This document shows, one piece after another, positions 1 through 52,046 of a DNA stretch of 52,046 nucleotides. Source of the DNA: Planctomycetota bacterium (lineage in GTDB: Bacteria; Planctomycetota; Planctomycetia; Planctomycetales; Planctomycetaceae); contig JAQCEJ010000031.1 in NCBI GenBank assembly GCA_027618475.1, forward strand, positions 1-52,046, written 5' to 3'. The position numbers were made by a program, and so were the translations under genes. Under the pieces are notes generated by a model. That model made no database searches. It had not been told where the DNA came from and saw nothing but the letters and a program-made list of their open reading frames with translations. Each line of letters begins with the position of its first letter. Position 1 is the first letter of the stretch.

Positions 1-294
1 CCTGCGGTGCGCCCCCGCCACCCGACCCATGGTGTTAAACCCGATCGCCCTGGGCAACGCCTCACTTGCACTGTCGGGGCGTCAACGTTTCTAATCGTCG
101 TGTGGCGAATCCATCGCATGTCGTCATCCTGAGTGAATTCGTTGCCGGTCTTTCCAACGAGACGAATCAGACCATTCACGACCAAACACCAGACAGCAAC
201 CATTGATGGCAATCTCCGGCAACGTAAGGGAGCGTTCTTCTGTTTATTTGCTATCCGGGTTTGAAATCTCGTCACCGAATTCAGGACTCTGAAC

Positions 295-726
295 ATGGCC
301 GAACTCAAAACCAGACCGACAAAAGCGAGTGCCGTCGCGTTTGTCAAATCGATCGATGACGAAACCAGACGGAGCGACTGCCGTGAACTCCTCACGATGA
401 TGAAAGAACTCACGGGCTTCAAACCGGTCATGTGGGGCGAGAGCATCGTCGGCTTCGGCAACTATCACTACCAATACCAATCCGGCCGGGAAGGGGACTG
501 GTTCTACACCGGCTTCTCGCCGCGCAAACAGAATCTCACGATTTACATCATGTGCGGATTCCAGAAATTCCCGGCGTTGATGAAAAAACTCGGCAAACAC
601 AAGACGAGCGTCAGCTGCCTGTACATCAAACGCCTCGACGACATCGACCGCGATGTACTACGGACGTTGATAACCTCGTCAATCGAAGAAATGAAACGCG
701 TCGGCGGCGCGTGCGGGCATGAGTAA
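295..726 (+). CDS. DUF1801 domain protein
   Basis: A 143-residue soluble protein of the DUF1801 (YdhG-like) family. No biochemical role is established for this family. The diagnostic run is visible: tryptophan-glycine-glutamate near residue 47, a tyrosine-rich FGNYHYQYQSGREGDW stretch, then FSPRKQNLTIYIM and the C-terminal LGKHKTSVSCLYIKRLDDID block. The length matches the family, so the gene looks intact. The ATG at 295 follows a short AGGA (283-286). No partner gene lies close by; the DNA downstream is repeat-rich and non-coding. No signal peptide or membrane segment is visible. The family call is secure and the function unknown. Confidence 0.9.
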   Translation: MAELKTRPTKASAVAFVKSIDDETRRSDCRELLTMMKELTGFKPVMWGESIVGFGNYHYQYQSGREGDWFYTGFSPRKQNLTIYIMCGFQKFPALMKKLGKHKTSVSCLYIKRLDDIDRDVLRTLITSSIEEMKRVGGACGHE

Positions 727-896
727 ATAGTCCACCACAAGAGCCGCGCACAAAGTAAGCGGGCACCCCCAACGGCGACAGTCTGTGAATGTTCACGGAA
801 CAAAAGCGGGGCCGCAGATTTACGCAGATGAACGGAGATGTTTACTGGATGCTCCCGGAAATTCTTGAATTCATTTCAATACGCAAATTGTATTTG

Positions 897-941
897 GGTG
901 GCACCGATGACCATCGGTGTGGCGTAGCCATAAGAGGCCGG
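897..941 (-). repeat. REP-like hairpin repeat, copy 1 (inverted)
   Basis: Member of a dispersed family. The core is a 7-bp stem with a short loop, here CACCGAT/ATCGGTG, followed by GGCGTAGCC and ATAAGAGGC. Compared with the other copies both arms have changed in concert, so pairing is kept. Orientation is opposite to copies 2, 3 and 5. Confidence 0.65.
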
Positions 942-1054
942 GGCTACGCGATCCGATCGATGAGGAGGCCCTCACGCCCACTATTTTCATACCTTCTCGA
1001 CGACGGACTCTTCATCCACACCGTCGTTCGTTGAAATAGCATCAGAGAGCGATC

Positions 1055-1111
1055 GTCCGCCGATAACCAGCCTCGCACGCCTACGCCGCCCCGATTTCAT
1101 CGGGACCACCC
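1055..1111 (+). repeat. REP-like hairpin repeat, copy 2
   Basis: Contains CCCGAT-TTC-ATCGGG preceded by CAGCCTCGCACGCCTACGCC. The homology to copy 3 at 2177 extends leftward to GTCCGCCGATAACCAG, so a unit of about 57 bp was duplicated. Confidence 0.7.
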
Positions 1112-1464
1112 GGCGCTGAATTTCACCCACCAAGATCCGCGCACAAAGTAAGCGGGTTCCCAGATTCTCGTGCTTCCGCTGCCGATTCATTCATGGCTAA
1201 AAACAGACAATGCCCTTCGACTTCTGCCTTTCCTCGTGAAAATCTTAAAAAACAACTTCGGGATTGAAATTTATACTTCGGAGAGGCAGAATGACGTTGG
1301 TTGATAGATAGAATTACAAGTCTGGATAGGCAGAATGGTTTTTTGGCTATCCCTTAGTTATCCGAGTTCTTGTTGGAGTGGATTTTTGATTACAATTGTT
1401 TAAATGCGAATGTCAATATAGAGATTGCTGATCTATCACATAGCCGTAGTCGAAGGAGGAGCGT

Positions 1465-1905
1465 ATGGTCGACATCCGAGAATGGCGACAAAAACAAAAA
1501 CGATCTCAGTATCAGGCCCAAGATGAATTCGAGCGATGGGTGAAAGCCAACTGGCTTAAATTACTCTTCATTGCGGCTGTAATCTGGGGCCTGTCGTCCG
1601 GCGTCGCGTACTTGTATTTTGAATATGCTGCCGAAAGATTCGGACATCACCCAACCGAGTCTGAAAGGTTCTGGGGCATCTCGATGGTGGGTATTCTTGG
1701 TAATTCGATTGCAGCTGTCGTCTGGAATTTCTTTTCGAACGACCCAAAGTTGAAATGTCCAGTGTGTGGTGGCACACTGGAATTTGCGCGATCAACCGAA
1801 AAAGATATTCGGGAACACCAAGTCGGCGAATACGTCGTAAGCCACCGAGACATGGTGGGTGATCGATGCAGGAAATGTGGAATCTTCATCCCAGAGAATC
1901 TGTGA
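1465..1905 (+). CDS. Small membrane protein with zinc ribbon
   Basis: Not recognised as a named family. The 146-residue protein has a charged N-terminus (Lys/Gln/Arg-rich, residues 5-25), a membrane segment at about 30-55 and a second at about 69-90. Its cytoplasmic tail carries two cysteine pairs, CPVC at 98-101 and CRKC at 135-138, spaced as in a zinc ribbon. The start is well supported: AGGAGG at 1454-1459 lies five bases before the ATG. Codon use is less GC-biased than in the neighbouring metabolic genes, and the gene sits alone between two repeat-laden spacers, which may point to acquisition. A sensor or membrane-tethered nucleic-acid or protein binder is possible, but the sequence does not decide. 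Confidence 0.75.
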   Translation: MVDIREWRQKQKRSQYQAQDEFERWVKANWLKLLFIAAVIWGLSSGVAYLYFEYAAERFGHHPTESERFWGISMVGILGNSIAAVVWNFFSNDPKLKCPVCGGTLEFARSTEKDIREHQVGEYVVSHRDMVGDRCRKCGIFIPENL

Positions 1906-2176
1906 TTCAGTCGCGATAGGAGTCGCCAGGTGGCCCACACGCCCCTGCGTGGTAGTGCCTTTGGCACAAGAAGCACGTCATTCTCCCCTCGACGGACGAT
2001 TAACATCCCAAGTGACCTTCGGGGCTGCCATGCGAATGGATCGAAGAAATAATCGAGACGGTTTTGGTGGCATCGAACGAATAACAGCAGCGTCTTGTCG
2101 CTCCGCGACACACACGCAGGGGCGTGTGTGCCACCCACGAGAATCCTTTCGAAGTTGTCGGGGGGACAGGGGATTG

Positions 2177-2239
2177 TCCGTCGATAACCAGCCTCGCACG
2201 GCTGCGCCGCCCCGATTTCATCGGGGCCACCCCGCGCTC
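2177..2239 (+). repeat. REP-like hairpin repeat, copy 3
   Basis: The full-length form of the family: GTCCGTCGATAACCAG, then CCTCGCACGGCTGCGCCG, then the stem-loop CCCCGAT-TTC-ATCGGGG and GCCACCC. It closely matches copy 2 along its length and copy 5 in the core. Confidence 0.7.
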
Positions 2240-2343
2240 CGCGATTTTTCGATTTCGTCTAACGCGGCTTACGACCTGACGATTGATCGTATGGGCTAGC
2301 GCTCCGCGATGCGTCGCGGCTAAACGGATGCGTCTGCGTCGCA

Positions 2344-2376
2344 AATTGTCAATTATCAATTGTCAATTATCAATTG
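2344..2376. repeat. 14-bp tandem repeat next to the oxidoreductase stop
   Basis: Units of AATTGTCAATTATC repeated about 2.4 times, AT-rich and partly self-complementary. It begins immediately after the stop codon of the oxidoreductase on the minus strand, so it would form the 3' end of that transcript. There is no uridine tract typical of an intrinsic terminator. Confidence 0.75.
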
Positions 2377-2377
2377 C

Positions 2378-3676
2378 CTACAACGTCCATCCTTCGCGGT
2401 ACTCACGTTTGATGAACTGATCGGCCTCGGGGCAGTTCGGGGCTTGCATGGCGTCGGCGTCCCATTCGAGCCGTTTTTGTCCGGCGCGGTATGAGACGTT
2501 GCCGAGATGGCCGATCTCGGTGAGGATGACGCCGTAGGTGAACGGCGACATCGTGCGTGAGCCGGTTTTGATCGATTCGATCCATTCTTTGTGGTGGCCG
2601 ATCGAATCGGGGATCGTCTGGGCGATCGCTTTTTCTTCTTTACCGGTGTTCATGAAGACCTTGCGGGTGCCGTAGTCAGCAAGCAAGCGACCGTCTTCAC
2701 CTTCGAAGAGGACCGCCGAACCCTTGCCGTATTCTTCGGCTCCGTCGGGCATTCCGCCGCCGTGATGCCAGGTCATGTGGACGGCGGGTAGCAGTCCGCG
2801 AGCGGGGAACTCGTATTCGACTTTCAGCTTGCTCGGCGTGTCGTTGTCTCCCTCGTAATTTTTCGATCCCTCGGCGGTAATGACTTCGGGCAGCGTGAGG
2901 TTGAGCGCCCAGACCGGCAGGTCGACGTAATGGCAGACGAAGTCGGCGAGCGTTCCGCCACCGAAATCCCACCACCAGCGCCAATTGAAGTGGAAGCTCG
3001 ACTCGTCGTACGGACGATACGGAGCAGGGCCGAGCCAGAGATCGTAATGGACGTGCTTCGGCGGAGTCGATTCTTTGGACCGTTTACCGGGAGCGACCGT
3101 CCCGCCATGCCAGACATGGACACGGCGAATGGGGCCGATCACCCCTCCTTGAATCGCCTCGACCACTCGGCGATAGTTCGATTCGGAGTGAATCTGATTT
3201 CCCATTTGCGTCGGGACGCCGGCCTGGATTGCCAGATCGCGGAGCACGCGAGCTTCGTAGATCGAATGCGTCAGCGGCTTCTCGCAATACGTCGGCAATT
3301 TCTTGCGCAGCGCCGTCGCGACCGGAATGGCATGCATGTGATCGGGAGTGCTGACCACCACGCCGTCGAGATCGTTCATTTCGAGGAGGTCGAGACAGTT
3401 GTTGAATTTTTTCGCGTCGGGATAACTCGCTGCCGCCTTATCGAGCCGCATGTCGTCGATGTCGCACAAGGCGACGATGTTCTCGCTCGAAACGCCCGAG
3501 AGGTTCGAGCCGCCGCGTCCGTCGACGCCGATGACGCCCAGCCGCAATTTTTCGTTCGCGCTCGTGGTGTCGTCGGCGAGCAGAATACGCGAACTTAACA
3601 TTGAAGCGGCGGGAATCGCCGTCCCCGCGGCAAGCGCTTTGCGGATAAAGTCTCGGCGATTGACATGGCGTGACAT
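2378..3676 (-). CDS. Tat-exported GFO/IDH/MocA family oxidoreductase
   Basis: An NAD(P)-dependent oxidoreductase of the GFO/IDH/MocA family, expected to act on a sugar or inositol-like substrate. I chose the ATG at 3676 because it begins with a twin-arginine signal (N-R-R-D-F-I, residues 6-11) and an alanine-rich stretch, and is preceded by GAAAGGG. Upstream in-frame ATG/GTG codons would bury the signal. The Rossmann loop LGVIGVDGRGG lies near residues 46-56 and the family's CEKPL motif at about 131-135; the C-terminal half carries the typical WWWDFGGGTLADFVCHY stretch. Planctomycetes carry many such paralogues. The substrate cannot be named. It is transcribed away from the signalling gene upstream, with 118 bases between them. 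Confidence 0.9.
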   Translation of the reverse strand: MSRHVNRRDFIRKALAAGTAIPAASMLSSRILLADDTTSANEKLRLGVIGVDGRGGSNLSGVSSENIVALCDIDDMRLDKAAASYPDAKKFNNCLDLLEMNDLDGVVVSTPDHMHAIPVATALRKKLPTYCEKPLTHSIYEARVLRDLAIQAGVPTQMGNQIHSESNYRRVVEAIQGGVIGPIRRVHVWHGGTVAPGKRSKESTPPKHVHYDLWLGPAPYRPYDESSFHFNWRWWWDFGGGTLADFVCHYVDLPVWALNLTLPEVITAEGSKNYEGDNDTPSKLKVEYEFPARGLLPAVHMTWHHGGGMPDGAEEYGKGSAVLFEGEDGRLLADYGTRKVFMNTGKEEKAIAQTIPDSIGHHKEWIESIKTGSRTMSPFTYGVILTEIGHLGNVSYRAGQKRLEWDADAMQAPNCPEADQFIKREYREGWTL

Positions 3677-3794
3677 GGGAATACCCTTTCTCATGGGGAT
3701 TTCAACAATCGGAAAATGATGGTCTTCGTCACACCGATTATAAACCATGAGCGCGTAAAACGCGAGCGAAAGGAGACCGTCGCCGGGGAGTTGG

Positions 3795-5543
3795 TCAGGT
3801 TTTCTGAACTTGACCTTCGGGGACTTCTGCCGGAGGGGAGACCGCTTTTTCGACTTCGGCGAGCAATTGATCGAGCCGAAACGGTTTGAAGAGGACCGAC
3901 TTGCAGCCGGCCTGGCGTGTCTTCACCAGCGAATGGGCCGCGTCGTAGCCATAGCCCGTCATCATGATGATCGGCAGATGCTCGTGGATATCGCGCAGGC
4001 GACAGAAGCATTCGTAGCCGTTCATATCGGGAAGCCGGATGTCGGCGATGACGGCGTCGTAATGAAAACTGCGGACCATCAGGCAGGCGTCTTCGCCGCT
4101 GTGGGACGTTTCGACTTCGCAACCGTAGCGGCCGAGCAATTCGTGAGCCGCACGTCGGACCGATTCGTCGCTGTCGACGACGAGAATGCGTTTTTTGCGG
4201 AGCTTAGGACGCTCGGGTCGCGAGGGGATCGACGGATTCGCCATCTTGGGCGTCATCGTTTCGCCGACTTTTTGAATCAACTGTTTAATCGCCCGCGTAT
4301 GTTTGAGAATTTTCTGCAGGCGTTCGGAGACGCTCGATTCGTGCCCGATGTAACGTTCGAGAATCCACGTGGTATCGTTGAGAATTTCATCGACGGGGTG
4401 GGCGACTTCCTGCATGACCATTTCGGTGCTTGCCGTCGCCGTCGACATCTTTTCGACGACCAGAAGTTCGAGCGTATTCAAGGCGACGGCGACTTCGCGC
4501 GAGAACAATTCGAGGAATTGCAGATCCTGTTCGTCGAATCCCCCCGACATGGGGCTCTCGACATTGAACGTGCCGAGAATGTCTTCGTGCAGATACAGCG
4601 GAACGGTCAGCGAACTGCGGGCTCCCGGTGCTCCCGGAAGATACAGCGGATCGTTGCCGGTGTCTTCGCAAAGGTAGCTCTTTCCGGTTGCGGCGACGAA
4701 ACCGGTCACGCCGTTTCCTTGCGGGTCGGCGAACAGTTCGCGGTTGGCCGCTTCGGGATTCATCCCGACAGTCAGCAGCGGTTGCAGCTTTTTCGTTTCC
4801 TGTTCGAGCAGGCGAATTTCGACGGTATCGAACTCGAGCAGATCTTTCGTGTAATGCAGAATCTTCGCCTTGAGCAGTTCGATACGCTCTTGCAGCGACA
4901 TCTGCAGAATTTCCTGCGGCGAGAGATCGCCCAAATCGAGACCCGCCTGATAGACGGCGTTGAGCTTCTGTCGTTGCAGCACTTCGACCGTCACATCGCG
5001 CACGAGCACGATCAGAGAACAGCCGTGCGACGAGCCGTCGACCGCCAGGGGAACCGCTTCGATGGCGAAGTACGACTTATCGCCGACGTGTAACGTGCTG
5101 CGCGTCGATTCGCCGGAACCGAGAGCAGAATGAAACGGACAGAAGTCGGGTCCGAGAATTTCAGGAGTGCCAAAGGCATCGTAAAAATGTTTGCCGATGG
5201 GGATGGTCTCGCTGTTCGTCAACGAGATGAAGGCGCTGTTGCTCCACAGAATTTTCTGTTGGGAATCGAGCAGCACCACTCCTTCGGGAATGAGATTGAG
5301 CAAACCGGCCGATTGCCACAATAAGCCCGACGGGTCGGTCGACGGACCGAGCGTAAATACGCCCGAAACCTCTCCGTGACTCAGTTCTTCGATGTCCTGC
5401 TCCGACGTGGTATGCGGGACGACATCGAAGTGAGATTTCAGATTCTCGACGATCCCCTCGGTGAGAGGGTTATTTCCGCCGCAAATCAGAATTCGCGGGC
5501 GCTTTGCAAGATCGTCGGATTGATTTTTTTGCGGTGCGGACAC
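3795..5543 (-). CDS. PAS-GAF-receiver signalling protein lacking a kinase domain
   Basis: A 582-residue cytoplasmic signalling protein. In order: an N-terminal segment resembling a degenerate receiver or Rossmann fold (RPRILICGG, about 16-65), a PAS domain (about 80-195), a GAF domain (about 225-370), a helical segment resembling a histidine-kinase dimerisation region (about 375-440, EVAHPVDEILND), and a C-terminal receiver (about 453-575). The receiver has the acidic pair after ILVVD, the phospho-acceptor in IADIRLPD, the threonine in MMTG and the lysine in FKPF. No HATPase domain follows the helical region, so it cannot phosphorylate itself in the usual way. The start is GTG with no strong Shine-Dalgarno; the next in-frame ATG is far inside. 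A promoter lies about 105 bases upstream. Confidence 0.88.
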   Translation of the reverse strand: MSAPQKNQSDDLAKRPRILICGGNNPLTEGIVENLKSHFDVVPHTTSEQDIEELSHGEVSGVFTLGPSTDPSGLLWQSAGLLNLIPEGVVLLDSQQKILWSNSAFISLTNSETIPIGKHFYDAFGTPEILGPDFCPFHSALGSGESTRSTLHVGDKSYFAIEAVPLAVDGSSHGCSLIVLVRDVTVEVLQRQKLNAVYQAGLDLGDLSPQEILQMSLQERIELLKAKILHYTKDLLEFDTVEIRLLEQETKKLQPLLTVGMNPEAANRELFADPQGNGVTGFVAATGKSYLCEDTGNDPLYLPGAPGARSSLTVPLYLHEDILGTFNVESPMSGGFDEQDLQFLELFSREVAVALNTLELLVVEKMSTATASTEMVMQEVAHPVDEILNDTTWILERYIGHESSVSERLQKILKHTRAIKQLIQKVGETMTPKMANPSIPSRPERPKLRKKRILVVDSDESVRRAAHELLGRYGCEVETSHSGEDACLMVRSFHYDAVIADIRLPDMNGYECFCRLRDIHEHLPIIMMTGYGYDAAHSLVKTRQAGCKSVLFKPFRLDQLLAEVEKAVSPPAEVPEGQVQKT

Positions 5544-5647
5544 GGTAAGATTAACATCGGGATGAGGACGTGTCTCGGAATCGGTAAGGTAACTGATTTC
5601 GATTCGGCCGAATCATGCCCATCATTCCCCTAAGGGTATTTTTTTGA

Positions 5648-5676
5648 ATTATAGATGGTTGTTTGTCGCCAAGCAA
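5648..5676 (-). promoter_or_regulatory. Promoter for the PAS-GAF-receiver gene
   Basis: On the minus strand TTGCTT (5671-5676) is separated by 17 bases from a perfect TATAAT (5648-5653). Transcription would start near 5641 and leave an untranslated leader of about 100 bases before the GTG at 5543. The -35 box matches the consensus at only three positions, while the -10 box and spacing are ideal. Confidence 0.55.
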
Positions 5677-5836
5677 GATTCTTATGCGAGCTTTGGCAAA
5701 GTCGTGTCAACTTTTTGCGAATACCAGTGATAATGAAACCGGCACTTTGCCTTCCTTTTTCAATTCATTTTTCGATGGCGTGCCGATCGGCCTCAAGTTT
5801 CATCGCAACAGCGATCATCGAATACCGTCAGTCTTG

Positions 5837-8065
5837 TCATACTTTCCGCTTTAATCGGACATACCGGGCGATCGCCATCAGCGGAAAATAGATCGCATAC
5901 ATATGATACTTCAAATAAAACACACGCGGGAATCCGGTTCCCGTGAACCACGGTTCGTCCCACGTGCCGTCTTCTTTTTGTGTACTCAATAAATAGTGAA
6001 TGCCCCGTTCGACAACGGGAGAATCGACTTCACCCGCAGCCATCAGCCCCATCAGTGCCCAGGCCGTTTGCGACGGAGTCACCGGTCCCGTGCCACGAAG
6101 TTCTGGTTCGTCGTACGTGCGGGGCGTTTCTCCCCAACCACCGCACGATTGCTGTTTCGCCTTGAGCCACTCGGCGGCTCCTCGAATTCGACGATCGTCG
6201 GTATCGCAGCCGATGGCCGTCAATCCGACAAGCACCTGCCAGGTTCCGTAGATGTAGTTGACGCCCCAACGCCCGAACCAGCAGCGATCGGTTTCCTGGT
6301 GTTCCCAGATAAATCGAATCGCACGTTCCAGCGACTCGTCGTCAGCCGGAAAGTCGAGTTCGGCACACATTTCGAGCACGCGCCCGGCTAGATCGGCAGA
6401 ACTCGGATCGATCATCGCGTTATGATCGGCGAACGGAACCCGCGTGAGCAGTTCGCGGGTGTTGTCTTTGTCAAAGGCCCCCCAGCCTCCATCGGCACTT
6501 TGCATTCCGATAATCCACCTGGCGCCGCGGCGAATGGCTTGCAGCGTCGGCTGCATTTGATCGAGGTCAGTCAAGGCGTCTGCGACAGTATTTGCCTTAC
6601 CGCTCACAACCCCTTCGACATGACGATCGCGAGGGTCGAGACTCCAGGGATACAACAGCGGATCGGTGCGCCAATTCACGCCGTCGGCTCGCTCGGGGAG
6701 ACTACGGGCCAGAGCCAGAACGACCATCGCCGTGTCGTCGACGTCGGGATAAAACTGATTGCGAAACTCGAAGCACCAACCGGCGGGTTCCAGGTCTTTC
6801 TGCCGGATTGTCCAGTCGCCCGGTGTGCGAATTTCTTTCGCAAGCAGCCAGTCGATAGCTTTTGAAACCGCAGGATGGCGGGCGGGAACCTGAGCCTCGC
6901 GTAATGCCAGCACGCTGATCGCCGTATCCCATACGGGAGAGAGGCAGGGCTGAAACACCGTCATCTCCGATCCCTTGTGCAGCAGCAGAGACAGCGCCTT
7001 GAAGGCTTCTTGGACTTCGGGAGCATCGTCATCGTATCCGCAGCATTTCAGCGCGATGATACTCCAGATGATCGGGGGATAAATCGCCCCTAGTCCGTCG
7101 CTTTCAGGAAAACGATCGAGTACCCAACGAAGCGACCGCCGTATCGCCAGTCGACGAAGCGGCATCAGATGCAGGCGTTCGAGCGCTTTGATCGTCAGAT
7201 CGACGCCCCGAAAAATCTTCGTCCAGTTGAACCACGTTTTTCGGCTGAGTGGGTCGAGCGTCTCTGATGGCTCCATCACAGGAGAAACCGCTTCAGGAGA
7301 CGTCTGAAACAACTCGCGGATGTGTTGCTCTTCGGGAAGCGTACGTGCCGGACGATGCGCCCATAACAGACTCAACGGCACGAGAATCGTCCGCGACCAC
7401 GCCGACATCTCATGCAGATTGAATGGCATCCACGAAGGAAGCAGAACCATCTCCGGAGGAACCGCCGGGCATTGATGATACGAGAGAACCCCCAACAGCG
7501 CCATATAATATCGTGTAAAACTATTGACCTTTTCGGCACCCCCTGCGGCGAGAATCGCTTCGCGGGTGCGAATCATTTCTTCGGATTCGATATCGAATCC
7601 CGCAATCTTCATTCCCCAGTACGCTTTAACCGACGCACTGATTTCGAGCGGTCCGCCGGGATAAATCGCCCAGCCCCCCGTTGCCAACTGGCGTTTTCGA
7701 ATCGCCTCGGCCAGTTCCTTCACCAGCGGGTCGTTTCCCCGATTGAGGAAGACATAAAGCAGAATCGTTTCCGATTCGAGAATCGTATCCCCTTCGAGTT
7801 GGCCGACCCAGTACCCTTCGGGATGCTGTCGATCGATCAGGTAACCGGTCGTCCGCTCGATGGCGGTTTTCAATTGCTCTCGAATGTCGGATGTCGACGA
7901 AGAGCCAATGTCAGCGCGATGCCGCAAATTTTCGGGGAGGGGCAACGGCGAAGCATCGCCGAAATCGGGAGAAACGCCACTCGAAGATGTCGTCTCTAAA
8001 GAGTGGGGGAGGGAAATATCAAAACGCATGCGATAGGCATCCGAGCCCAGGCGACCTGAATTCAT
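5837..8065 (-). CDS. shc: Squalene-hopene cyclase
   Basis: Cyclises squalene to hopene/hopanol, the first committed step of hopanoid synthesis, as a monotopic membrane enzyme. The catalytic acid motif is present as DVDDTAMV (near residue 440), and several QW repeats are visible (QHPEGYW, QSADGGWGAFD, QQSCGGWGE, QKEDGTWDEPW). The ORF opens further upstream with a TTG at 8116, but the ATG at 8065 has a weak purine stretch ahead; an ATG at 8029 is also possible. With the 8065 start the protein is about 742 residues, longer than many bacterial enzymes because of a roughly 70-residue polar N-terminal extension. No other hopanoid (hpn) gene is adjacent. It is read toward the signalling gene, with a 290-base gap. 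Confidence 0.95.
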   Translation of the reverse strand: MNSGRLGSDAYRMRFDISLPHSLETTSSSGVSPDFGDASPLPLPENLRHRADIGSSSTSDIREQLKTAIERTTGYLIDRQHPEGYWVGQLEGDTILESETILLYVFLNRGNDPLVKELAEAIRKRQLATGGWAIYPGGPLEISASVKAYWGMKIAGFDIESEEMIRTREAILAAGGAEKVNSFTRYYMALLGVLSYHQCPAVPPEMVLLPSWMPFNLHEMSAWSRTILVPLSLLWAHRPARTLPEEQHIRELFQTSPEAVSPVMEPSETLDPLSRKTWFNWTKIFRGVDLTIKALERLHLMPLRRLAIRRSLRWVLDRFPESDGLGAIYPPIIWSIIALKCCGYDDDAPEVQEAFKALSLLLHKGSEMTVFQPCLSPVWDTAISVLALREAQVPARHPAVSKAIDWLLAKEIRTPGDWTIRQKDLEPAGWCFEFRNQFYPDVDDTAMVVLALARSLPERADGVNWRTDPLLYPWSLDPRDRHVEGVVSGKANTVADALTDLDQMQPTLQAIRRGARWIIGMQSADGGWGAFDKDNTRELLTRVPFADHNAMIDPSSADLAGRVLEMCAELDFPADDESLERAIRFIWEHQETDRCWFGRWGVNYIYGTWQVLVGLTAIGCDTDDRRIRGAAEWLKAKQQSCGGWGETPRTYDEPELRGTGPVTPSQTAWALMGLMAAGEVDSPVVERGIHYLLSTQKEDGTWDEPWFTGTGFPRVFYLKYHMYAIYFPLMAIARYVRLKRKV

Positions 8066-8176
8066 TTCAGGGCTTTCTAAAATTATCTTGACCGTTCGAT
8101 CCCTGGTCGATGTCAAACGAACGGTCGACCGATTTCGGCGACCGTTCCGGGGGGTTCCATCCCGTTAAGGGGGGGC

Positions 8177-8206
8177 ATACTATGCGAGCCCGCCGTTTTG
8201 TTGCAA
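8177..8206 (-). promoter_or_regulatory. Possible promoter for squalene-hopene cyclase
   Basis: TTGCAA (8201-8206) and TAGTAT (8177-8182) on the minus strand with an 18-base spacer. Each box matches four of six consensus positions. An inverted repeat AACGGTC/GACCGTT (8120-8126 and 8140-8146) lies just downstream and could be an operator or a structure in the leader. Confidence 0.35.
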
Positions 8207-8296
8207 GTCCTTTATTTTCAACTGTTGTCGCATGGAAGTCGCGGTCGTTGATAGGTGAAGAACTTGGTCAAAATTTGATTCTCTGCCATAATTTCT

Positions 8297-8326
8297 TTGA
8301 CAAAGTGACGGGGGATGCGATAGAAT
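8297..8326 (+). promoter_or_regulatory. Strong sigma70-like promoter upstream of the BON gene
   Basis: A perfect TTGACA (8297-8302), an 18-base spacer, and TAGAAT (8321-8326, five of six). The palindrome CCCGCGCGGG sits at the predicted transcription start (about 8328-8337). The BON gene begins about 370 bases downstream, so the transcript would have a long leader or carry a small gene first (see 8358). Confidence 0.55.
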
Positions 8327-8357
8327 CCCCGCGCGGGTCCATAGAATTGGTCCTGAA

Positions 8358-8621
8358 ATGAGTATCGCATCGATTTTCGCGTACTCCGGAAAAGAGAGTT
8401 CGCGAAACAGATTTATGAATTCGGCAGACGTGCGAATCGCCTGCCAACGTGCCATAAATGCTTGGCGCCTGAGCGTACTCGATAGCGTGAGTGCCACGAC
8501 CGGCCTCACTTCCATGGAGGAGTCTTTGCTCTTTGCAGTAACGATGCTGCCTCCCAGAGTGTATTTTCGCCCAGGTTCTAATCGGCGGTGTATCAGACAA
8601 TTCCCGATGCTGTCCTTTTGA
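8358..8621 (+). CDS. Possible small protein, unrecognised
   Basis: An 87-codon frame that starts about 25 bases after the predicted start site of the promoter at 8297. It has no good Shine-Dalgarno sequence and resembles no family I know. The middle (ADVRIACQRAINAW and the SMEESLLFAVTM stretch) could be helical, but the C-terminal third looks like random reading. It may be only a leader region. Low confidence as a gene. Confidence 0.25.
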   Translation: MSIASIFAYSGKESSRNRFMNSADVRIACQRAINAWRLSVLDSVSATTGLTSMEESLLFAVTMLPPRVYFRPGSNRRCIRQFPMLSF

Positions 8622-8706
8622 TTGCCAGAATACGGCGGCGAAGGATATGGGATCCCCTGAGAACAACCGATTAAAACCCCCTCGGAGACAGCAGGAGGCC
8701 TACAAA

Positions 8707-9201
8707 ATGGTTAATACCACACCTTCGACAATCGTTGATCCTCATACGATCGATGCATCCTTTTCAGAGGCATCGAAGGAAAACTCGAAACCCATTTCCG
8801 CCGAGTTATCGGCGAACAGCGAACCAGAAATGTCACGCAGAACTTCGGAGTTGAACGCACCATTGCGTTTTGCCCCCACCATGAGACGAATTTCATACCA
8901 ATTCGACGATCCGATGCGCGAAACGACCGATGTACCACCGACACACACGGTCGCCTTCGAAAAGCAAAACGACCGTGACTTACAGGCCGAATGCGACACC
9001 CTGATCGAACAGGCGATTCGCGATGCCTGGCGTAACGCTGGTTTCGGTCACTTCCGTCACCTGCGTGTCGAAGTTCAATCGGGAGACGTCAAACTCTATG
9101 GACGGTTGAATTCATTTTACTACAAACAAATGGCCTACTCCCTGATTCGCAACGTGCATGGCGTCAGGAGTATCGAAAACGAAATCCAGGTTGACAAATA
9201 G
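8707..9201 (+). CDS. BON-domain protein
   Basis: A 164-residue protein with a polar, probably disordered N-terminal half (about residues 1-95) and a C-terminal BON domain (about 97-164). The BON fold is recognisable from LRVEVQSGDVKLYGRLNSFY and the closing VHGVRSIENEIQV. BON domains bind phospholipid or other ligands, often in envelope proteins, but no signal peptide is visible here. The start is set by CAGGAGG (8691-8697) nine bases before the ATG; an upstream in-frame ATG at 8647 lacks such a site. Only 95 bases separate it from the next small gene on the same strand, so the two are probably co-transcribed. Confidence 0.8.
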   Translation: MVNTTPSTIVDPHTIDASFSEASKENSKPISAELSANSEPEMSRRTSELNAPLRFAPTMRRISYQFDDPMRETTDVPPTHTVAFEKQNDRDLQAECDTLIEQAIRDAWRNAGFGHFRHLRVEVQSGDVKLYGRLNSFYYKQMAYSLIRNVHGVRSIENEIQVDK

Positions 9202-9295
9202 TTCCCTCGGCCGGCTCGCTGATCTGCGAGCGGCGACCTGCAAATGCACCGATTGAGAACCCAAACCCCGCAAGTTGATTCAAGGAGCATCAAGG

Positions 9296-9601
9296 ATGAA
9301 TACAAATAAAAATTTCGACTCGAAAACGGTATCGGACCATGTCTTGATCGACGACCTGGATGCCGCCATTCGAGAAAGCGCCAGCGACAGCCGTATCAAC
9401 TTCTCCAAAGCACAAGTCGCATCGCTGAATTCGGCGGATATCGCGCATATGGATTGCACCGAACTGATCGCGGCGATCAAAAGCACCGAACTTCCGCTGC
9501 TGACCGATGAGCAACTCGCCCGTTTGACGTTTCAGGATCGCGACACACTCGAACGCCTGCTGTATCTCGCACGCAAGTGCGTACGCAATCAGGGATATTG
9601 A
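9296..9601 (+). CDS. Small conserved-looking protein of unknown function
   Basis: A 101-residue acidic, mostly helical protein that I do not assign to a named family. The start is the ATG at 9296, preceded by CAAGGAG eight bases upstream; a TTG seven codons earlier also opens the frame but overlaps that ribosome site. The middle reads SLNSADIAHMDCTELIAAIK and the C-terminus DRDTLERLLYLARKCVRNQG, like a small helical regulatory domain. It lies 95 bases after the BON gene, and a stem of six pairs (GCTCGC/GCGAGC, 9214-9231) lies between them without a U tract. Pairing with the BON protein is the only functional hint. Confidence 0.65.
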   Translation: MNTNKNFDSKTVSDHVLIDDLDAAIRESASDSRINFSKAQVASLNSADIAHMDCTELIAAIKSTELPLLTDEQLARLTFQDRDTLERLLYLARKCVRNQGY

Positions 9602-9667
9602 GCATCCCCCCGAAATTGGCATATTCGCCGGTACTGCGTCGAAGGCAACGCTTGGAACGTGCGTTCG

Positions 9668-10324
9668 TCACATGGCGATCAGATCGCGCAAGTGAAACAG
9701 CGCATTAAACGCCAAGAGCGATGCTTGTCCGTCGCGATATTGGATCACGTTGACGCCGCCGTTCGCCTGACGCAGTTCTTTCGCGCGGCTCGTGTCGAGT
9801 CCCAGCAACTCGGTCAGAATGACACGATTGACGACATTATGCGAAACGACGGCGATCGTTTCTCCGCGATGCCGTTCCAGCAGCCCGAACAGTACCGGCC
9901 ACGCGCGTTCGAAGACGTTGCGGTACGATTCCCCTCCGAGATACGGTGTCTCGTACGGCAACTGTTGAAATTGTCGATACTCTTCGGGATATTTCTCGCG
10001 AATCGATTCCCAGTCAAGCCGTTCCCAGAGACCCACGTCGCATTCTTCGATTCCTGCCAGCGATTCGACCGATAAACTGTGCGGAGCGGCGATCTGCTCC
10101 GCCGTTTCGCGGGCCCGCAACAAACGGCTGGCATAAACAGCGTCGATACGGCGACCTTGCAGCAGATGACCCACGTCTTCCGCCTGTTTACGGCCGGTGG
10201 GGCTCAACGGCAAATCGACGCTGCACCCTTGCAGGATGTAGGGAACTTGCTCATTCGCAGTCGTCGCCCCATGCCGAACGAGATATAACGTCGTCGTATC
10301 GCTCGCAGATTTCACTCGTCTCAT
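9668..10324 (-). CDS. Histidine phosphatase family protein
   Basis: A 218-residue member of the histidine (phosphoglycerate-mutase-like) phosphatase superfamily. The phosphohistidine motif LVRHGAT is at residues 15-21. The second-site residues are in ASRLLRARETAEQ, the acid is in GIEECDVGLWERL, and the second catalytic histidine is in VVSHNVVNRVIL. Length and motifs are complete. Its ATG overlaps the stop of pdxA by four bases (ATGA at 10321-10324), so translation is probably coupled. The substrate is unknown; GpmB, CobC and broad-specificity phosphatases look alike. The coupling suggests, but does not prove, a small phosphorylated metabolite near the PdxA step. Confidence 0.88.
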   Translation of the reverse strand: MRRVKSASDTTTLYLVRHGATTANEQVPYILQGCSVDLPLSPTGRKQAEDVGHLLQGRRIDAVYASRLLRARETAEQIAAPHSLSVESLAGIEECDVGLWERLDWESIREKYPEEYRQFQQLPYETPYLGGESYRNVFERAWPVLFGLLERHRGETIAVVSHNVVNRVILTELLGLDTSRAKELRQANGGVNVIQYRDGQASLLAFNALFHLRDLIAM

Positions 10325-11313
10325 TCCTTTCGTGTTGAGGCCAGTTTCGATGCGACGAAAATCGCTTCGATCAATCCCTCGGGGTTCGCCTTCCCTTGCC
10401 AGGCGATGTCGAACGCCGTGCCGTGACTCGGGCTCGTCCTGACCAGCGGTAAGCCGAGCGTCACATTGACGGCGTGTTCGGCTCCGATCAATTTGAACGG
10501 GATGTGCCCCTGATCGTGATACATGGCGACGACGGCGTCATATTTTCCAGCCACAGCCTGTCGATACAGCGTATCAGAGGGAAGGGGGCCGGTGACGTCG
10601 AGCCCCTGTTCGCAACACGCCCGCACCGCTGGGGCGATGATCTCGATTTCTTCGCGACCGAAGATTCCGTCTTCACCCGCGTGCGGATTGAGCGCGTTCA
10701 CCACAATCCGCGGTTTCTCACATCCGACCTGACGCATAAAGCCTTCGACGAGATGAATCTTTTCGGTGACATTCGCTTGCGAGATTAATTCCGGTACGCT
10801 CGCCAACGACGTGTGCAACGTCACATGGACAACACCAATGCCGTGCGGAGAACGAACCAGTTCACTCGGCGGAATGTACAACATCATCCCGAAGTCGGCG
10901 ACGCCGCATCGCTCGGCGAGAATTTCGGTATGCCCCGGATAGCAATGTCCCGCCAGATGCAACGCCGCTTTGCTCAGGGGGGCGGTCACGATCCCGGCCC
11001 AGTTCCCGTTCGTGGCTCCGTCAATCGCCGCGATAAGAAATCGATACGCCGCATCACCGGACCTGCTGTCGTTGTGACCAGCGGGGACATCGAGTAGATC
11101 ATCGGGAACGCCGTCCGGAAGAACGCATTCGACGTCCTTCAACGACGTCATTCCGATGACGCGACAGGCCCGCTCAAGAATTGCCGGATGACCGATTACC
11201 ACCGGTTCGCAACAGGCCAGCACCCGTGCATCGCCACACGCCGCAGCCACGACCTCGGGCCCGATCCCCGAGATATCTCCCATCGTGATTGCCAGCCGCG
11301 GTCGATGCATCAT
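10321..11313 (-). CDS. pdxA: 4-hydroxythreonine-4-phosphate dehydrogenase
   Basis: A PdxA-family NAD-dependent dehydrogenase, 330 residues. In the pyridoxal phosphate (DXP-dependent) pathway it oxidises 4-phosphohydroxy-L-threonine. Family marks are the N-terminal ITMGDISGIGPEV, the GHTEILAE metal-histidine segment, ALNPHAGEDGIFGREE and MYHDQGHIPFKLIG. Two ATGs stand at the start (11313 and 11310). PdxA paralogues also work in sugar-acid catabolism with a DUF1537 kinase; no such kinase is here, which favours vitamin B6. The gene leads a two-gene unit with the downstream phosphatase. Confidence 0.93.
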   Translation of the reverse strand: MMHRPRLAITMGDISGIGPEVVAAACGDARVLACCEPVVIGHPAILERACRVIGMTSLKDVECVLPDGVPDDLLDVPAGHNDSRSGDAAYRFLIAAIDGATNGNWAGIVTAPLSKAALHLAGHCYPGHTEILAERCGVADFGMMLYIPPSELVRSPHGIGVVHVTLHTSLASVPELISQANVTEKIHLVEGFMRQVGCEKPRIVVNALNPHAGEDGIFGREEIEIIAPAVRACCEQGLDVTGPLPSDTLYRQAVAGKYDAVVAMYHDQGHIPFKLIGAEHAVNVTLGLPLVRTSPSHGTAFDIAWQGKANPEGLIEAIFVASKLASTRKE

Positions 11314-11757
11314 GTCTCTGAATTATTAACGATGACTACTTACGTCAAAAGATACGTCAAAAGAAAAGAAATTAAGATTTGAAACGCAGAGTTCGCAGAG
11401 ATTGGCGGTTCGTCGTGCAAAAATCATTCAGGTACAACAACGCCATTCTTTTTTTTGCGCCTTATGCGTTTTTTTGCGGCCATCCTCGTCTATTATCTAC
11501 GTTCATCTGCGAAAATCTGCGGACCACTTCCCCATCGTTTCCTAAGTCATCATAGTCGCCCGCAGTCACAGCGGGAAGCCGTGGCTGACACTTCACCCGG
11601 CGATCGTTCCGATCCGCGACGCCTCCTCAGCAATCGCTGCATTTCGAAAAAATTCTCTCGGTTCTCTTACGCATTTCGCACGACTCCATCAGAATAGCCA
11701 TTATTCCTGTCAGACTCTTAATGCAGCCCTCAAAACGTTCATCATAGAGGTAACCCC
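11314..11757. other. Gene-free spacer with eroded repeats
   Basis: Between divergent pdxA and the M81 gene. It contains a short direct repeat TACGTCAAAAGA (twice, from about 11342), a GCAGAGTTCGCAGAG motif near 11383 and T-rich runs at 11450-11476. At 11500-11524 is an inverted copy of the fragment found at 811-834 (about 23 of 25 bases agree). An open frame at 11455-11697 has no ribosome site and no protein-like composition. Confidence 0.5.
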
Positions 11758-13239
11758 ATGCGCGTCGGCATCATCGCTCTGCTGCACGAATCGAATACGT
11801 TTATTTCTGAACCGACGACGCTCCGAGAATTCGAGCAGGATATGCTCCTCACCGGCGAGGCGATTCGCGAGCGAATGGCCGGCATGAAACACGAAGTGGG
11901 CGGCTTCTTCGCCGCGCTCGATGAAGCGGGCGTCACCGCTGTCCCGATTTTCGCCGCCAGGGCGCTCCCTTACGGTACGATCTCCGCCGATGCCTGGAAC
12001 GCGTTGATGAGTGCTCTCGATGCGGCTCTCGACCATACCGAAAACCTCGACGGCATTCTCGTCGCGCCGCACGGGGCAACCGTCAGCGAAGAACACCGCG
12101 ACGCCGACGGAAGCTGGTTACGACATCTGCGGTTTCGCGTCGGTTACGACCTCCCCATTATCGGCACGATCGATCCGCATACGAACCTCTCCCCGCTGAT
12201 GGTCGATTCGACCGATGTCCTCACTGCGTATCGCACCAACCCACACATCGATCAGCTTGAACGAGGACAGGAAGCGGCTCGGTTGATGATCCGCACGCTG
12301 AAAAAAGAGATCGTCCCGACGCAAGCCGCCGTCTATCCGCCGATGGCGATCAACATCGAAGCCCAAAACACATCCGAACAGCCATGCGTGGCGTTGTATC
12401 AACTCGCTGAAGAAATCCGTCAACGTCCCGGCGTTCTCTCGGCGTCGATCGTGCTCGGTTTTCCTTATGCCGACGTTACGGAAATGGGTTCGTCGGTGAT
12501 CGTCGTCACCGACAATCAGCCGAAACTCGCCCAGCAATACGCCGCCGAACTCGGTGAAGCGATGTGGAACCGCCGCGAAGAGTTCGCCGGCAAGATGATC
12601 TCGGTACACGACGCTCTCGACAAATGCGCACAACTTCCATCCCCCGTCTGTCTGCTCGACATGGGAGACAACGTCGGCGGCGGTTCGCCGGCGGATGGCA
12701 CGATTCTGCTCCACGCTCTGCACGAAAAACTGATGGGCCCGACCGTCGTCTGCCTCGCCGATCCCGCTGCCGTAAAGCAGGCCGAAGCCGCCGGTGCCGG
12801 CAACCGTGCTACGCTCACGATGGGAGCCAAGACCGACAACCTCCACGGCGAACCGTTCACCGCCGAAGTCACGGTCGTCTCGTTCAACGACGGCAAATTC
12901 TCCGACTCCCGCACACGGCACGGCGGTTTCACCAATTACGACCAGGGGCGTACCGCCGTCGTGCGAACCGACACCGACATCACGATCGTCCTCACAACCC
13001 GCCGCATGGTCCCCTTCAGCCTGCACCAACTCACCAGCTGCGATCTCGACCCAGCGGCGTTCCGTTACCTGGTCGCCAAGGGAGTCCAAGCCCCCCTCGC
13101 CGCGTATCAAGAAGTCTGCCCAAGCATCGTCCGCATCAACACCCCGGGGGTAACGACAGCGGATGTGGTGACGCTGCCTTACGAACACCGGAGGAAGCCG
13201 TTGTACCCGTGGGAGGGGGATGCGGAATGGGTGCGGTGA
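11758..13239 (+). CDS. M81 family metallopeptidase, MlrC-like
   Basis: A 493-residue protein of the M81/MlrC family (DUF1485 plus the MlrC C-terminal domain). The named member, microcystinase C, hydrolyses a linear peptide product of microcystin breakdown; most homologues have unknown peptide or amide substrates. Visible marks are the opening GIIALLHESNTF, GILVAPHGA, the metal-ligand segment IGTIDPHTN and TNPHID, and the C-terminal LLDMGDNVGGGSPADGT. Length is normal. The ATG at 11758 follows TAGAGG by seven bases. It is the first of a loose plus-strand run with an amidohydrolase 312 bases downstream, hinting at breakdown of an amide-containing compound. No signal peptide is seen, so it is probably cytoplasmic. 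Confidence 0.88.
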   Translation: MRVGIIALLHESNTFISEPTTLREFEQDMLLTGEAIRERMAGMKHEVGGFFAALDEAGVTAVPIFAARALPYGTISADAWNALMSALDAALDHTENLDGILVAPHGATVSEEHRDADGSWLRHLRFRVGYDLPIIGTIDPHTNLSPLMVDSTDVLTAYRTNPHIDQLERGQEAARLMIRTLKKEIVPTQAAVYPPMAINIEAQNTSEQPCVALYQLAEEIRQRPGVLSASIVLGFPYADVTEMGSSVIVVTDNQPKLAQQYAAELGEAMWNRREEFAGKMISVHDALDKCAQLPSPVCLLDMGDNVGGGSPADGTILLHALHEKLMGPTVVCLADPAAVKQAEAAGAGNRATLTMGAKTDNLHGEPFTAEVTVVSFNDGKFSDSRTRHGGFTNYDQGRTAVVRTDTDITIVLTTRRMVPFSLHQLTSCDLDPAAFRYLVAKGVQAPLAAYQEVCPSIVRINTPGVTTADVVTLPYEHRRKPLYPWEGDAEWVR

Positions 13240-13256
13240 GCGGTAGTTGAGTTCAC

Positions 13257-13300
13257 GGGTGGCCCTGATAAAATCAGGGCGGCGCAGCCGTAAGAGGCTG
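13257..13300 (-). repeat. REP-like hairpin repeat, copy 4 (inverted)
   Basis: GGTGGCCCTGAT-AAA-ATCAGGGC followed by GGCGCAGCCGTAAGAGGC. The stem is CCCTGAT/ATCAGGG, changed on both arms relative to CCCCGAT/ATCGGGG, so pairing is preserved. Confidence 0.7.
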
Positions 13301-13489
13301 CTGAACCCGCTGGCAATCTGTGTAAAATACTCAACTGTCAGACCGACAGGTCACCAACCTGTGAAAAAAACAACTCGTTCATCAGATCGTTTGCCTGGCC
13401 GTGATATCCGAGTAGAAGTGTTGTTACGAATCGTGATAAGGGAGTTGGCATATTTTTGGGAATTCCCATCCATTGGATCAATTAATCTG

Positions 13490-13534
13490 CGGCCTCGTAC
13501 GGCTGCGCCGCCCCGATTTCATCGGGGCCACCCT
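13490..13534 (+). repeat. REP-like hairpin repeat, copy 5
   Basis: CCTCGTACGGCTGCGCCG followed by CCCCGAT-TTC-ATCGGGG and GCCACCCT. The core is identical to copy 3. It ends 17 bases before the ATG of the amidohydrolase, so it lies in that gene's leader and could influence its translation. Confidence 0.7.
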
Positions 13535-13551
13535 ACTGAGTAACACGTTTT

Positions 13552-14685
13552 ATGAATAATACCCCACAACAATTCGACCTCATCATCACCGCCGGGAGAA
13601 TCCTCCTTCCGGACGGTCTGAGCAATGCGCCAGGTTCAGTCGCCATCATCGGTGATCGCATCGTTGCCGTGGGCGAAAACATCGCCGACAGCGCGAAACG
13701 ACAACTCGATTTTCCTGACGGCATTCTTCTCCCCGGGCTCGTTGATTTTCATGCTCATCCGGCGAGGTCGCACTCCAAGTATGGGGTCGATCCCGATCGG
13801 TATTTGTTGCCGCAGGGGATTACAACAGTGATGTCGCAGGGGGATGCCGGGGCTGAGACGTGGGAGGCCTATCGTACCGGGACGATCGAACGCTCGAAAA
13901 CCCGCGTTCGTCTGGCGATCAATGTCGCCGCCTGTGGCGAAGCACCGCAAGAACCATGTTGTAGCGATTTACGGCAGCTCGATGTCGACATAGCGGTCGC
14001 CGCAATCGAATCTTCCGACGGATTGATCTGGGGCGTCGCCGTCAACACCAGCACGCCGGGATGCGGAGAGAGCGATCCACGAGAGGTTCAACGCCGGGCA
14101 CTCGCGATCGCCGAAGCGACCGGAAAGCCGTTGTTGTACGGCATGCGCGATCCTCATGACTGGTCGTTCGCCGAGCAGATGGAACCACTTCGTCCCGGCG
14201 ATGTCGTCACTTACAGCTACCGCCAATCGCCACATAACATTTGCGAATCGGGCCAAGTCGACCCGGCGATTCGCGAAGCTCGCGACCGGGGAATTCTCTT
14301 CGACGTCTGTCACGGCAAAGCGTCGTTTTCATTCGAAACCGCCGAGCGGGCAATTGCTGATGACTTTCCCCCCGAGACGCTTTCATCCGACTTTTATTCG
14401 GCACATCTCGACGATACGCCTGGGCTGACGTTGCCGTTGCATCTGTCAAAACTGCTCGCTGCGGGACTTGATGAACACGCCGTGTTCCACGCCGTCACCC
14501 GTCGCCCGGCAGAAATTCTCGGTCTCGCTGATGAAATCGGAACTCTTGAAGTGGGTCGCTGTGCCGATGTTTGTGTCTTACAATATACGGAAGAGCCGAC
14601 GACGCTTACCGATGTTGTTGGTGAAACGCGGATCGGTCGCATGTTGGAAACGAAATGTGTTCTTCGTGATGGCCTCATTGTTTAG
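13552..14685 (+). CDS. Amidohydrolase/deacetylase family metallohydrolase
   Basis: A 377-residue cytoplasmic metal-dependent hydrolase of the amidohydrolase superfamily, closest in motifs to the dihydroorotase-like deacetylase group. An N-terminal beta-sandwich strand set opens with FDLIITAGRILLPDG; the metal motif LVDFHAHP follows near residue 65. The group's ILFDVCHGKASFSFETAERAI appears around 245-265, followed by LSSDFYSAH and a C-terminal EIGTLEVGRCADVCVL. The ribosome site is weak because a REP-like hairpin occupies the leader. The substrate is unknown; the upstream M81 protein may share a pathway. Confidence 0.85.
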   Translation: MNNTPQQFDLIITAGRILLPDGLSNAPGSVAIIGDRIVAVGENIADSAKRQLDFPDGILLPGLVDFHAHPARSHSKYGVDPDRYLLPQGITTVMSQGDAGAETWEAYRTGTIERSKTRVRLAINVAACGEAPQEPCCSDLRQLDVDIAVAAIESSDGLIWGVAVNTSTPGCGESDPREVQRRALAIAEATGKPLLYGMRDPHDWSFAEQMEPLRPGDVVTYSYRQSPHNICESGQVDPAIREARDRGILFDVCHGKASFSFETAERAIADDFPPETLSSDFYSAHLDDTPGLTLPLHLSKLLAAGLDEHAVFHAVTRRPAEILGLADEIGTLEVGRCADVCVLQYTEEPTTLTDVVGETRIGRMLETKCVLRDGLIV

Positions 14686-14707
14686 CTGCAATGCGTCATC
14701 AGAATCG

Positions 14708-14755
14708 CGCAGCGGAGCTGCGAAGACTTGCGTTCCCATGCGGAGCATGGGGACG
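14708..14755. repeat. Two tandem GGA-loop hairpins before trpF
   Basis: CGCAGC-GGA-GCTGCG (14708-14722) is followed at once by CGTTCCCATGC-GGA-GCATGGGGACG (14731-14755). The second has an 11-pair stem with one G-U pair. Both share the loop GGA, and the second ends right where the trpF Shine-Dalgarno (GAGGA, 14755-14759) begins, so folding could mask it. Confidence 0.65.
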
Positions 14756-14763
14756 AGGAATGG

Positions 14764-15441
14764 ATGATGTGGATTAAAATTTGTGGTATCCGTGACGTTG
14801 AAACGGCGCAGTGGGTTGCGGCATTCGAGCCCGCTGCCATCGGGCTCAATTTCTATGCGCCGTCGTCGCGGTGTGTGACACCGGATGTTGCCCGAACGAT
14901 TTGTGAAACCCTCCCAGTGACGATCGACAAAGTCGGCGTGTTTGTAAATCATCCGATCGACGAAATCATCCGCCTCGTGACCGAATGCGGGCTGACCGGC
15001 GTGCAACTTCACGGCGACGAATTGCCCGAAGTCTTCGACACCTTGCGGTCGGCCTTGCCGACGACGAAGTTGATCAAGGCGTTTCGGATCAATGTCAGCC
15101 ATGCCCAGAGCATCGGTGAGAGTTGGCGTGCCGTGGCCGGCTATCTCGAGGCGTGTCGTGCGATTGGCGTCAATCCGTTCGCCTGTTTGTTCGATGCATA
15201 CGTTTCGGGTGCGTATGGCGGAACGGGAAAGACCATTTTCGATGCCGCAGGGACGATCGACTACGATCGATTCCGCTCTCCGCCGATCATTCTGGCCGGT
15301 GGACTCAACCCCGAGAACGTCGCAGCGGCGATCGAGCGCGTTCGACCGTGGGGCGTGGATGTCGCCAGCGGGGTGGAATCGTCGCCCGGTGTGAAGGATC
15401 ACGCGAAAGTCGAACGCTTCATAACCAACGCTCGCGGCTAA
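14764..15441 (+). CDS. trpF: Phosphoribosylanthranilate isomerase
   Basis: Third step of tryptophan synthesis: isomerises N-(5-phosphoribosyl)anthranilate to the 1-deoxyribulose form. The TIM-barrel marks are complete: KICGI with the catalytic cysteine at the start, VGVFVNHP, GVQLHGDE, and near the C-terminus ILAGGLNPENV and GVDVASGVE. I chose the ATG at 14764 because GAGGA stands just ahead of it; an upstream TTG at 14728 would put two hairpins inside the gene. The central part carries an insertion-like loop (AGYLEACRAIGVNPFAC). No other trp gene is nearby except trpS at 34 kb. The start is probably affected by the hairpins immediately upstream. Confidence 0.93.
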   Translation: MMWIKICGIRDVETAQWVAAFEPAAIGLNFYAPSSRCVTPDVARTICETLPVTIDKVGVFVNHPIDEIIRLVTECGLTGVQLHGDELPEVFDTLRSALPTTKLIKAFRINVSHAQSIGESWRAVAGYLEACRAIGVNPFACLFDAYVSGAYGGTGKTIFDAAGTIDYDRFRSPPIILAGGLNPENVAAAIERVRPWGVDVASGVESSPGVKDHAKVERFITNARG

Positions 15442-15546
15442 ACGAAGAAACAACACGGTTGACCGGCGGCGCGCCGATCATTACTCTGCGGGCGCGGGAA
15501 CAATAATCACTTTCAGCGGCGATTTTCGCAGAAAATAGGGTGCAAA

Positions 15547-16848
15547 ATGGCGATGATTCATCCGTTTCGGGGTTGGAGATACGATCTGGCGCAGGTCGGC
15601 GAACTTTCTGTGGTCACGGCTCCTCCGTACGACGTTATTTCCCCCGCCGATCAGAACGAACTGTATAAGAAACATCCGTGCAATGTCATTCGGCTGATTC
15701 TGAATCGTGAAGAACCGGGTGACGCCGGCCCCGACGACAAGTACGGACGAGCCTCCAATTTTCTCAAGCATTGGATGCAGGACGGCGTCCTGTCGCAGGA
15801 CAAAGCCGATACGCTGTACGTCTATCATCAGGAATTTACCTGGGAAGGAACACGGTACATCCGCAAAGGTTTTCTCGGCAAATGCCAGCTCGAAGAGTTC
15901 GGCAAGGGAAAGATTTTTCCGCACGAAGAAACGATGTCGGGGCCGAAGGCCGACCGCCTGATGTTGACCCGCGCTTGCAAAACGAATCTCTCACCGATTT
16001 TCGGACTCTACCCCGACGACAGCGAAGTGATCAATAAACAACTCGATGCCGCGATACAGGGCCAGACTCCTCTGGTCGCGACCGATCATCTCGGCGTGAT
16101 TCATCGGCTCTGGACCGTTCAGGATCCCGATGTGCTGAACTCCGTCCGCAAAGGGATGCGCGACATGCCGATCTTCATCGCCGATGGTCACCATCGATAC
16201 GAAACGGCTCTTAATTATCGCAATGAACTCCAAGCGGCGGGACAGATCAAAGATGAATTCGCCTCGGCAAATTTCGTCTTGATGATGATGGTGGGAATGT
16301 CCGACCCCGGTTTGCAGGTGTTGCCGACACACCGGCTGATTTCGGGCTGGCCTGACGTGACGGTCGCACAGGTCACCGAAGCTCTCTCGTCCCATTTCGC
16401 CATCGACACGGTCGGAAGCGGCCCCGACGCGGCGGAAAAGACGTGGGAACTGATGCAGATCGACGGCAGTCAATCGACGTTCGGCTTCGGCAGCACCGAT
16501 GGCGAGTGGATTCTGGCCCAGGCGAAAGACACCTCTCCCATGAAAGAACTCGCCGCCGACCACACTTCGGCATGGCAGGGGTTGGGAGTCAGTATTTTAC
16601 ACCGCATGGTCATCGGCGATTTGTTCAAAAAGAAATGGACGGCCGAACCGAAGTTCAAATATGTCCATTCGCTCGCCGAGGTTGCCGAATCGCAGGCGAA
16701 AAACGAATGTCAACTGGCGTGCCTCGTTGCTCCGGCGAGTATCGAACATGTGCAGGAAATCGCCTCGGGCTTCGAAAAAATGCCCCCCAAGAGCACTTAT
16801 TTCTATCCCAAACTGCTTTCGGGACTGGTCTTTCACTCACTGGAATAA
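15547..16848 (+). CDS. DUF1015 family protein
   Basis: A 433-residue protein of the DUF1015 family, full length. No firm biochemical function is known for this family; some have been discussed as putative kinases or transcriptional regulators without proof. Diagnostic segments are the N-terminal HPFRGWRYD, TAPPYDVISP, the central IADGHHRYETALNYR and MMMVGMSDPGLQVLPTHRLI. The ATG at 15547 follows AGGGTG. It lies 105 bases after trpF on the same strand and may share its transcript. No membrane segment or signal is seen. Confidence 0.88.
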   Translation: MAMIHPFRGWRYDLAQVGELSVVTAPPYDVISPADQNELYKKHPCNVIRLILNREEPGDAGPDDKYGRASNFLKHWMQDGVLSQDKADTLYVYHQEFTWEGTRYIRKGFLGKCQLEEFGKGKIFPHEETMSGPKADRLMLTRACKTNLSPIFGLYPDDSEVINKQLDAAIQGQTPLVATDHLGVIHRLWTVQDPDVLNSVRKGMRDMPIFIADGHHRYETALNYRNELQAAGQIKDEFASANFVLMMMVGMSDPGLQVLPTHRLISGWPDVTVAQVTEALSSHFAIDTVGSGPDAAEKTWELMQIDGSQSTFGFGSTDGEWILAQAKDTSPMKELAADHTSAWQGLGVSILHRMVIGDLFKKKWTAEPKFKYVHSLAEVAESQAKNECQLACLVAPASIEHVQEIASGFEKMPPKSTYFYPKLLSGLVFHSLE

Positions 16849-17143
16849 TGCCTACATGCCGTTTCATACCCCTCTGGATGGCGGGTCTCTCCGGGCCATG
16901 GGGACGATCATTCCGTCGCTCACCGGGATATGAAACCAGTTCAAGAGGATCGCCCGGCTTCGCATGGCCGGGCATCGCGGCAGATCGCCGCGAACTCGAT
17001 TCGCTCGCAGACAGATATTATCCGGCGAACACAACAACAATATTTCGGGTTATTGACCGGGAATGTTGTATGTCGTCTCACGATATGAGACAATCTTGTG
17101 TTCACTTGATCCTGTCACCTCGAAGTTCAGCGCGAGCCACATC

Positions 17144-18184
17144 ATGTCCAAACTTTCGAAGCTCAGTTCATCCTCTCCGACCACATTAAGCGATGACGAC
17201 CTGCAAATCGCCGAAGAACTGACGACGGCCTATCACCGCATGACGCAGGATCTGAGTCAGGTCATCGTGGGACAGTCTGACGTCCTCAAGCAGGTGATGA
17301 TCGCTCTGTTCGCCCGTGGGCACTGCCTGCTGGAAGGTGTCCCCGGTCTCGCCAAGACGCTGATGGTCTCGTCGATCGCCAACCTTCTCTCGCTCAACTT
17401 CAAGCGGATTCAATTCACACCCGACCTGATGCCCTCAGATATCACCGGTACCGAAATCCTCGAAGAAGAAGAGGGGACCGGGCATCGCCGCATGAAATAC
17501 GTCAAAGGGCCGATCTTCGGGAACATAATCCTCGGTGACGAAATCAATCGAACGCCACCCAAAACGCAAGCCGCGCTGCTGCAGGCGATGCAGGAATACA
17601 AAGTGACGGTCGCGGGGGTCGATTATCAACTCGAAAAACCGTTTCTCGTTCTCGGGACGCAAAATCCGATCGAACAGGAAGGGACATACCCCCTTCCCGA
17701 AGCACAACTCGACCGGTTCATGTTTCGGATTCTGGTCGATTACCCGTCGTTCGAAGATGAACTGACGATCGCCGAGCGAACGACCTCCGGAGAACTGCCG
17801 CAATTGCAGCCCCTGCTCGACCGTGCCGATATTCTGCGTTTGCAACAGATCGTGCAGAAAGTTCTCATCGGCCGTTCGGTCGCGGCTTATGCCGTGATGC
17901 TCGTACGTGCCACACGTCCGACGGAAGAAGGGGCGTTCGACTTCATCAAGAAATATCTCACCTGGGGAGCGGGGACACGCGCCTGTCAGGCGTTGTTACT
18001 CGGCGCGAAAGCCAACGCACTTCTCGACGGACGGGTCCATGTCTCGTCACAGGATATCCGCGATGTCGCCAAGCCGGTCTTACGCCACCGGCTGGTCACT
18101 GGTTTTACCGCAGAAAGCGATGGTGTGACGACCGATCATATCGTAGAAAAACTGTTCGACATGGTCCGGGAACCTGCGGAGTGA
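17144..18184 (+). CDS. MoxR-family AAA+ ATPase
   Basis: A cytoplasmic AAA+ ATPase of the MoxR family, which act as chaperone-like remodellers for VWA-domain client proteins. The Walker A motif EGVPGLAKT lies near residues 62-70, Walker B GDEINRTPPKTQ near 131, and the sensor GTQNPIEQEGTYPLPEAQLDRF follows. The C-terminal lid domain is present. I prefer the ATG at 17144; the frame stays open back to 17063, but that extension is unlike the family. It heads a six-gene same-strand cluster. Its likely clients are the three MIDAS-bearing proteins encoded next. A 6-pair inverted repeat GTCTCA/TGAGAC (17075-17091) precedes it and may be regulatory. Confidence 0.93.
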   Translation: MSKLSKLSSSSPTTLSDDDLQIAEELTTAYHRMTQDLSQVIVGQSDVLKQVMIALFARGHCLLEGVPGLAKTLMVSSIANLLSLNFKRIQFTPDLMPSDITGTEILEEEEGTGHRRMKYVKGPIFGNIILGDEINRTPPKTQAALLQAMQEYKVTVAGVDYQLEKPFLVLGTQNPIEQEGTYPLPEAQLDRFMFRILVDYPSFEDELTIAERTTSGELPQLQPLLDRADILRLQQIVQKVLIGRSVAAYAVMLVRATRPTEEGAFDFIKKYLTWGAGTRACQALLLGAKANALLDGRVHVSSQDIRDVAKPVLRHRLVTGFTAESDGVTTDHIVEKLFDMVREPAE

Positions 18185-18238
18185 TGAAATCGCCAGAAAT
18201 GCCGGCCCGTTCATTTTGATTCTTCCTGATGAGATGCC

Positions 18239-19129
18239 ATGAGTACGTCTCCATTTTTCGACCCCGCCGGGCTGGCCCGCGTGGGAAATCTCGAATTGGT
18301 CGCCAAGCAGGTGGTGGAAGGTTTCCTCACCGGTCGGCATCGCAGTCCGTATCATGGATTCTCGGTCGAATATCTCGATCACCGATCGTATTCTCCCGGT
18401 GACGAAATTCGCTCGCTCGACTGGAAAGTTCTCGCGCGCACCAACAAGTATTACGTCAAGCTGTTCGAAGACGAAACCAATCTGCGGGCCTATATTCTTC
18501 TCGATTGCTCGAAATCGATGGAATTTCAAAGCGGCTCGCTCAGCAAGCTGGCGTACGGTTCGTATCTCGCCGCAGCGCTGACGTATCTGATGATCCGACA
18601 GAACGACGCCGTCGGACTGGTGCGGTTTGACACCGAACCGCGGCAGTTCATTGCGCCGCGGGCACATCCGACACAGTTCCGCCGCGTGCTCGACTCTCTC
18701 GACAATGCCAAGGCGGGAGGAGAAACCGACGTCGGCCTCGTGTTGCACAAAACGGCGGAGCGCATCAAACGCCGGGGACTGGTGATCGTGATCAGCGATC
18801 TGATCGACGACGAAGACAAAATCGTCAGCGGACTGCAACATTTCCGCCACGATCATCACGAAGTGATCGTGTTTCATATCATGGACGATGCCGAACTCAC
18901 GTTTCCGTACGATCGCATTACCCGGTTTCAAGACATGGAAGGGGCCGGCCGCGTCGTCGCGAACCCCAAAAGCCTGCGTGCCCGGTATCTCTCCCGCATC
19001 AAGGCATTCACCGAAAAACTGAAACACGACTGTTTCGAACGCCGCATCAGTTACAATCTGGTTAATACCAATCAACCGTACGCCGAGTTTCTGGCGGCGT
19101 ATCTCGATAAGCGTAAACGTATGGGATGA
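18239..19129 (+). CDS. DUF58 (VWA-like) protein
   Basis: A 296-residue DUF58 protein, the usual partner of MoxR ATPases. The family's YSPGDEIRSLDWKVLART motif is at about residues 55-75, and the VWA-like metal site DCSKS (DxSxS) is near residue 88, followed by the ISDLIDDE segment. No membrane helix is evident, so it is presumably cytoplasmic. It starts 54 bases after moxR. The next gene is separated by a 174-bp palindromic element rather than a short gap, which may alter expression of the genes downstream. Confidence 0.92.
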   Translation: MSTSPFFDPAGLARVGNLELVAKQVVEGFLTGRHRSPYHGFSVEYLDHRSYSPGDEIRSLDWKVLARTNKYYVKLFEDETNLRAYILLDCSKSMEFQSGSLSKLAYGSYLAAALTYLMIRQNDAVGLVRFDTEPRQFIAPRAHPTQFRRVLDSLDNAKAGGETDVGLVLHKTAERIKRRGLVIVISDLIDDEDKIVSGLQHFRHDHHEVIVFHIMDDAELTFPYDRITRFQDMEGAGRVVANPKSLRARYLSRIKAFTEKLKHDCFERRISYNLVNTNQPYAEFLAAYLDKRKRMG

Positions 19130-19137
19130 ATGGCGGT

Positions 19138-19311
19138 AAAATGTCGAATATCGAAATCCGAATGTCGAATCAATGACGAAGCTCGAAACCCGAATGGGAA
19201 TTTCGAATATCGTCCGATTCACACGTTTTATTTTTCCACCTTCGACATTTGGACATTCGTCATTCGGATTTGATTCAACATTCGGATTTCGACATTCAAC
19301 ATTCGACATTT
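19138..19311. repeat. MITE-like palindromic element, copy A
   Basis: A 174-bp element with perfect 11-bp terminal inverted repeats, AAATGTCGAAT at the left and ATTCGACATTT at the right. Long internal complementary stretches are built from GTCGAAT, GAAATCCGAATG and TGACGAA words. It lies inside the MoxR operon, starting nine bases after the DUF58 stop. It codes for nothing and can fold into a long imperfect hairpin. Two relatives are at 29541 and 30866. Confidence 0.75.
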
Positions 19312-19355
19312 AAAAAACCTCACCCCGAAGGCGATAAATATAAGCCCGGAGCGTC

Positions 19356-21716
19356 ATGGAATTCCTGCACGTTGGAATATTGACCTGGTTCCTGCCGATC
19401 GTGGCGATCCCTCTGGTTCTCCACCTGCTGACGTTGCATCGACTCAAGACGGTCGAACTGAGTACCTTTCGCTTTCTCTTCGACAGTTACGTACAACAGC
19501 GCCGAAAGATGAAATTTCTCGACGCCCTAATCGCGGCACTGCGGACACTGTTTCTTCTGCTCTTGCTGTTGGCGATCGCCCGACCGACCGTGCGGCATTG
19601 GGCCGGCCTCTTCGGTTCGGGAAGCGGTCGCGATATCGTCTTCATGTTCGACTGTTCGGCGAGCATGGAAACCGTGACAGACGGCATCGCCGCGATCGAC
19701 CGTGCGAAACACATCGCGACCACTATCCTTGCGCAGCTAAGTAACGACGACCGGGTGACCATCGTTCGCGTGACATCGCGGCCTCAGATTCTCAGCAGCC
19801 GTTTTACGGCCGACAGCGATTCGCTGCAGGAACAATTTTCCGGATTGAAAACCAGTCCCGCCCGCGGCAATCTCTTCGCGGCATTTCAACAACTTTTCAG
19901 CACCGAAGCCGATCCGCTGCTGCAACCGCAGATTTACCTGTTTACCGATGCTCAAGAAAGCGGTTGGCGGGAAATTCGCGAACAACCCTTACAAGGATTG
20001 TTCCCCGAGAAAACGAAACTTCTGCTGGTCGACGTCGGAGCAGGAAACGTCAACGACGCCAATCTGGCGATCGTCGGTCAGGCTCCGTCGCCGCATCATG
20101 CGATTGTCGGCTTGCCGGTTGTGTTGCGGCCGCGCGTCTCGAATTTTTCGACGACGACACCCAAAGACGTCTCGGTCAGCGTTCTTATCGATGACGAGGA
20201 GATCGCGCGCCGACGCATCACCGTTCCCGCCGGCGAAACGGTTGCGACCGATATTCTGTTTACGCCGCATCACGACGGCGTGCTCAAAGGTCGCTATCAG
20301 ATCGACGGTGATTCATTTCCCGTCGATGATTCGTTTCTGTTTACGATGGTCGTCGAACCGCGCGTCCGCGTGCTGCTCGTCAACGGCGTGCCGAGTGCCG
20401 ACCCGCTGATGAATGAGGGGCTCTACCTGCGTACGGCCATGACGACCGTACATCCCTTCGTCGCCGACTCGGCCGAAGCAAAACAAGATTCGCCAACCGC
20501 GAAAACCAATTCGTCGACGCCGAAAGAAATCTTCGCCGACGAAAAACGCCTCGCGCAGATTCTCGAAGTTCGCGAAATCCCCGAGGCGGAACTGACGCTC
20601 GATGTACTCGGTGATAGAAATGTCGTTCTGCTCGCAAACTGCGGCGGACTCAACGACCAACAGTTCGAGTGGTTGCGGAACTTCGTGTTCGACGGTGGTG
20701 GACTGCTGATCTTGCCGGGCGATAAAGTCTCGCCCGACATTTACAACCAGCGATTCTTTCCCGTCACGGGGGTTCCCGATCAATATCTGATTGGTGCGAC
20801 GTTGCTGCCGTCTGAAGGAGATCTCGCGCAAGCGATCACGTTTGCGAATTTCGCGTCGCTCGATCTGTCGCATCCGATTTTTGCGGTGTTCGATGTTCCC
20901 GATGCCCGCTATCTGACGAAGGTCAGTTTCTTCAAACGGTATCCACTCAAGCTCGTCGAAAAGCCGGGGGCGACATGGCCGCTGGCCGAACTCTCGACGG
21001 GAACCGCCGCTGTACTGGAGGGACGGCACGGCGACGGCCGGGTGATTCTCACCGGTTTTCCCGCGAATGCCCAGTGGTCGAATCTGCCGCTCAAACCCGA
21101 GTTCGTGCCGTGGCTGCTGCGCACGATCAGCCATATTCGCCAGCGGCCCGGTCTGGAAGGCCCTTCGGTCGTGACTGCCGACGGCGTCGCCGAATTTGCC
21201 TTGCCGCTGCAATGGACTCCTGCAAACGGCGACGTCACCGACACCGACGGCCGAACGCTGCCGCTGGAATTTCATCGCAGTACGTCAAGGCTGGCGGCGG
21301 CGTATCCCGAAACGTCGGTTAAAGGGTATTATACCGTTAAAGCCAGCGGAGGCCGCATCGAACAGTTTCGCGAAGATCAAGCGGCATTTGCCGTTAATCT
21401 CTCTCCTGAAGAATCGAATTTCACTGTCATCGACGAATCACAATTACGCGAATTGCTTCCCGATGTCGAACTTTCGTTTATCGATGCTTCGGCCGAAGCC
21501 CAGCAATTGCATGGGTCAATCGGCGAAGTGCGAGAAGTCTGGCGTCCGCTCATCTGGCTGACGTTCGTCATCATCGGAATCGAATTTTTGCTGGCAACAC
21601 TCAAAGGACAACGAGCCGAAGACGAACAAGGGCCGACCATGACCGACCGCATGAAAGATGTCGCCAGCGGTGCCTGGGTGGGACGGATGACGGGTGCCGG
21701 AATTGAAGATCATTAG
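19356..21716 (+). CDS. BatA-domain / VWA membrane protein
   Basis: A 786-residue membrane protein. The N-terminus is a BatA-type anchor: two helices (about 8-28 and 57-76) around LHRLKTVELSTFRFLFDSYVQQRRKMKFLDALIAALRT. A VWA domain follows with the MIDAS start FDCSAS at 98-103. The middle is an extracytoplasmic region with immunoglobulin-like strands and a class I amidotransferase-like fold (ILPGDKVSPDIYNQRFFPV), and a single helix near 728-750 closes the protein. The start follows CCGGAG by four bases. It shares architecture with the VWA protein two genes on. Role inferred: client of MoxR in a periplasmic or envelope complex. Confidence 0.88.
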   Translation: MEFLHVGILTWFLPIVAIPLVLHLLTLHRLKTVELSTFRFLFDSYVQQRRKMKFLDALIAALRTLFLLLLLLAIARPTVRHWAGLFGSGSGRDIVFMFDCSASMETVTDGIAAIDRAKHIATTILAQLSNDDRVTIVRVTSRPQILSSRFTADSDSLQEQFSGLKTSPARGNLFAAFQQLFSTEADPLLQPQIYLFTDAQESGWREIREQPLQGLFPEKTKLLLVDVGAGNVNDANLAIVGQAPSPHHAIVGLPVVLRPRVSNFSTTTPKDVSVSVLIDDEEIARRRITVPAGETVATDILFTPHHDGVLKGRYQIDGDSFPVDDSFLFTMVVEPRVRVLLVNGVPSADPLMNEGLYLRTAMTTVHPFVADSAEAKQDSPTAKTNSSTPKEIFADEKRLAQILEVREIPEAELTLDVLGDRNVVLLANCGGLNDQQFEWLRNFVFDGGGLLILPGDKVSPDIYNQRFFPVTGVPDQYLIGATLLPSEGDLAQAITFANFASLDLSHPIFAVFDVPDARYLTKVSFFKRYPLKLVEKPGATWPLAELSTGTAAVLEGRHGDGRVILTGFPANAQWSNLPLKPEFVPWLLRTISHIRQRPGLEGPSVVTADGVAEFALPLQWTPANGDVTDTDGRTLPLEFHRSTSRLAAAYPETSVKGYYTVKASGGRIEQFREDQAAFAVNLSPEESNFTVIDESQLRELLPDVELSFIDASAEAQQLHGSIGEVREVWRPLIWLTFVIIGIEFLLATLKGQRAEDEQGPTMTDRMKDVASGAWVGRMTGAGIEDH

Positions 21717-21718
21717 AA

Positions 21719-21756
21719 CGGGTTTCACAACCCGGTTGGTGACAGAACGTACGTTC
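21719..21756. other. Small hairpin and 12-bp palindrome between operon genes
   Basis: CGGGTT-TCAC-AACCCG (21719-21734) begins two bases after the BatA-protein stop, followed by the perfect palindrome GAACGTACGTTC (21745-21756). There is no U tract, so it is unlikely to terminate; it may be a processing or binding site. Confidence 0.4.
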
Positions 21757-21828
21757 AATTGCCTTAAAATATTCGTCGTCCAGAGGGTTATGAAACTGTT
21801 TACAGCACATTATCACAGGGAATAAACG

Positions 21829-24800
21829 ATGCGCCGTAATCCACTCGATGATTTCGACAATGCGTCCGCGACACCGGCACCGGAACCCGCTCACATCGAG
21901 CCCTCCGTCACCGAACCGCATTCAGGAGTGATCGCGTCGCTCATCGAAACGTCGCGGCGCTGGCTTCGTTCGGGCTGGGTCGCAACGGGAGCGGGAATCA
22001 CCGTCGGCTTGCTCGCGTCTTTGCTGCTCATTGCAGGCTTGCTCGATCTGATCCTCGTGTTTTGGCCGTCGTTTCGATTAATGGCGCTGCTCGCCGTGCT
22101 GATCCCGACGTTTCTCGCGCTAACCTGGGGCGTACTTCGACCGTTGTTTCGCCGTATCACCAATCGTGCCGTCGCCCGTCGGATCGAAGCACAACTTCCG
22201 GGAATCCACGATCGACTGGTAAGCTGCGTCGACCTCGAATCGACCACCCATTCCAAACCGGTTTCGGCATCGTTCTATAAGAAATTGCTGACAGAAGCGA
22301 TTGCGCGCATTCAGGATTTTCAACCCAAAAAACTGCTGGATCGCGAACATCTCAAACGGGCGACAATTTTTGCCGGAACGAGCCTCCTCTCGTTTCTCAT
22401 CGGAATGCAGGTCTTCTCCGACCGTCTGCCGACGGCACTGGCGCGAATTCTTTCCCCATTCGCCGATATTCCTCCCGCTTCGGGTGTTGTCTACACGGTC
22501 GATCCGGGAAACCAGAAAGTGCTGCGCGGAAACGAAGTCGCTTTTACCGTCACGGTTGAGAAAGGTGCCCCCGATGATCTGTCGCTCGAAATCGAAGTCA
22601 CCGAAGGGGACGAAAAAGGGAAAACCTTAAAGTACGACCTGATCTCGCAAAGCGACTCGGTCTGGACATTTCGCCTTCCCGGGTTTGCGTCGTCGTTCGA
22701 TTACCGCGTCCGCGGCGGGGGCACATGGAGCAAGCTGTATCACATCAAGATGCTCGATCGTCCGCAAATCGTGGCATTGCAGACGAAACTCACCTATCCG
22801 TCCTATATGGGTGAAATTCCCGTAGAATCAGGCCCCCCTGATGTCGCGGATGTTACCGGACCAATCGACAGTCAGGTCGAAATTCAGGTGCAGGTCGACG
22901 GCGATCCGACGGTCGGCCAGATCGAACTGTTGCAGTCGCGTGTCAAATCGGTCGCCGTCACCAACCGACCAGAGCGAACGTGGATCGCCACTCAGATTCC
23001 CGAAGCAGCACTGGCCGAGGGAACATGGGAATGGCTTCCCGAACATCAGGGCCGCCCCGCGCATCGTCATCCCCCAGCAGATGGACATACCTATCATCAA
23101 TTCGTTAACGCGCCGATCGGCTTTCGCATCAAGTCGGGTGAAGTGCTGTTTGCCGACGTGTTTCTCGATTCTGAAAATCCTCCGTTGGCCGTCATGCTTC
23201 AATTTCACGATGGGCAATCGTGGGAACACCGTGCTTACTGGGGGAAGGACGTTTTTACGTTGGGTCAGCCCGATACCGAAAGCCGACTCGGTGCAGGGGA
23301 ACTTCCCGAAACGGGCAAATGGGTTCGGTTGGAGATCCCGGCATCGCTGCTCGCACTGGAGGGACGCTCGCTGCACGGCGTCAGCTTTTCGCAATTCGGC
23401 GGTTCGACCTGGTGGAGCCACACCGGCACCGTTCCGCCGGCCGTCACCCACGTCGATGAACTCGTCGTCACCGAAACGATTCCGATGAACTTCGTCGGGC
23501 CGGTCGCGGAACCAGCACGCGCGAATGCAAACGACGCGACGTCGGTCCCATCGTTACAACTCTGGAGCGGACGTTTTCCTCTGAAGCGAGACGGCTGGTA
23601 TCGCGTTGAACTTCGCAACGAACTTGGTGCACCGAATCCAAGAATGAAAGAAGCCAAACTGACGGCCATTCCCGATCGCCCGCCGCAGGTGGTCGTCGAT
23701 CGTCCGGGAGCCGATCTGATTTTGAGTGTCCCGCAAAAAGTCCCCTTATCGATCGCCGCGTTTGATGATTTCGGTCTCGCCGACCTCGTCCTGGCCGTAC
23801 AAATTGGCGAAACGGGCGGATTCAACGGTCGACCGGTCAAGCATTACGAATCGCTGCAAAAAGCCGATGCGACGATCGTGGTGCTCGATCTCGTTGCCGA
23901 GAAACTCAAAGAAGGAGACGTGCTGAAATATCGCGTCGAAGCTCGCGACCGAAAAGGGCAAAGCGCGCAGACTCAGGATTATATCATTCGTATCCAGCAG
24001 GATCCGCAAGCGGCCGATCAGCAATTGGCCAACGTCGAAAAGAACGAGGAAAACTTCCGCCGTCAACTCGCCCAATTGATCGAAAATCAGACCGCTGTCC
24101 AGGAGGAAATGGAAAAACTAGAAGCTAAATACGAACCCCTTTCTGAAAAACTCGAAGCCGCGGCGAAAGAAGCCGAACAAAAAACCGAGGAAACGGCCAA
24201 ACAACAGGCGAAGGAAAATCCGCAAGCCCCGCCTCCCGCACCCGAACCTCCTCAACTCGATGACGAAACAAAACAGCAACTTGCCGAAATGAAAGCCGAG
24301 CTGGCGGCGGTCAATCAGAAAGAACAGCAGAACGCGCTCGCCGCCCAGCAGTTGGAAAATGCGGCACAGGCCCTGGCGCAGGAACTGAACCAACAACAAC
24401 TGATTCCCCCCGAACTCCAGCAGGAAATGCAGCGCGTCGCCGATTCGTTTCACGATCTGGCGGTCGAACCGATTAACGAATTAAACGCGCAAATGCAGGA
24501 GAACGCCAAAGCCGAAGAGACGAACCCGCAACTCGAACAACTCACCGAACAGGGAGAAACCGTCGCCCGCAATCTCGAAGCCTTGCAAAACCGTATGGAT
24601 GCGATCGCAGCGGCTCAGCAGCAAAGTAAAGAAGATGTGCTCGCAGCTATGGAGCAGTTCCAGCGCGAATTGACTCGGCAGAATGCTCAACTGTCAGCCG
24701 ATGAACTTGCCGATCTCAAGGAGAAAATCGCCGAGATGCGGGCCGCCATGCAGGATCTTCTGCAAGATCAGGAAGAACTCATGGAGATCACTCCCGCTGT

Positions 24801-25818
24801 TCCCGATCTGCTCGTGGAAGACCTCGCCGAAAAACAGGACGATCTCGACGTCGACATCGACGAAAGTCTCGCCGATGCCCGACAACTCCTGGAGACCGAA
24901 GAATACCGCAAGTTGAAACAACAACAGGATCCCAACGCCGCGGAACAAGACGACGACTCGGAAACGCCCCCGGACACACAAATGGAATCGTCGGACAAAG
25001 AAAACGACGAACCGATGTTTCAACCCGCGCTCGGCGGCCCCAAGCCGATGGTCGATCCTAAGCTGGCTGAAAAGCCAATGCCGGCAGAGAAGTCAGAGCC
25101 AAAACCGAGCGATCCTGCACCGGCGAACGACGATTCCCCCGCCCCCGAAGCCAATAAGAAAAGCGATGCACAAGCTGATGCGGCAGCAATGAGAACGGCA
25201 CTCGAACAGCAACAGCGTCAGCAAGCCAAAGCGTTGAGCGAAGCCGAACAAAGTCTCGGCAGCGACGAACAAACCGTCGACGAGCTACTCAACAATCTCG
25301 AACAACAACTCGCCGCAGCGATGACGCAAATCGAACCGAACAAGTCCTCATCGCCAGAACCGATCGAACCGGACGCTGCTGATGAAACGGAAGCACCGGC
25401 TACCGCCATGGAAATCCCACTCGATAAACTCTTGCCGCAATTGACGGAAGAACAGTCTCAACAACTCGCTGAAATGTTGAAGTCCGAAACAATGAAAAAA
25501 GCGATGGCGATGGCCGCACGCAGCAAGCAGGCCGATCAGAAGAAACAACAAAAACAGCAGCAACCTCCAAACGCTTCACAACCGCTCCCTTCAGAGAACC
25601 CGGAAGGCAATCTGTTGGGGACGCTTCCCGGCGAACAGATACTGCGGATAGAACTGCTGAATCTCGACCCAGCCTCTCGAAAAGTGATTCTCAACATGCA
25701 ACCGTCGCAGCGAGAAGAAATTCTGCAGGGACTCCGCGAGGATGGCCCCGAAGGGTATCGGGAATACATCCGCGATTACTTCGAACGGTTGACGAAAGTC
25801 AAATCGGAGGCGAAATAA
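21829..25818 (+). CDS. Giant DUF4175-like membrane coiled-coil protein
   Basis: A 1329-residue protein. The N-terminus has two membrane helices (about 50-72 and 80-103) and a third near 180-198, an arrangement resembling DUF4175 proteins found with MoxR operons. Then come beta-rich extracytoplasmic segments. One of them (about 405-550), with LFADVFLDSENPPLAVMLQF and FSQFGGSTWWSHTG, looks like an inserted carbohydrate-binding-type sandwich. From about 730 to 1025 the protein is a long Gln/Glu-rich coiled coil, then a Pro/Ala/Glu-rich linker to about 1250 and a short conserved tail. The ATG follows AGGGA. A spacer-like scaffold working with the two VWA proteins is my inference. Confidence 0.82.
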   Translation: MRRNPLDDFDNASATPAPEPAHIEPSVTEPHSGVIASLIETSRRWLRSGWVATGAGITVGLLASLLLIAGLLDLILVFWPSFRLMALLAVLIPTFLALTWGVLRPLFRRITNRAVARRIEAQLPGIHDRLVSCVDLESTTHSKPVSASFYKKLLTEAIARIQDFQPKKLLDREHLKRATIFAGTSLLSFLIGMQVFSDRLPTALARILSPFADIPPASGVVYTVDPGNQKVLRGNEVAFTVTVEKGAPDDLSLEIEVTEGDEKGKTLKYDLISQSDSVWTFRLPGFASSFDYRVRGGGTWSKLYHIKMLDRPQIVALQTKLTYPSYMGEIPVESGPPDVADVTGPIDSQVEIQVQVDGDPTVGQIELLQSRVKSVAVTNRPERTWIATQIPEAALAEGTWEWLPEHQGRPAHRHPPADGHTYHQFVNAPIGFRIKSGEVLFADVFLDSENPPLAVMLQFHDGQSWEHRAYWGKDVFTLGQPDTESRLGAGELPETGKWVRLEIPASLLALEGRSLHGVSFSQFGGSTWWSHTGTVPPAVTHVDELVVTETIPMNFVGPVAEPARANANDATSVPSLQLWSGRFPLKRDGWYRVELRNELGAPNPRMKEAKLTAIPDRPPQVVVDRPGADLILSVPQKVPLSIAAFDDFGLADLVLAVQIGETGGFNGRPVKHYESLQKADATIVVLDLVAEKLKEGDVLKYRVEARDRKGQSAQTQDYIIRIQQDPQAADQQLANVEKNEENFRRQLAQLIENQTAVQEEMEKLEAKYEPLSEKLEAAAKEAEQKTEETAKQQAKENPQAPPPAPEPPQLDDETKQQLAEMKAELAAVNQKEQQNALAAQQLENAAQALAQELNQQQLIPPELQQEMQRVADSFHDLAVEPINELNAQMQENAKAEETNPQLEQLTEQGETVARNLEALQNRMDAIAAAQQQSKEDVLAAMEQFQRELTRQNAQLSADELADLKEKIAEMRAAMQDLLQDQEELMEITPAVPDLLVEDLAEKQDDLDVDIDESLADARQLLETEEYRKLKQQQDPNAAEQDDDSETPPDTQMESSDKENDEPMFQPALGGPKPMVDPKLAEKPMPAEKSEPKPSDPAPANDDSPAPEANKKSDAQADAAAMRTALEQQQRQQAKALSEAEQSLGSDEQTVDELLNNLEQQLAAAMTQIEPNKSSSPEPIEPDAADETEAPATAMEIPLDKLLPQLTEEQSQQLAEMLKSETMKKAMAMAARSKQADQKKQQKQQQPPNASQPLPSENPEGNLLGTLPGEQILRIELLNLDPASRKVILNMQPSQREEILQGLREDGPEGYREYIRDYFERLTKVKSEAK

Positions 25819-25913
25819 GTATTCGACGTCAGAGCGGTTGAAACATTGTATTCTGCGACTTGATCTTCATCACGGCGAAAGATAACTCAACAGACCGAAT
25901 CGACAGCGCACCT

Positions 25914-28310
25914 ATGTGGTCCTGGTTTCTCAAAATCATTGGCGTCTCACCCGATGTGCTCACCCACCTCGAACGGGCCGAACTCGTCTGGCAACGGCCG
26001 GCCATTTTGTGGCTCGGACTGCTCCTGATCGGACCGGCGGGATATTTCATTTACCGCCGGCAACTGGTCAATCTTCCGACGGTCGCATCGAAATGGCGGA
26101 ACATCTTAACCGCGACCCGCGTGACGACACTGCTGATTCTGATCGCCATTCTTGCCGGGCCATACCTGCGAATCGACCACAAATTCGAACGCAAGCCGAT
26201 TGTTGCCGTGCTGTTCGACCGCTCGCAAAGCATGAATCTTCCGGCAGGACCGTTCGAAACCGATGACGAATCGCTCGAAGCGGCGACGGGCCTCGGTCAT
26301 GACCCGACGCAGCCGATCGATGAATCCGCAAAAAAAACGATCGATGAAAAAAGCCGCGCCGAACTGGCACATGCGTTGTTTCTCTCCGCGCGGGAAGACT
26401 GGCTCAAACAACTGGATGATCAATTCGAAGTTCGCTTTTATTCGGTCGCTCGCGAAACCGAACCTCTGGCCGATCCCTTTTCCGAACAGGGGAACACCAC
26501 GACAATCGCTGCCGAGGGTCCGGCGACGCACATCGGCACGGCGGTCAATCATGTGCTCGAAGAGGCCGCAGGACAAGCCGTCGCGGCGATGGTTCTCTTC
26601 AGCGACGGACAAAACACGGGGGGATTTTCTCCGAGCGAATCGATCGCATCGGCCAATCGGGCGAAGACGCCTTTGTTTCCTGTCCTTGTCGGCAGCCGAA
26701 AGCGATTGCAGGATCTTTCGATCGTCGATGTTTACACGTCGGGCCAGGTTTCTGTCGGCGATACCGTTCGCGTCGCCGTAACGATCGAATCGCAAGGTTT
26801 CGACGGCAGGCCGATTACGGTTGAACTCCGCGAAGGAGAAAAAACGCTCGACGCGAAAGAATTGACGCTCTCCAGTTCCGAACAGCAGCAACTCGAACTG
26901 ATTTTCGTCGCGACCGAACCGGGACTGCGTTACCTTACTGTTGTCGTGCCGTCGTTTCCCGAAGAACCCGAAGCGCTACGCACGAACAACACCGACGTAG
27001 CCATCGTCCGTGTCAGCGAAGATAAACTGAAACTCCTGATCGTCGAAGGGCTCCCCCGCTGGGACTTTCGATTCTTGAAGAATGCCGTCAAACGCGATCA
27101 CGGCCTCGCCGGTGCAACGTCCGACGAAGTCGACATTCTGCTTGAAGCCGAATGGCGAAGACTTTCTACCGAAGAACAGCAGACGAAACTCGAGCAGGTC
27201 GTCGAGTCTCTTGCCGATTATCATACCGTCGTTCTGGGTGACGTTTCGCCAGAGTTGCTCAAAGAGTCGTGGCGTCCGTTACTCATCGAATCGGTGCAGA
27301 ATCAGGGACTGGGACTGATCGTCGCGGCGGGCCCGAATTTTATGCCGCAGGCGTTTGATTCGAGTTTTCAGGAACTCCTTCCCGTACAACTCCGTCCGAA
27401 AACGCAGGGGACCGAAGCCCCGGCCTATAAGCCGTTTCGTGTGGAAGTCTCTCCCCCGGGTTTGATTCACGATGCCATGCGATTGTACGACGATCCCGCA
27501 CGCAACCAGTTCGTCTGGACGCGAATGCCCCCGTTTTACTGGTCGGCGGCGGCGGAGCGAGCCTCCCCGGCGGCAACCGTCCTCGCCTGGAATCCCACCG
27601 TTGAAAACCGTTTCGGCAAGATGCCTTTGATCGCCTACCATTACGCCGGAGAGGGCAAAGTCGCATTCGTCGGCACCGATTCAACCTGGACATGGCGACA
27701 GAATGTGGGAGATCGTTATTTTTACCGTTTCTGGGGACAGATGATTCGCTTCGTGGCGCGTAAAGAGACGTCGGGGAAAAAAATCGATTCGCTGGAAGTC
27801 CGTCCCCTGCGTGCCCAGCCGGGCGAAAAAGCGGAAATCGAACTCTTCGCTTATAACACCGACAACTCGCCTCGCTCTGACGCCAGTTTGGAAATTACCG
27901 CCGTAGGACCAAACGGCAACGAAACTGTCGAATTGCTCCCCGACGTCGCTCACGAAGGACGCTACGTCGGTCAATATGCTCCGAAGCAGATCGGCGAACA
28001 TCGGTTGCTGTATCAACCGGCGTCGACGAAAAAACCGGTCGAAGCGAAACTCCGTGTGATTCCCTCGGCAGTCGAACTCCGCGATCCGAATGTCAATCGA
28101 CCGTTCCTTGACAATCTCGCACAGGCAACCGGCGGTAAACTTTTGAAAATGAACGAACTCCACGACATGCCGGAACTGCTGACGGGGAAACCTCAGCTCG
28201 TAGAAATCCACCGTGAAGCGACGATCTGGGATAACTGGCTGACACTTTTGCTGCTGGTGATTGTGTACTCTATCGACGTCGGTATCCGCCGTTTGATGGG
28301 ACTGTCGTAA
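25914..28310 (+). CDS. VWA / amidotransferase-like membrane protein
   Basis: About 798 residues. Two N-terminal helices (about 28-48 and 64-84) are followed by a VWA domain whose MIDAS begins FDRSQS near residue 99. Next is a beta-sandwich region, then a class I glutamine-amidotransferase-like fold without an evident catalytic cysteine (LLIVEGLPRWDFRFLKNA, LIVAAGPNFMP). A final helix at about 772-790 closes the protein. The ATG at 25914 is preferred; a TTG at 25860 extends the frame but gives an untypical N-terminus. It parallels the BatA-domain protein of the same operon, as if the two arose by duplication and form a pair. Confidence 0.87.
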   Translation: MWSWFLKIIGVSPDVLTHLERAELVWQRPAILWLGLLLIGPAGYFIYRRQLVNLPTVASKWRNILTATRVTTLLILIAILAGPYLRIDHKFERKPIVAVLFDRSQSMNLPAGPFETDDESLEAATGLGHDPTQPIDESAKKTIDEKSRAELAHALFLSAREDWLKQLDDQFEVRFYSVARETEPLADPFSEQGNTTTIAAEGPATHIGTAVNHVLEEAAGQAVAAMVLFSDGQNTGGFSPSESIASANRAKTPLFPVLVGSRKRLQDLSIVDVYTSGQVSVGDTVRVAVTIESQGFDGRPITVELREGEKTLDAKELTLSSSEQQQLELIFVATEPGLRYLTVVVPSFPEEPEALRTNNTDVAIVRVSEDKLKLLIVEGLPRWDFRFLKNAVKRDHGLAGATSDEVDILLEAEWRRLSTEEQQTKLEQVVESLADYHTVVLGDVSPELLKESWRPLLIESVQNQGLGLIVAAGPNFMPQAFDSSFQELLPVQLRPKTQGTEAPAYKPFRVEVSPPGLIHDAMRLYDDPARNQFVWTRMPPFYWSAAAERASPAATVLAWNPTVENRFGKMPLIAYHYAGEGKVAFVGTDSTWTWRQNVGDRYFYRFWGQMIRFVARKETSGKKIDSLEVRPLRAQPGEKAEIELFAYNTDNSPRSDASLEITAVGPNGNETVELLPDVAHEGRYVGQYAPKQIGEHRLLYQPASTKKPVEAKLRVIPSAVELRDPNVNRPFLDNLAQATGGKLLKMNELHDMPELLTGKPQLVEIHREATIWDNWLTLLLLVIVYSIDVGIRRLMGLS

Positions 28311-28378
28311 CGTCCGTAAGCAGGTCTCGTCGTCATAGGCAGACGGAAATCGACAACGAAAACAACAAGGCGATGTTT

Positions 28379-29512
28379 ATGATCCACCGAATTCCCGGCA
28401 CAATCAGAATTCGCACGATAGCAATTGTTGCCAGCTTCGCGGCGTTCTTTGTTGTTCTGCCTCGACACTCAACGCTTACCGATCCTGCGTCTCTCTATTC
28501 GCAAGACGAACCGGCGGCGGCCGATGCCCCCACCACCCCCGCAGAGACGGCGATTCCTTTGACCGAATCCAAAGTCGTCGATCGCGTGACCTCGGCACTC
28601 GACCGGTCGATCGAGTACCTCGCAAATCATCAACGTCCCGATGGATCGTGGGACAACTGCAATGCCGGCAATGCCCTCTCGTTATTGGCGATGTTGGGAC
28701 GCGGTCATGTCCCCGGTCGCGGACCTTATCGCGACATACTCTCCAAAGGACAGGATTATTTGCTCAAGACTCAGAACGATCAGGGCGTGTTCATCTCGAA
28801 GCGCACCGCCGGTTCGGGGCCCATGTACGAACACGCCCTCTGTACGCTCGCCTGCGCCGAACTGTACGGCATGGATCCCAGTCCGGTTCTCGAAGAAAAA
28901 CTGCGCAAGGCGGTCGCTGTGATTATCTCGTCGCAGTCTCCCGCCGGGGGATGGAGATATCATCCGAATCCGAACGATCAGGATTTGAGCGTTTCGGTTA
29001 TGCAGATTGTCGCTCTGCGGGCGGCAAATAACGCCGAAATTCCCGTACCCGAAACGACGATCGAAAAGGCCATTCAATATGTCCGTTCGTGTGCGCACGC
29101 CAACGGCGGCTTTGGATACCAGAGCCCGGCACAAACGCCGCAGACCTCGGCGGCGGGGGTCGTTTCGCTGCAACTGCTCGGGCAGTATACCGATCCATCG
29201 GTCGATAAAGGTCTCGTCTATCTTTCGGCCATACCGATCGAGTGGTCGAATACTGGGGTGCAGTATTTTTACTACTTTCATTACTACGCCATTCAGGCGC
29301 AGTATCAGGCAGGAGGAAAGTGGTGGAACGACTGGCATCCACGCATCCGCGAACTGCTGCTCGAACACCAGAAATCCGACGGCAGCTGGGAGGTTCCCGC
29401 CGGCACGTCCGAACAAGCCAACGTCGTCGGCGACAACCGCATCTATTGGACGGCGATGTCCTCGCTGATTCTCGAAATCTACATGCACTATCTGCCGGCG
29501 TATCAAAGGTGA
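28379..29512 (+). CDS. Secreted prenyltransferase/squalene-oxidase repeat protein
   Basis: About 377 residues with a signal peptide or anchor (IAIVASFAAFFVVL) and an alpha/alpha-toroid built of prenyltransferase/squalene-oxidase repeats (NHQRPDGSWDN, TQNDQGVF, SQSPAGGWRYHPN, NGGFGYQSP, HQKSDGSWEV). It lacks the DXDD acid of cyclases, so it is probably a binding protein rather than a terpene cyclase. The AAGG at 28367-28370 fits the second ATG (28379) better than the first (28373). It ends the MoxR operon. The substrate or partner is unknown. Confidence 0.85.
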   Translation: MIHRIPGTIRIRTIAIVASFAAFFVVLPRHSTLTDPASLYSQDEPAAADAPTTPAETAIPLTESKVVDRVTSALDRSIEYLANHQRPDGSWDNCNAGNALSLLAMLGRGHVPGRGPYRDILSKGQDYLLKTQNDQGVFISKRTAGSGPMYEHALCTLACAELYGMDPSPVLEEKLRKAVAVIISSQSPAGGWRYHPNPNDQDLSVSVMQIVALRAANNAEIPVPETTIEKAIQYVRSCAHANGGFGYQSPAQTPQTSAAGVVSLQLLGQYTDPSVDKGLVYLSAIPIEWSNTGVQYFYYFHYYAIQAQYQAGGKWWNDWHPRIRELLLEHQKSDGSWEVPAGTSEQANVVGDNRIYWTAMSSLILEIYMHYLPAYQR

Positions 29513-29540
29513 CAGACAGGCTTGTTGCCCCATGCAGTCG

Positions 29541-29677
29541 GAATGACGAATGTCGAAGCCCCAATGTCGAATCAAATACAAATGACAAATGTCCAAATGT
29601 CGAAAAAAGGTGAGCGATCATAAAACATTTCGGGCTTCGTCATTGATTCGACATTCGGATTTCGAAATTCGTCATTC
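29541..29677. repeat. MITE-like palindromic element, copy B
   Basis: A 137-bp element with perfect 10-bp terminal inverted repeats GAATGACGAA / TTCGTCATTC. Both outer edges are flanked by AGTCG, a possible 5-bp target-site duplication. It lies between two convergent genes, so it may also serve as a bidirectional 3' structure. Confidence 0.7.
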
Positions 29678-29690
29678 AGTCGGAATCAAA

Positions 29691-30830
29691 TCATCCCAGC
29701 TCCCGCGCCGCCGTCGACGCATCGGCGTATTCCTTGAGCTGATCCTCATCGAGTTCCACCCCCAGCCCCGGGGCTTCCGGAACTCTGGCTGCCGCCGGAC
29801 CTAAGTCGAGCGGTTTGGTCAGCAAATCGACTTCGTGATACAACGGCCCGATCAGATCCGCCGGATACCTCTCGCTGTCGATCGTCTTCGAGGCGGCGGC
29901 GACGTGCAGCATCGCGGCGGTTCCCACGCCGAGTTCCAGATTGCTGCCGATCGAACAGCAAATCCCCGCTGATTTCGCGACGGCGGCGATTTCCAGCGTC
30001 GACGCGATACCGCCGTGCTTTCCTGGATACACGCTCAAGATGTCGACGGCTCCGGCACGGGTCAGTTGCCATGCATCATTCAGCGTGAAGATGCTCTCAT
30101 CGGCCATGATCGGAATACGACTCATCCGTCGCAGTTCGGCCAGCGCGTTCACATCGGTTTGCGGAATCGGCTGTTCGACGAAAAAGACGTCGAGTTCGGC
30201 AAGGCGGTCGAGCATGTTCCGAGCGGTCGGCAAATCCCAGCCGCAGTTGACGTCGACGCCGATTGGAATATTCGGCCCGGCGAGCTCGCGTACCGCTTTG
30301 ACTCGCTGCAAATCGGCTTCGGGATCGGTCCCCACTTTCACCTTCAGGCATTTGACGCCCCAATCGAGAAACTGTTTCGCGAGTTCGAGAGCCTTGGGAA
30401 CCGGAAACGCGCCAACGACCATCTTGATCGGAATCTCATCGCGGACTTTGCCACCAAGCAGTTGATAGACCGGCACGCCGTGCACCTTGCCGCAGAGATC
30501 CCACAACGCCATCTCGACGGCGGCTTTGGTGAACGGATTCTGCACGCAACAGCGTTCGATCGGCAGACGCAAGCGGTTGAAATCGAGCGGATTCTGTCCG
30601 ATGAGCAGCGGAGCCATCAGCCCCTCGACCACCGCTCGGCACCCCTGGCTCGTTTCACCGCTCCATCTTGCCGCGAGTGTCGCCTCACCGATGCCGACGA
30701 GACCTTCGTCGGTTTTCAGTTTGATGATGACATACGGCGAGACGACATGCTCGCCATGCGCGGTCTTCGTCATCAGTCCCTTTTTAAGAGGAACAAGCAC
30801 GGGGAGGGTTTCGACGTGAGTGATTTTCAT
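29691..30830 (-). CDS. Mandelate racemase / muconate lactonizing (enolase superfamily) enzyme
   Basis: A 379-residue enzyme of the enolase superfamily, muconate-lactonizing-enzyme subgroup. The catalytic lysines are in LKVKVG (K163 and K165). The metal ligands are D193 (GVDVN), E219 (FVEQP) and D244 (ADES), and the second-side lysine is K271 (YPGKHGG). Members cyclise or racemise carboxylates (cycloisomerase, dipeptide epimerase, o-succinylbenzoate synthase), and I cannot choose among these. The ATG at 30830 has AGGA upstream; an extension to 30899 would read into a repeat. It is followed on the same strand by nothing and preceded by an amidohydrolase across a palindromic element, perhaps one catabolic unit with the MFS transporter. 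Confidence 0.88.
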   Translation of the reverse strand: MKITHVETLPVLVPLKKGLMTKTAHGEHVVSPYVIIKLKTDEGLVGIGEATLAARWSGETSQGCRAVVEGLMAPLLIGQNPLDFNRLRLPIERCCVQNPFTKAAVEMALWDLCGKVHGVPVYQLLGGKVRDEIPIKMVVGAFPVPKALELAKQFLDWGVKCLKVKVGTDPEADLQRVKAVRELAGPNIPIGVDVNCGWDLPTARNMLDRLAELDVFFVEQPIPQTDVNALAELRRMSRIPIMADESIFTLNDAWQLTRAGAVDILSVYPGKHGGIASTLEIAAVAKSAGICCSIGSNLELGVGTAAMLHVAAASKTIDSERYPADLIGPLYHEVDLLTKPLDLGPAAARVPEAPGLGVELDEDQLKEYADASTAARELG

Positions 30831-30865
30831 CAATCGTATTCCTGGAGTGAATGCGGTGAGGTGCA

Positions 30866-30995
30866 AATGTCGAATGTCGAAGCACAAATGTCGAATCAAA
30901 TCCGAATGACCATATGTCGAATGACGAAGGTGTTCGGTCTTTGGTCATTTGTGCTTCGTCATTGATTCGACATTCGGATTTCGACATTCGACATT
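30866..30995. repeat. MITE-like palindromic element, copy C
   Basis: A 130-bp element with perfect 16-bp terminal inverted repeats AATGTCGAATGTCGAA / TTCGACATTCGACATT. Its right end abuts the amidohydrolase gene: position 30995 is both the last base of the repeat and the last base of that gene's TGA stop codon. No target duplication is obvious. Confidence 0.75.
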
Positions 30996-31876
30996 CAAAA
31001 CTCGATAACTTGCTTCCAGTTTTCGTAAATGATCTTGTGAATCGCCTCTTCGGGGAATTTTGGAAACTTCGTTCCCTCAACGATGTCGTTGACTTTGCCT
31101 AAACCGGAAATGACTTGCTCGGGCGTCGCCGACGGGAAGTCGGAACCGTAGATCAGTTTGTGTTCGACGCCATATTCGAGTGCCGTGATGAATGCCTGCC
31201 AGTGACGCCACGGCCGATAATGAAGAGCCGAGACGTTAGCATACAGATTCGGATGCTTGCGGATGAAGACGATGCACTCGGTCTCCCACGGATGCCCCAT
31301 ATGAGAGATGATAATCCGCAGATCGGGACAGGCGATTGCGATATCCTCGAGAGCGATCGGATTCGACCATTTCAACGGCCCGGTGCGAACGAACGACGTT
31401 CCCTGATGAATGTTGATCGGAATCCCGAGTTTCTCGACCTCGCGAAATAAGGGGAGATGACGAGGATCCTGCGGATTCCAGTTCTGATAAATCGGTGAAA
31501 CTTTCAAGCCTTTCAGGCCGAGATCGTTTACATAATACCGCAATTGAGAAATGCAGTCGGGATCGTTGGGATCGACCGAACACCAGCCCTGAAACCGGTC
31601 GGAGTGCTCTTTCACGAACTTGGCGATCAATTCTTGATCGGCGTTAATCCCGCAATAAGGGGCTTTGATGCCGAAGACGATCACCTTGTCGCAATTCTTT
31701 GTCGCTTCCAGCAATTGCTTGGGATTCGAATCGAAGTTGTGCTTCGACTCGGCCGCGAAATGAACGTCGGGCGTCATCCGCATCTTGGCTTTCTTGGCCT
31801 CCCACGCAAATTCCACGAATTCTTCCGAATAGTGATCCGGATACCACATCAAATTCGTATGCGTATCAACCAGCAT
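30995..31876 (-). CDS. Amidohydrolase-2 family metal-dependent hydrolase
   Basis: A 293-residue TIM-barrel hydrolase of the amidohydrolase-2 group (decarboxylases and lactone hydrolases). It begins MLVDTHTN, so the second histidine of the usual DxHxH metal motif is replaced by asparagine. The later ligands are visible in INIHQG, IIISHMGHPWE and YGSDFP. The ATG follows GAGGGAGA. The stop codon touches a palindromic element. Its neighbours are the enolase-superfamily enzyme and the MFS transporter on the same strand, which suggests a catabolic cluster for a carboxylic acid or lactone. The activity is not determined. Confidence 0.85.
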   Translation of the reverse strand: MLVDTHTNLMWYPDHYSEEFVEFAWEAKKAKMRMTPDVHFAAESKHNFDSNPKQLLEATKNCDKVIVFGIKAPYCGINADQELIAKFVKEHSDRFQGWCSVDPNDPDCISQLRYYVNDLGLKGLKVSPIYQNWNPQDPRHLPLFREVEKLGIPINIHQGTSFVRTGPLKWSNPIALEDIAIACPDLRIIISHMGHPWETECIVFIRKHPNLYANVSALHYRPWRHWQAFITALEYGVEHKLIYGSDFPSATPEQVISGLGKVNDIVEGTKFPKFPEEAIHKIIYENWKQVIEF

Positions 31877-31925
31877 GGTGTCTCCCTCTCAAGTTCACGC
31901 ACAAACTGTAACGGTATTTATTCGT

Positions 31926-33320
31926 TTAATGTTCGGCGCTGTCGTCATCGAAGATCCGTCGGCTCGGATCGAGCAAAATCCACGACAGTGCGCCTGCGAA
32001 ATTCACGACGACAAATAAGTATAAAATGTAATTCCAATCGGCATCATGAGCTTTGATGTATTTGAATAAATATCCGACCATCACCGGGCATAAGAAAGCT
32101 CCTGCCGCACCGCATGAATTCATGATACCGAAGATCAGCGCCGAACGCTTACCGCTGACGTCCAGACAGGCTGCCCATGTGCTCGGGCCGGCAATGCTGG
32201 CGAGAAACGCACCGAGCGAGATGAGTAATATCGCCGAGGAGTCGTCGACGACGAGCACCGCCATCCAGGTACACAGAGCACACAAGCCCATCGACACGGC
32301 CGCCGTCAGACTGCGGCTGACCCATTTGTTGCCGGTCTTGACATAAATGTAGTCGACGGCGACTCCGCCGGCGAGCGAACCGGCACCGAAGGCAATCATC
32401 GGCAGCGTGGCCCAGTTGCCCGCCGTTTCAAGTTTCATCTGACGGGCCTCTTCCAGATACCGGGTGAACCACGTCGTGAAGAATTCGTAGGCGAACGCTC
32501 GAAAAAAACCTTGCAGGCAGATCATCCACATCGTGGTACTCGCCAGCATGATCAACAGGCCTTTCATCGCCGTCAATCGATGAACCGTTTCGTTGACCTG
32601 AAGCGATTCGGCGGGGGGACTCACCCCTGCGGCATTGGCGCCGTCGCTTTGCGAAATGCCTTCGTTCTTAAGCCAGGGATGCTTCGACGGACGATCGCGG
32701 TAAATCCAGACGAAGGCGACGGCAAAGATGATTCCGGAGGCGGCGTACCAGCGATAGATTTCGGTCCAGGGCATCGGAGAAATCGATGAGCTTAACGTTC
32801 CCTTCAGCAAATACGGCGTGAGAAATGTCGCAATGACGCCGCCGACCTGCATTGCAATGCCAATCAGCGAACTATACAGTCCGCGGTAATGCTCTTTGAC
32901 CCAGGCTCCGATGACCAGGGCACAGCACGGAACCATGCCGGCTTGAAACATTCCCATCACAATGCGTGCGGCATTCAATCCCCATTCGCTATCGGTCGTC
33001 GTGAACCAGATTGTGCTCAGCGACCAGCCGACAGCCATGACCGGAAACACGCTGCGCACGCTGAACCGCTGCGCCAACCAGCCCCCCGGAACCTGGCACA
33101 TCACATAACCGATATTGAAGACGCCGAGTATCGAACCGACGGCGACTTCGTCGATCTCGAAATCCACTTCGAGCGTTTTGTTGATCGCCGACATCACTCT
33201 CGTGAGATACGCACTGATCGGCGCCAGGCAGAGCAGCCCCAAGACAAGATACCTGACCCACAGCATGCGTGAACTGTCGGGACGGTCGATCAACATCGTC
33301 GGCTCGAGCTCGCGATTCAT
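31926..33320 (-). CDS. MFS transporter, anion:cation symporter type
   Basis: A 464-residue polytopic inner-membrane transporter of the major facilitator superfamily with about 12 helices and a central loop (about 215-265). The opening MLWVRYLVLGLLCLAPISAYLTRVMSAINKTL and the GYVMCQVPGGWLAQRF loop resemble the ACS family, which carries sugar acids, phthalate or similar organic anions. Its ATG overlaps the acpS stop by four bases (ATGA, 33317-33320), so it is translationally coupled to a housekeeping gene. It lies just upstream of the amidohydrolase and enolase-type genes, a plausible route of substrate entry for them. Confidence 0.88.
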   Translation of the reverse strand: MNRELEPTMLIDRPDSSRMLWVRYLVLGLLCLAPISAYLTRVMSAINKTLEVDFEIDEVAVGSILGVFNIGYVMCQVPGGWLAQRFSVRSVFPVMAVGWSLSTIWFTTTDSEWGLNAARIVMGMFQAGMVPCCALVIGAWVKEHYRGLYSSLIGIAMQVGGVIATFLTPYLLKGTLSSSISPMPWTEIYRWYAASGIIFAVAFVWIYRDRPSKHPWLKNEGISQSDGANAAGVSPPAESLQVNETVHRLTAMKGLLIMLASTTMWMICLQGFFRAFAYEFFTTWFTRYLEEARQMKLETAGNWATLPMIAFGAGSLAGGVAVDYIYVKTGNKWVSRSLTAAVSMGLCALCTWMAVLVVDDSSAILLISLGAFLASIAGPSTWAACLDVSGKRSALIFGIMNSCGAAGAFLCPVMVGYLFKYIKAHDADWNYILYLFVVVNFAGALSWILLDPSRRIFDDDSAEH

Positions 33321-33775
33321 TCCGGACTTGTCTCCTCGCTTCGATCGGTTTCGGCCGATTCGGTTTCAATCGGTGTTGCCGATTCTTTAATGTCGGAATT
33401 CCGAAACGCGATCGCCGTCGCCGTCGCATAGGCCCGGCAGTGCGAGATGGTGATCATCACCTGATCGATCCGGAGTTTCTGCGCGAGGTCTTCAGCACCA
33501 CCGTGGATGCGAATCACCGGTTCGCCGCTGCGCTTCGAGACGACTTCGATATCCTGCCAGTGAATACCTCTCGTAAAGCCGGTGCCGAATGTTTTCATCA
33601 CGGCTTCTTTTGCGGCCCAACGTCCCGCATAATGCTGAAAACTGTTCTTACGGCGCTGGCAGTAACGGACTTCTTCTGCCGTGAAGACGCGATTGAGAAA
33701 CAGATCGCCGTGGCGCTCGATCATCTTGCCGATGCGCACGATCTCTACGATATCCGTTCCAATGCCGACAATCAC
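33317..33775 (-). CDS. acpS: Holo-[acyl-carrier-protein] synthase
   Basis: Transfers 4'-phosphopantetheine from CoA to the serine of acyl carrier protein. Marks are GIGTDIVEI with the magnesium-binding aspartate at residue 8, FTAEEVRYCQ, and RWAAKEAVMKTFGTG with the catalytic glutamate. It is 152 residues rather than the usual 120-130, because of an acidic Ser/Thr/Glu-rich tail. It starts with GTG, and this GTGA overlaps the stop of the preceding membrane-protein gene by four bases; its own stop overlaps the MFS gene. Confidence 0.93.
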   Translation of the reverse strand: MIVGIGTDIVEIVRIGKMIERHGDLFLNRVFTAEEVRYCQRRKNSFQHYAGRWAAKEAVMKTFGTGFTRGIHWQDIEVVSKRSGEPVIRIHGGAEDLAQKLRIDQVMITISHCRAYATATAIAFRNSDIKESATPIETESAETDRSEETSPE

Positions 33776-34389
33776 TGCGTTGACCCTTTATGCTTGGCGA
33801 AAGGCCGACAGAAAATATACGTTCCCGCGAACGTCCCGGCCAGGACTTCTAAACACCAGACGAGTGCCGGCCAGGGCCGATCGAACGATCCAACGGCCGT
33901 GAGCCGTTTTTGCAAGTATCGCTCGAAACTTCGCTCGCGTGCGAGGTCTTCGCGCAACAGACGCTCGTATTGTAGCATCTCCTGTTGATCATGACTCTCT
34001 TCCCCCCCGGCTTCGGCGTCGATTCGAGACGACTGCAACTGCTGCAAGATGGGATGTGATTCGTTCTGCTTGTCGAGAATCGCGGCTTGCCGCCACCACG
34101 TGCCGACTCCGATACCCGATTGCAATGTCACGATCAGCACGGCGGCCAGAATTGTCCAACGCCTACCCGGAGAGAGCCCCCACGTCTTCTGCAGATACCG
34201 TAACACCCCTCCTGCCAAAAGCCCCACGGCAATCGCGAACCATCCGAGCAGTTTCACCCGCGCCGGCAAATTGACGGCGACGATGCCGATCACCGTCAAT
34301 GCCAGCACCGACGAAATCAGCCATTCGACGATCGAAACCTTCGTCGAGGGAGGGGGCTCGGAAGTGACAATCGTCGGGCCGTCAGACAA
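33772..34389 (-). CDS. Membrane protein of unknown function
   Basis: Not recognised. About 205 residues with four likely helices: three in the first half ([21 protein letters not shown], a second around [14 protein letters not shown], a third around [20 protein letters not shown]) and one near the C-terminus ([17 protein letters not shown]). A polar, charged stretch of about 65 residues lies between the third and fourth. The start is uncertain. A GTG at 34464 lies deep in trpS; I prefer the TTG at 34389, which overlaps the trpS stop by eight bases and is preceded by GGGGAAG. Its stop overlaps acpS, so it is coupled on both sides. Confidence 0.65.
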
Positions 34390-35356
34390 GTTTCTTCCCC
34401 AACCCGCAGGCAGAGCGTACGCGGTCGAGCACTTCCTGTCCTTTGAGTCGCGCCCGCTCGGCACCGGTTTTCAAAATATCGCGCACGGTCTGTTTATCCT
34501 TGACCAGTCCCTCCCGCCGTTCGCGGGCGGGCTCAAAATATTTCCAGGCGGCATCATATAACAGTTGTTTGGCTTCACCGTATCCCATGCCGCCGGCGCG
34601 ATATCGCTGTGCCAATTCGATCTGTTCGTCGGAAGTGGAAAACAAACGATACATTTGAAAGACGTTACAGGTTTCCGGAGTCTTAGCTGCTTCGACGGGT
34701 TGCGAGTCGGTCTTGATCGACATGATCTTCTTTCGCATCGGCTTGGCCGCCTCGAAAATTTCGATGACGTTGCCGTAGCTTTTCGACATTTTCTCGCCGT
34801 CGACGCCGGGAACTTTGGCAGCGTCGTCGAGCACCCGCGCTTCGGGGAGCACAAGCACGTCGCCGTAATGCAGATTGATTTTCTGCGCCACGTCGCGGGT
34901 CACTTCGATGTGCTGTACCTGATCGTGACCGACCGGCACGATGTGGCTGTCGTACAATAAAATGTCGGCGGCCATCAGAACCGGATACGAAAACAACCCG
35001 GCATCGGCAGGAAGCCCTTTCGCGATCTTGTCTTTGTAGGCATGACATTTTTCGAGCAACGACATCGGCGTCGCCGTCAGTAGAATCCACATCAGCTCGG
35101 TGACTTCCGGAATATCGGACTGCCGAAACAGCGTGGCATGATCGGGATTAAGCCCCAGTGCGAGAAGATCGATCGCTGCTTCCAACGTATATTCTTCGAG
35201 CAGATTCGCATCTCGCACCGTGGTCAGGGCGTGCAGATCGGCGATGAAATAAAACGCCTGATCGTGCTCCTGCAGCGCGATATACTGGCGAATGGCTCCA
35301 AAGTAGTTACCCCAGTGGAAGCGGCCGGTCGGTTGGATTCCAGACAGGACGCGCAT
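34382..35356 (-). CDS. trpS: Tryptophan-tRNA ligase
   Basis: Charges tRNA-Trp with tryptophan; a class I synthetase of 324 residues. The HIGH-type motif is HWGN at 14-17 and the second signature is KMSKS near 190. The tryptophan-binding region ([24 protein letters not shown]) is intact. The ATG is preceded by AGAGGAGAT. It heads an overlapping set trpS-membrane protein-acpS-MFS. No T-box or leader peptide is visible in the 190 bases upstream, which hold two repeat hairpins instead. Confidence 0.96.
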
Positions 35357-35430
35357 GCTCTCATCTCCTCTGATACATCGTTCGTTTATCGCCGCTTCAG
35401 GGCATCGGCCGCAGTTTTGTTTTTGTTTTT

Positions 35431-35469
35431 CTCCCTCTCCCTCTGGGAGAGGGCCGGGGTGAGGGTGCC
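35431..35469. repeat. CCCTCTCCC hairpin repeat
   Basis: A perfect nine-pair stem CCCTCTCCC-TCT-GGGAGAGGG (35433-35453) with the trailing GCCGGGGTGAGGGTG. This type of short repeat occurs in many bacterial genomes. No T tract follows on either strand, so it is not a plain terminator. Confidence 0.65.
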
Positions 35470-35512
35470 TTCATACCGGCTTTCCTCTGTGACTTCGTCT
35501 TATTATCTTCGG

Positions 35513-35529
35513 CACTGGCAGAGCCAGTG
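35513..35529. repeat. CACTGGC hairpin after pyrD
   Basis: CACTGGC-AGA-GCCAGTG, a seven-pair stem 20 bases beyond the pyrD stop. It could protect the 3' end of the pyrD message. There is no U tract. Confidence 0.5.
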
Positions 35530-35548
35530 GCACGCCAGCGATGCGATT

Positions 35549-36490
35549 TCACCTGTTGCAGGCTGGCACCGGCCCATCGGCTTGCAGAGTTCCGATGACA
35601 TCTTGAACCCGTTGGCACTTTTCGGCTTCCAGGCAACGATCGAGTTCGTCGACGAGTTGCGTCGCCAACGTTGGATTGTAGAAATTCGCCGTACCGATTT
35701 GTACTGCGGAAGCCCCCACAACAAGAAAATCCATCACATCGTCGATCGATTGAATCCCTCCGATTCCAATAATCGGTATCGAAACCGCGCGAGCCACCTG
35801 GTAGACAATGCGCAGTGCTACCGGTTTAATTGCCGGGCCGCTCAATCCGCCGAGGATTCCCCCCAGTCGCGGTTTACGACGACGCCAGTCGACGGCCATT
35901 CCCTGCACAGTGTTAATGAGTGCCACGGCATCGGCACCGCCGGCTGCCGCAGCCGCAGCAATTGTCGGCACACTGGTGACATTCGGCGTCAATTTGGCAA
36001 TGATCGGATGGGGACACGCCTCGCGAACGGCTTTGACCACCGCTTCTGTCAATTGGGGATCGGATCCCATATCGACACCGCCGCTGACATTCGGGCACGA
36101 GATATTCAATTCGAGCGCAGCAATTCTCGATTCCGGTGCCAGCCGTTCGGCCATCGTGCGAAATTCATCGATGTTTTTGGCCGCAATATTGACGATTAAT
36201 GCGGTTCCCAGACCACAGAGATAATCGAGGTGTTTTTCGAGAAATACGTCGAGGCCGTCGTTGTCGAGGCCGATCGAGTTGAGCAGTCCCGCTGATGTTT
36301 CGACGGTACGGGGAGGAGGATTTCCCGGCCGGGGGAGGGGAGTGACGGTCTTGGGAACGATGCCTCCTAAACGCGAGAAATCGGTGTACGCCTGCATTTC
36401 ACGAGCGTAACCAAATGTCCCCGAAGCCACGAGGATGGGATTCTTGAGTTTCAGGCGATTCAATTCGACGTCTAATTCGGGCACAACCAC
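35549..36490 (-). CDS. pyrD: Dihydroorotate dehydrogenase, class 1B type
   Basis: Oxidises dihydroorotate to orotate in pyrimidine synthesis. The class 1 features are [11 protein letters not shown] at the N-terminus, the ISCPNVSGG loop carrying the catalytic cysteine, the substrate and FMN residues in AKLTPNV and NTVQGMAVD, and the C-terminal GIGGIQS and [14 protein letters not shown] cysteine base and about 313 residues fit class 1B, which normally works with an electron-transfer subunit PyrK; no pyrK is adjacent. The start is GTG at 36490 with no strong ribosome site. Confidence 0.94.
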
Positions 36491-36832
36491 ATTCCCGGGA
36501 GATAATACGTGTCGGTGAGACGGCTCCGGAGCACATGGTACATCTCCTCAGCACAAGACGCAAACGCTCGGTATCGCTGTTGGAGGGGGAGGTCAATGGG
36601 TGGTACGTGCGCGCCACTCGACGGACGGAGCAGGGGGGAAGATTGCAGAGGGCTCGCAGCAGTCGATCAAAGACGGACGACACCATCGACAAAGAATTCA
36701 GCCGACGACACTCGGTTCGCAACGAACGTCATATCCATCACGCGAAACGGGCGAAGGGCTCGATTCTGCTCGGAAGATATTTGTCCCTTCCGATATTCGA
36801 TCGAAAATCGGAAGGGATCAGACGTCTTCAGA
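36491..36832. other. Spacer between lipoprotein gene and pyrD
   Basis: No gene recognised. The notable item is the hairpin at 36785-36816, listed separately. The remainder should contain the pyrD promoter, but I cannot pick convincing boxes. Confidence 0.4.
36785..36816 (-). terminator. Hairpin downstream of the lipoprotein gene
   Basis: A perfect ten-pair stem CCCTTCCGAT/ATCGGAAGGG with a further inner palindrome TTCGATCGAA, 17 bases after the lipoprotein stop. It is very stable and well placed, but no U run follows, so termination could depend on Rho or the structure may act as a 3' stabiliser. Confidence 0.45.
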
Positions 36833-37051
36833 TCAGATCACGCCGCCGTGTGTTCGGTAAGGTGTCGCCACATCGGGCATATCGAGTCCCCAGATGCGCG
36901 ACCAGATTTCCGGAATGTGTCGCAATCCTTCCGACACGTAAATGAGCTGTTGAGCCCGCAAATCGTGCGACGAGGAATAGATAGGAACAATGCATCCCGT
37001 ATTGACGAGAGTCCCCAGAAGCAACAAGCTGCACAACAATGCCTTACGCAT
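36833..37051 (-). CDS. Small putative lipoprotein
   Basis: A 72-residue exported protein. The N-terminus MRKALLCSLLLLGTLVNTGC is a lipoprotein-type signal with the acceptor cysteine at 20, although asparagine at -3 is unusual. The mature part is short and aromatic-rich (LIYVSEGLRHIPEIWSRIWGLDMPD). The start is decided by GGAGG six bases before the ATG at 37051; the ATG at 37057 touches the GGAGG and the longer frame from 37249 is untypical. I know no family. A small envelope protein attached to a membrane is the most that can be said. Confidence 0.65.
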   Translation of the reverse strand: MRKALLCSLLLLGTLVNTGCIVPIYSSSHDLRAQQLIYVSEGLRHIPEIWSRIWGLDMPDVATPYRTHGGVI

Positions 37052-37483
37052 GAGCATCCTCCATGATAGGAACCTGCAGTTAACGCTGTGACGTTCAGCG
37101 ACCGAGTTCCTTGTCTTCCCTGTGATCGATGACGAACTGATTCGCAACTTATGTCTTAATGCCGCTGCCGGTGGACGGAATTCTTTGACGGATTCTGGCT
37201 GTCGTGGCAAAACAAAGCTGACCGGTTGAATACCGACGCGATAGTTCAAACAGCGACGATCTTGTCGTCTGCTGAATTTCGACGTGACGGCTTGTACGAA
37301 TTGACGATTGGTGTGATGAGGATCTCATACGGATGGATATCCGTTACCCCTCTGGCAAAATGTGAACTGATGAATTCTGACCGAATGGTCGGGGCGGGAA
37401 AGACCTGCTGTTCTGTTCGTTTCGATATGTTCCAACCAACAGCTCTGCAAGACGAGTCTCTTGCAGATGTTAACTCACGGGCC
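37052..37483. other. Spacer between HU and lipoprotein genes
   Basis: No gene seen. It should hold the lipoprotein promoter, for which I find no clear boxes. The HU-proximal end carries a terminator-like hairpin (37445-37466), listed separately. Confidence 0.4.
37445..37466 (-). terminator. Hairpin downstream of the HU gene
   Basis: CTGCAAGA-GACTCG-TCTTGCAG, a perfect eight-pair stem 17 bases past the HU stop. Only scattered U follow, so it is a weak intrinsic terminator at best. Confidence 0.45.
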
Positions 37484-37870
37484 TCAAATGGAAGGATTCG
37501 CGGGAGGATTTGTTTCTGGTGTCGAGATGGGAGTCGAGTACGGAGCCGACGGCGGCTGCGATTGTTGCGTCAGACGTGCATTTTCCTGCACTTCCAACTG
37601 ACGAACCTGTTCTTCCATCTCCTTACCCGGCTTGAAAGTAACGACGAATTTCGCTTCGACGTCGACTCTCTCGCCCGTTCTGGGATTTCTTGCTTTTCGA
37701 GCTGCGCGTTTTTTAACTTCGAACACGCCGAAGTTACGCAACTCGATCCGTCGTTCTTCCACGAGGGTGCGAACGATGGCATCAAAAGTTTTTTGCACAA
37801 TTTCCTTGGTCTTGAGTTGGGTCATCCCAATCTCATCGGAAATCGTTTTTACTATTTCTTTTTTGGTCAC
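37484..37870 (-). CDS. hup: HU/IHF family DNA-binding protein
   Basis: A nucleoid protein that bends and packages DNA as a dimer. The HU fold spans residues 1-90 ([41 protein letters not shown] with the DNA-binding arm, [12 protein letters not shown]). Residues 91-128 form an extra tail rich in Gln, Pro, Ser and Thr that ordinary HU lacks. The start is GTG with GGGAG ahead. A promoter lies about 70 bases upstream. The gene stands alone. Confidence 0.93.
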
Positions 37871-37940
37871 GACTGGAAACTCCCGTAAGAGTGGCCGTCG
37901 GACCGCATGTCTCCGCCGTAGAGCTATGCGTCCTGCCCCA

Positions 37941-37970
37941 AATGTAATGGCTTTTAGGACTTAGTGTCAA
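37941..37970 (-). promoter_or_regulatory. Promoter of the HU gene
   Basis: A perfect TTGACA (37965-37970), an 18-base spacer, and TACATT (37941-37946, four of six) on the minus strand. Transcription would begin near 37934, giving a leader of about 64 bases. Confidence 0.55.
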
Positions 37971-38207
37971 GTCGATTTGCGTAAAGTTCATTCGGAGATT
38001 GCAAATTTTTTCAATTTTCAAGGCCAGCAAATTCCGAAAATACGGTCGCTGCTATCTCCAATTATCGGCAGGGATAACCGCTAGAATCACTAAAATCGGA
38101 AAATTTCCGCGCGCACGACCAAACAAAAAGCCAGAGTAAAACACATAACACATTACTAAATAACATGTTACAATAAAACACCCGTCACAAATAAATTTGG
38201 AGATCCA

Positions 38208-38342
38208 ATGGCTCAATTCCCTGGCAAGCCGGCAGATCACCACTGGGAACTCCACAACCCATACGAGAGCTGGCACTTCGGAACAATTTGTCAGGAGTCT
38301 GCCCCGTCGTCTACGCACCATGTCGCCGATCCGTGCAGTACA
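38208..38342 (+). pseudogene. Possible 5' remnant of a small gene
   Basis: An ATG at 38208 preceded by TTGGAGATCC opens a frame whose first 35-45 codons look protein-like (PGKPADHHWELHNPYESW then HFGTICQESAP), rich in His, Trp and Asp. The frame then continues to 38720 only by running antisense through the YkgJ gene, where it stops resembling a protein. I read this as either a truncated gene head or a chance frame. An AT-rich stretch with the palindrome TAACATGTTA (38161-38170) lies just upstream and could be promoter or operator. Confidence 0.3.
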
Positions 38343-38795
38343 TCAAACGTCCATGCGGCGAGCCTGGGCTTCGATCTGCTCGATCGGATAAAAGTCGCCT
38401 TTTCCGCTGCCGGGACAAACGGCCTGAACTTCGTCCCAATCGTCGGGCGATGCCATGTTGGATGGCCAAAAGGGCCACGTTTGACACTGCGTCGGTCGGA
38501 CCGGGTAAATCTTGCAGCCGCGCGTCTGCGGATCGAAAAACGAGCAATCGCCGTTGGCGTGCTCGGTGAGCGACACGCGACGTCCGACAAGGCGGGTGTG
38601 ATGAATGCGCAATTCACCGATGCTGATTCCCAGGTGCTTGGATATGGTCTCGAGTTCTTCGTTGCTCACCCAGACCACACCGGGAGCTCCCGTACAACAA
38701 TTGCCGCATTGAGTGCATGAAAAACAGAGACCGTCGCGATACCAGGGTTCGCCGTTCTCGTTTCGCTCAACACTCAGTGGTTCGTTGTCGCTCAT
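38343..38795 (-). CDS. YkgJ-family cysteine cluster protein
   Basis: About 150 residues with the YkgJ/Fli-type cysteine pattern: FSCTQCGNCCTG near residue 27, then DCSFFDPQTRGCKIYPVRPTQCQTWPFW. These cysteines are thought to bind zinc or an Fe-S cluster; the family's role is unclear. The ATG at 38795 gives the normal N-terminus; an ATG-like start at 38831 would add an untypical piece. It is divergent from mobA, with 130 bases between them. Confidence 0.85.
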   Translation of the reverse strand: MSDNEPLSVERNENGEPWYRDGLCFSCTQCGNCCTGAPGVVWVSNEELETISKHLGISIGELRIHHTRLVGRRVSLTEHANGDCSFFDPQTRGCKIYPVRPTQCQTWPFWPSNMASPDDWDEVQAVCPGSGKGDFYPIEQIEAQARRMDV

Positions 38796-38838
38796 GCATG
38801 GCAGTGTAGATCGAACGCCATCGGCGGACAACGTTAAA

Positions 38839-38866
38839 TTGACCCCTGTCGATTTGCTCGTAAAAA
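38839..38866 (+). promoter_or_regulatory. Possible promoter of the mobA-moeA genes
   Basis: TTGACC (38839-38844, five of six), a 16-base spacer and TAAAAA (38861-38866, four of six). It would give a leader of about 55 bases to the mobA ATG. No molybdenum-cofactor riboswitch fold is apparent in this short stretch. Confidence 0.4.
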
Positions 38867-38926
38867 ATATCTCTTTCGCAAAGCCGAGGTGCGGTGAAAG
38901 TCTGGGCTTCCGGCTACAATACGGTT

Positions 38927-39574
38927 ATGAATGAGACGCATCACTTCACGCCAGCGCCGGGTCAACTCCCGACCGGTGGCATCATCCTCTGCGGAGGGAG
39001 AAGTAGCCGCATGGGTGTGCCCAAATGTTCGCTTCCCTTTGGAAACGAACTGATGCTGCCGCGTATCGTTCGCCTCGTGTCTTCGGTCGTATCACCGATC
39101 ATCGTCGTCGCGGCGCCCGATCAGGAACTTCCCGAGTTGCCGGGCGACGTCGTGATCGTTCGCGATCGTGATGCTCATCAGGGTCCGCTGAACGGCATGA
39201 AGTACGGACTGGAAGCCTTGCCGGAGGGAATCGAAGCGGCCTATCTTTCATCATGCGATGTGCCACTGCTCATGCCGGAGTTCATATCGGCGATGATCGG
39301 CCATCTTGGTCATTATGATCTGGCTGTGCCACAAGAAGAACAGTTCTTTCACCCCCTGGCGGGTGTCTATCGCAAATCGCTGGTGCCGAAAATCCGCGAT
39401 TTGATCGAAACGAAACGCATGCGCCCCTTGTTTCTCATCGAAGAGTCGCGTTCTCATCGTGTTGACGTGGAAGAATTGCGAACGGTTGACCCGGAGTTAC
39501 ACTCTTTAAAAAATGTCAATTCGCCCGAGGACTATCAGGCGGTACTGACGATTGCCGGTCTGGGGGTCTCTTAA
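38927..39574 (+). CDS. mobA: Molybdenum cofactor guanylyltransferase
   Basis: Attaches GMP to molybdopterin to make the MGD form of the cofactor. The nucleotide-binding loop GGIILCGGRSSRMGVPK is near residues 17-33. The magnesium site is in SSCDVPLLMP and the C-terminal NVNSPEDYQ motif is present. I use the ATG at 38927; a GTG at 38894 with GAGGT ahead is an alternative that adds 11 residues. It heads mobA-moeA-moeA/PBP on the same strand, a molybdenum-cofactor cluster. The moeA start is 65 bases on. Confidence 0.93.
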   Translation: MNETHHFTPAPGQLPTGGIILCGGRSSRMGVPKCSLPFGNELMLPRIVRLVSSVVSPIIVVAAPDQELPELPGDVVIVRDRDAHQGPLNGMKYGLEALPEGIEAAYLSSCDVPLLMPEFISAMIGHLGHYDLAVPQEEQFFHPLAGVYRKSLVPKIRDLIETKRMRPLFLIEESRSHRVDVEELRTVDPELHSLKNVNSPEDYQAVLTIAGLGVS

Positions 39575-39638
39575 TGTTTCATCGACAAACTGATTTTGCT
39601 TGTGCCACTTTTGCTTGTGCCCATACAGAGACAATTGA

Positions 39639-40901
39639 ATGACATCGCCGAATCGATCCCCTTTTGAAGTTCGCATGAAAGGCTTTGCCAGCCGCACGCT
39701 GGTTGCGGATGCAGTGCGTTGGGTCGACGACCAGATTTCGTCTCTTGGCGAAGAACGCCTGGCCGTCGCTTCGGCATTCGGCCGCATACTCTCTCACGAT
39801 ATTGTCTCGCCGATGGATGTCCCCGGCTTCGATCGGTCGGCGATGGATGGTTACGCTCTTCGGGGTGAAGAGACCGACGGAGCCAGCCCTTACAACCCCC
39901 TCTCGTTACGCATTATCGGCGAATCGCTGCCGGGACGAGAATTCGGCGACGAGTTGATTCCAGGGTCGGCTGTCCGCATCATGACGGGTGCACCGGTTCC
40001 GCGCGGAGCAGACGCCGTGTTGCCGGCGGAATTCGCAGAAGAACAGGACGACACGCTGATATGTCAGGCCGCCGTCCCTACGGGAAAAAACATCAGTTGC
40101 CGCGGCGAAGATGTGGTAGCCGGTTCGACCGTCTGGAAAACTGGCCGCTCCCTCCGTCCGCAGGATCTCGGGCTGATGTCGTCGCTGGGGATCGCCGAAG
40201 TAAACGTGAGACGACAACCGCGCGTGCGGATATTCATCACCGGCAGCGAGCTGGTCACACCAGGTCAGCCGCTCGGGCCGCATCAGATTTACGAAGCGAA
40301 TTCGAGCATGCTCGCCGCACTCGTCCATCGCGATCGCGGGATTGTGGAATCGATTCACTTCGTAGGAGACGACAAGGAACAACTACGAAACTCGCTCACA
40401 ACAAATGGTGCGGATGTCGTGTTGATCTCCGGCGGTTCAAGCGTCGGCAAGGAAGATTTTGCACCGTCGATACTCGCGGAAGAGGGAGAGTTGCCGATCC
40501 ACGGCGTCGCTATGCGTCCCTCGAGTCCGACCGGCATCGGCCGCATTAAACAGTCGCTGGTCTTTCTGTTGCCGGGGAATCCAGTTTCGTGTTTGTGTGC
40601 GTACGATTTTTTTGCCGGACGAGCCATTCGCCAACTCGGTGGTCGATCGGCGGACTGGCCCTACCGCACCGCTCAACATCAACTGACTCGCAAGATCGCC
40701 TCGGCCATCGGTCGCGTCGATTATTGCCGTGTGAAGCTCGACAAAGTCGGCGTCGAACCGTTATCGATCAGCGGTGCTGCGATTTTATCGTCAACAACGC
40801 GAGCCGACGGTTTTGTCGTCGTACCGCACGATCTGGAAGGCTATCCCGTCGGTGCGACGGTGATGGTCTATTTATATGACGCAGCCGGAAACGAATCATG
40901 A
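39639..40901 (+). CDS. moeA: Molybdopterin molybdenumtransferase
   Basis: Inserts molybdate into adenylylated molybdopterin. The 420-residue MoeA layout is complete: DVPGFDRSAMDGYAL, IMTGAPVPRGADAVLPAE, the MoCF-binding ITGSELVTPG and LISGGSSVGKEDF, LPGNPVS, and the C-terminal domain IV. Its stop overlaps the start of the next gene by four bases (ATGA at 40898-40901). It is a paralogue of that gene's N-terminal half. Confidence 0.93.
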   Translation: MTSPNRSPFEVRMKGFASRTLVADAVRWVDDQISSLGEERLAVASAFGRILSHDIVSPMDVPGFDRSAMDGYALRGEETDGASPYNPLSLRIIGESLPGREFGDELIPGSAVRIMTGAPVPRGADAVLPAEFAEEQDDTLICQAAVPTGKNISCRGEDVVAGSTVWKTGRSLRPQDLGLMSSLGIAEVNVRRQPRVRIFITGSELVTPGQPLGPHQIYEANSSMLAALVHRDRGIVESIHFVGDDKEQLRNSLTTNGADVVLISGGSSVGKEDFAPSILAEEGELPIHGVAMRPSSPTGIGRIKQSLVFLLPGNPVSCLCAYDFFAGRAIRQLGGRSADWPYRTAQHQLTRKIASAIGRVDYCRVKLDKVGVEPLSISGAAILSSTTRADGFVVVPHDLEGYPVGATVMVYLYDAAGNES

Positions 40902-42850
40902 CCGAACGTCAGCAGAACGCCTCTTCTTCTGTACCTGCCGCAGGACTGCAACAGGAACAGTTTCTCGACGTCATCAGCAAAGAGGAAGCAACGCGGCGGT
41001 TTCAACAGCATCTCACTCTGTCACCTCTGGGTGAAGAAGAGGTTTTGCTAGAGGCGGCGCTCGGTCGCGTTCTCGCGCAAGATATCATCTCGAACATCGA
41101 TGTCCCCGCATTCGATCGCTCGAATGTCGACGGCTTCGCACTCCAGGCGTACGACACCTACTCGGCCGCCGAAGAAACGCCTCGTCTGGTGCGTCTTAAC
41201 AATGAAAACATAACCCCCGGACAAGTCCCGCAGATCGCGATCACAGCGGGGACCGCAACCCCCGTTGCCACCGGTGCCATTATTCCTCGCGGTGCCGACG
41301 CCGTGATCATGATTGAAGAGACCGACTTCATCGACGGCCAGATCGAAATCCACAAAGCGGTCACACCGGGCCAGAATGTCACCTTCGCCGGTACCGATAT
41401 CGCGAACGGCGAAACGGTGATCCGCCGCGGGCAATTGCTGACCTCCCGCGAAATCGGGGTACTCGCCGCGCTCGGCATCGTGCAAGTCTCCGTTTATCGC
41501 AAGCCGCGTGTGGCGATCATTTCGACGGGAAATGAAATCGTCTCGCCGGGCCAACCGTTACTCCCGGGGACTATTTATGATTCCAACGCCTCGCTCCTCG
41601 CCGCCGCGGTGACGGAACTCGGCGGCGAACCGCTGTCGCTCGGCGTGATACCGGATGACGAACAGAAATTGGCCGACGCATTACAAACAGCCAAAATAGC
41701 CGATGTGATCTTGCTCTCCGGGGGTACTTCCAAAGGGGCAGGGGACTTGTCGTATCGCGCGGTCAGCGAACTCGGTTCCCCGGGAATCGTCGCACACGGC
41801 GTCGCCCTTAAACCGGGGAAGCCGATCTGCCTGGCGGTTGCCGAAGGAAAACCAGTCGTCGTGCTCCCCGGCTTCCCGACGTCGGCGATTTTTACGTTTC
41901 ACGAATTCGTCGCCCCGGTCATTCGTGCGTATTCCGGCATTCCCGCCGAACAACGCGAAACCGTCACTGCTGAAATTCCAGTTCGCATCCATTCTGATCG
42001 GGGGCGGACCGAATACCTGCTCGTCGGCTTGATTCAAAATGAACGGGGCTATACGGCCTACCCTATGGGCAAGGGATCGGGAGCTGTAACAACATTCTCA
42101 CTTGCCGACGGGTTCATCACGATCCCCGCACAAACCGAACAACTCGAAGCTGGCTCGACCGTCAGCGTGCAACGGCTCGGTAAGCAGTTGCAACCCGCCG
42201 ACCTGGTCGTCATCGGCAGCCACTGCATCGGACTCGACATGATTCTCAGCCGCCTGCATCAGCGGGGCATCACGTCGAAGTTCATGGCGGTCGGCAGCAC
42301 CGGTGGCTTGACGGCGGCACAGCGTGGCGAATGCGACATCGCCGGCGTGCATCTGATGGACCCGTCAACGGGAATCTACAACACATCCTTTCTCACGCCG
42401 GGCCTCGAACTGATCTCGGGATATCAGCGACTACAAGGCATCGTTTATCGAACAGGCGATGAACGATTCATGGGCAAACCGATCGACGACATCTTCGCGA
42501 ACATCGATAATTTCGCCAATAGCACGATGATCAATCGCAACGCCGGAAGCGGAACGCGGATTCTCATCGACCGCCGTCTCAAGGGAAAAAAACCGCCCGG
42601 TTACACGGTCCAGGCCAAATCGCACAATGCGGTCGCCGTGGCGGTCGAACAGGGGCGGGCCGACTGGGGACTGACGATCGCACCGGTCGCGAGCCGGTAT
42701 CATCTCGAATTCGTTCCGGTGCAAGCCGAGCAATACGACTTCATCATTCCGCAGTGTCGTCTCGAACGACCGGCGGTGCAGGAGTTTCGTCGGCTGCTGG
42801 ACGATCCGCAGATGCGGTCGGCCCTGCGGGAGATCGGATTGGGAGCGTGA
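40898..42850 (+). CDS. MoeA fused to a periplasmic-binding-type domain
   Basis: A 650-residue fusion. Residues about 25-425 are a complete MoeA (DVPAFDRSNVDGFAL, IIPRGADAVIMIEETDF, ISTGNEIVSPG, LLSGGTSKGAGDL, LPGFPTSA). Residues about 433-650 are a type 2 periplasmic-binding-like domain (LVVIGSHCIGLDMIL, FMAVGSTGGLTAAQRGECDIAGVHL, NRNAGSGTRILID, QGRADWGL, DFIIPQCRLERPAV) as found in ModE-LysR-like molybdate sensors. No signal peptide is present, so the binding domain faces the cytoplasm and may sense molybdate or the cofactor. Translation is coupled to moeA. Its last 107 bases overlap the convergent gene on the other strand. Confidence 0.93.
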   Translation: MTERQQNASSSVPAAGLQQEQFLDVISKEEATRRFQQHLTLSPLGEEEVLLEAALGRVLAQDIISNIDVPAFDRSNVDGFALQAYDTYSAAEETPRLVRLNNENITPGQVPQIAITAGTATPVATGAIIPRGADAVIMIEETDFIDGQIEIHKAVTPGQNVTFAGTDIANGETVIRRGQLLTSREIGVLAALGIVQVSVYRKPRVAIISTGNEIVSPGQPLLPGTIYDSNASLLAAAVTELGGEPLSLGVIPDDEQKLADALQTAKIADVILLSGGTSKGAGDLSYRAVSELGSPGIVAHGVALKPGKPICLAVAEGKPVVVLPGFPTSAIFTFHEFVAPVIRAYSGIPAEQRETVTAEIPVRIHSDRGRTEYLLVGLIQNERGYTAYPMGKGSGAVTTFSLADGFITIPAQTEQLEAGSTVSVQRLGKQLQPADLVVIGSHCIGLDMILSRLHQRGITSKFMAVGSTGGLTAAQRGECDIAGVHLMDPSTGIYNTSFLTPGLELISGYQRLQGIVYRTGDERFMGKPIDDIFANIDNFANSTMINRNAGSGTRILIDRRLKGKKPPGYTVQAKSHNAVAVAVEQGRADWGLTIAPVASRYHLEFVPVQAEQYDFIIPQCRLERPAVQEFRRLLDDPQMRSALREIGLGA

Positions 42851-43295
42851 GTTCCCACTGTTTGATTTCCCGCTCAGGCGGCGCTTGGTACAGATGCAGT
42901 TCGAGCTCGTCGTACGTGTCAACTTCGACATATTTTTCGGCGAGATTACGCACCTGTTCGAGTTGACGATCGGCTTTGTCGGGCGATTCCTCGACGTTGA
43001 AATCGATTTTCATCACCACACGCAAGACGCGCGGCAGCGATTCAACATGCAACTTGCGCTTGCCTCCATCCACGCGCGGTTTCGAACCGGGAAACTCACT
43101 CGCGATGGCCTCCTGCAACGGGCGGAACTTCACCGTGTGGAAATGCCAATAGACAAACATCGACGCCACCAGCACGCCGGCGAAAAGAAACATGGCAAGT
43201 ACGACATTTTTTCCTGCATTCGAACTTGCAGCCGGAAATGAATCGGGGCGATCGTTGTTCTCAAGACTCGTCATTTGAATTTTATCATTCATCAT
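42744..43295 (-). CDS. Membrane-anchored protein of unknown function
   Basis: Not recognised. About 183 residues: a polar N-terminus, one membrane helix (about 27-48, VVLAMFLFAGVLVASMFVYW), then an extracytoplasmic region with RVLRVVMKIDFNVEESPDKADRQLEQVRNLAEKYVEVDTYDELELHLYQ, which may be a small alpha/beta domain, and a Pro/Ala-rich tail. Its ATG overlaps the stop of the preceding thioredoxin-fold gene (ATGA, 43292-43295). The tail (about 35 residues) is encoded opposite the 3' end of the MoeA fusion, so it may be a read-through extension. It is co-transcribed with leuA, probably under its attenuator. Confidence 0.65.
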   Translation of the reverse strand: MMNDKIQMTSLENNDRPDSFPAASSNAGKNVVLAMFLFAGVLVASMFVYWHFHTVKFRPLQEAIASEFPGSKPRVDGGKRKLHVESLPRVLRVVMKIDFNVEESPDKADRQLEQVRNLAEKYVEVDTYDELELHLYQAPPEREIKQWELTLPIRSPAGPTASADRPAADETPAPPVVRDDTAE

Positions 43296-43867
43296 TTTTG
43301 CGTGTATTTGCTCAATAAATCGTCGACGCCGGCAACCGGCAGCGGGTGCCCGTTTTCCCACGCGACATTCCCCAGCCGGTCGATGACGAACAACGCCGAT
43401 CGTACATTGCCGGTCTGCTCATCCACAAGGCCCCACTGTTTGTGCAGCGTGTAAACGGGTTCGGGGTCGGTCAGTATCGGAATTGTCGATCCGTTCATCG
43501 TTTCGAGGAGCTTACGATTGACCTGAGGAAGTGCCGGAGTGATGCCGATGATCTTGATGCCGTCCGCCTGAACAACCTCGGCGACGCTCAAGACCGATTG
43601 AAACAGCCGATCGCGGTCCAACGGGTCATGAAAAAAAACGAGCCAGATTTCGTGCCGACCGATAAACGCCCCTGCGCGTACGATTTGATTCTCTTGATTG
43701 AACGCTTCGAACAGCGGTGCCGGACGTGTGGCTTGCCGATCAGAAACTTCGCCGGTCGGTGCCGACTGCCGTTCGCGCTCTTGCCGCGCCATCTTGTCGT
43801 ACGACGCGGCGACTATCAGCACGCCGGCGACAAAGAGAATCCACAATCGTCGATCGATATTTTTCAC
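43292..43867 (-). CDS. Thioredoxin-fold (AhpC/TSA-like) protein without catalytic cysteine
   Basis: A 191-residue protein with an N-terminal membrane anchor (LWILFVAGVLIVAAS) and a peroxiredoxin-like fold: VRAGAFIGRHEIWLVFFHDPLD, IIGITPALPQV, IPILTDPEPVYTLHKQWGLV, SALFVIDRLGNVAWE. No cysteine occurs anywhere, so the peroxidatic residue is missing and it cannot be a normal peroxiredoxin. The start is GTG, 12 bases after the leuA stop. Its stop overlaps the following membrane-protein gene. A structural or binding role is inferred. Confidence 0.72.
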   Translation of the reverse strand: MKNIDRRLWILFVAGVLIVAASYDKMARQERERQSAPTGEVSDRQATRPAPLFEAFNQENQIVRAGAFIGRHEIWLVFFHDPLDRDRLFQSVLSVAEVVQADGIKIIGITPALPQVNRKLLETMNGSTIPILTDPEPVYTLHKQWGLVDEQTGNVRSALFVIDRLGNVAWENGHPLPVAGVDDLLSKYTQK

Positions 43868-43879
43868 GATGGGATCTCA

Positions 43880-45439
43880 TCATGTGGTCGAGGTCGCGGC
43901 GATTTTTGGCGGTGTCTTCAATTTCTGATCGGTGGCCAGACGATTGAGGGCCTTCAAATACGCCAGGGCACTCGCCTCGATGATGTCGGTACTCAGTCCT
44001 TTGCCGTGATACGTTTTTCCCTCCGATGAAATTTCGAGATTGACCTCTCCTTGCGCTTCCTTGCCGCGAGAAACGCTTGTGACCTGATAATCTTCGAGTT
44101 TTGCTGACAATCCGGTGATGCGCTCCAGCGCCCAGTACACGGCGTCGACGGGGCCGTCGCCGATCGCCGCGTCGCAGTGGACTTTTCCCTCTTCATCTTT
44201 CAGTTCGATCGTTGCTGTCGGAATCGCCGTCGACCCGGCAGAGATATGCAGACTGACCAGTTGCCAGAGATCGACGCTGTCCGACAAGCGATTGTCGACC
44301 AGCGCGATGATATCGGCGTCGTAGACATCCTTCTTTTTATCGGCGAGCGCGATAAAGTCGTTGAAAATGGCTTGAAACGACTCGTCATCCAGCGAATACC
44401 CGAGCGCACTCAGCCGATCGCGAAAGGCATGCCGACCGCTGTGTTTTCCCAGAACGAGATTGGTACCGATGAAACCAACATCGTCGGGCCGCATGATCTC
44501 GTAGGTCGAACGCTCTTGCAGCATACCGTGCTGATGGATGCCCGCCTCGTGCGCGAACGCGTTCTGGCCAACGATCGCCTTGTTGCGTTGCACTTTCATG
44601 CCGGTGATCTGCGAGACAAGCCGGCTGGTCGGATACAGTTTCTGCGTGTTGATACGAGTCTGCACACCGTAATAATCTTGCCGCGTCTTGAGGGCCATCA
44701 CGATTTCTTCGAGAGCCGCGTTGCCGGCCCGTTCGCCGAGTCCGTTCATCGTGCATTCAACCTGCCGGGCTCCTGCTTCGACGGCAGAGAGACTGTTCGC
44801 GACGGCGAGCCCCAGATCGTTATGACAATGCGTACTGATCACCGCTTTGTCGATGTTCGAAACGGTCTTCTTCAAATGCGTAATCACCTGATAGAAATGC
44901 GACGGCGTCGCGTAGCCGACGGTATCGGGAATGTTGACCGTCGTTGCCCCCGCCTCAATCGCCTTCTCGACGACTTCACTCAAGAAATCGAGTTCGGTGC
45001 GGGCGGCGTCTTCGGGAGAGAATTCGACGTTGTCGCAATAATCGACGGCCCGCTTCACCATTTCGACCGTCGTGCGGACGATTTCTTCTTTCGCCATTTT
45101 CAGCTTGTACTGGCGATGGATCGCACTCGTGGCGAGAAACACGTGAATCCGTTTGTTCTCGGCGTCTTTGAGCGCTTCCCACGCGCGGTCGATGTCATCC
45201 TTACGGCAGCGGGCCAGTCCGCAGATCGTCGTGCGATCCCCAAACTGATTCGCGATGTCGCGGACCGCAGCAAAATCGCCGGGGGATGCGATAGGAAACC
45301 CGGCCTCGATGACGTCGACCCCGAGTTCGACGAGCGCCCGGGCGACCTCCATTTTTTCCTCGGCGGTCATGCTGCACCCGGGCGATTGCTCGCCATCCCG
45401 CAGCGTGGTATCGAAAATGATGATGTTGTCGTTCGACAT
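43880..45439 (-). CDS. leuA: 2-isopropylmalate synthase
   Basis: Condenses acetyl-CoA with 2-oxoisovalerate, the first committed step of leucine synthesis. From the ATG at 45439 the protein has 519 residues. The catalytic [10 protein letters not shown] is at 9-18, the metal-binding HCHND at 204-208, [13 protein letters not shown] follows, and the C-terminal leucine-binding regulatory domain is complete, so leucine feedback is expected. The start is preceded by AAGGAAA; the frame to 45508 would run into the terminator stem. The leader carries a promoter, a leucine-rich leader peptide and an attenuator. Two small genes follow with 12-base and overlapping junctions. Confidence 0.97.
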
Positions 45440-45490
45440 GTCGTTGTTTCCTTGCCGTTCCCGATTTGTTTCAATTTGTACTGTGCCAAT

Positions 45491-45521
45491 AAAAAAACCC
45501 CAGGTCAACAGTTGACCGGGG
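45491..45521 (-). terminator. Attenuator terminator ahead of leuA
   Basis: On the minus strand CCCC-GGTCAA-CTG-TTGACC-T-GGGG (45498-45521) is a ten-pair stem with one bulge, followed by seven U (45491-45497). It lies 52 bases before the leuA ATG and after the promoter, so it is inside the leuA transcript. A segment GGGGATGGT (45558-45566) can instead pair with ACCACCCC (45518-45525), with one bulged base, and break the terminator. Confidence 0.85.
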
Positions 45522-45553
45522 TGGTTTTGATTCGTTTTTTTGCCGCAAAAACG

Positions 45554-45622
45554 CTACACCATCCCCGTGTCCCATAAGGATAAAAGGAGGCTTAAAGGTA
45601 AAGCGTGACGGCTGGCTGACAT
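45554..45622 (-). CDS. leuL: Leucine-rich leader peptide of leuA
   Basis: A 22-codon frame, ATG at 45622 to TAG at 45554-45556, preceded by AGGA six bases upstream. Six of the 22 residues are leucine, at positions 8, 10, 12, 13, 14 and 16, encoded TTA, TTA, CTC, CTT, TTA, TTA. TTA is uncommon in the surrounding genes. The peptide needs no function of its own: the ribosome's position on it would sense leucyl-tRNA. The last three codons (GGG ATG GTG) belong to the antiterminator strand. The frame starts about 28 bases after the predicted transcription start. The sequence does not resemble the proteobacterial leader peptides beyond the leucine run. Confidence 0.8.
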   Translation of the reverse strand: MSASRHALPLSLLLSLWDTGMV

Positions 45623-45656
45623 TATTGTTCCTGTTTTTTGTTTATTGCTTTAACCC

Positions 45657-45684
45657 ATTATCGGCAAAGCGGGCGTCTTGTCAA
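45657..45684 (-). promoter_or_regulatory. leuA promoter
   Basis: A perfect TTGACA (45679-45684), a 16-base spacer, and GATAAT (45657-45662, five of six) on the minus strand. The start site would be near 45650, about 28 bases before the leader peptide. Confidence 0.75.
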
Positions 45685-45929
45685 GAGATGAGTTTTAACA
45701 CCGCTGCAAATTCCACATGACATAATGACGAAATCAAAAGTAACAGGTTCGCTCAAAAACAATTCGCCATCGCGAAAATGCTTCATCTCGTAATACGCCC
45801 GTGAGGGGCGCGTTTGTGACATTTTCAACGATATTCACAAATTTCAAAGAACAACTGTTAAAAGCCAAAATGAAACGCGGTCACGAGAAGAGAAACGTGG
45901 GTTGAATTTCGAGTGAAAGGAAATTTGCG
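45685..45929. other. Spacer between leuA promoter and small membrane gene
   Basis: AT-rich and without a recognisable gene. It contains an inverted repeat TTTGTGA/TCACAAA (45813-45819 and 45835-45841) with a 15-base gap, a possible operator for the plus-strand gene. Confidence 0.4.
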
Positions 45930-46235
45930 ATGATAACCTTTGGCAAATGGATCATGATGGTTGGTGTCGGCTGGTTTTTCGTCGCTTTGATAATTGTCGT
46001 TGCGTATCAGGTCACAGGGTTTACCGGCTACGCTCCCGGATTTGAATGGATTGGTCTAGTCGTCTTTGTGCTGGTTTATCTGGGATTGGCGTTTTATTGC
46101 CCGTGCATCACAGTCCTTATCGGTGTATTTTTCATCTTCTTAGGAACACTCTTCGACCGCCGATCGATAACGTCTGTAAACATCACTTCAACGTCTTCAA
46201 ATACGCATACAAATCGGCCCAGTCGCCGTCGTTAA
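45930..46235 (+). CDS. Small integral membrane protein
   Basis: A 101-residue protein of unknown family with three hydrophobic segments (about 7-28, 39-57, 60-78) and a short Ser/Thr/Arg-rich tail. The start has AAAGGA about nine bases ahead. The last 17 codons overlap the 3' end of the convergent cytochrome gene (46183-46235), so the polar tail may be a chance extension. The hydrophobic core reads like a DUF-type two- or three-helix membrane protein. No partner is evident. Confidence 0.6.
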   Translation: MITFGKWIMMVGVGWFFVALIIVVAYQVTGFTGYAPGFEWIGLVVFVLVYLGLAFYCPCITVLIGVFFIFLGTLFDRRSITSVNITSTSSNTHTNRPSRRR

Positions 46236-49200
46236 GTTCTTTCAGCAACCCGGCGGGCATCATCGAGGTCTTGCTTACTGAACGCGATTCGATCTCGCCC
46301 GTGTTGAACCGGTGCGTCTGCAATGTCGCGTTGCGCAGAATAAAACCATCGACCGATTCGTAGATGATCATACCGTGGTAGATTTTTCCGTCTTTGGAAA
46401 CGACGGACGACGCCTGATAACGAGGCGAGACGTCGCGGTTCGGAAAGACGATCGCCGTGAAAAGTTCTTCCAGCGAAAATCGCTTCGTGACCCCCGAGAG
46501 AGACGGTCCCAGCGCCTGGCTGCCACCGTGACAATGGCCGCACGAGCGTTTGTGGAATTGAATCTGACCACGGGACGCATCGCCGTTGTCCCAATCGATC
46601 TTCGCAAGCCGGCTTTGCAGATCGCTCATTTCGAGTTCGGAGGTTCCGAACAAACCGGCGACTTCCTGGGGATAACGTTTCGATAATTCCGACGTCCATT
46701 TTTCGATCGCCAACGGTTGCGGGGCGTATCCTTTCTCGCCATAGACGAAACCGGTTTCGATGCCGGTGGCCTGTTCGAGCAGTTTCACGAGTTTTTCTCT
46801 CAAGGGAAATTCACCGTTCGAATCCCCCAGCCACCGCACGGCACCAAGTAATGCAACGAATTCGGCGGGATCGTTTTTCGGCCCCAGTGCCACCAGCGCG
46901 TTTGTACTCGCTTCGAGCACTTCATACTGCCACGACGAGAGGCCGTTCACAAATTTTTTGCGATCATCCGCCGAAGGTTCGTCGGCTAGCGCAATTGTAA
47001 TTGCCCCCTGCAGCGAAGGGTCGTCGTATTGCTCGCGGATTAAAGCAATGTCTCGCGATTTATTGGAAGCGTTGAGCAGAAAGACGACATCTGTCGTCCA
47101 GGGATAATCTCCCCCATCGGCGGCAATTTTCGCAGTAAACGCATCGATCGCCATTTGCAGATCGTCATCCGGCAATGGATCGAGAAACATCACGTGTGCC
47201 GGCCGGCCGAACTCGGGATGCTTGAGCAACGCCAAAGGGAGATCGGGATCGTAGGTTACCAGTTGAGCGAACATCTCGCCGACGCGGTCTTTCCAGTTGC
47301 TGTCGGTCTGATAGTTTTTCTCGGTCAATTTGCGATCGAGAGCAAGCAGGGCGGTTGCCGAGCGGCTGCGTTGGTCGTCCGACCGCTCACCCGGCAAACG
47401 GCTGAAGACGATGAGATAATGAATGTCGTCGACCGGGTCGGATTCGTCGGTGATCTGAGCCAACACATTTTCGCGGACCTGCACGTCGTCGACCTCGAAC
47501 ATCGACAACAGTCGCGCCAGTTCAAAGTCGACCGGTGAATCAAGAGGATATAACGCAGCCAACTTCTGCTTCACAGCATCGACATCGGATTGATACGACG
47601 AAAAATTAAGTGTAGCGGAGTAGCCATCAAACACCGGAGCCCTCCCTTCTTTCGGTCCGACGTCACCCCAGACAATTTGCAACAGCCGTGCTGCGTCGGC
47701 GTGCAGATCTTTCAGTGATGCATCGTCAAGTACCGACAACGCGAAGCCGCTCGCGTCAATGACCAGCGCAAGACTGTATTCCACCTGCCGTTTTCGGCCC
47801 CAGAAAAACCAAAGCCGCGCTCTGGGTCCACGCCGTGCGGCGACGTCGTAGACATGCTCGACAATGTCCGCCGGCATTCGACGAATGACTCTTGCTGCCG
47901 CCTGACGGACGCTCCGGTCGTCGTCATCCAAACAGGCGGTGAAGCTTTCAACGAGTCGAGAAAGGTCTTCGATTTGGGCGTCGCTTAACAGCGATTCTAA
48001 TGTGGCCCGTTTGACAGCGGGATGCGTGTCATTCAAGTACGGCTGCAAGAGTGAGGCGTTCCACGCAATACGGTGATTACCCCCGGCAGCCCGAATGATC
48101 CGCTCTTTGACGTGTGCATTTCCATCTTGTGCAGCGCGTTCGAGCATTTCGACGTCGATGCCTCCGAACAGCTCGTCGATAATTTCTACGGCTCGAATGC
48201 GTTCGGTGTCGGTTCGCATGTCATCGAGCATGGCGTGTACGAAGGGGTCGCGGCCGAGCTGCTGTGATGCCGGAATCCAACGCGCGCGCGACCAACTCGC
48301 CAGCGGCTGCGGTGCGTTCAGACATTTCGCGAGAGAATCGCCATCCTGTGCCTGTAATGAAGCTGCATCGCCCTCAAACGTTACTCGATACACCGATCCT
48401 CGCAATCCCCGGCCACCCACGCTGACAAACAGGCTGCCGTCAGGGCCGACTTCTGCATCCGTCGGTGCAAAACCGTAATCACCCGCTGCGGACATAAACA
48501 GTTCGGGCTCGTCGCTTATCGGATTGCCGTTGTTATCAAGACGCACGACCAGCACACGGCCGTACGTCCAATCGAGCGCGAAAATCGCATCACGATACGA
48601 CTCGGGGAACTGCCGATGGCGATAACAAATCACCCCCGTCGGCGAACCGCGGCCGCAATTGGCGACGACGGGCATCATGTCGAGAAATGGGTTGGGCCTC
48701 TTCCAACTCCGAGTGACCCAGCCCGCATCAGCGGTCGGCACCGCATGGAAGATCCGCGTCGGTCGATACCATGGCAGCGAAATATCGCGCTCACCGTCAC
48801 TATCGTAGGTGAAAATATCGCCGACAGAATTGAACGCGAAATCGTACGCGTTGCGGAAGCCGTCCGCCAGCAATTCGATTTCACGAAAGTCGGGATTCAC
48901 TCGTAACAGCACACCCGCTCGTGGATTATTGATCGGCAAACGAAAACGGGTAATCGTCTCTTTCGTCACCCCGGCGTAATTCCCCCCGATGACGTACCAA
49001 TACCCATCCGGCCCTTTCTGCACCGAATGAACTTCGTGTTCTCCCCCGGCTTTGATGGTAAGAAGCGTCTCAGGAGGACCATCGGCTTTACCATCGCCGT
49101 CGGCGTCGCGGTAGCGGATCACCCCGGCGTCGCCACTGGCGATGAGATCGTTGCCGTCGAAGTACAATCCCTGCGCCCCGGTCTTGGGACCATCGGCGAA

Positions 49201-49443
49201 TTCCTGAATCGCATCGGCCCGACCGTCGCCATCGGTGTCGAGCAGCGTGTGAACGTAACCGCGACCCGCGACGACGACCCGTCCCTGTGCATCAACGGTC
49301 AGCGAATAGATATCGTGTACCAGCAATTCGTCGGCATAGACATCAACATGAAATCCCTCGGGGACAATAAGCGGAACCGTCTCGGACGGTGGCGTTTCGC
49401 CAAACATCACCGCCATCAACAACAGACTCAAAACCTGCAACAT
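46183..49443 (-). CDS. PVC-type heme-binding cytochrome with propeller domain
   Basis: About 1086 residues, secreted. A signal peptide (LQVLSLLLMAVMFG) is followed by a sugar-dehydrogenase-like beta-propeller (about 25-400: PEGFHVDVYA, DTDGDGRADAIQEF, GLYFDGNDLIASGDAG, NAYDFAFNSVGDIFTYD). Next is a long alpha-helical HEAT-like region (about 400-930) and a C-terminal cytochrome-c-like domain with a single CGHCH heme motif near 966-970 and a downstream PRYQASSVVSKDG and MMPAGLL methionine ligand region. These marks match the PVC-type heme-binding family. It is expected to pass electrons from substrate oxidation in the periplasm. The ATG at 49443 is preferred since GAGG directly touches the one at 49452. 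It stands alone. Confidence 0.92.
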   Translation of the reverse strand: MLQVLSLLLMAVMFGETPPSETVPLIVPEGFHVDVYADELLVHDIYSLTVDAQGRVVVAGRGYVHTLLDTDGDGRADAIQEFADGPKTGAQGLYFDGNDLIASGDAGVIRYRDADGDGKADGPPETLLTIKAGGEHEVHSVQKGPDGYWYVIGGNYAGVTKETITRFRLPINNPRAGVLLRVNPDFREIELLADGFRNAYDFAFNSVGDIFTYDSDGERDISLPWYRPTRIFHAVPTADAGWVTRSWKRPNPFLDMMPVVANCGRGSPTGVICYRHRQFPESYRDAIFALDWTYGRVLVVRLDNNGNPISDEPELFMSAAGDYGFAPTDAEVGPDGSLFVSVGGRGLRGSVYRVTFEGDAASLQAQDGDSLAKCLNAPQPLASWSRARWIPASQQLGRDPFVHAMLDDMRTDTERIRAVEIIDELFGGIDVEMLERAAQDGNAHVKERIIRAAGGNHRIAWNASLLQPYLNDTHPAVKRATLESLLSDAQIEDLSRLVESFTACLDDDDRSVRQAAARVIRRMPADIVEHVYDVAARRGPRARLWFFWGRKRQVEYSLALVIDASGFALSVLDDASLKDLHADAARLLQIVWGDVGPKEGRAPVFDGYSATLNFSSYQSDVDAVKQKLAALYPLDSPVDFELARLLSMFEVDDVQVRENVLAQITDESDPVDDIHYLIVFSRLPGERSDDQRSRSATALLALDRKLTEKNYQTDSNWKDRVGEMFAQLVTYDPDLPLALLKHPEFGRPAHVMFLDPLPDDDLQMAIDAFTAKIAADGGDYPWTTDVVFLLNASNKSRDIALIREQYDDPSLQGAITIALADEPSADDRKKFVNGLSSWQYEVLEASTNALVALGPKNDPAEFVALLGAVRWLGDSNGEFPLREKLVKLLEQATGIETGFVYGEKGYAPQPLAIEKWTSELSKRYPQEVAGLFGTSELEMSDLQSRLAKIDWDNGDASRGQIQFHKRSCGHCHGGSQALGPSLSGVTKRFSLEELFTAIVFPNRDVSPRYQASSVVSKDGKIYHGMIIYESVDGFILRNATLQTHRFNTGEIESRSVSKTSMMPAGLLKELNDGDWADLYAYLKTLK

Positions 49444-49583
49444 GATATCCATCCTCGGCGAGACGATTCACTCGCGTTTGCATGAAGCGATCGAACAGAT
49501 GGATATTATGAGGAAACATTGCTCGGGTGAAAACCGTCGCAGCTGCGCGGATGAAATTTACCGCTGATTCGCGATAGGGGTCG

Positions 49584-50147
49584 TTAGTACGCCTGCAGTT
49601 TCGATTCTTCCACCGCGCGATACATACTGCGGACGATCACGAAGCCGACGGTATGATACAACCCGACCGCCGCATGGTTATCGGCGGTAACTTCAAGCGA
49701 GACCTTGTTCATCCGCGACTGTTGAAAACCGTCGAGCGATTTTTGAATGAGCGCCCGGCCGAGCCCCAGGCCACGGCACTGAGGAATCACACCGACGTTC
49801 TGAACGGCACCGTTTCGTGTCGATTGCCTGAGACCCTGAATCGTCGCACAGTCGGTGACGGGGTTTCCTTCGTTGTCGACCTGAGAAATGATCCACGTTG
49901 TCTGCGGTAGAAACGACGACTGCGTGGTGATCTCGGTCATTAACCGCTGGCAACCGAAGAGGTCGCCGAGGCAGGGAAAGATGCGTGAATCGAGTTCGTC
50001 GCGAAAACTCTCGTACTTCACGTGCGCGTGGCGATCGATCGCAGCTTCATCCCAGGCGACCCAGGTAAACCCCCTGGGAAGCTCCGGGTCAGCGAGCGTT
50101 CGCTGACGCAGATCGATTTCCATTCGATATCGGCGGAAATAGCTCAT
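49584..50147 (-). CDS. GNAT family N-acetyltransferase
   Basis: A 187-residue acetyltransferase of the GCN5-related family. Substrates are unknown. The acetyl-CoA loop is QCRGLGLGRALIQ (about residues 125-137) and the C-terminal strand-helix VSLEVTADNHAAVGLYHTVGFVIVR is typical. The N-terminus MSYFRRYRMEIDL is an unusually conserved type of opening seen in planctomycetal members. Further ATGs at 50153 and 50186 are possible starts. It is separate from its neighbours (about 290 bases to the DUF1501 gene, about 140 to the cytochrome). Confidence 0.88.
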   Translation of the reverse strand: MSYFRRYRMEIDLRQRTLADPELPRGFTWVAWDEAAIDRHAHVKYESFRDELDSRIFPCLGDLFGCQRLMTEITTQSSFLPQTTWIISQVDNEGNPVTDCATIQGLRQSTRNGAVQNVGVIPQCRGLGLGRALIQKSLDGFQQSRMNKVSLEVTADNHAAVGLYHTVGFVIVRSMYRAVEESKLQAY

Positions 50148-50380
50148 CCCCATAATGCACCACGGCACGAGACGCTGATCGCCCAAAACGCCACCGGGGT
50201 TAATTTTAACACGCGGGATGAAACTGTCAACGATTTGTACACGACCAGAAAGTGAACGCGAGACATTCGTAACGGTTATGCGGGCGAGGGAAAACCAGCA
50301 GACGAAAAGGGACCTTCACTCCGGCCCAAAGCCCCAGATGGGGAGAGGCAGATTGGCGAATGAGCAACCTGAAAACGACA

Positions 50381-50409
50381 CGGCCCCGCTGGATGATCCA
50401 CCGGGGCCG
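50381..50409 (-). terminator. Terminator of the DUF1501 gene
   Basis: CGGCCCC/GGGGCCG stem with an inner TGGAT/ATCCA pairing, 24 bases after the DUF1501 stop, followed by a short U-bearing stretch (GTTTTC). A good stem with a weak U tract. Confidence 0.55.
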
Positions 50410-50433
50410 CTGCCGTTGATGTCAAAAAAAGTC

Positions 50434-51894
50434 TTACGCCAGAATTCCGGTCACGGCATCGGCCTGCACCATCTCGCGCGGCTGATTGAGGTGATTGTAG
50501 ACCGTCCGTCGAGGACGCAACCCCACGCTGTGGTACACCGTCGCCAGAAGTTCCATCGGGTGAACCGGGTTTTCGATCGGCGTCGATGCGGTGGCATCCG
50601 ATTTGCCGTGTACGTGTCCCCGCTTGACGCCCGCCCCCGCGATGACCGATGTGAAACAGTACGGCCAGTGATCGCGTCCGTCGTCTTCATTCTGGTTGCC
50701 CGAGGTGCTGACGCCCCGTTTCGGACTGCGTCCAAATTCACCGACCGCCACGACGAGCGTTTCGTCGAGCAGGCCTCGTTCGTCGAGGTCGGAGATCAGC
50801 CCCGACAAACCGGCGTCGAGCATCGGCGAGTTCTGCTCTTTCATTCGTTTACTTAAGCCGGAGTGCACGTCCCACGAATGATTGTCGGAGTTCGCCACCT
50901 TCGGCCAGTTGACCTCGACCACGCGCGTTCCCGCTTCGACAAGTCGTCGGGCTAACAGGCAAGCCTGACCGAACGTATTGCGTCCGTACCGGTCGCGGGT
51001 CTCGTCCGATTCGGCGCCGAGATTGAAGGCGTCGCGTGCCCGGCCGGAGATCACCAAACTTAACGCCTTATCGTAATATTCGTCGAGCGAATAATTCGAA
51101 ACGGCCTCATCGAGTTCACTCAAACTGCTGTTGATCCGGTCGCGGAGTTTGGCACGCCGTTCCATGCGGGCTAAAGGGGTCTCGGCACGAAGTTTGAGAT
51201 CTTCGATACTGATTTTTTCCATTTTTTCCATATCCATATCATCCCCCGTGGGATAGAGATAATACGGATCGTACGCCCGGCCCAGGAACCCGGCAGTGCC
51301 CGCTTTGCCGATGACGCTGCTTTCCTGAAGCGGTCGAGGCATCATCACGAACGGCAGCATCGGAACCTCAGGGGGAAGCTGCTTGATAATGTTCGAACCA
51401 AAGTTCGGGAAATCTTTCGGACTCGGCGGTTCGAGCTGACCCGAAGGGCTCACTTTATCAGCCGTGTATCCGGTGAGCATCTGATAGATCGCCGCCGTAT
51501 GATTGAACAAGCCGATCGGCGTGTAGCTCATCGAACGAATCATCGTGAATTTGTCGTTCGTCTGAGCCAGTTTGGGAAGGTTTTCGGTAAATTGCACACC
51601 GGGAAGTTTGGTGTCGATATTGGCGAAAACGCTTTTTACGTTATCAGGAACATCGGTTTTGGGATCCCACAAGTCGAGATGACTGGGGCCCCCTTGCAGA
51701 TAGACCATGATGACCGACTTCGCCTTACCGAAACCGGGGCCTCCGTAAATTCCTTGCTCGTCGGCAGCGGCATTGGACTTGAGCATCTGAGCGAGGCTCA
51801 ACCCCATGAAGGCAGACCCGCCCACCCGCAGCAACTCGCGCCGGCTGAAACCATCACAGTTATCTTTTCCATAGCAACCGGGAATCACCAGCAT
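50434..51894 (-). CDS. DUF1501 protein with Tat signal
   Basis: A 486-residue DUF1501 protein, a sulfatase/phosphatase-fold-like family abundant in planctomycetes with no proven activity. The start at 51894 follows GGAGG by eight bases, and a Tat motif ([11 protein letters not shown]) is near residue 16. Motifs are [83 protein letters not shown] and [22 protein letters not shown]1501 genes usually sit beside DUF1549/DUF1553 cytochromes; none is adjacent here. The gene is complete and read leftward. Confidence 0.93.
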
Positions 51895-52046
51895 CGTCAG
51901 ACCTCCACGATTTTTATGCACAAAGAGCAAGCTCACGCCGAAATCGACGTAACTTTATTATCGGCCGAACACATCGGTTACTGTTGATAATACCGAAGTG
52001 AGTGGGGAAATGTCAATTGGCGAGTCCGGCTGTGTTCAGGGGTTGG
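51895..52046. other. Upstream region of the DUF1501 gene, window edge
   Basis: The ribosome site GGAGG is at 51903-51907. AT-rich blocks around 51955-51990 (minus strand GATAATA) could be a -10 element, but no matching -35 is clear. No gene is visible to the window end. Confidence 0.35.

Follow-up and report, generated by a model that had tools for sequence, protein, structure and literature searches.

We found that three palindromic elements in a 52,046-nucleotide (nt) stretch of DNA from a Planctomycetota bacterium (contig JAQCEJ010000031.1; hereafter the window) belong to a dispersed, non-coding repeat family built from 7-nt words, and that two of them, copies A and C, were acquired in the spacer that follows the stop codon of a gene. 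Alignments from a related genus indicate that the arms of these elements, and not their centres, are held at the level of sequence after insertion. Short intergenic repeats are often regarded as inert transposon relics. Constant arms combined with scrambled centres offer a way to separate the upkeep of sequence from the upkeep of base pairing.

Copy A (19139–19311, + strand) has the order PQ, with its P arm on the left (about 19140–19187), a unique centre and its Q arm on the right (about 19256–19311). Copies B (29541–29677) and C (30866–30995) lie on the − strand in the order QP, with Q arms at 29541–29604 and 30866–30928 and P arms at 29629–29677 and 30948–30995, respectively. These assignments draw on sequence, inverted arms, the class and order of the P and Q ends and gene context and, for copies A and C, on empty sites. 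A sequence-only reading had placed MITE-like elements at 19138–19311, 29541–29677 and 30866–30995, and all three are present there to within a base. The perfect terminal repeats that it reported were correct for copy A (11 bp, 19139–19149 and 19301–19311) and copy C (16 bp, AATGTCGAATGTCGAA and its complement), but that of copy B is 11 bp rather than 10 bp (GAATGACGAAT and ATTCGTCATTC). Words said to be common to the three copies, such as GTCGAAT and TGACGAA, are present, and its view of a single repeat family without coding capacity is supported. Nothing in the window matched any of 4227 Rfam families at gathering scores. All three copies fold strongly as RNA, with z-scores against shuffled sequences of −6.0 for copy A (+ strand), −7.3 for copy B (+ strand) and −8.4 (+ strand) and −7.1 (− strand) for copy C; no shuffle folded as well.

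In each copy, a pair of inverted arms composed of 7-nt words (AATGWCG, AAATCCG and AAGCNCG) flanks a centre that differs between copies. The arms are about 50–65 nt long and have a 7-nt period, and whole elements measure about 130–230 bp. In the genome of the window, an extra heptad is present in one arm and absent from the other; each copy there is therefore a single unit with two different ends, P and Q, and descends as one unit in which the two ends can be told apart. All 11 elements of this genome in which both arms could be classified had one P and one Q end, as did 15 of 18 such elements in JALHLM. Elements in JAQGHS (7 of 7) and CAMAVF (2 of 2) had two P ends instead, and in the mixed remainder only one of four classifiable elements was P/Q. 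The balance between PQ and QP orders means only that the elements lie in both orientations. Among runs of self-similarity in loci fetched from GTDB genomes, a lag of 7 was the most frequent (230), followed by a lag of 14 (110), with 3–54 runs at the other lags from 4 to 15, counts that are biased by the loci having been fetched via the arms. Other heptad words, including AGCTNNC, ACTGANN and CTCGACN, also form arrays. The idea that every heptad word supplies stop codons on the gene-facing strand was dropped, as stops occurred on either strand in the few arrays of other words inspected by eye.

The family is abundant in its own genome. Copy A gave 90 blastn matches there (best non-self E value of 1e-22; scores were obtained for 40 of the 82 first-look candidates), and AATGTCGAATGTCGAA, a 16-mer of the arms, occurred 114 times with up to two mismatches, compared with 0 for a reversed control; the genome search for terminal sequences that the earlier reading had proposed thus places the family far above chance. 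Two-arm elements number 24 in this genome, or 26 under the looser rule used for covariation. An exact 25-mer was present in records named Planctomycetota, Verrucomicrobiota, Chloroflexi, Patescibacteria and Omnitrophota, and identical 25- to 40-mers recur in several phyla, a spread that is carried mostly by MAGs and in which the phyla are as the records are named. Within one genus (g31), the number of core matches per species ranged from 0 to 81, which makes this genus a natural experiment; the sharpest contrast there is between the arm-rich genomes G507, G489 and G030 and the arm-free G519. Cultivated carriers include Lacipirellula limnantheis and Brevifollis gellanilyticus. The exact core was found in three IMG/VR contigs. 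Blastn searches of plasmids and phages gave no match, a result of little weight because the low-complexity filter may hide heptad queries. Full-text searches with six arm sequences and term searches of the open-licence literature returned no paper with these arms.

Copies are intergenic and tend to lie directly behind genes. Copy A begins 10 nt past the stop codon of the upstream DUF58 gene (18239–19129, + strand; gene call with Pfam DUF58), which is outside the element. The genes on either side of copy B converge on it, with stop codons 29 and 14 nt away, and the right edge of copy C touches the TGA stop codon of an amidohydrolase gene (30995–31876, − strand; gene call with Pfam Amidohydro_2), likewise upstream of and outside the element. 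In half of the tandem cases, no more than 12 nt separated the copy from the stop codon upstream of it; among the 89 such cases, 68 were nearer to the stop side and 20 to the start side, with a median of 11 nt. The orientation count used 121 of 138 elements, leaving out 15 at locus ends and two inside genes, and did not pool loci from other searches; the 24 elements of the window's own genome divided into orientation classes of 11/9/4 or 12/9/3, with one element differing after retraining of the gene finder. Nearness to stop codons could be a product of selection against insertions near starts.

Comparison with relatives showed that the sites of copies A and C were filled by gain. At the level of gene order, copy C was absent from all 10 relatives that share this order, and copy A from five of six relatives with the same neighbours. 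Presence and absence also alternate within a single genus (g16), in which two of four species have an element behind the same stop codon. The empty sites that the sequence-only reading had called for therefore exist. That reading had counted missing empty sites and missing duplications at other copies against itself; only the second was found, so its own test went against it by half.

In the related genus, arms at shared sites were identical at 679 of 781 bases (87%; the mis-registered left arm of L374 is left out), arms at different sites at 5746 of 7600 bases, and third codon positions at 55.8%. The constancy of the arms at shared sites was similar to that of first codon positions, with the centres of the same elements scrambled: identity between centres was 48.2% compared with 43.7% when shuffled, which is noise. 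Shared sites had been found via recognisable arms, a bias from which only four of the 21 arm comparisons are free; these four gave 128 identical bases out of 149. The two arms of a copy did not co-vary in any of three genome sets, suggesting that sequence is kept rather than pairing. A maintained hairpin was rejected on the same result.

Location behind stop codons, conserved arms at shared sites and strong folds would also be expected of an immobile host regulatory sequence, such as a 3′-end hairpin or a binding array, that arises and is selected at gene ends. We regard this explanation as rather unlikely, given that close relatives differ in presence and absence, that P and Q ends are inherited jointly, that core matches vary so widely within genus g31 and that pairing is not maintained. 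Growth by polymerase slippage, in which heptamers expand through the grip of the polymerase on its template and inversion arises by template switching (a proposal of Mrazek 2007, as cited in PMC4679880), fits the predominance of lag 7 over lag 14 and the arrays of other heptad words. However, the lag counts carry the fetching bias noted above, and slippage alone would yield neither 25- to 40-mers shared by several phyla nor a fixed pair of unlike ends. It is highly improbable for this family, although it may apply to the other words.

The elements resemble a classical MITE, which derives from a DDE transposon by deletion and is mobilised in trans, in their terminal inverted repeats, their many non-coding copies and the lineage-specific gain of copies A and C. 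The AGTCG on either side of copy B, which the earlier reading had offered as a 5-bp target duplication, is indeed present, as part of a longer match, CAGTCGGAAT (family D7). However, no direct repeat of 2 to 10 nt was enriched in the flanks of 174 elements from many genomes (best z of 2.9 among 1089 length and offset tests), so copy B is atypical and its AGTCG an isolated case. Moreover, a MITE has an interior common to its copies, whereas the centres here differ and are at noise even at shared sites, and neither a transposase nor the full-length transposon with matching termini that had been proposed was recognised, by eye and in partial translations, among the 14 largest clusters of open reading frames next to the elements. 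The MITE reading thus stands for a non-coding repeat family gained at sites, but not for the duplication, the shared centre or a recognised transposase, and we consider a classical MITE very unlikely. The missing target duplication fits another candidate, a REP-like element that would fold as a single strand, be mobilised by a Y1/RAYT transposase from elsewhere in the genome and insert without duplication. The one transposase class examined, Y1_Tnp, was present in all 28 named arm-bearing genomes, with 14 genes in the window's own genome. However, it was about as common in arm-free genomes of the taxonomic family (25 of 29) as in arm-bearing ones (16 of 17), only three of 44 Y1_Tnp loci had an arm within 1.5 kb, on one side only and never flanking the gene, and the arms lack the covariation expected of a recognised hairpin. 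Y1_Tnp is therefore not tied to the elements as a partner, and this explanation is unlikely.

The explanation that we favour, with about even confidence, is a dispersed non-coding heptad repeat that comes to lie behind genes and acquires a role at the level of sequence. Such a repeat would multiply within a genome by means of a putative enzyme acting in trans and leaving no target duplication, as would suit a process that is single-stranded or coupled to replication, and the family would also have passed between phyla. Its arms may then persist through recognition by a putative DNA- or RNA-binding factor that reads the 7-nt words, either where genes end or within transcripts. A bolder version, which we put forward tentatively as unlikely, is a system of DNA words shared across phyla: an element without its own transposase would move from phylum to phylum, settle behind stop codons and be kept word by word through a widely conserved factor reading the 7-nt spacing in DNA or RNA, with AGCTNNC, ACTGANN, CTCGACN and others as dialects. 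If the family does cross phyla without a linked transposase, the question posed by TAACTGA repeats is reopened, namely by what means arrays of heptamers spread and what recognises them.

ERIC elements have a conserved interior, whereas the centres here vary between copies. Similar to the family, ERIC and other enterobacterial repeat units are described as intergenic, palindromic and MITE-like, at roughly 100–170 bp, and without a transposase gene (PMC2759123, PMC2229807). REP sequences, likewise intergenic palindromes with numerous copies across many phyla, are presented in their GTAG and CGTC superfamilies as tagged stem-loops of 20–40 bp, with stems of 8–9 bp in the CGTC class (PMC3733652). 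By contrast, the elements here measure about 130–230 bp, with heptads and a unique centre, and do not flank Y1_Tnp genes in the way that REPs flank a RAYT gene; in this last respect they are like the CGTC class, which, according to the same source, likewise flanks no transposase gene. TAACTGA heptamer repeats of Beggiatoaceae, Cyanobacteria and Bacteroidetes, for which horizontal spread was suggested although the account saw no evident mechanism (MacGregor 2015, PMC4679880), share the 7-nt unit, the mostly intergenic location, the patchy distribution over distant phyla and the intermixing of related words. According to that account, they nevertheless use another word, form sets of 2–6 copies in the main genome that are nearly all direct repeats (169 sets, one indirect) and mostly lie just before start codons, whereas AATGWCG, AAATCCG and AAGCNCG here make up two inverted arms that lie mostly behind stop codons. 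The family is thus of the REP and ERIC type of intergenic repeat in behaviour and akin to TAACTGA repeats in composition, and we assign it to neither.

We confirmed that the window carries three palindromes at the positions proposed by the sequence-only reading, both in sequence and in their inverted arms: copy A (19139..19311, plus strand), copy B (29541..29677, minus strand) and copy C (30866..30995, minus strand). Each consists of two inverted arms around a short centre. From the outer edge inwards, the arms are built of the 7-nt words AATGWCG, AATGTCG, AAATCCG or AAGCNCG, and AATGWCG (W is mostly A or T), followed by a linker, which reads ATCA here and AAAG, AAGG or ATGA in other genomes, and by further words. 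The 7-nt period is directly visible in a column profile of 366 arms, in which AA and CG are nearly fixed around three looser letters, a profile sharpened by selection of the arms for core likeness. The 16-nt arm core AATGTCGAATGTCGAA, allowing two mismatches, had 114 matches in this genome (5.93 Mb, 218 contigs) and its reversed control none; an arm cluster was found in 54 of the 55 stretches fetched around matches. Single arms occur beside the two-arm elements, many within a larger repeat mosaic near contig ends.

The arm family is patchy within Planctomycetota: 12 of 392 genomes were positive when one mismatch was allowed, and 12 of 59 when two were, this genome included in both counts. Copy number also differs within genera, with 28, 68, 81 and 0 core matches in the genomes of genus g31. 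An exact 25-mer, TTCGWCATTCGGATTTCGWCATTCG, was present in at least 109 stretches of GTDB genomes, whose titles name groups of Planctomycetota, Verrucomicrobiota, Chloroflexi, Patescibacteria and Omnitrophota; among the matches listed, Lacipirellula limnantheis and Brevifollis gellanilyticus are cultivated, and nearly all others are MAGs. The longest exact stretches shared with Planctomycetota loci were at least 40 nt in Chloroflexi, 36 in Verrucomicrobiota and 30 each in Patescibacteria and Omnitrophota. In each of 28 genomes examined, all picked for holding a match, the core had 5 to 360 matches with two mismatches allowed, and the reversed control had no match. Heptad arrays of many other words also occur (AGCTATC, ACTGACC, TTTTCAG, GGATACA and ACAAGCT, for example, at loci L101, L107, L108, L124, L131, L164, L257 and others). 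Some of these arrays form inverted pairs, and others enclose AATGACG arms in nested fashion; a loose filter that admits some AATGAC-type runs returned 113 such runs.

In this genome, the inner arm takes two forms, P, with an extra TGACGAA heptad after the linker, and Q, without it. Both arms could be classified in 11 of the 24 two-arm elements, and all 11 combined one P with one Q (6 PQ and 5 QP by contig strand), a result matched by 44 and 59 of 20,000 shuffles. The rule was derived from this genome and then fixed, so the MAG JALHLM is an independent test; there, 15 of 18 elements were P/Q, which shuffles reached in 65 and 95 of 20,000. Therefore, in these two lineages, every copy is inherited whole, with distinguishable left and right ends. 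Among the smaller sets, P/Q was found in 2/3 elements of JAFGPV, 2/3 of JAHWKJ, 2/2 of JAKPHF and 1/1 of JAUCQB, and in 1 of 4 classified elements of a mixed remainder, whereas JAQGHS (7/7) and CAMAVF (2/2) were P/P. Centres of different copies could not be aligned with each other. At locus L119, inverted copies about 1 kb apart (1017-1096 and 2104-2183) have a common centre and differ at variable word letters, which suggests that the element was copied whole. Single Q-type arms lie among other repeats arranged as a mosaic (GGCCGCAGGCCGGATGAGGGT..., CCCGGACACAAAGCTGTCCGGG...), often near contig ends (L012-L025, L027, L029, L036, L037 and L050 of this genome).

If the hairpin itself were maintained, similarity would be expected to be higher between the two arms of one copy than between arms of different copies. 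This was not so: within-copy and between-copy matches were 0.753 and 0.747 in this genome (26 elements), 0.680 and 0.704 in genus g16 (45 elements) and 0.869 and 0.874 in JALHLM (18 elements). The elements fold strongly, as expected from any two arms of one family. By these comparisons, what persists is the arm sequence and not the pairing. Nine g16 sites hold an element in two to four species (57 stretches, fetched for holding arms), and same-site arms were identical at 679 of 781 bases (87%; 21 arm comparisons), an upper figure because some comparisons share species and sites decayed in one species are missed. Four of these comparisons concern an arm that was not itself the search match in both members of the pair, and they gave 128/149; same-side arms at different sites gave 5,746/7,600 (75.6%). 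Codon positions 1, 2 and 3 were 86.4, 91.7 and 55.8% identical (seven locus pairs, 3,127 codons), and the centres at shared sites 48.2%, versus 43.7% when shuffled. Thus, g16 arms are conserved to roughly the degree of first codon positions, whereas the intervening centre drifts.

All 24 elements of this genome are intergenic by a simple purpose-written gene finder, in tandem (11 and 9), convergent (4) and divergent (0) spacers, against a background of 19 divergent among 123 spacers of at least 100 nt. Pooling this genome, g16 and named GTDB loci gave 121 elements with both neighbours (52 ++, 37 --, 20 +- and 12 -+); the 12 divergent cases, 5 of them from JAQGHS, compare with 71 of 365 element-free spacers. 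In the 89 tandem cases, the median distance was 11 nt to the upstream stop (45 within 12 nt or overlapping) and 53 nt to the next start (15 within 12 nt), with the stop side nearer in 68 and the start side in 20. This preference may partly reflect selection against insertions near starts. The largest clusters of neighbouring genes held ordinary-looking genes. A heptad array of another word (AATTGAT/AATTGAC, minus strand) lies at 2344-2376 of the window and starts 2 nt past the stop codon of gene 2378-3676, which is also on the minus strand. At L086 (766-928) of an Opitutaceae MAG, an arm is apparently inside a coding sequence, a candidate hemF by its motifs, with in-frame read-through judged by eye.

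The palindromes had been proposed to be MITE-like, with empty sites to be sought in related strains, and gene-level empty sites exist in relatives. The racemase gene between copies B and C was found at 30 loci, our own included, in 150 family genomes, and none of the 10 relatives with the amidohydrolase gene (30995..31876, minus strand, in the window) directly before it had a heptad element in the spacer. In one relative (L303), the amidohydrolase stop codon is at the same residue as in this genome, where copy C starts at the TGA, and the spacer holds a different palindrome (CACGGCTC type), which suggests that unrelated palindromes come and go behind a single gene. For copy A, the element was absent from five of six relatives (68-76% identity) that retain DUF58 (18239..19129, plus strand) then BatA, three of the five with gaps of 6-13 nt; in the sixth (L347), the same stop codon is followed by an element of its own with different words, and three further orthologues had no BatA within the locus. 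Within g16, genomes G482 and G501 carry an arm behind the amidohydrolase stop, and G518 and G015 do not. We read this pattern as repeated gain, the exact junctions not being readable at these distances. The candidate 5-bp target duplication at copy B did not generalize, as none was found in 174 elements. Y1_Tnp genes were present in all 28 named arm-bearing genomes, and in 25 of 29 arm-free versus 16 of 17 arm-bearing family genomes. Of 44 Y1_Tnp loci, only 3 had an arm within 1.5 kb, and in those it lay on one side.

A full-text search of open-licence literature for six arm sequences found no paper. REP elements, unlike the heptad elements, are shorter, tagged stem-loops (PMC3733652). The nearest known repeats are the TAACTGA heptamers, for which the source reports no evident mechanism (PMC4679880). 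As described there, they have in common with the heptad elements a 7-nt unit, intergenic position and patchy occurrence over distant phyla, but they use another word, form direct repeats and are sited before start codons.
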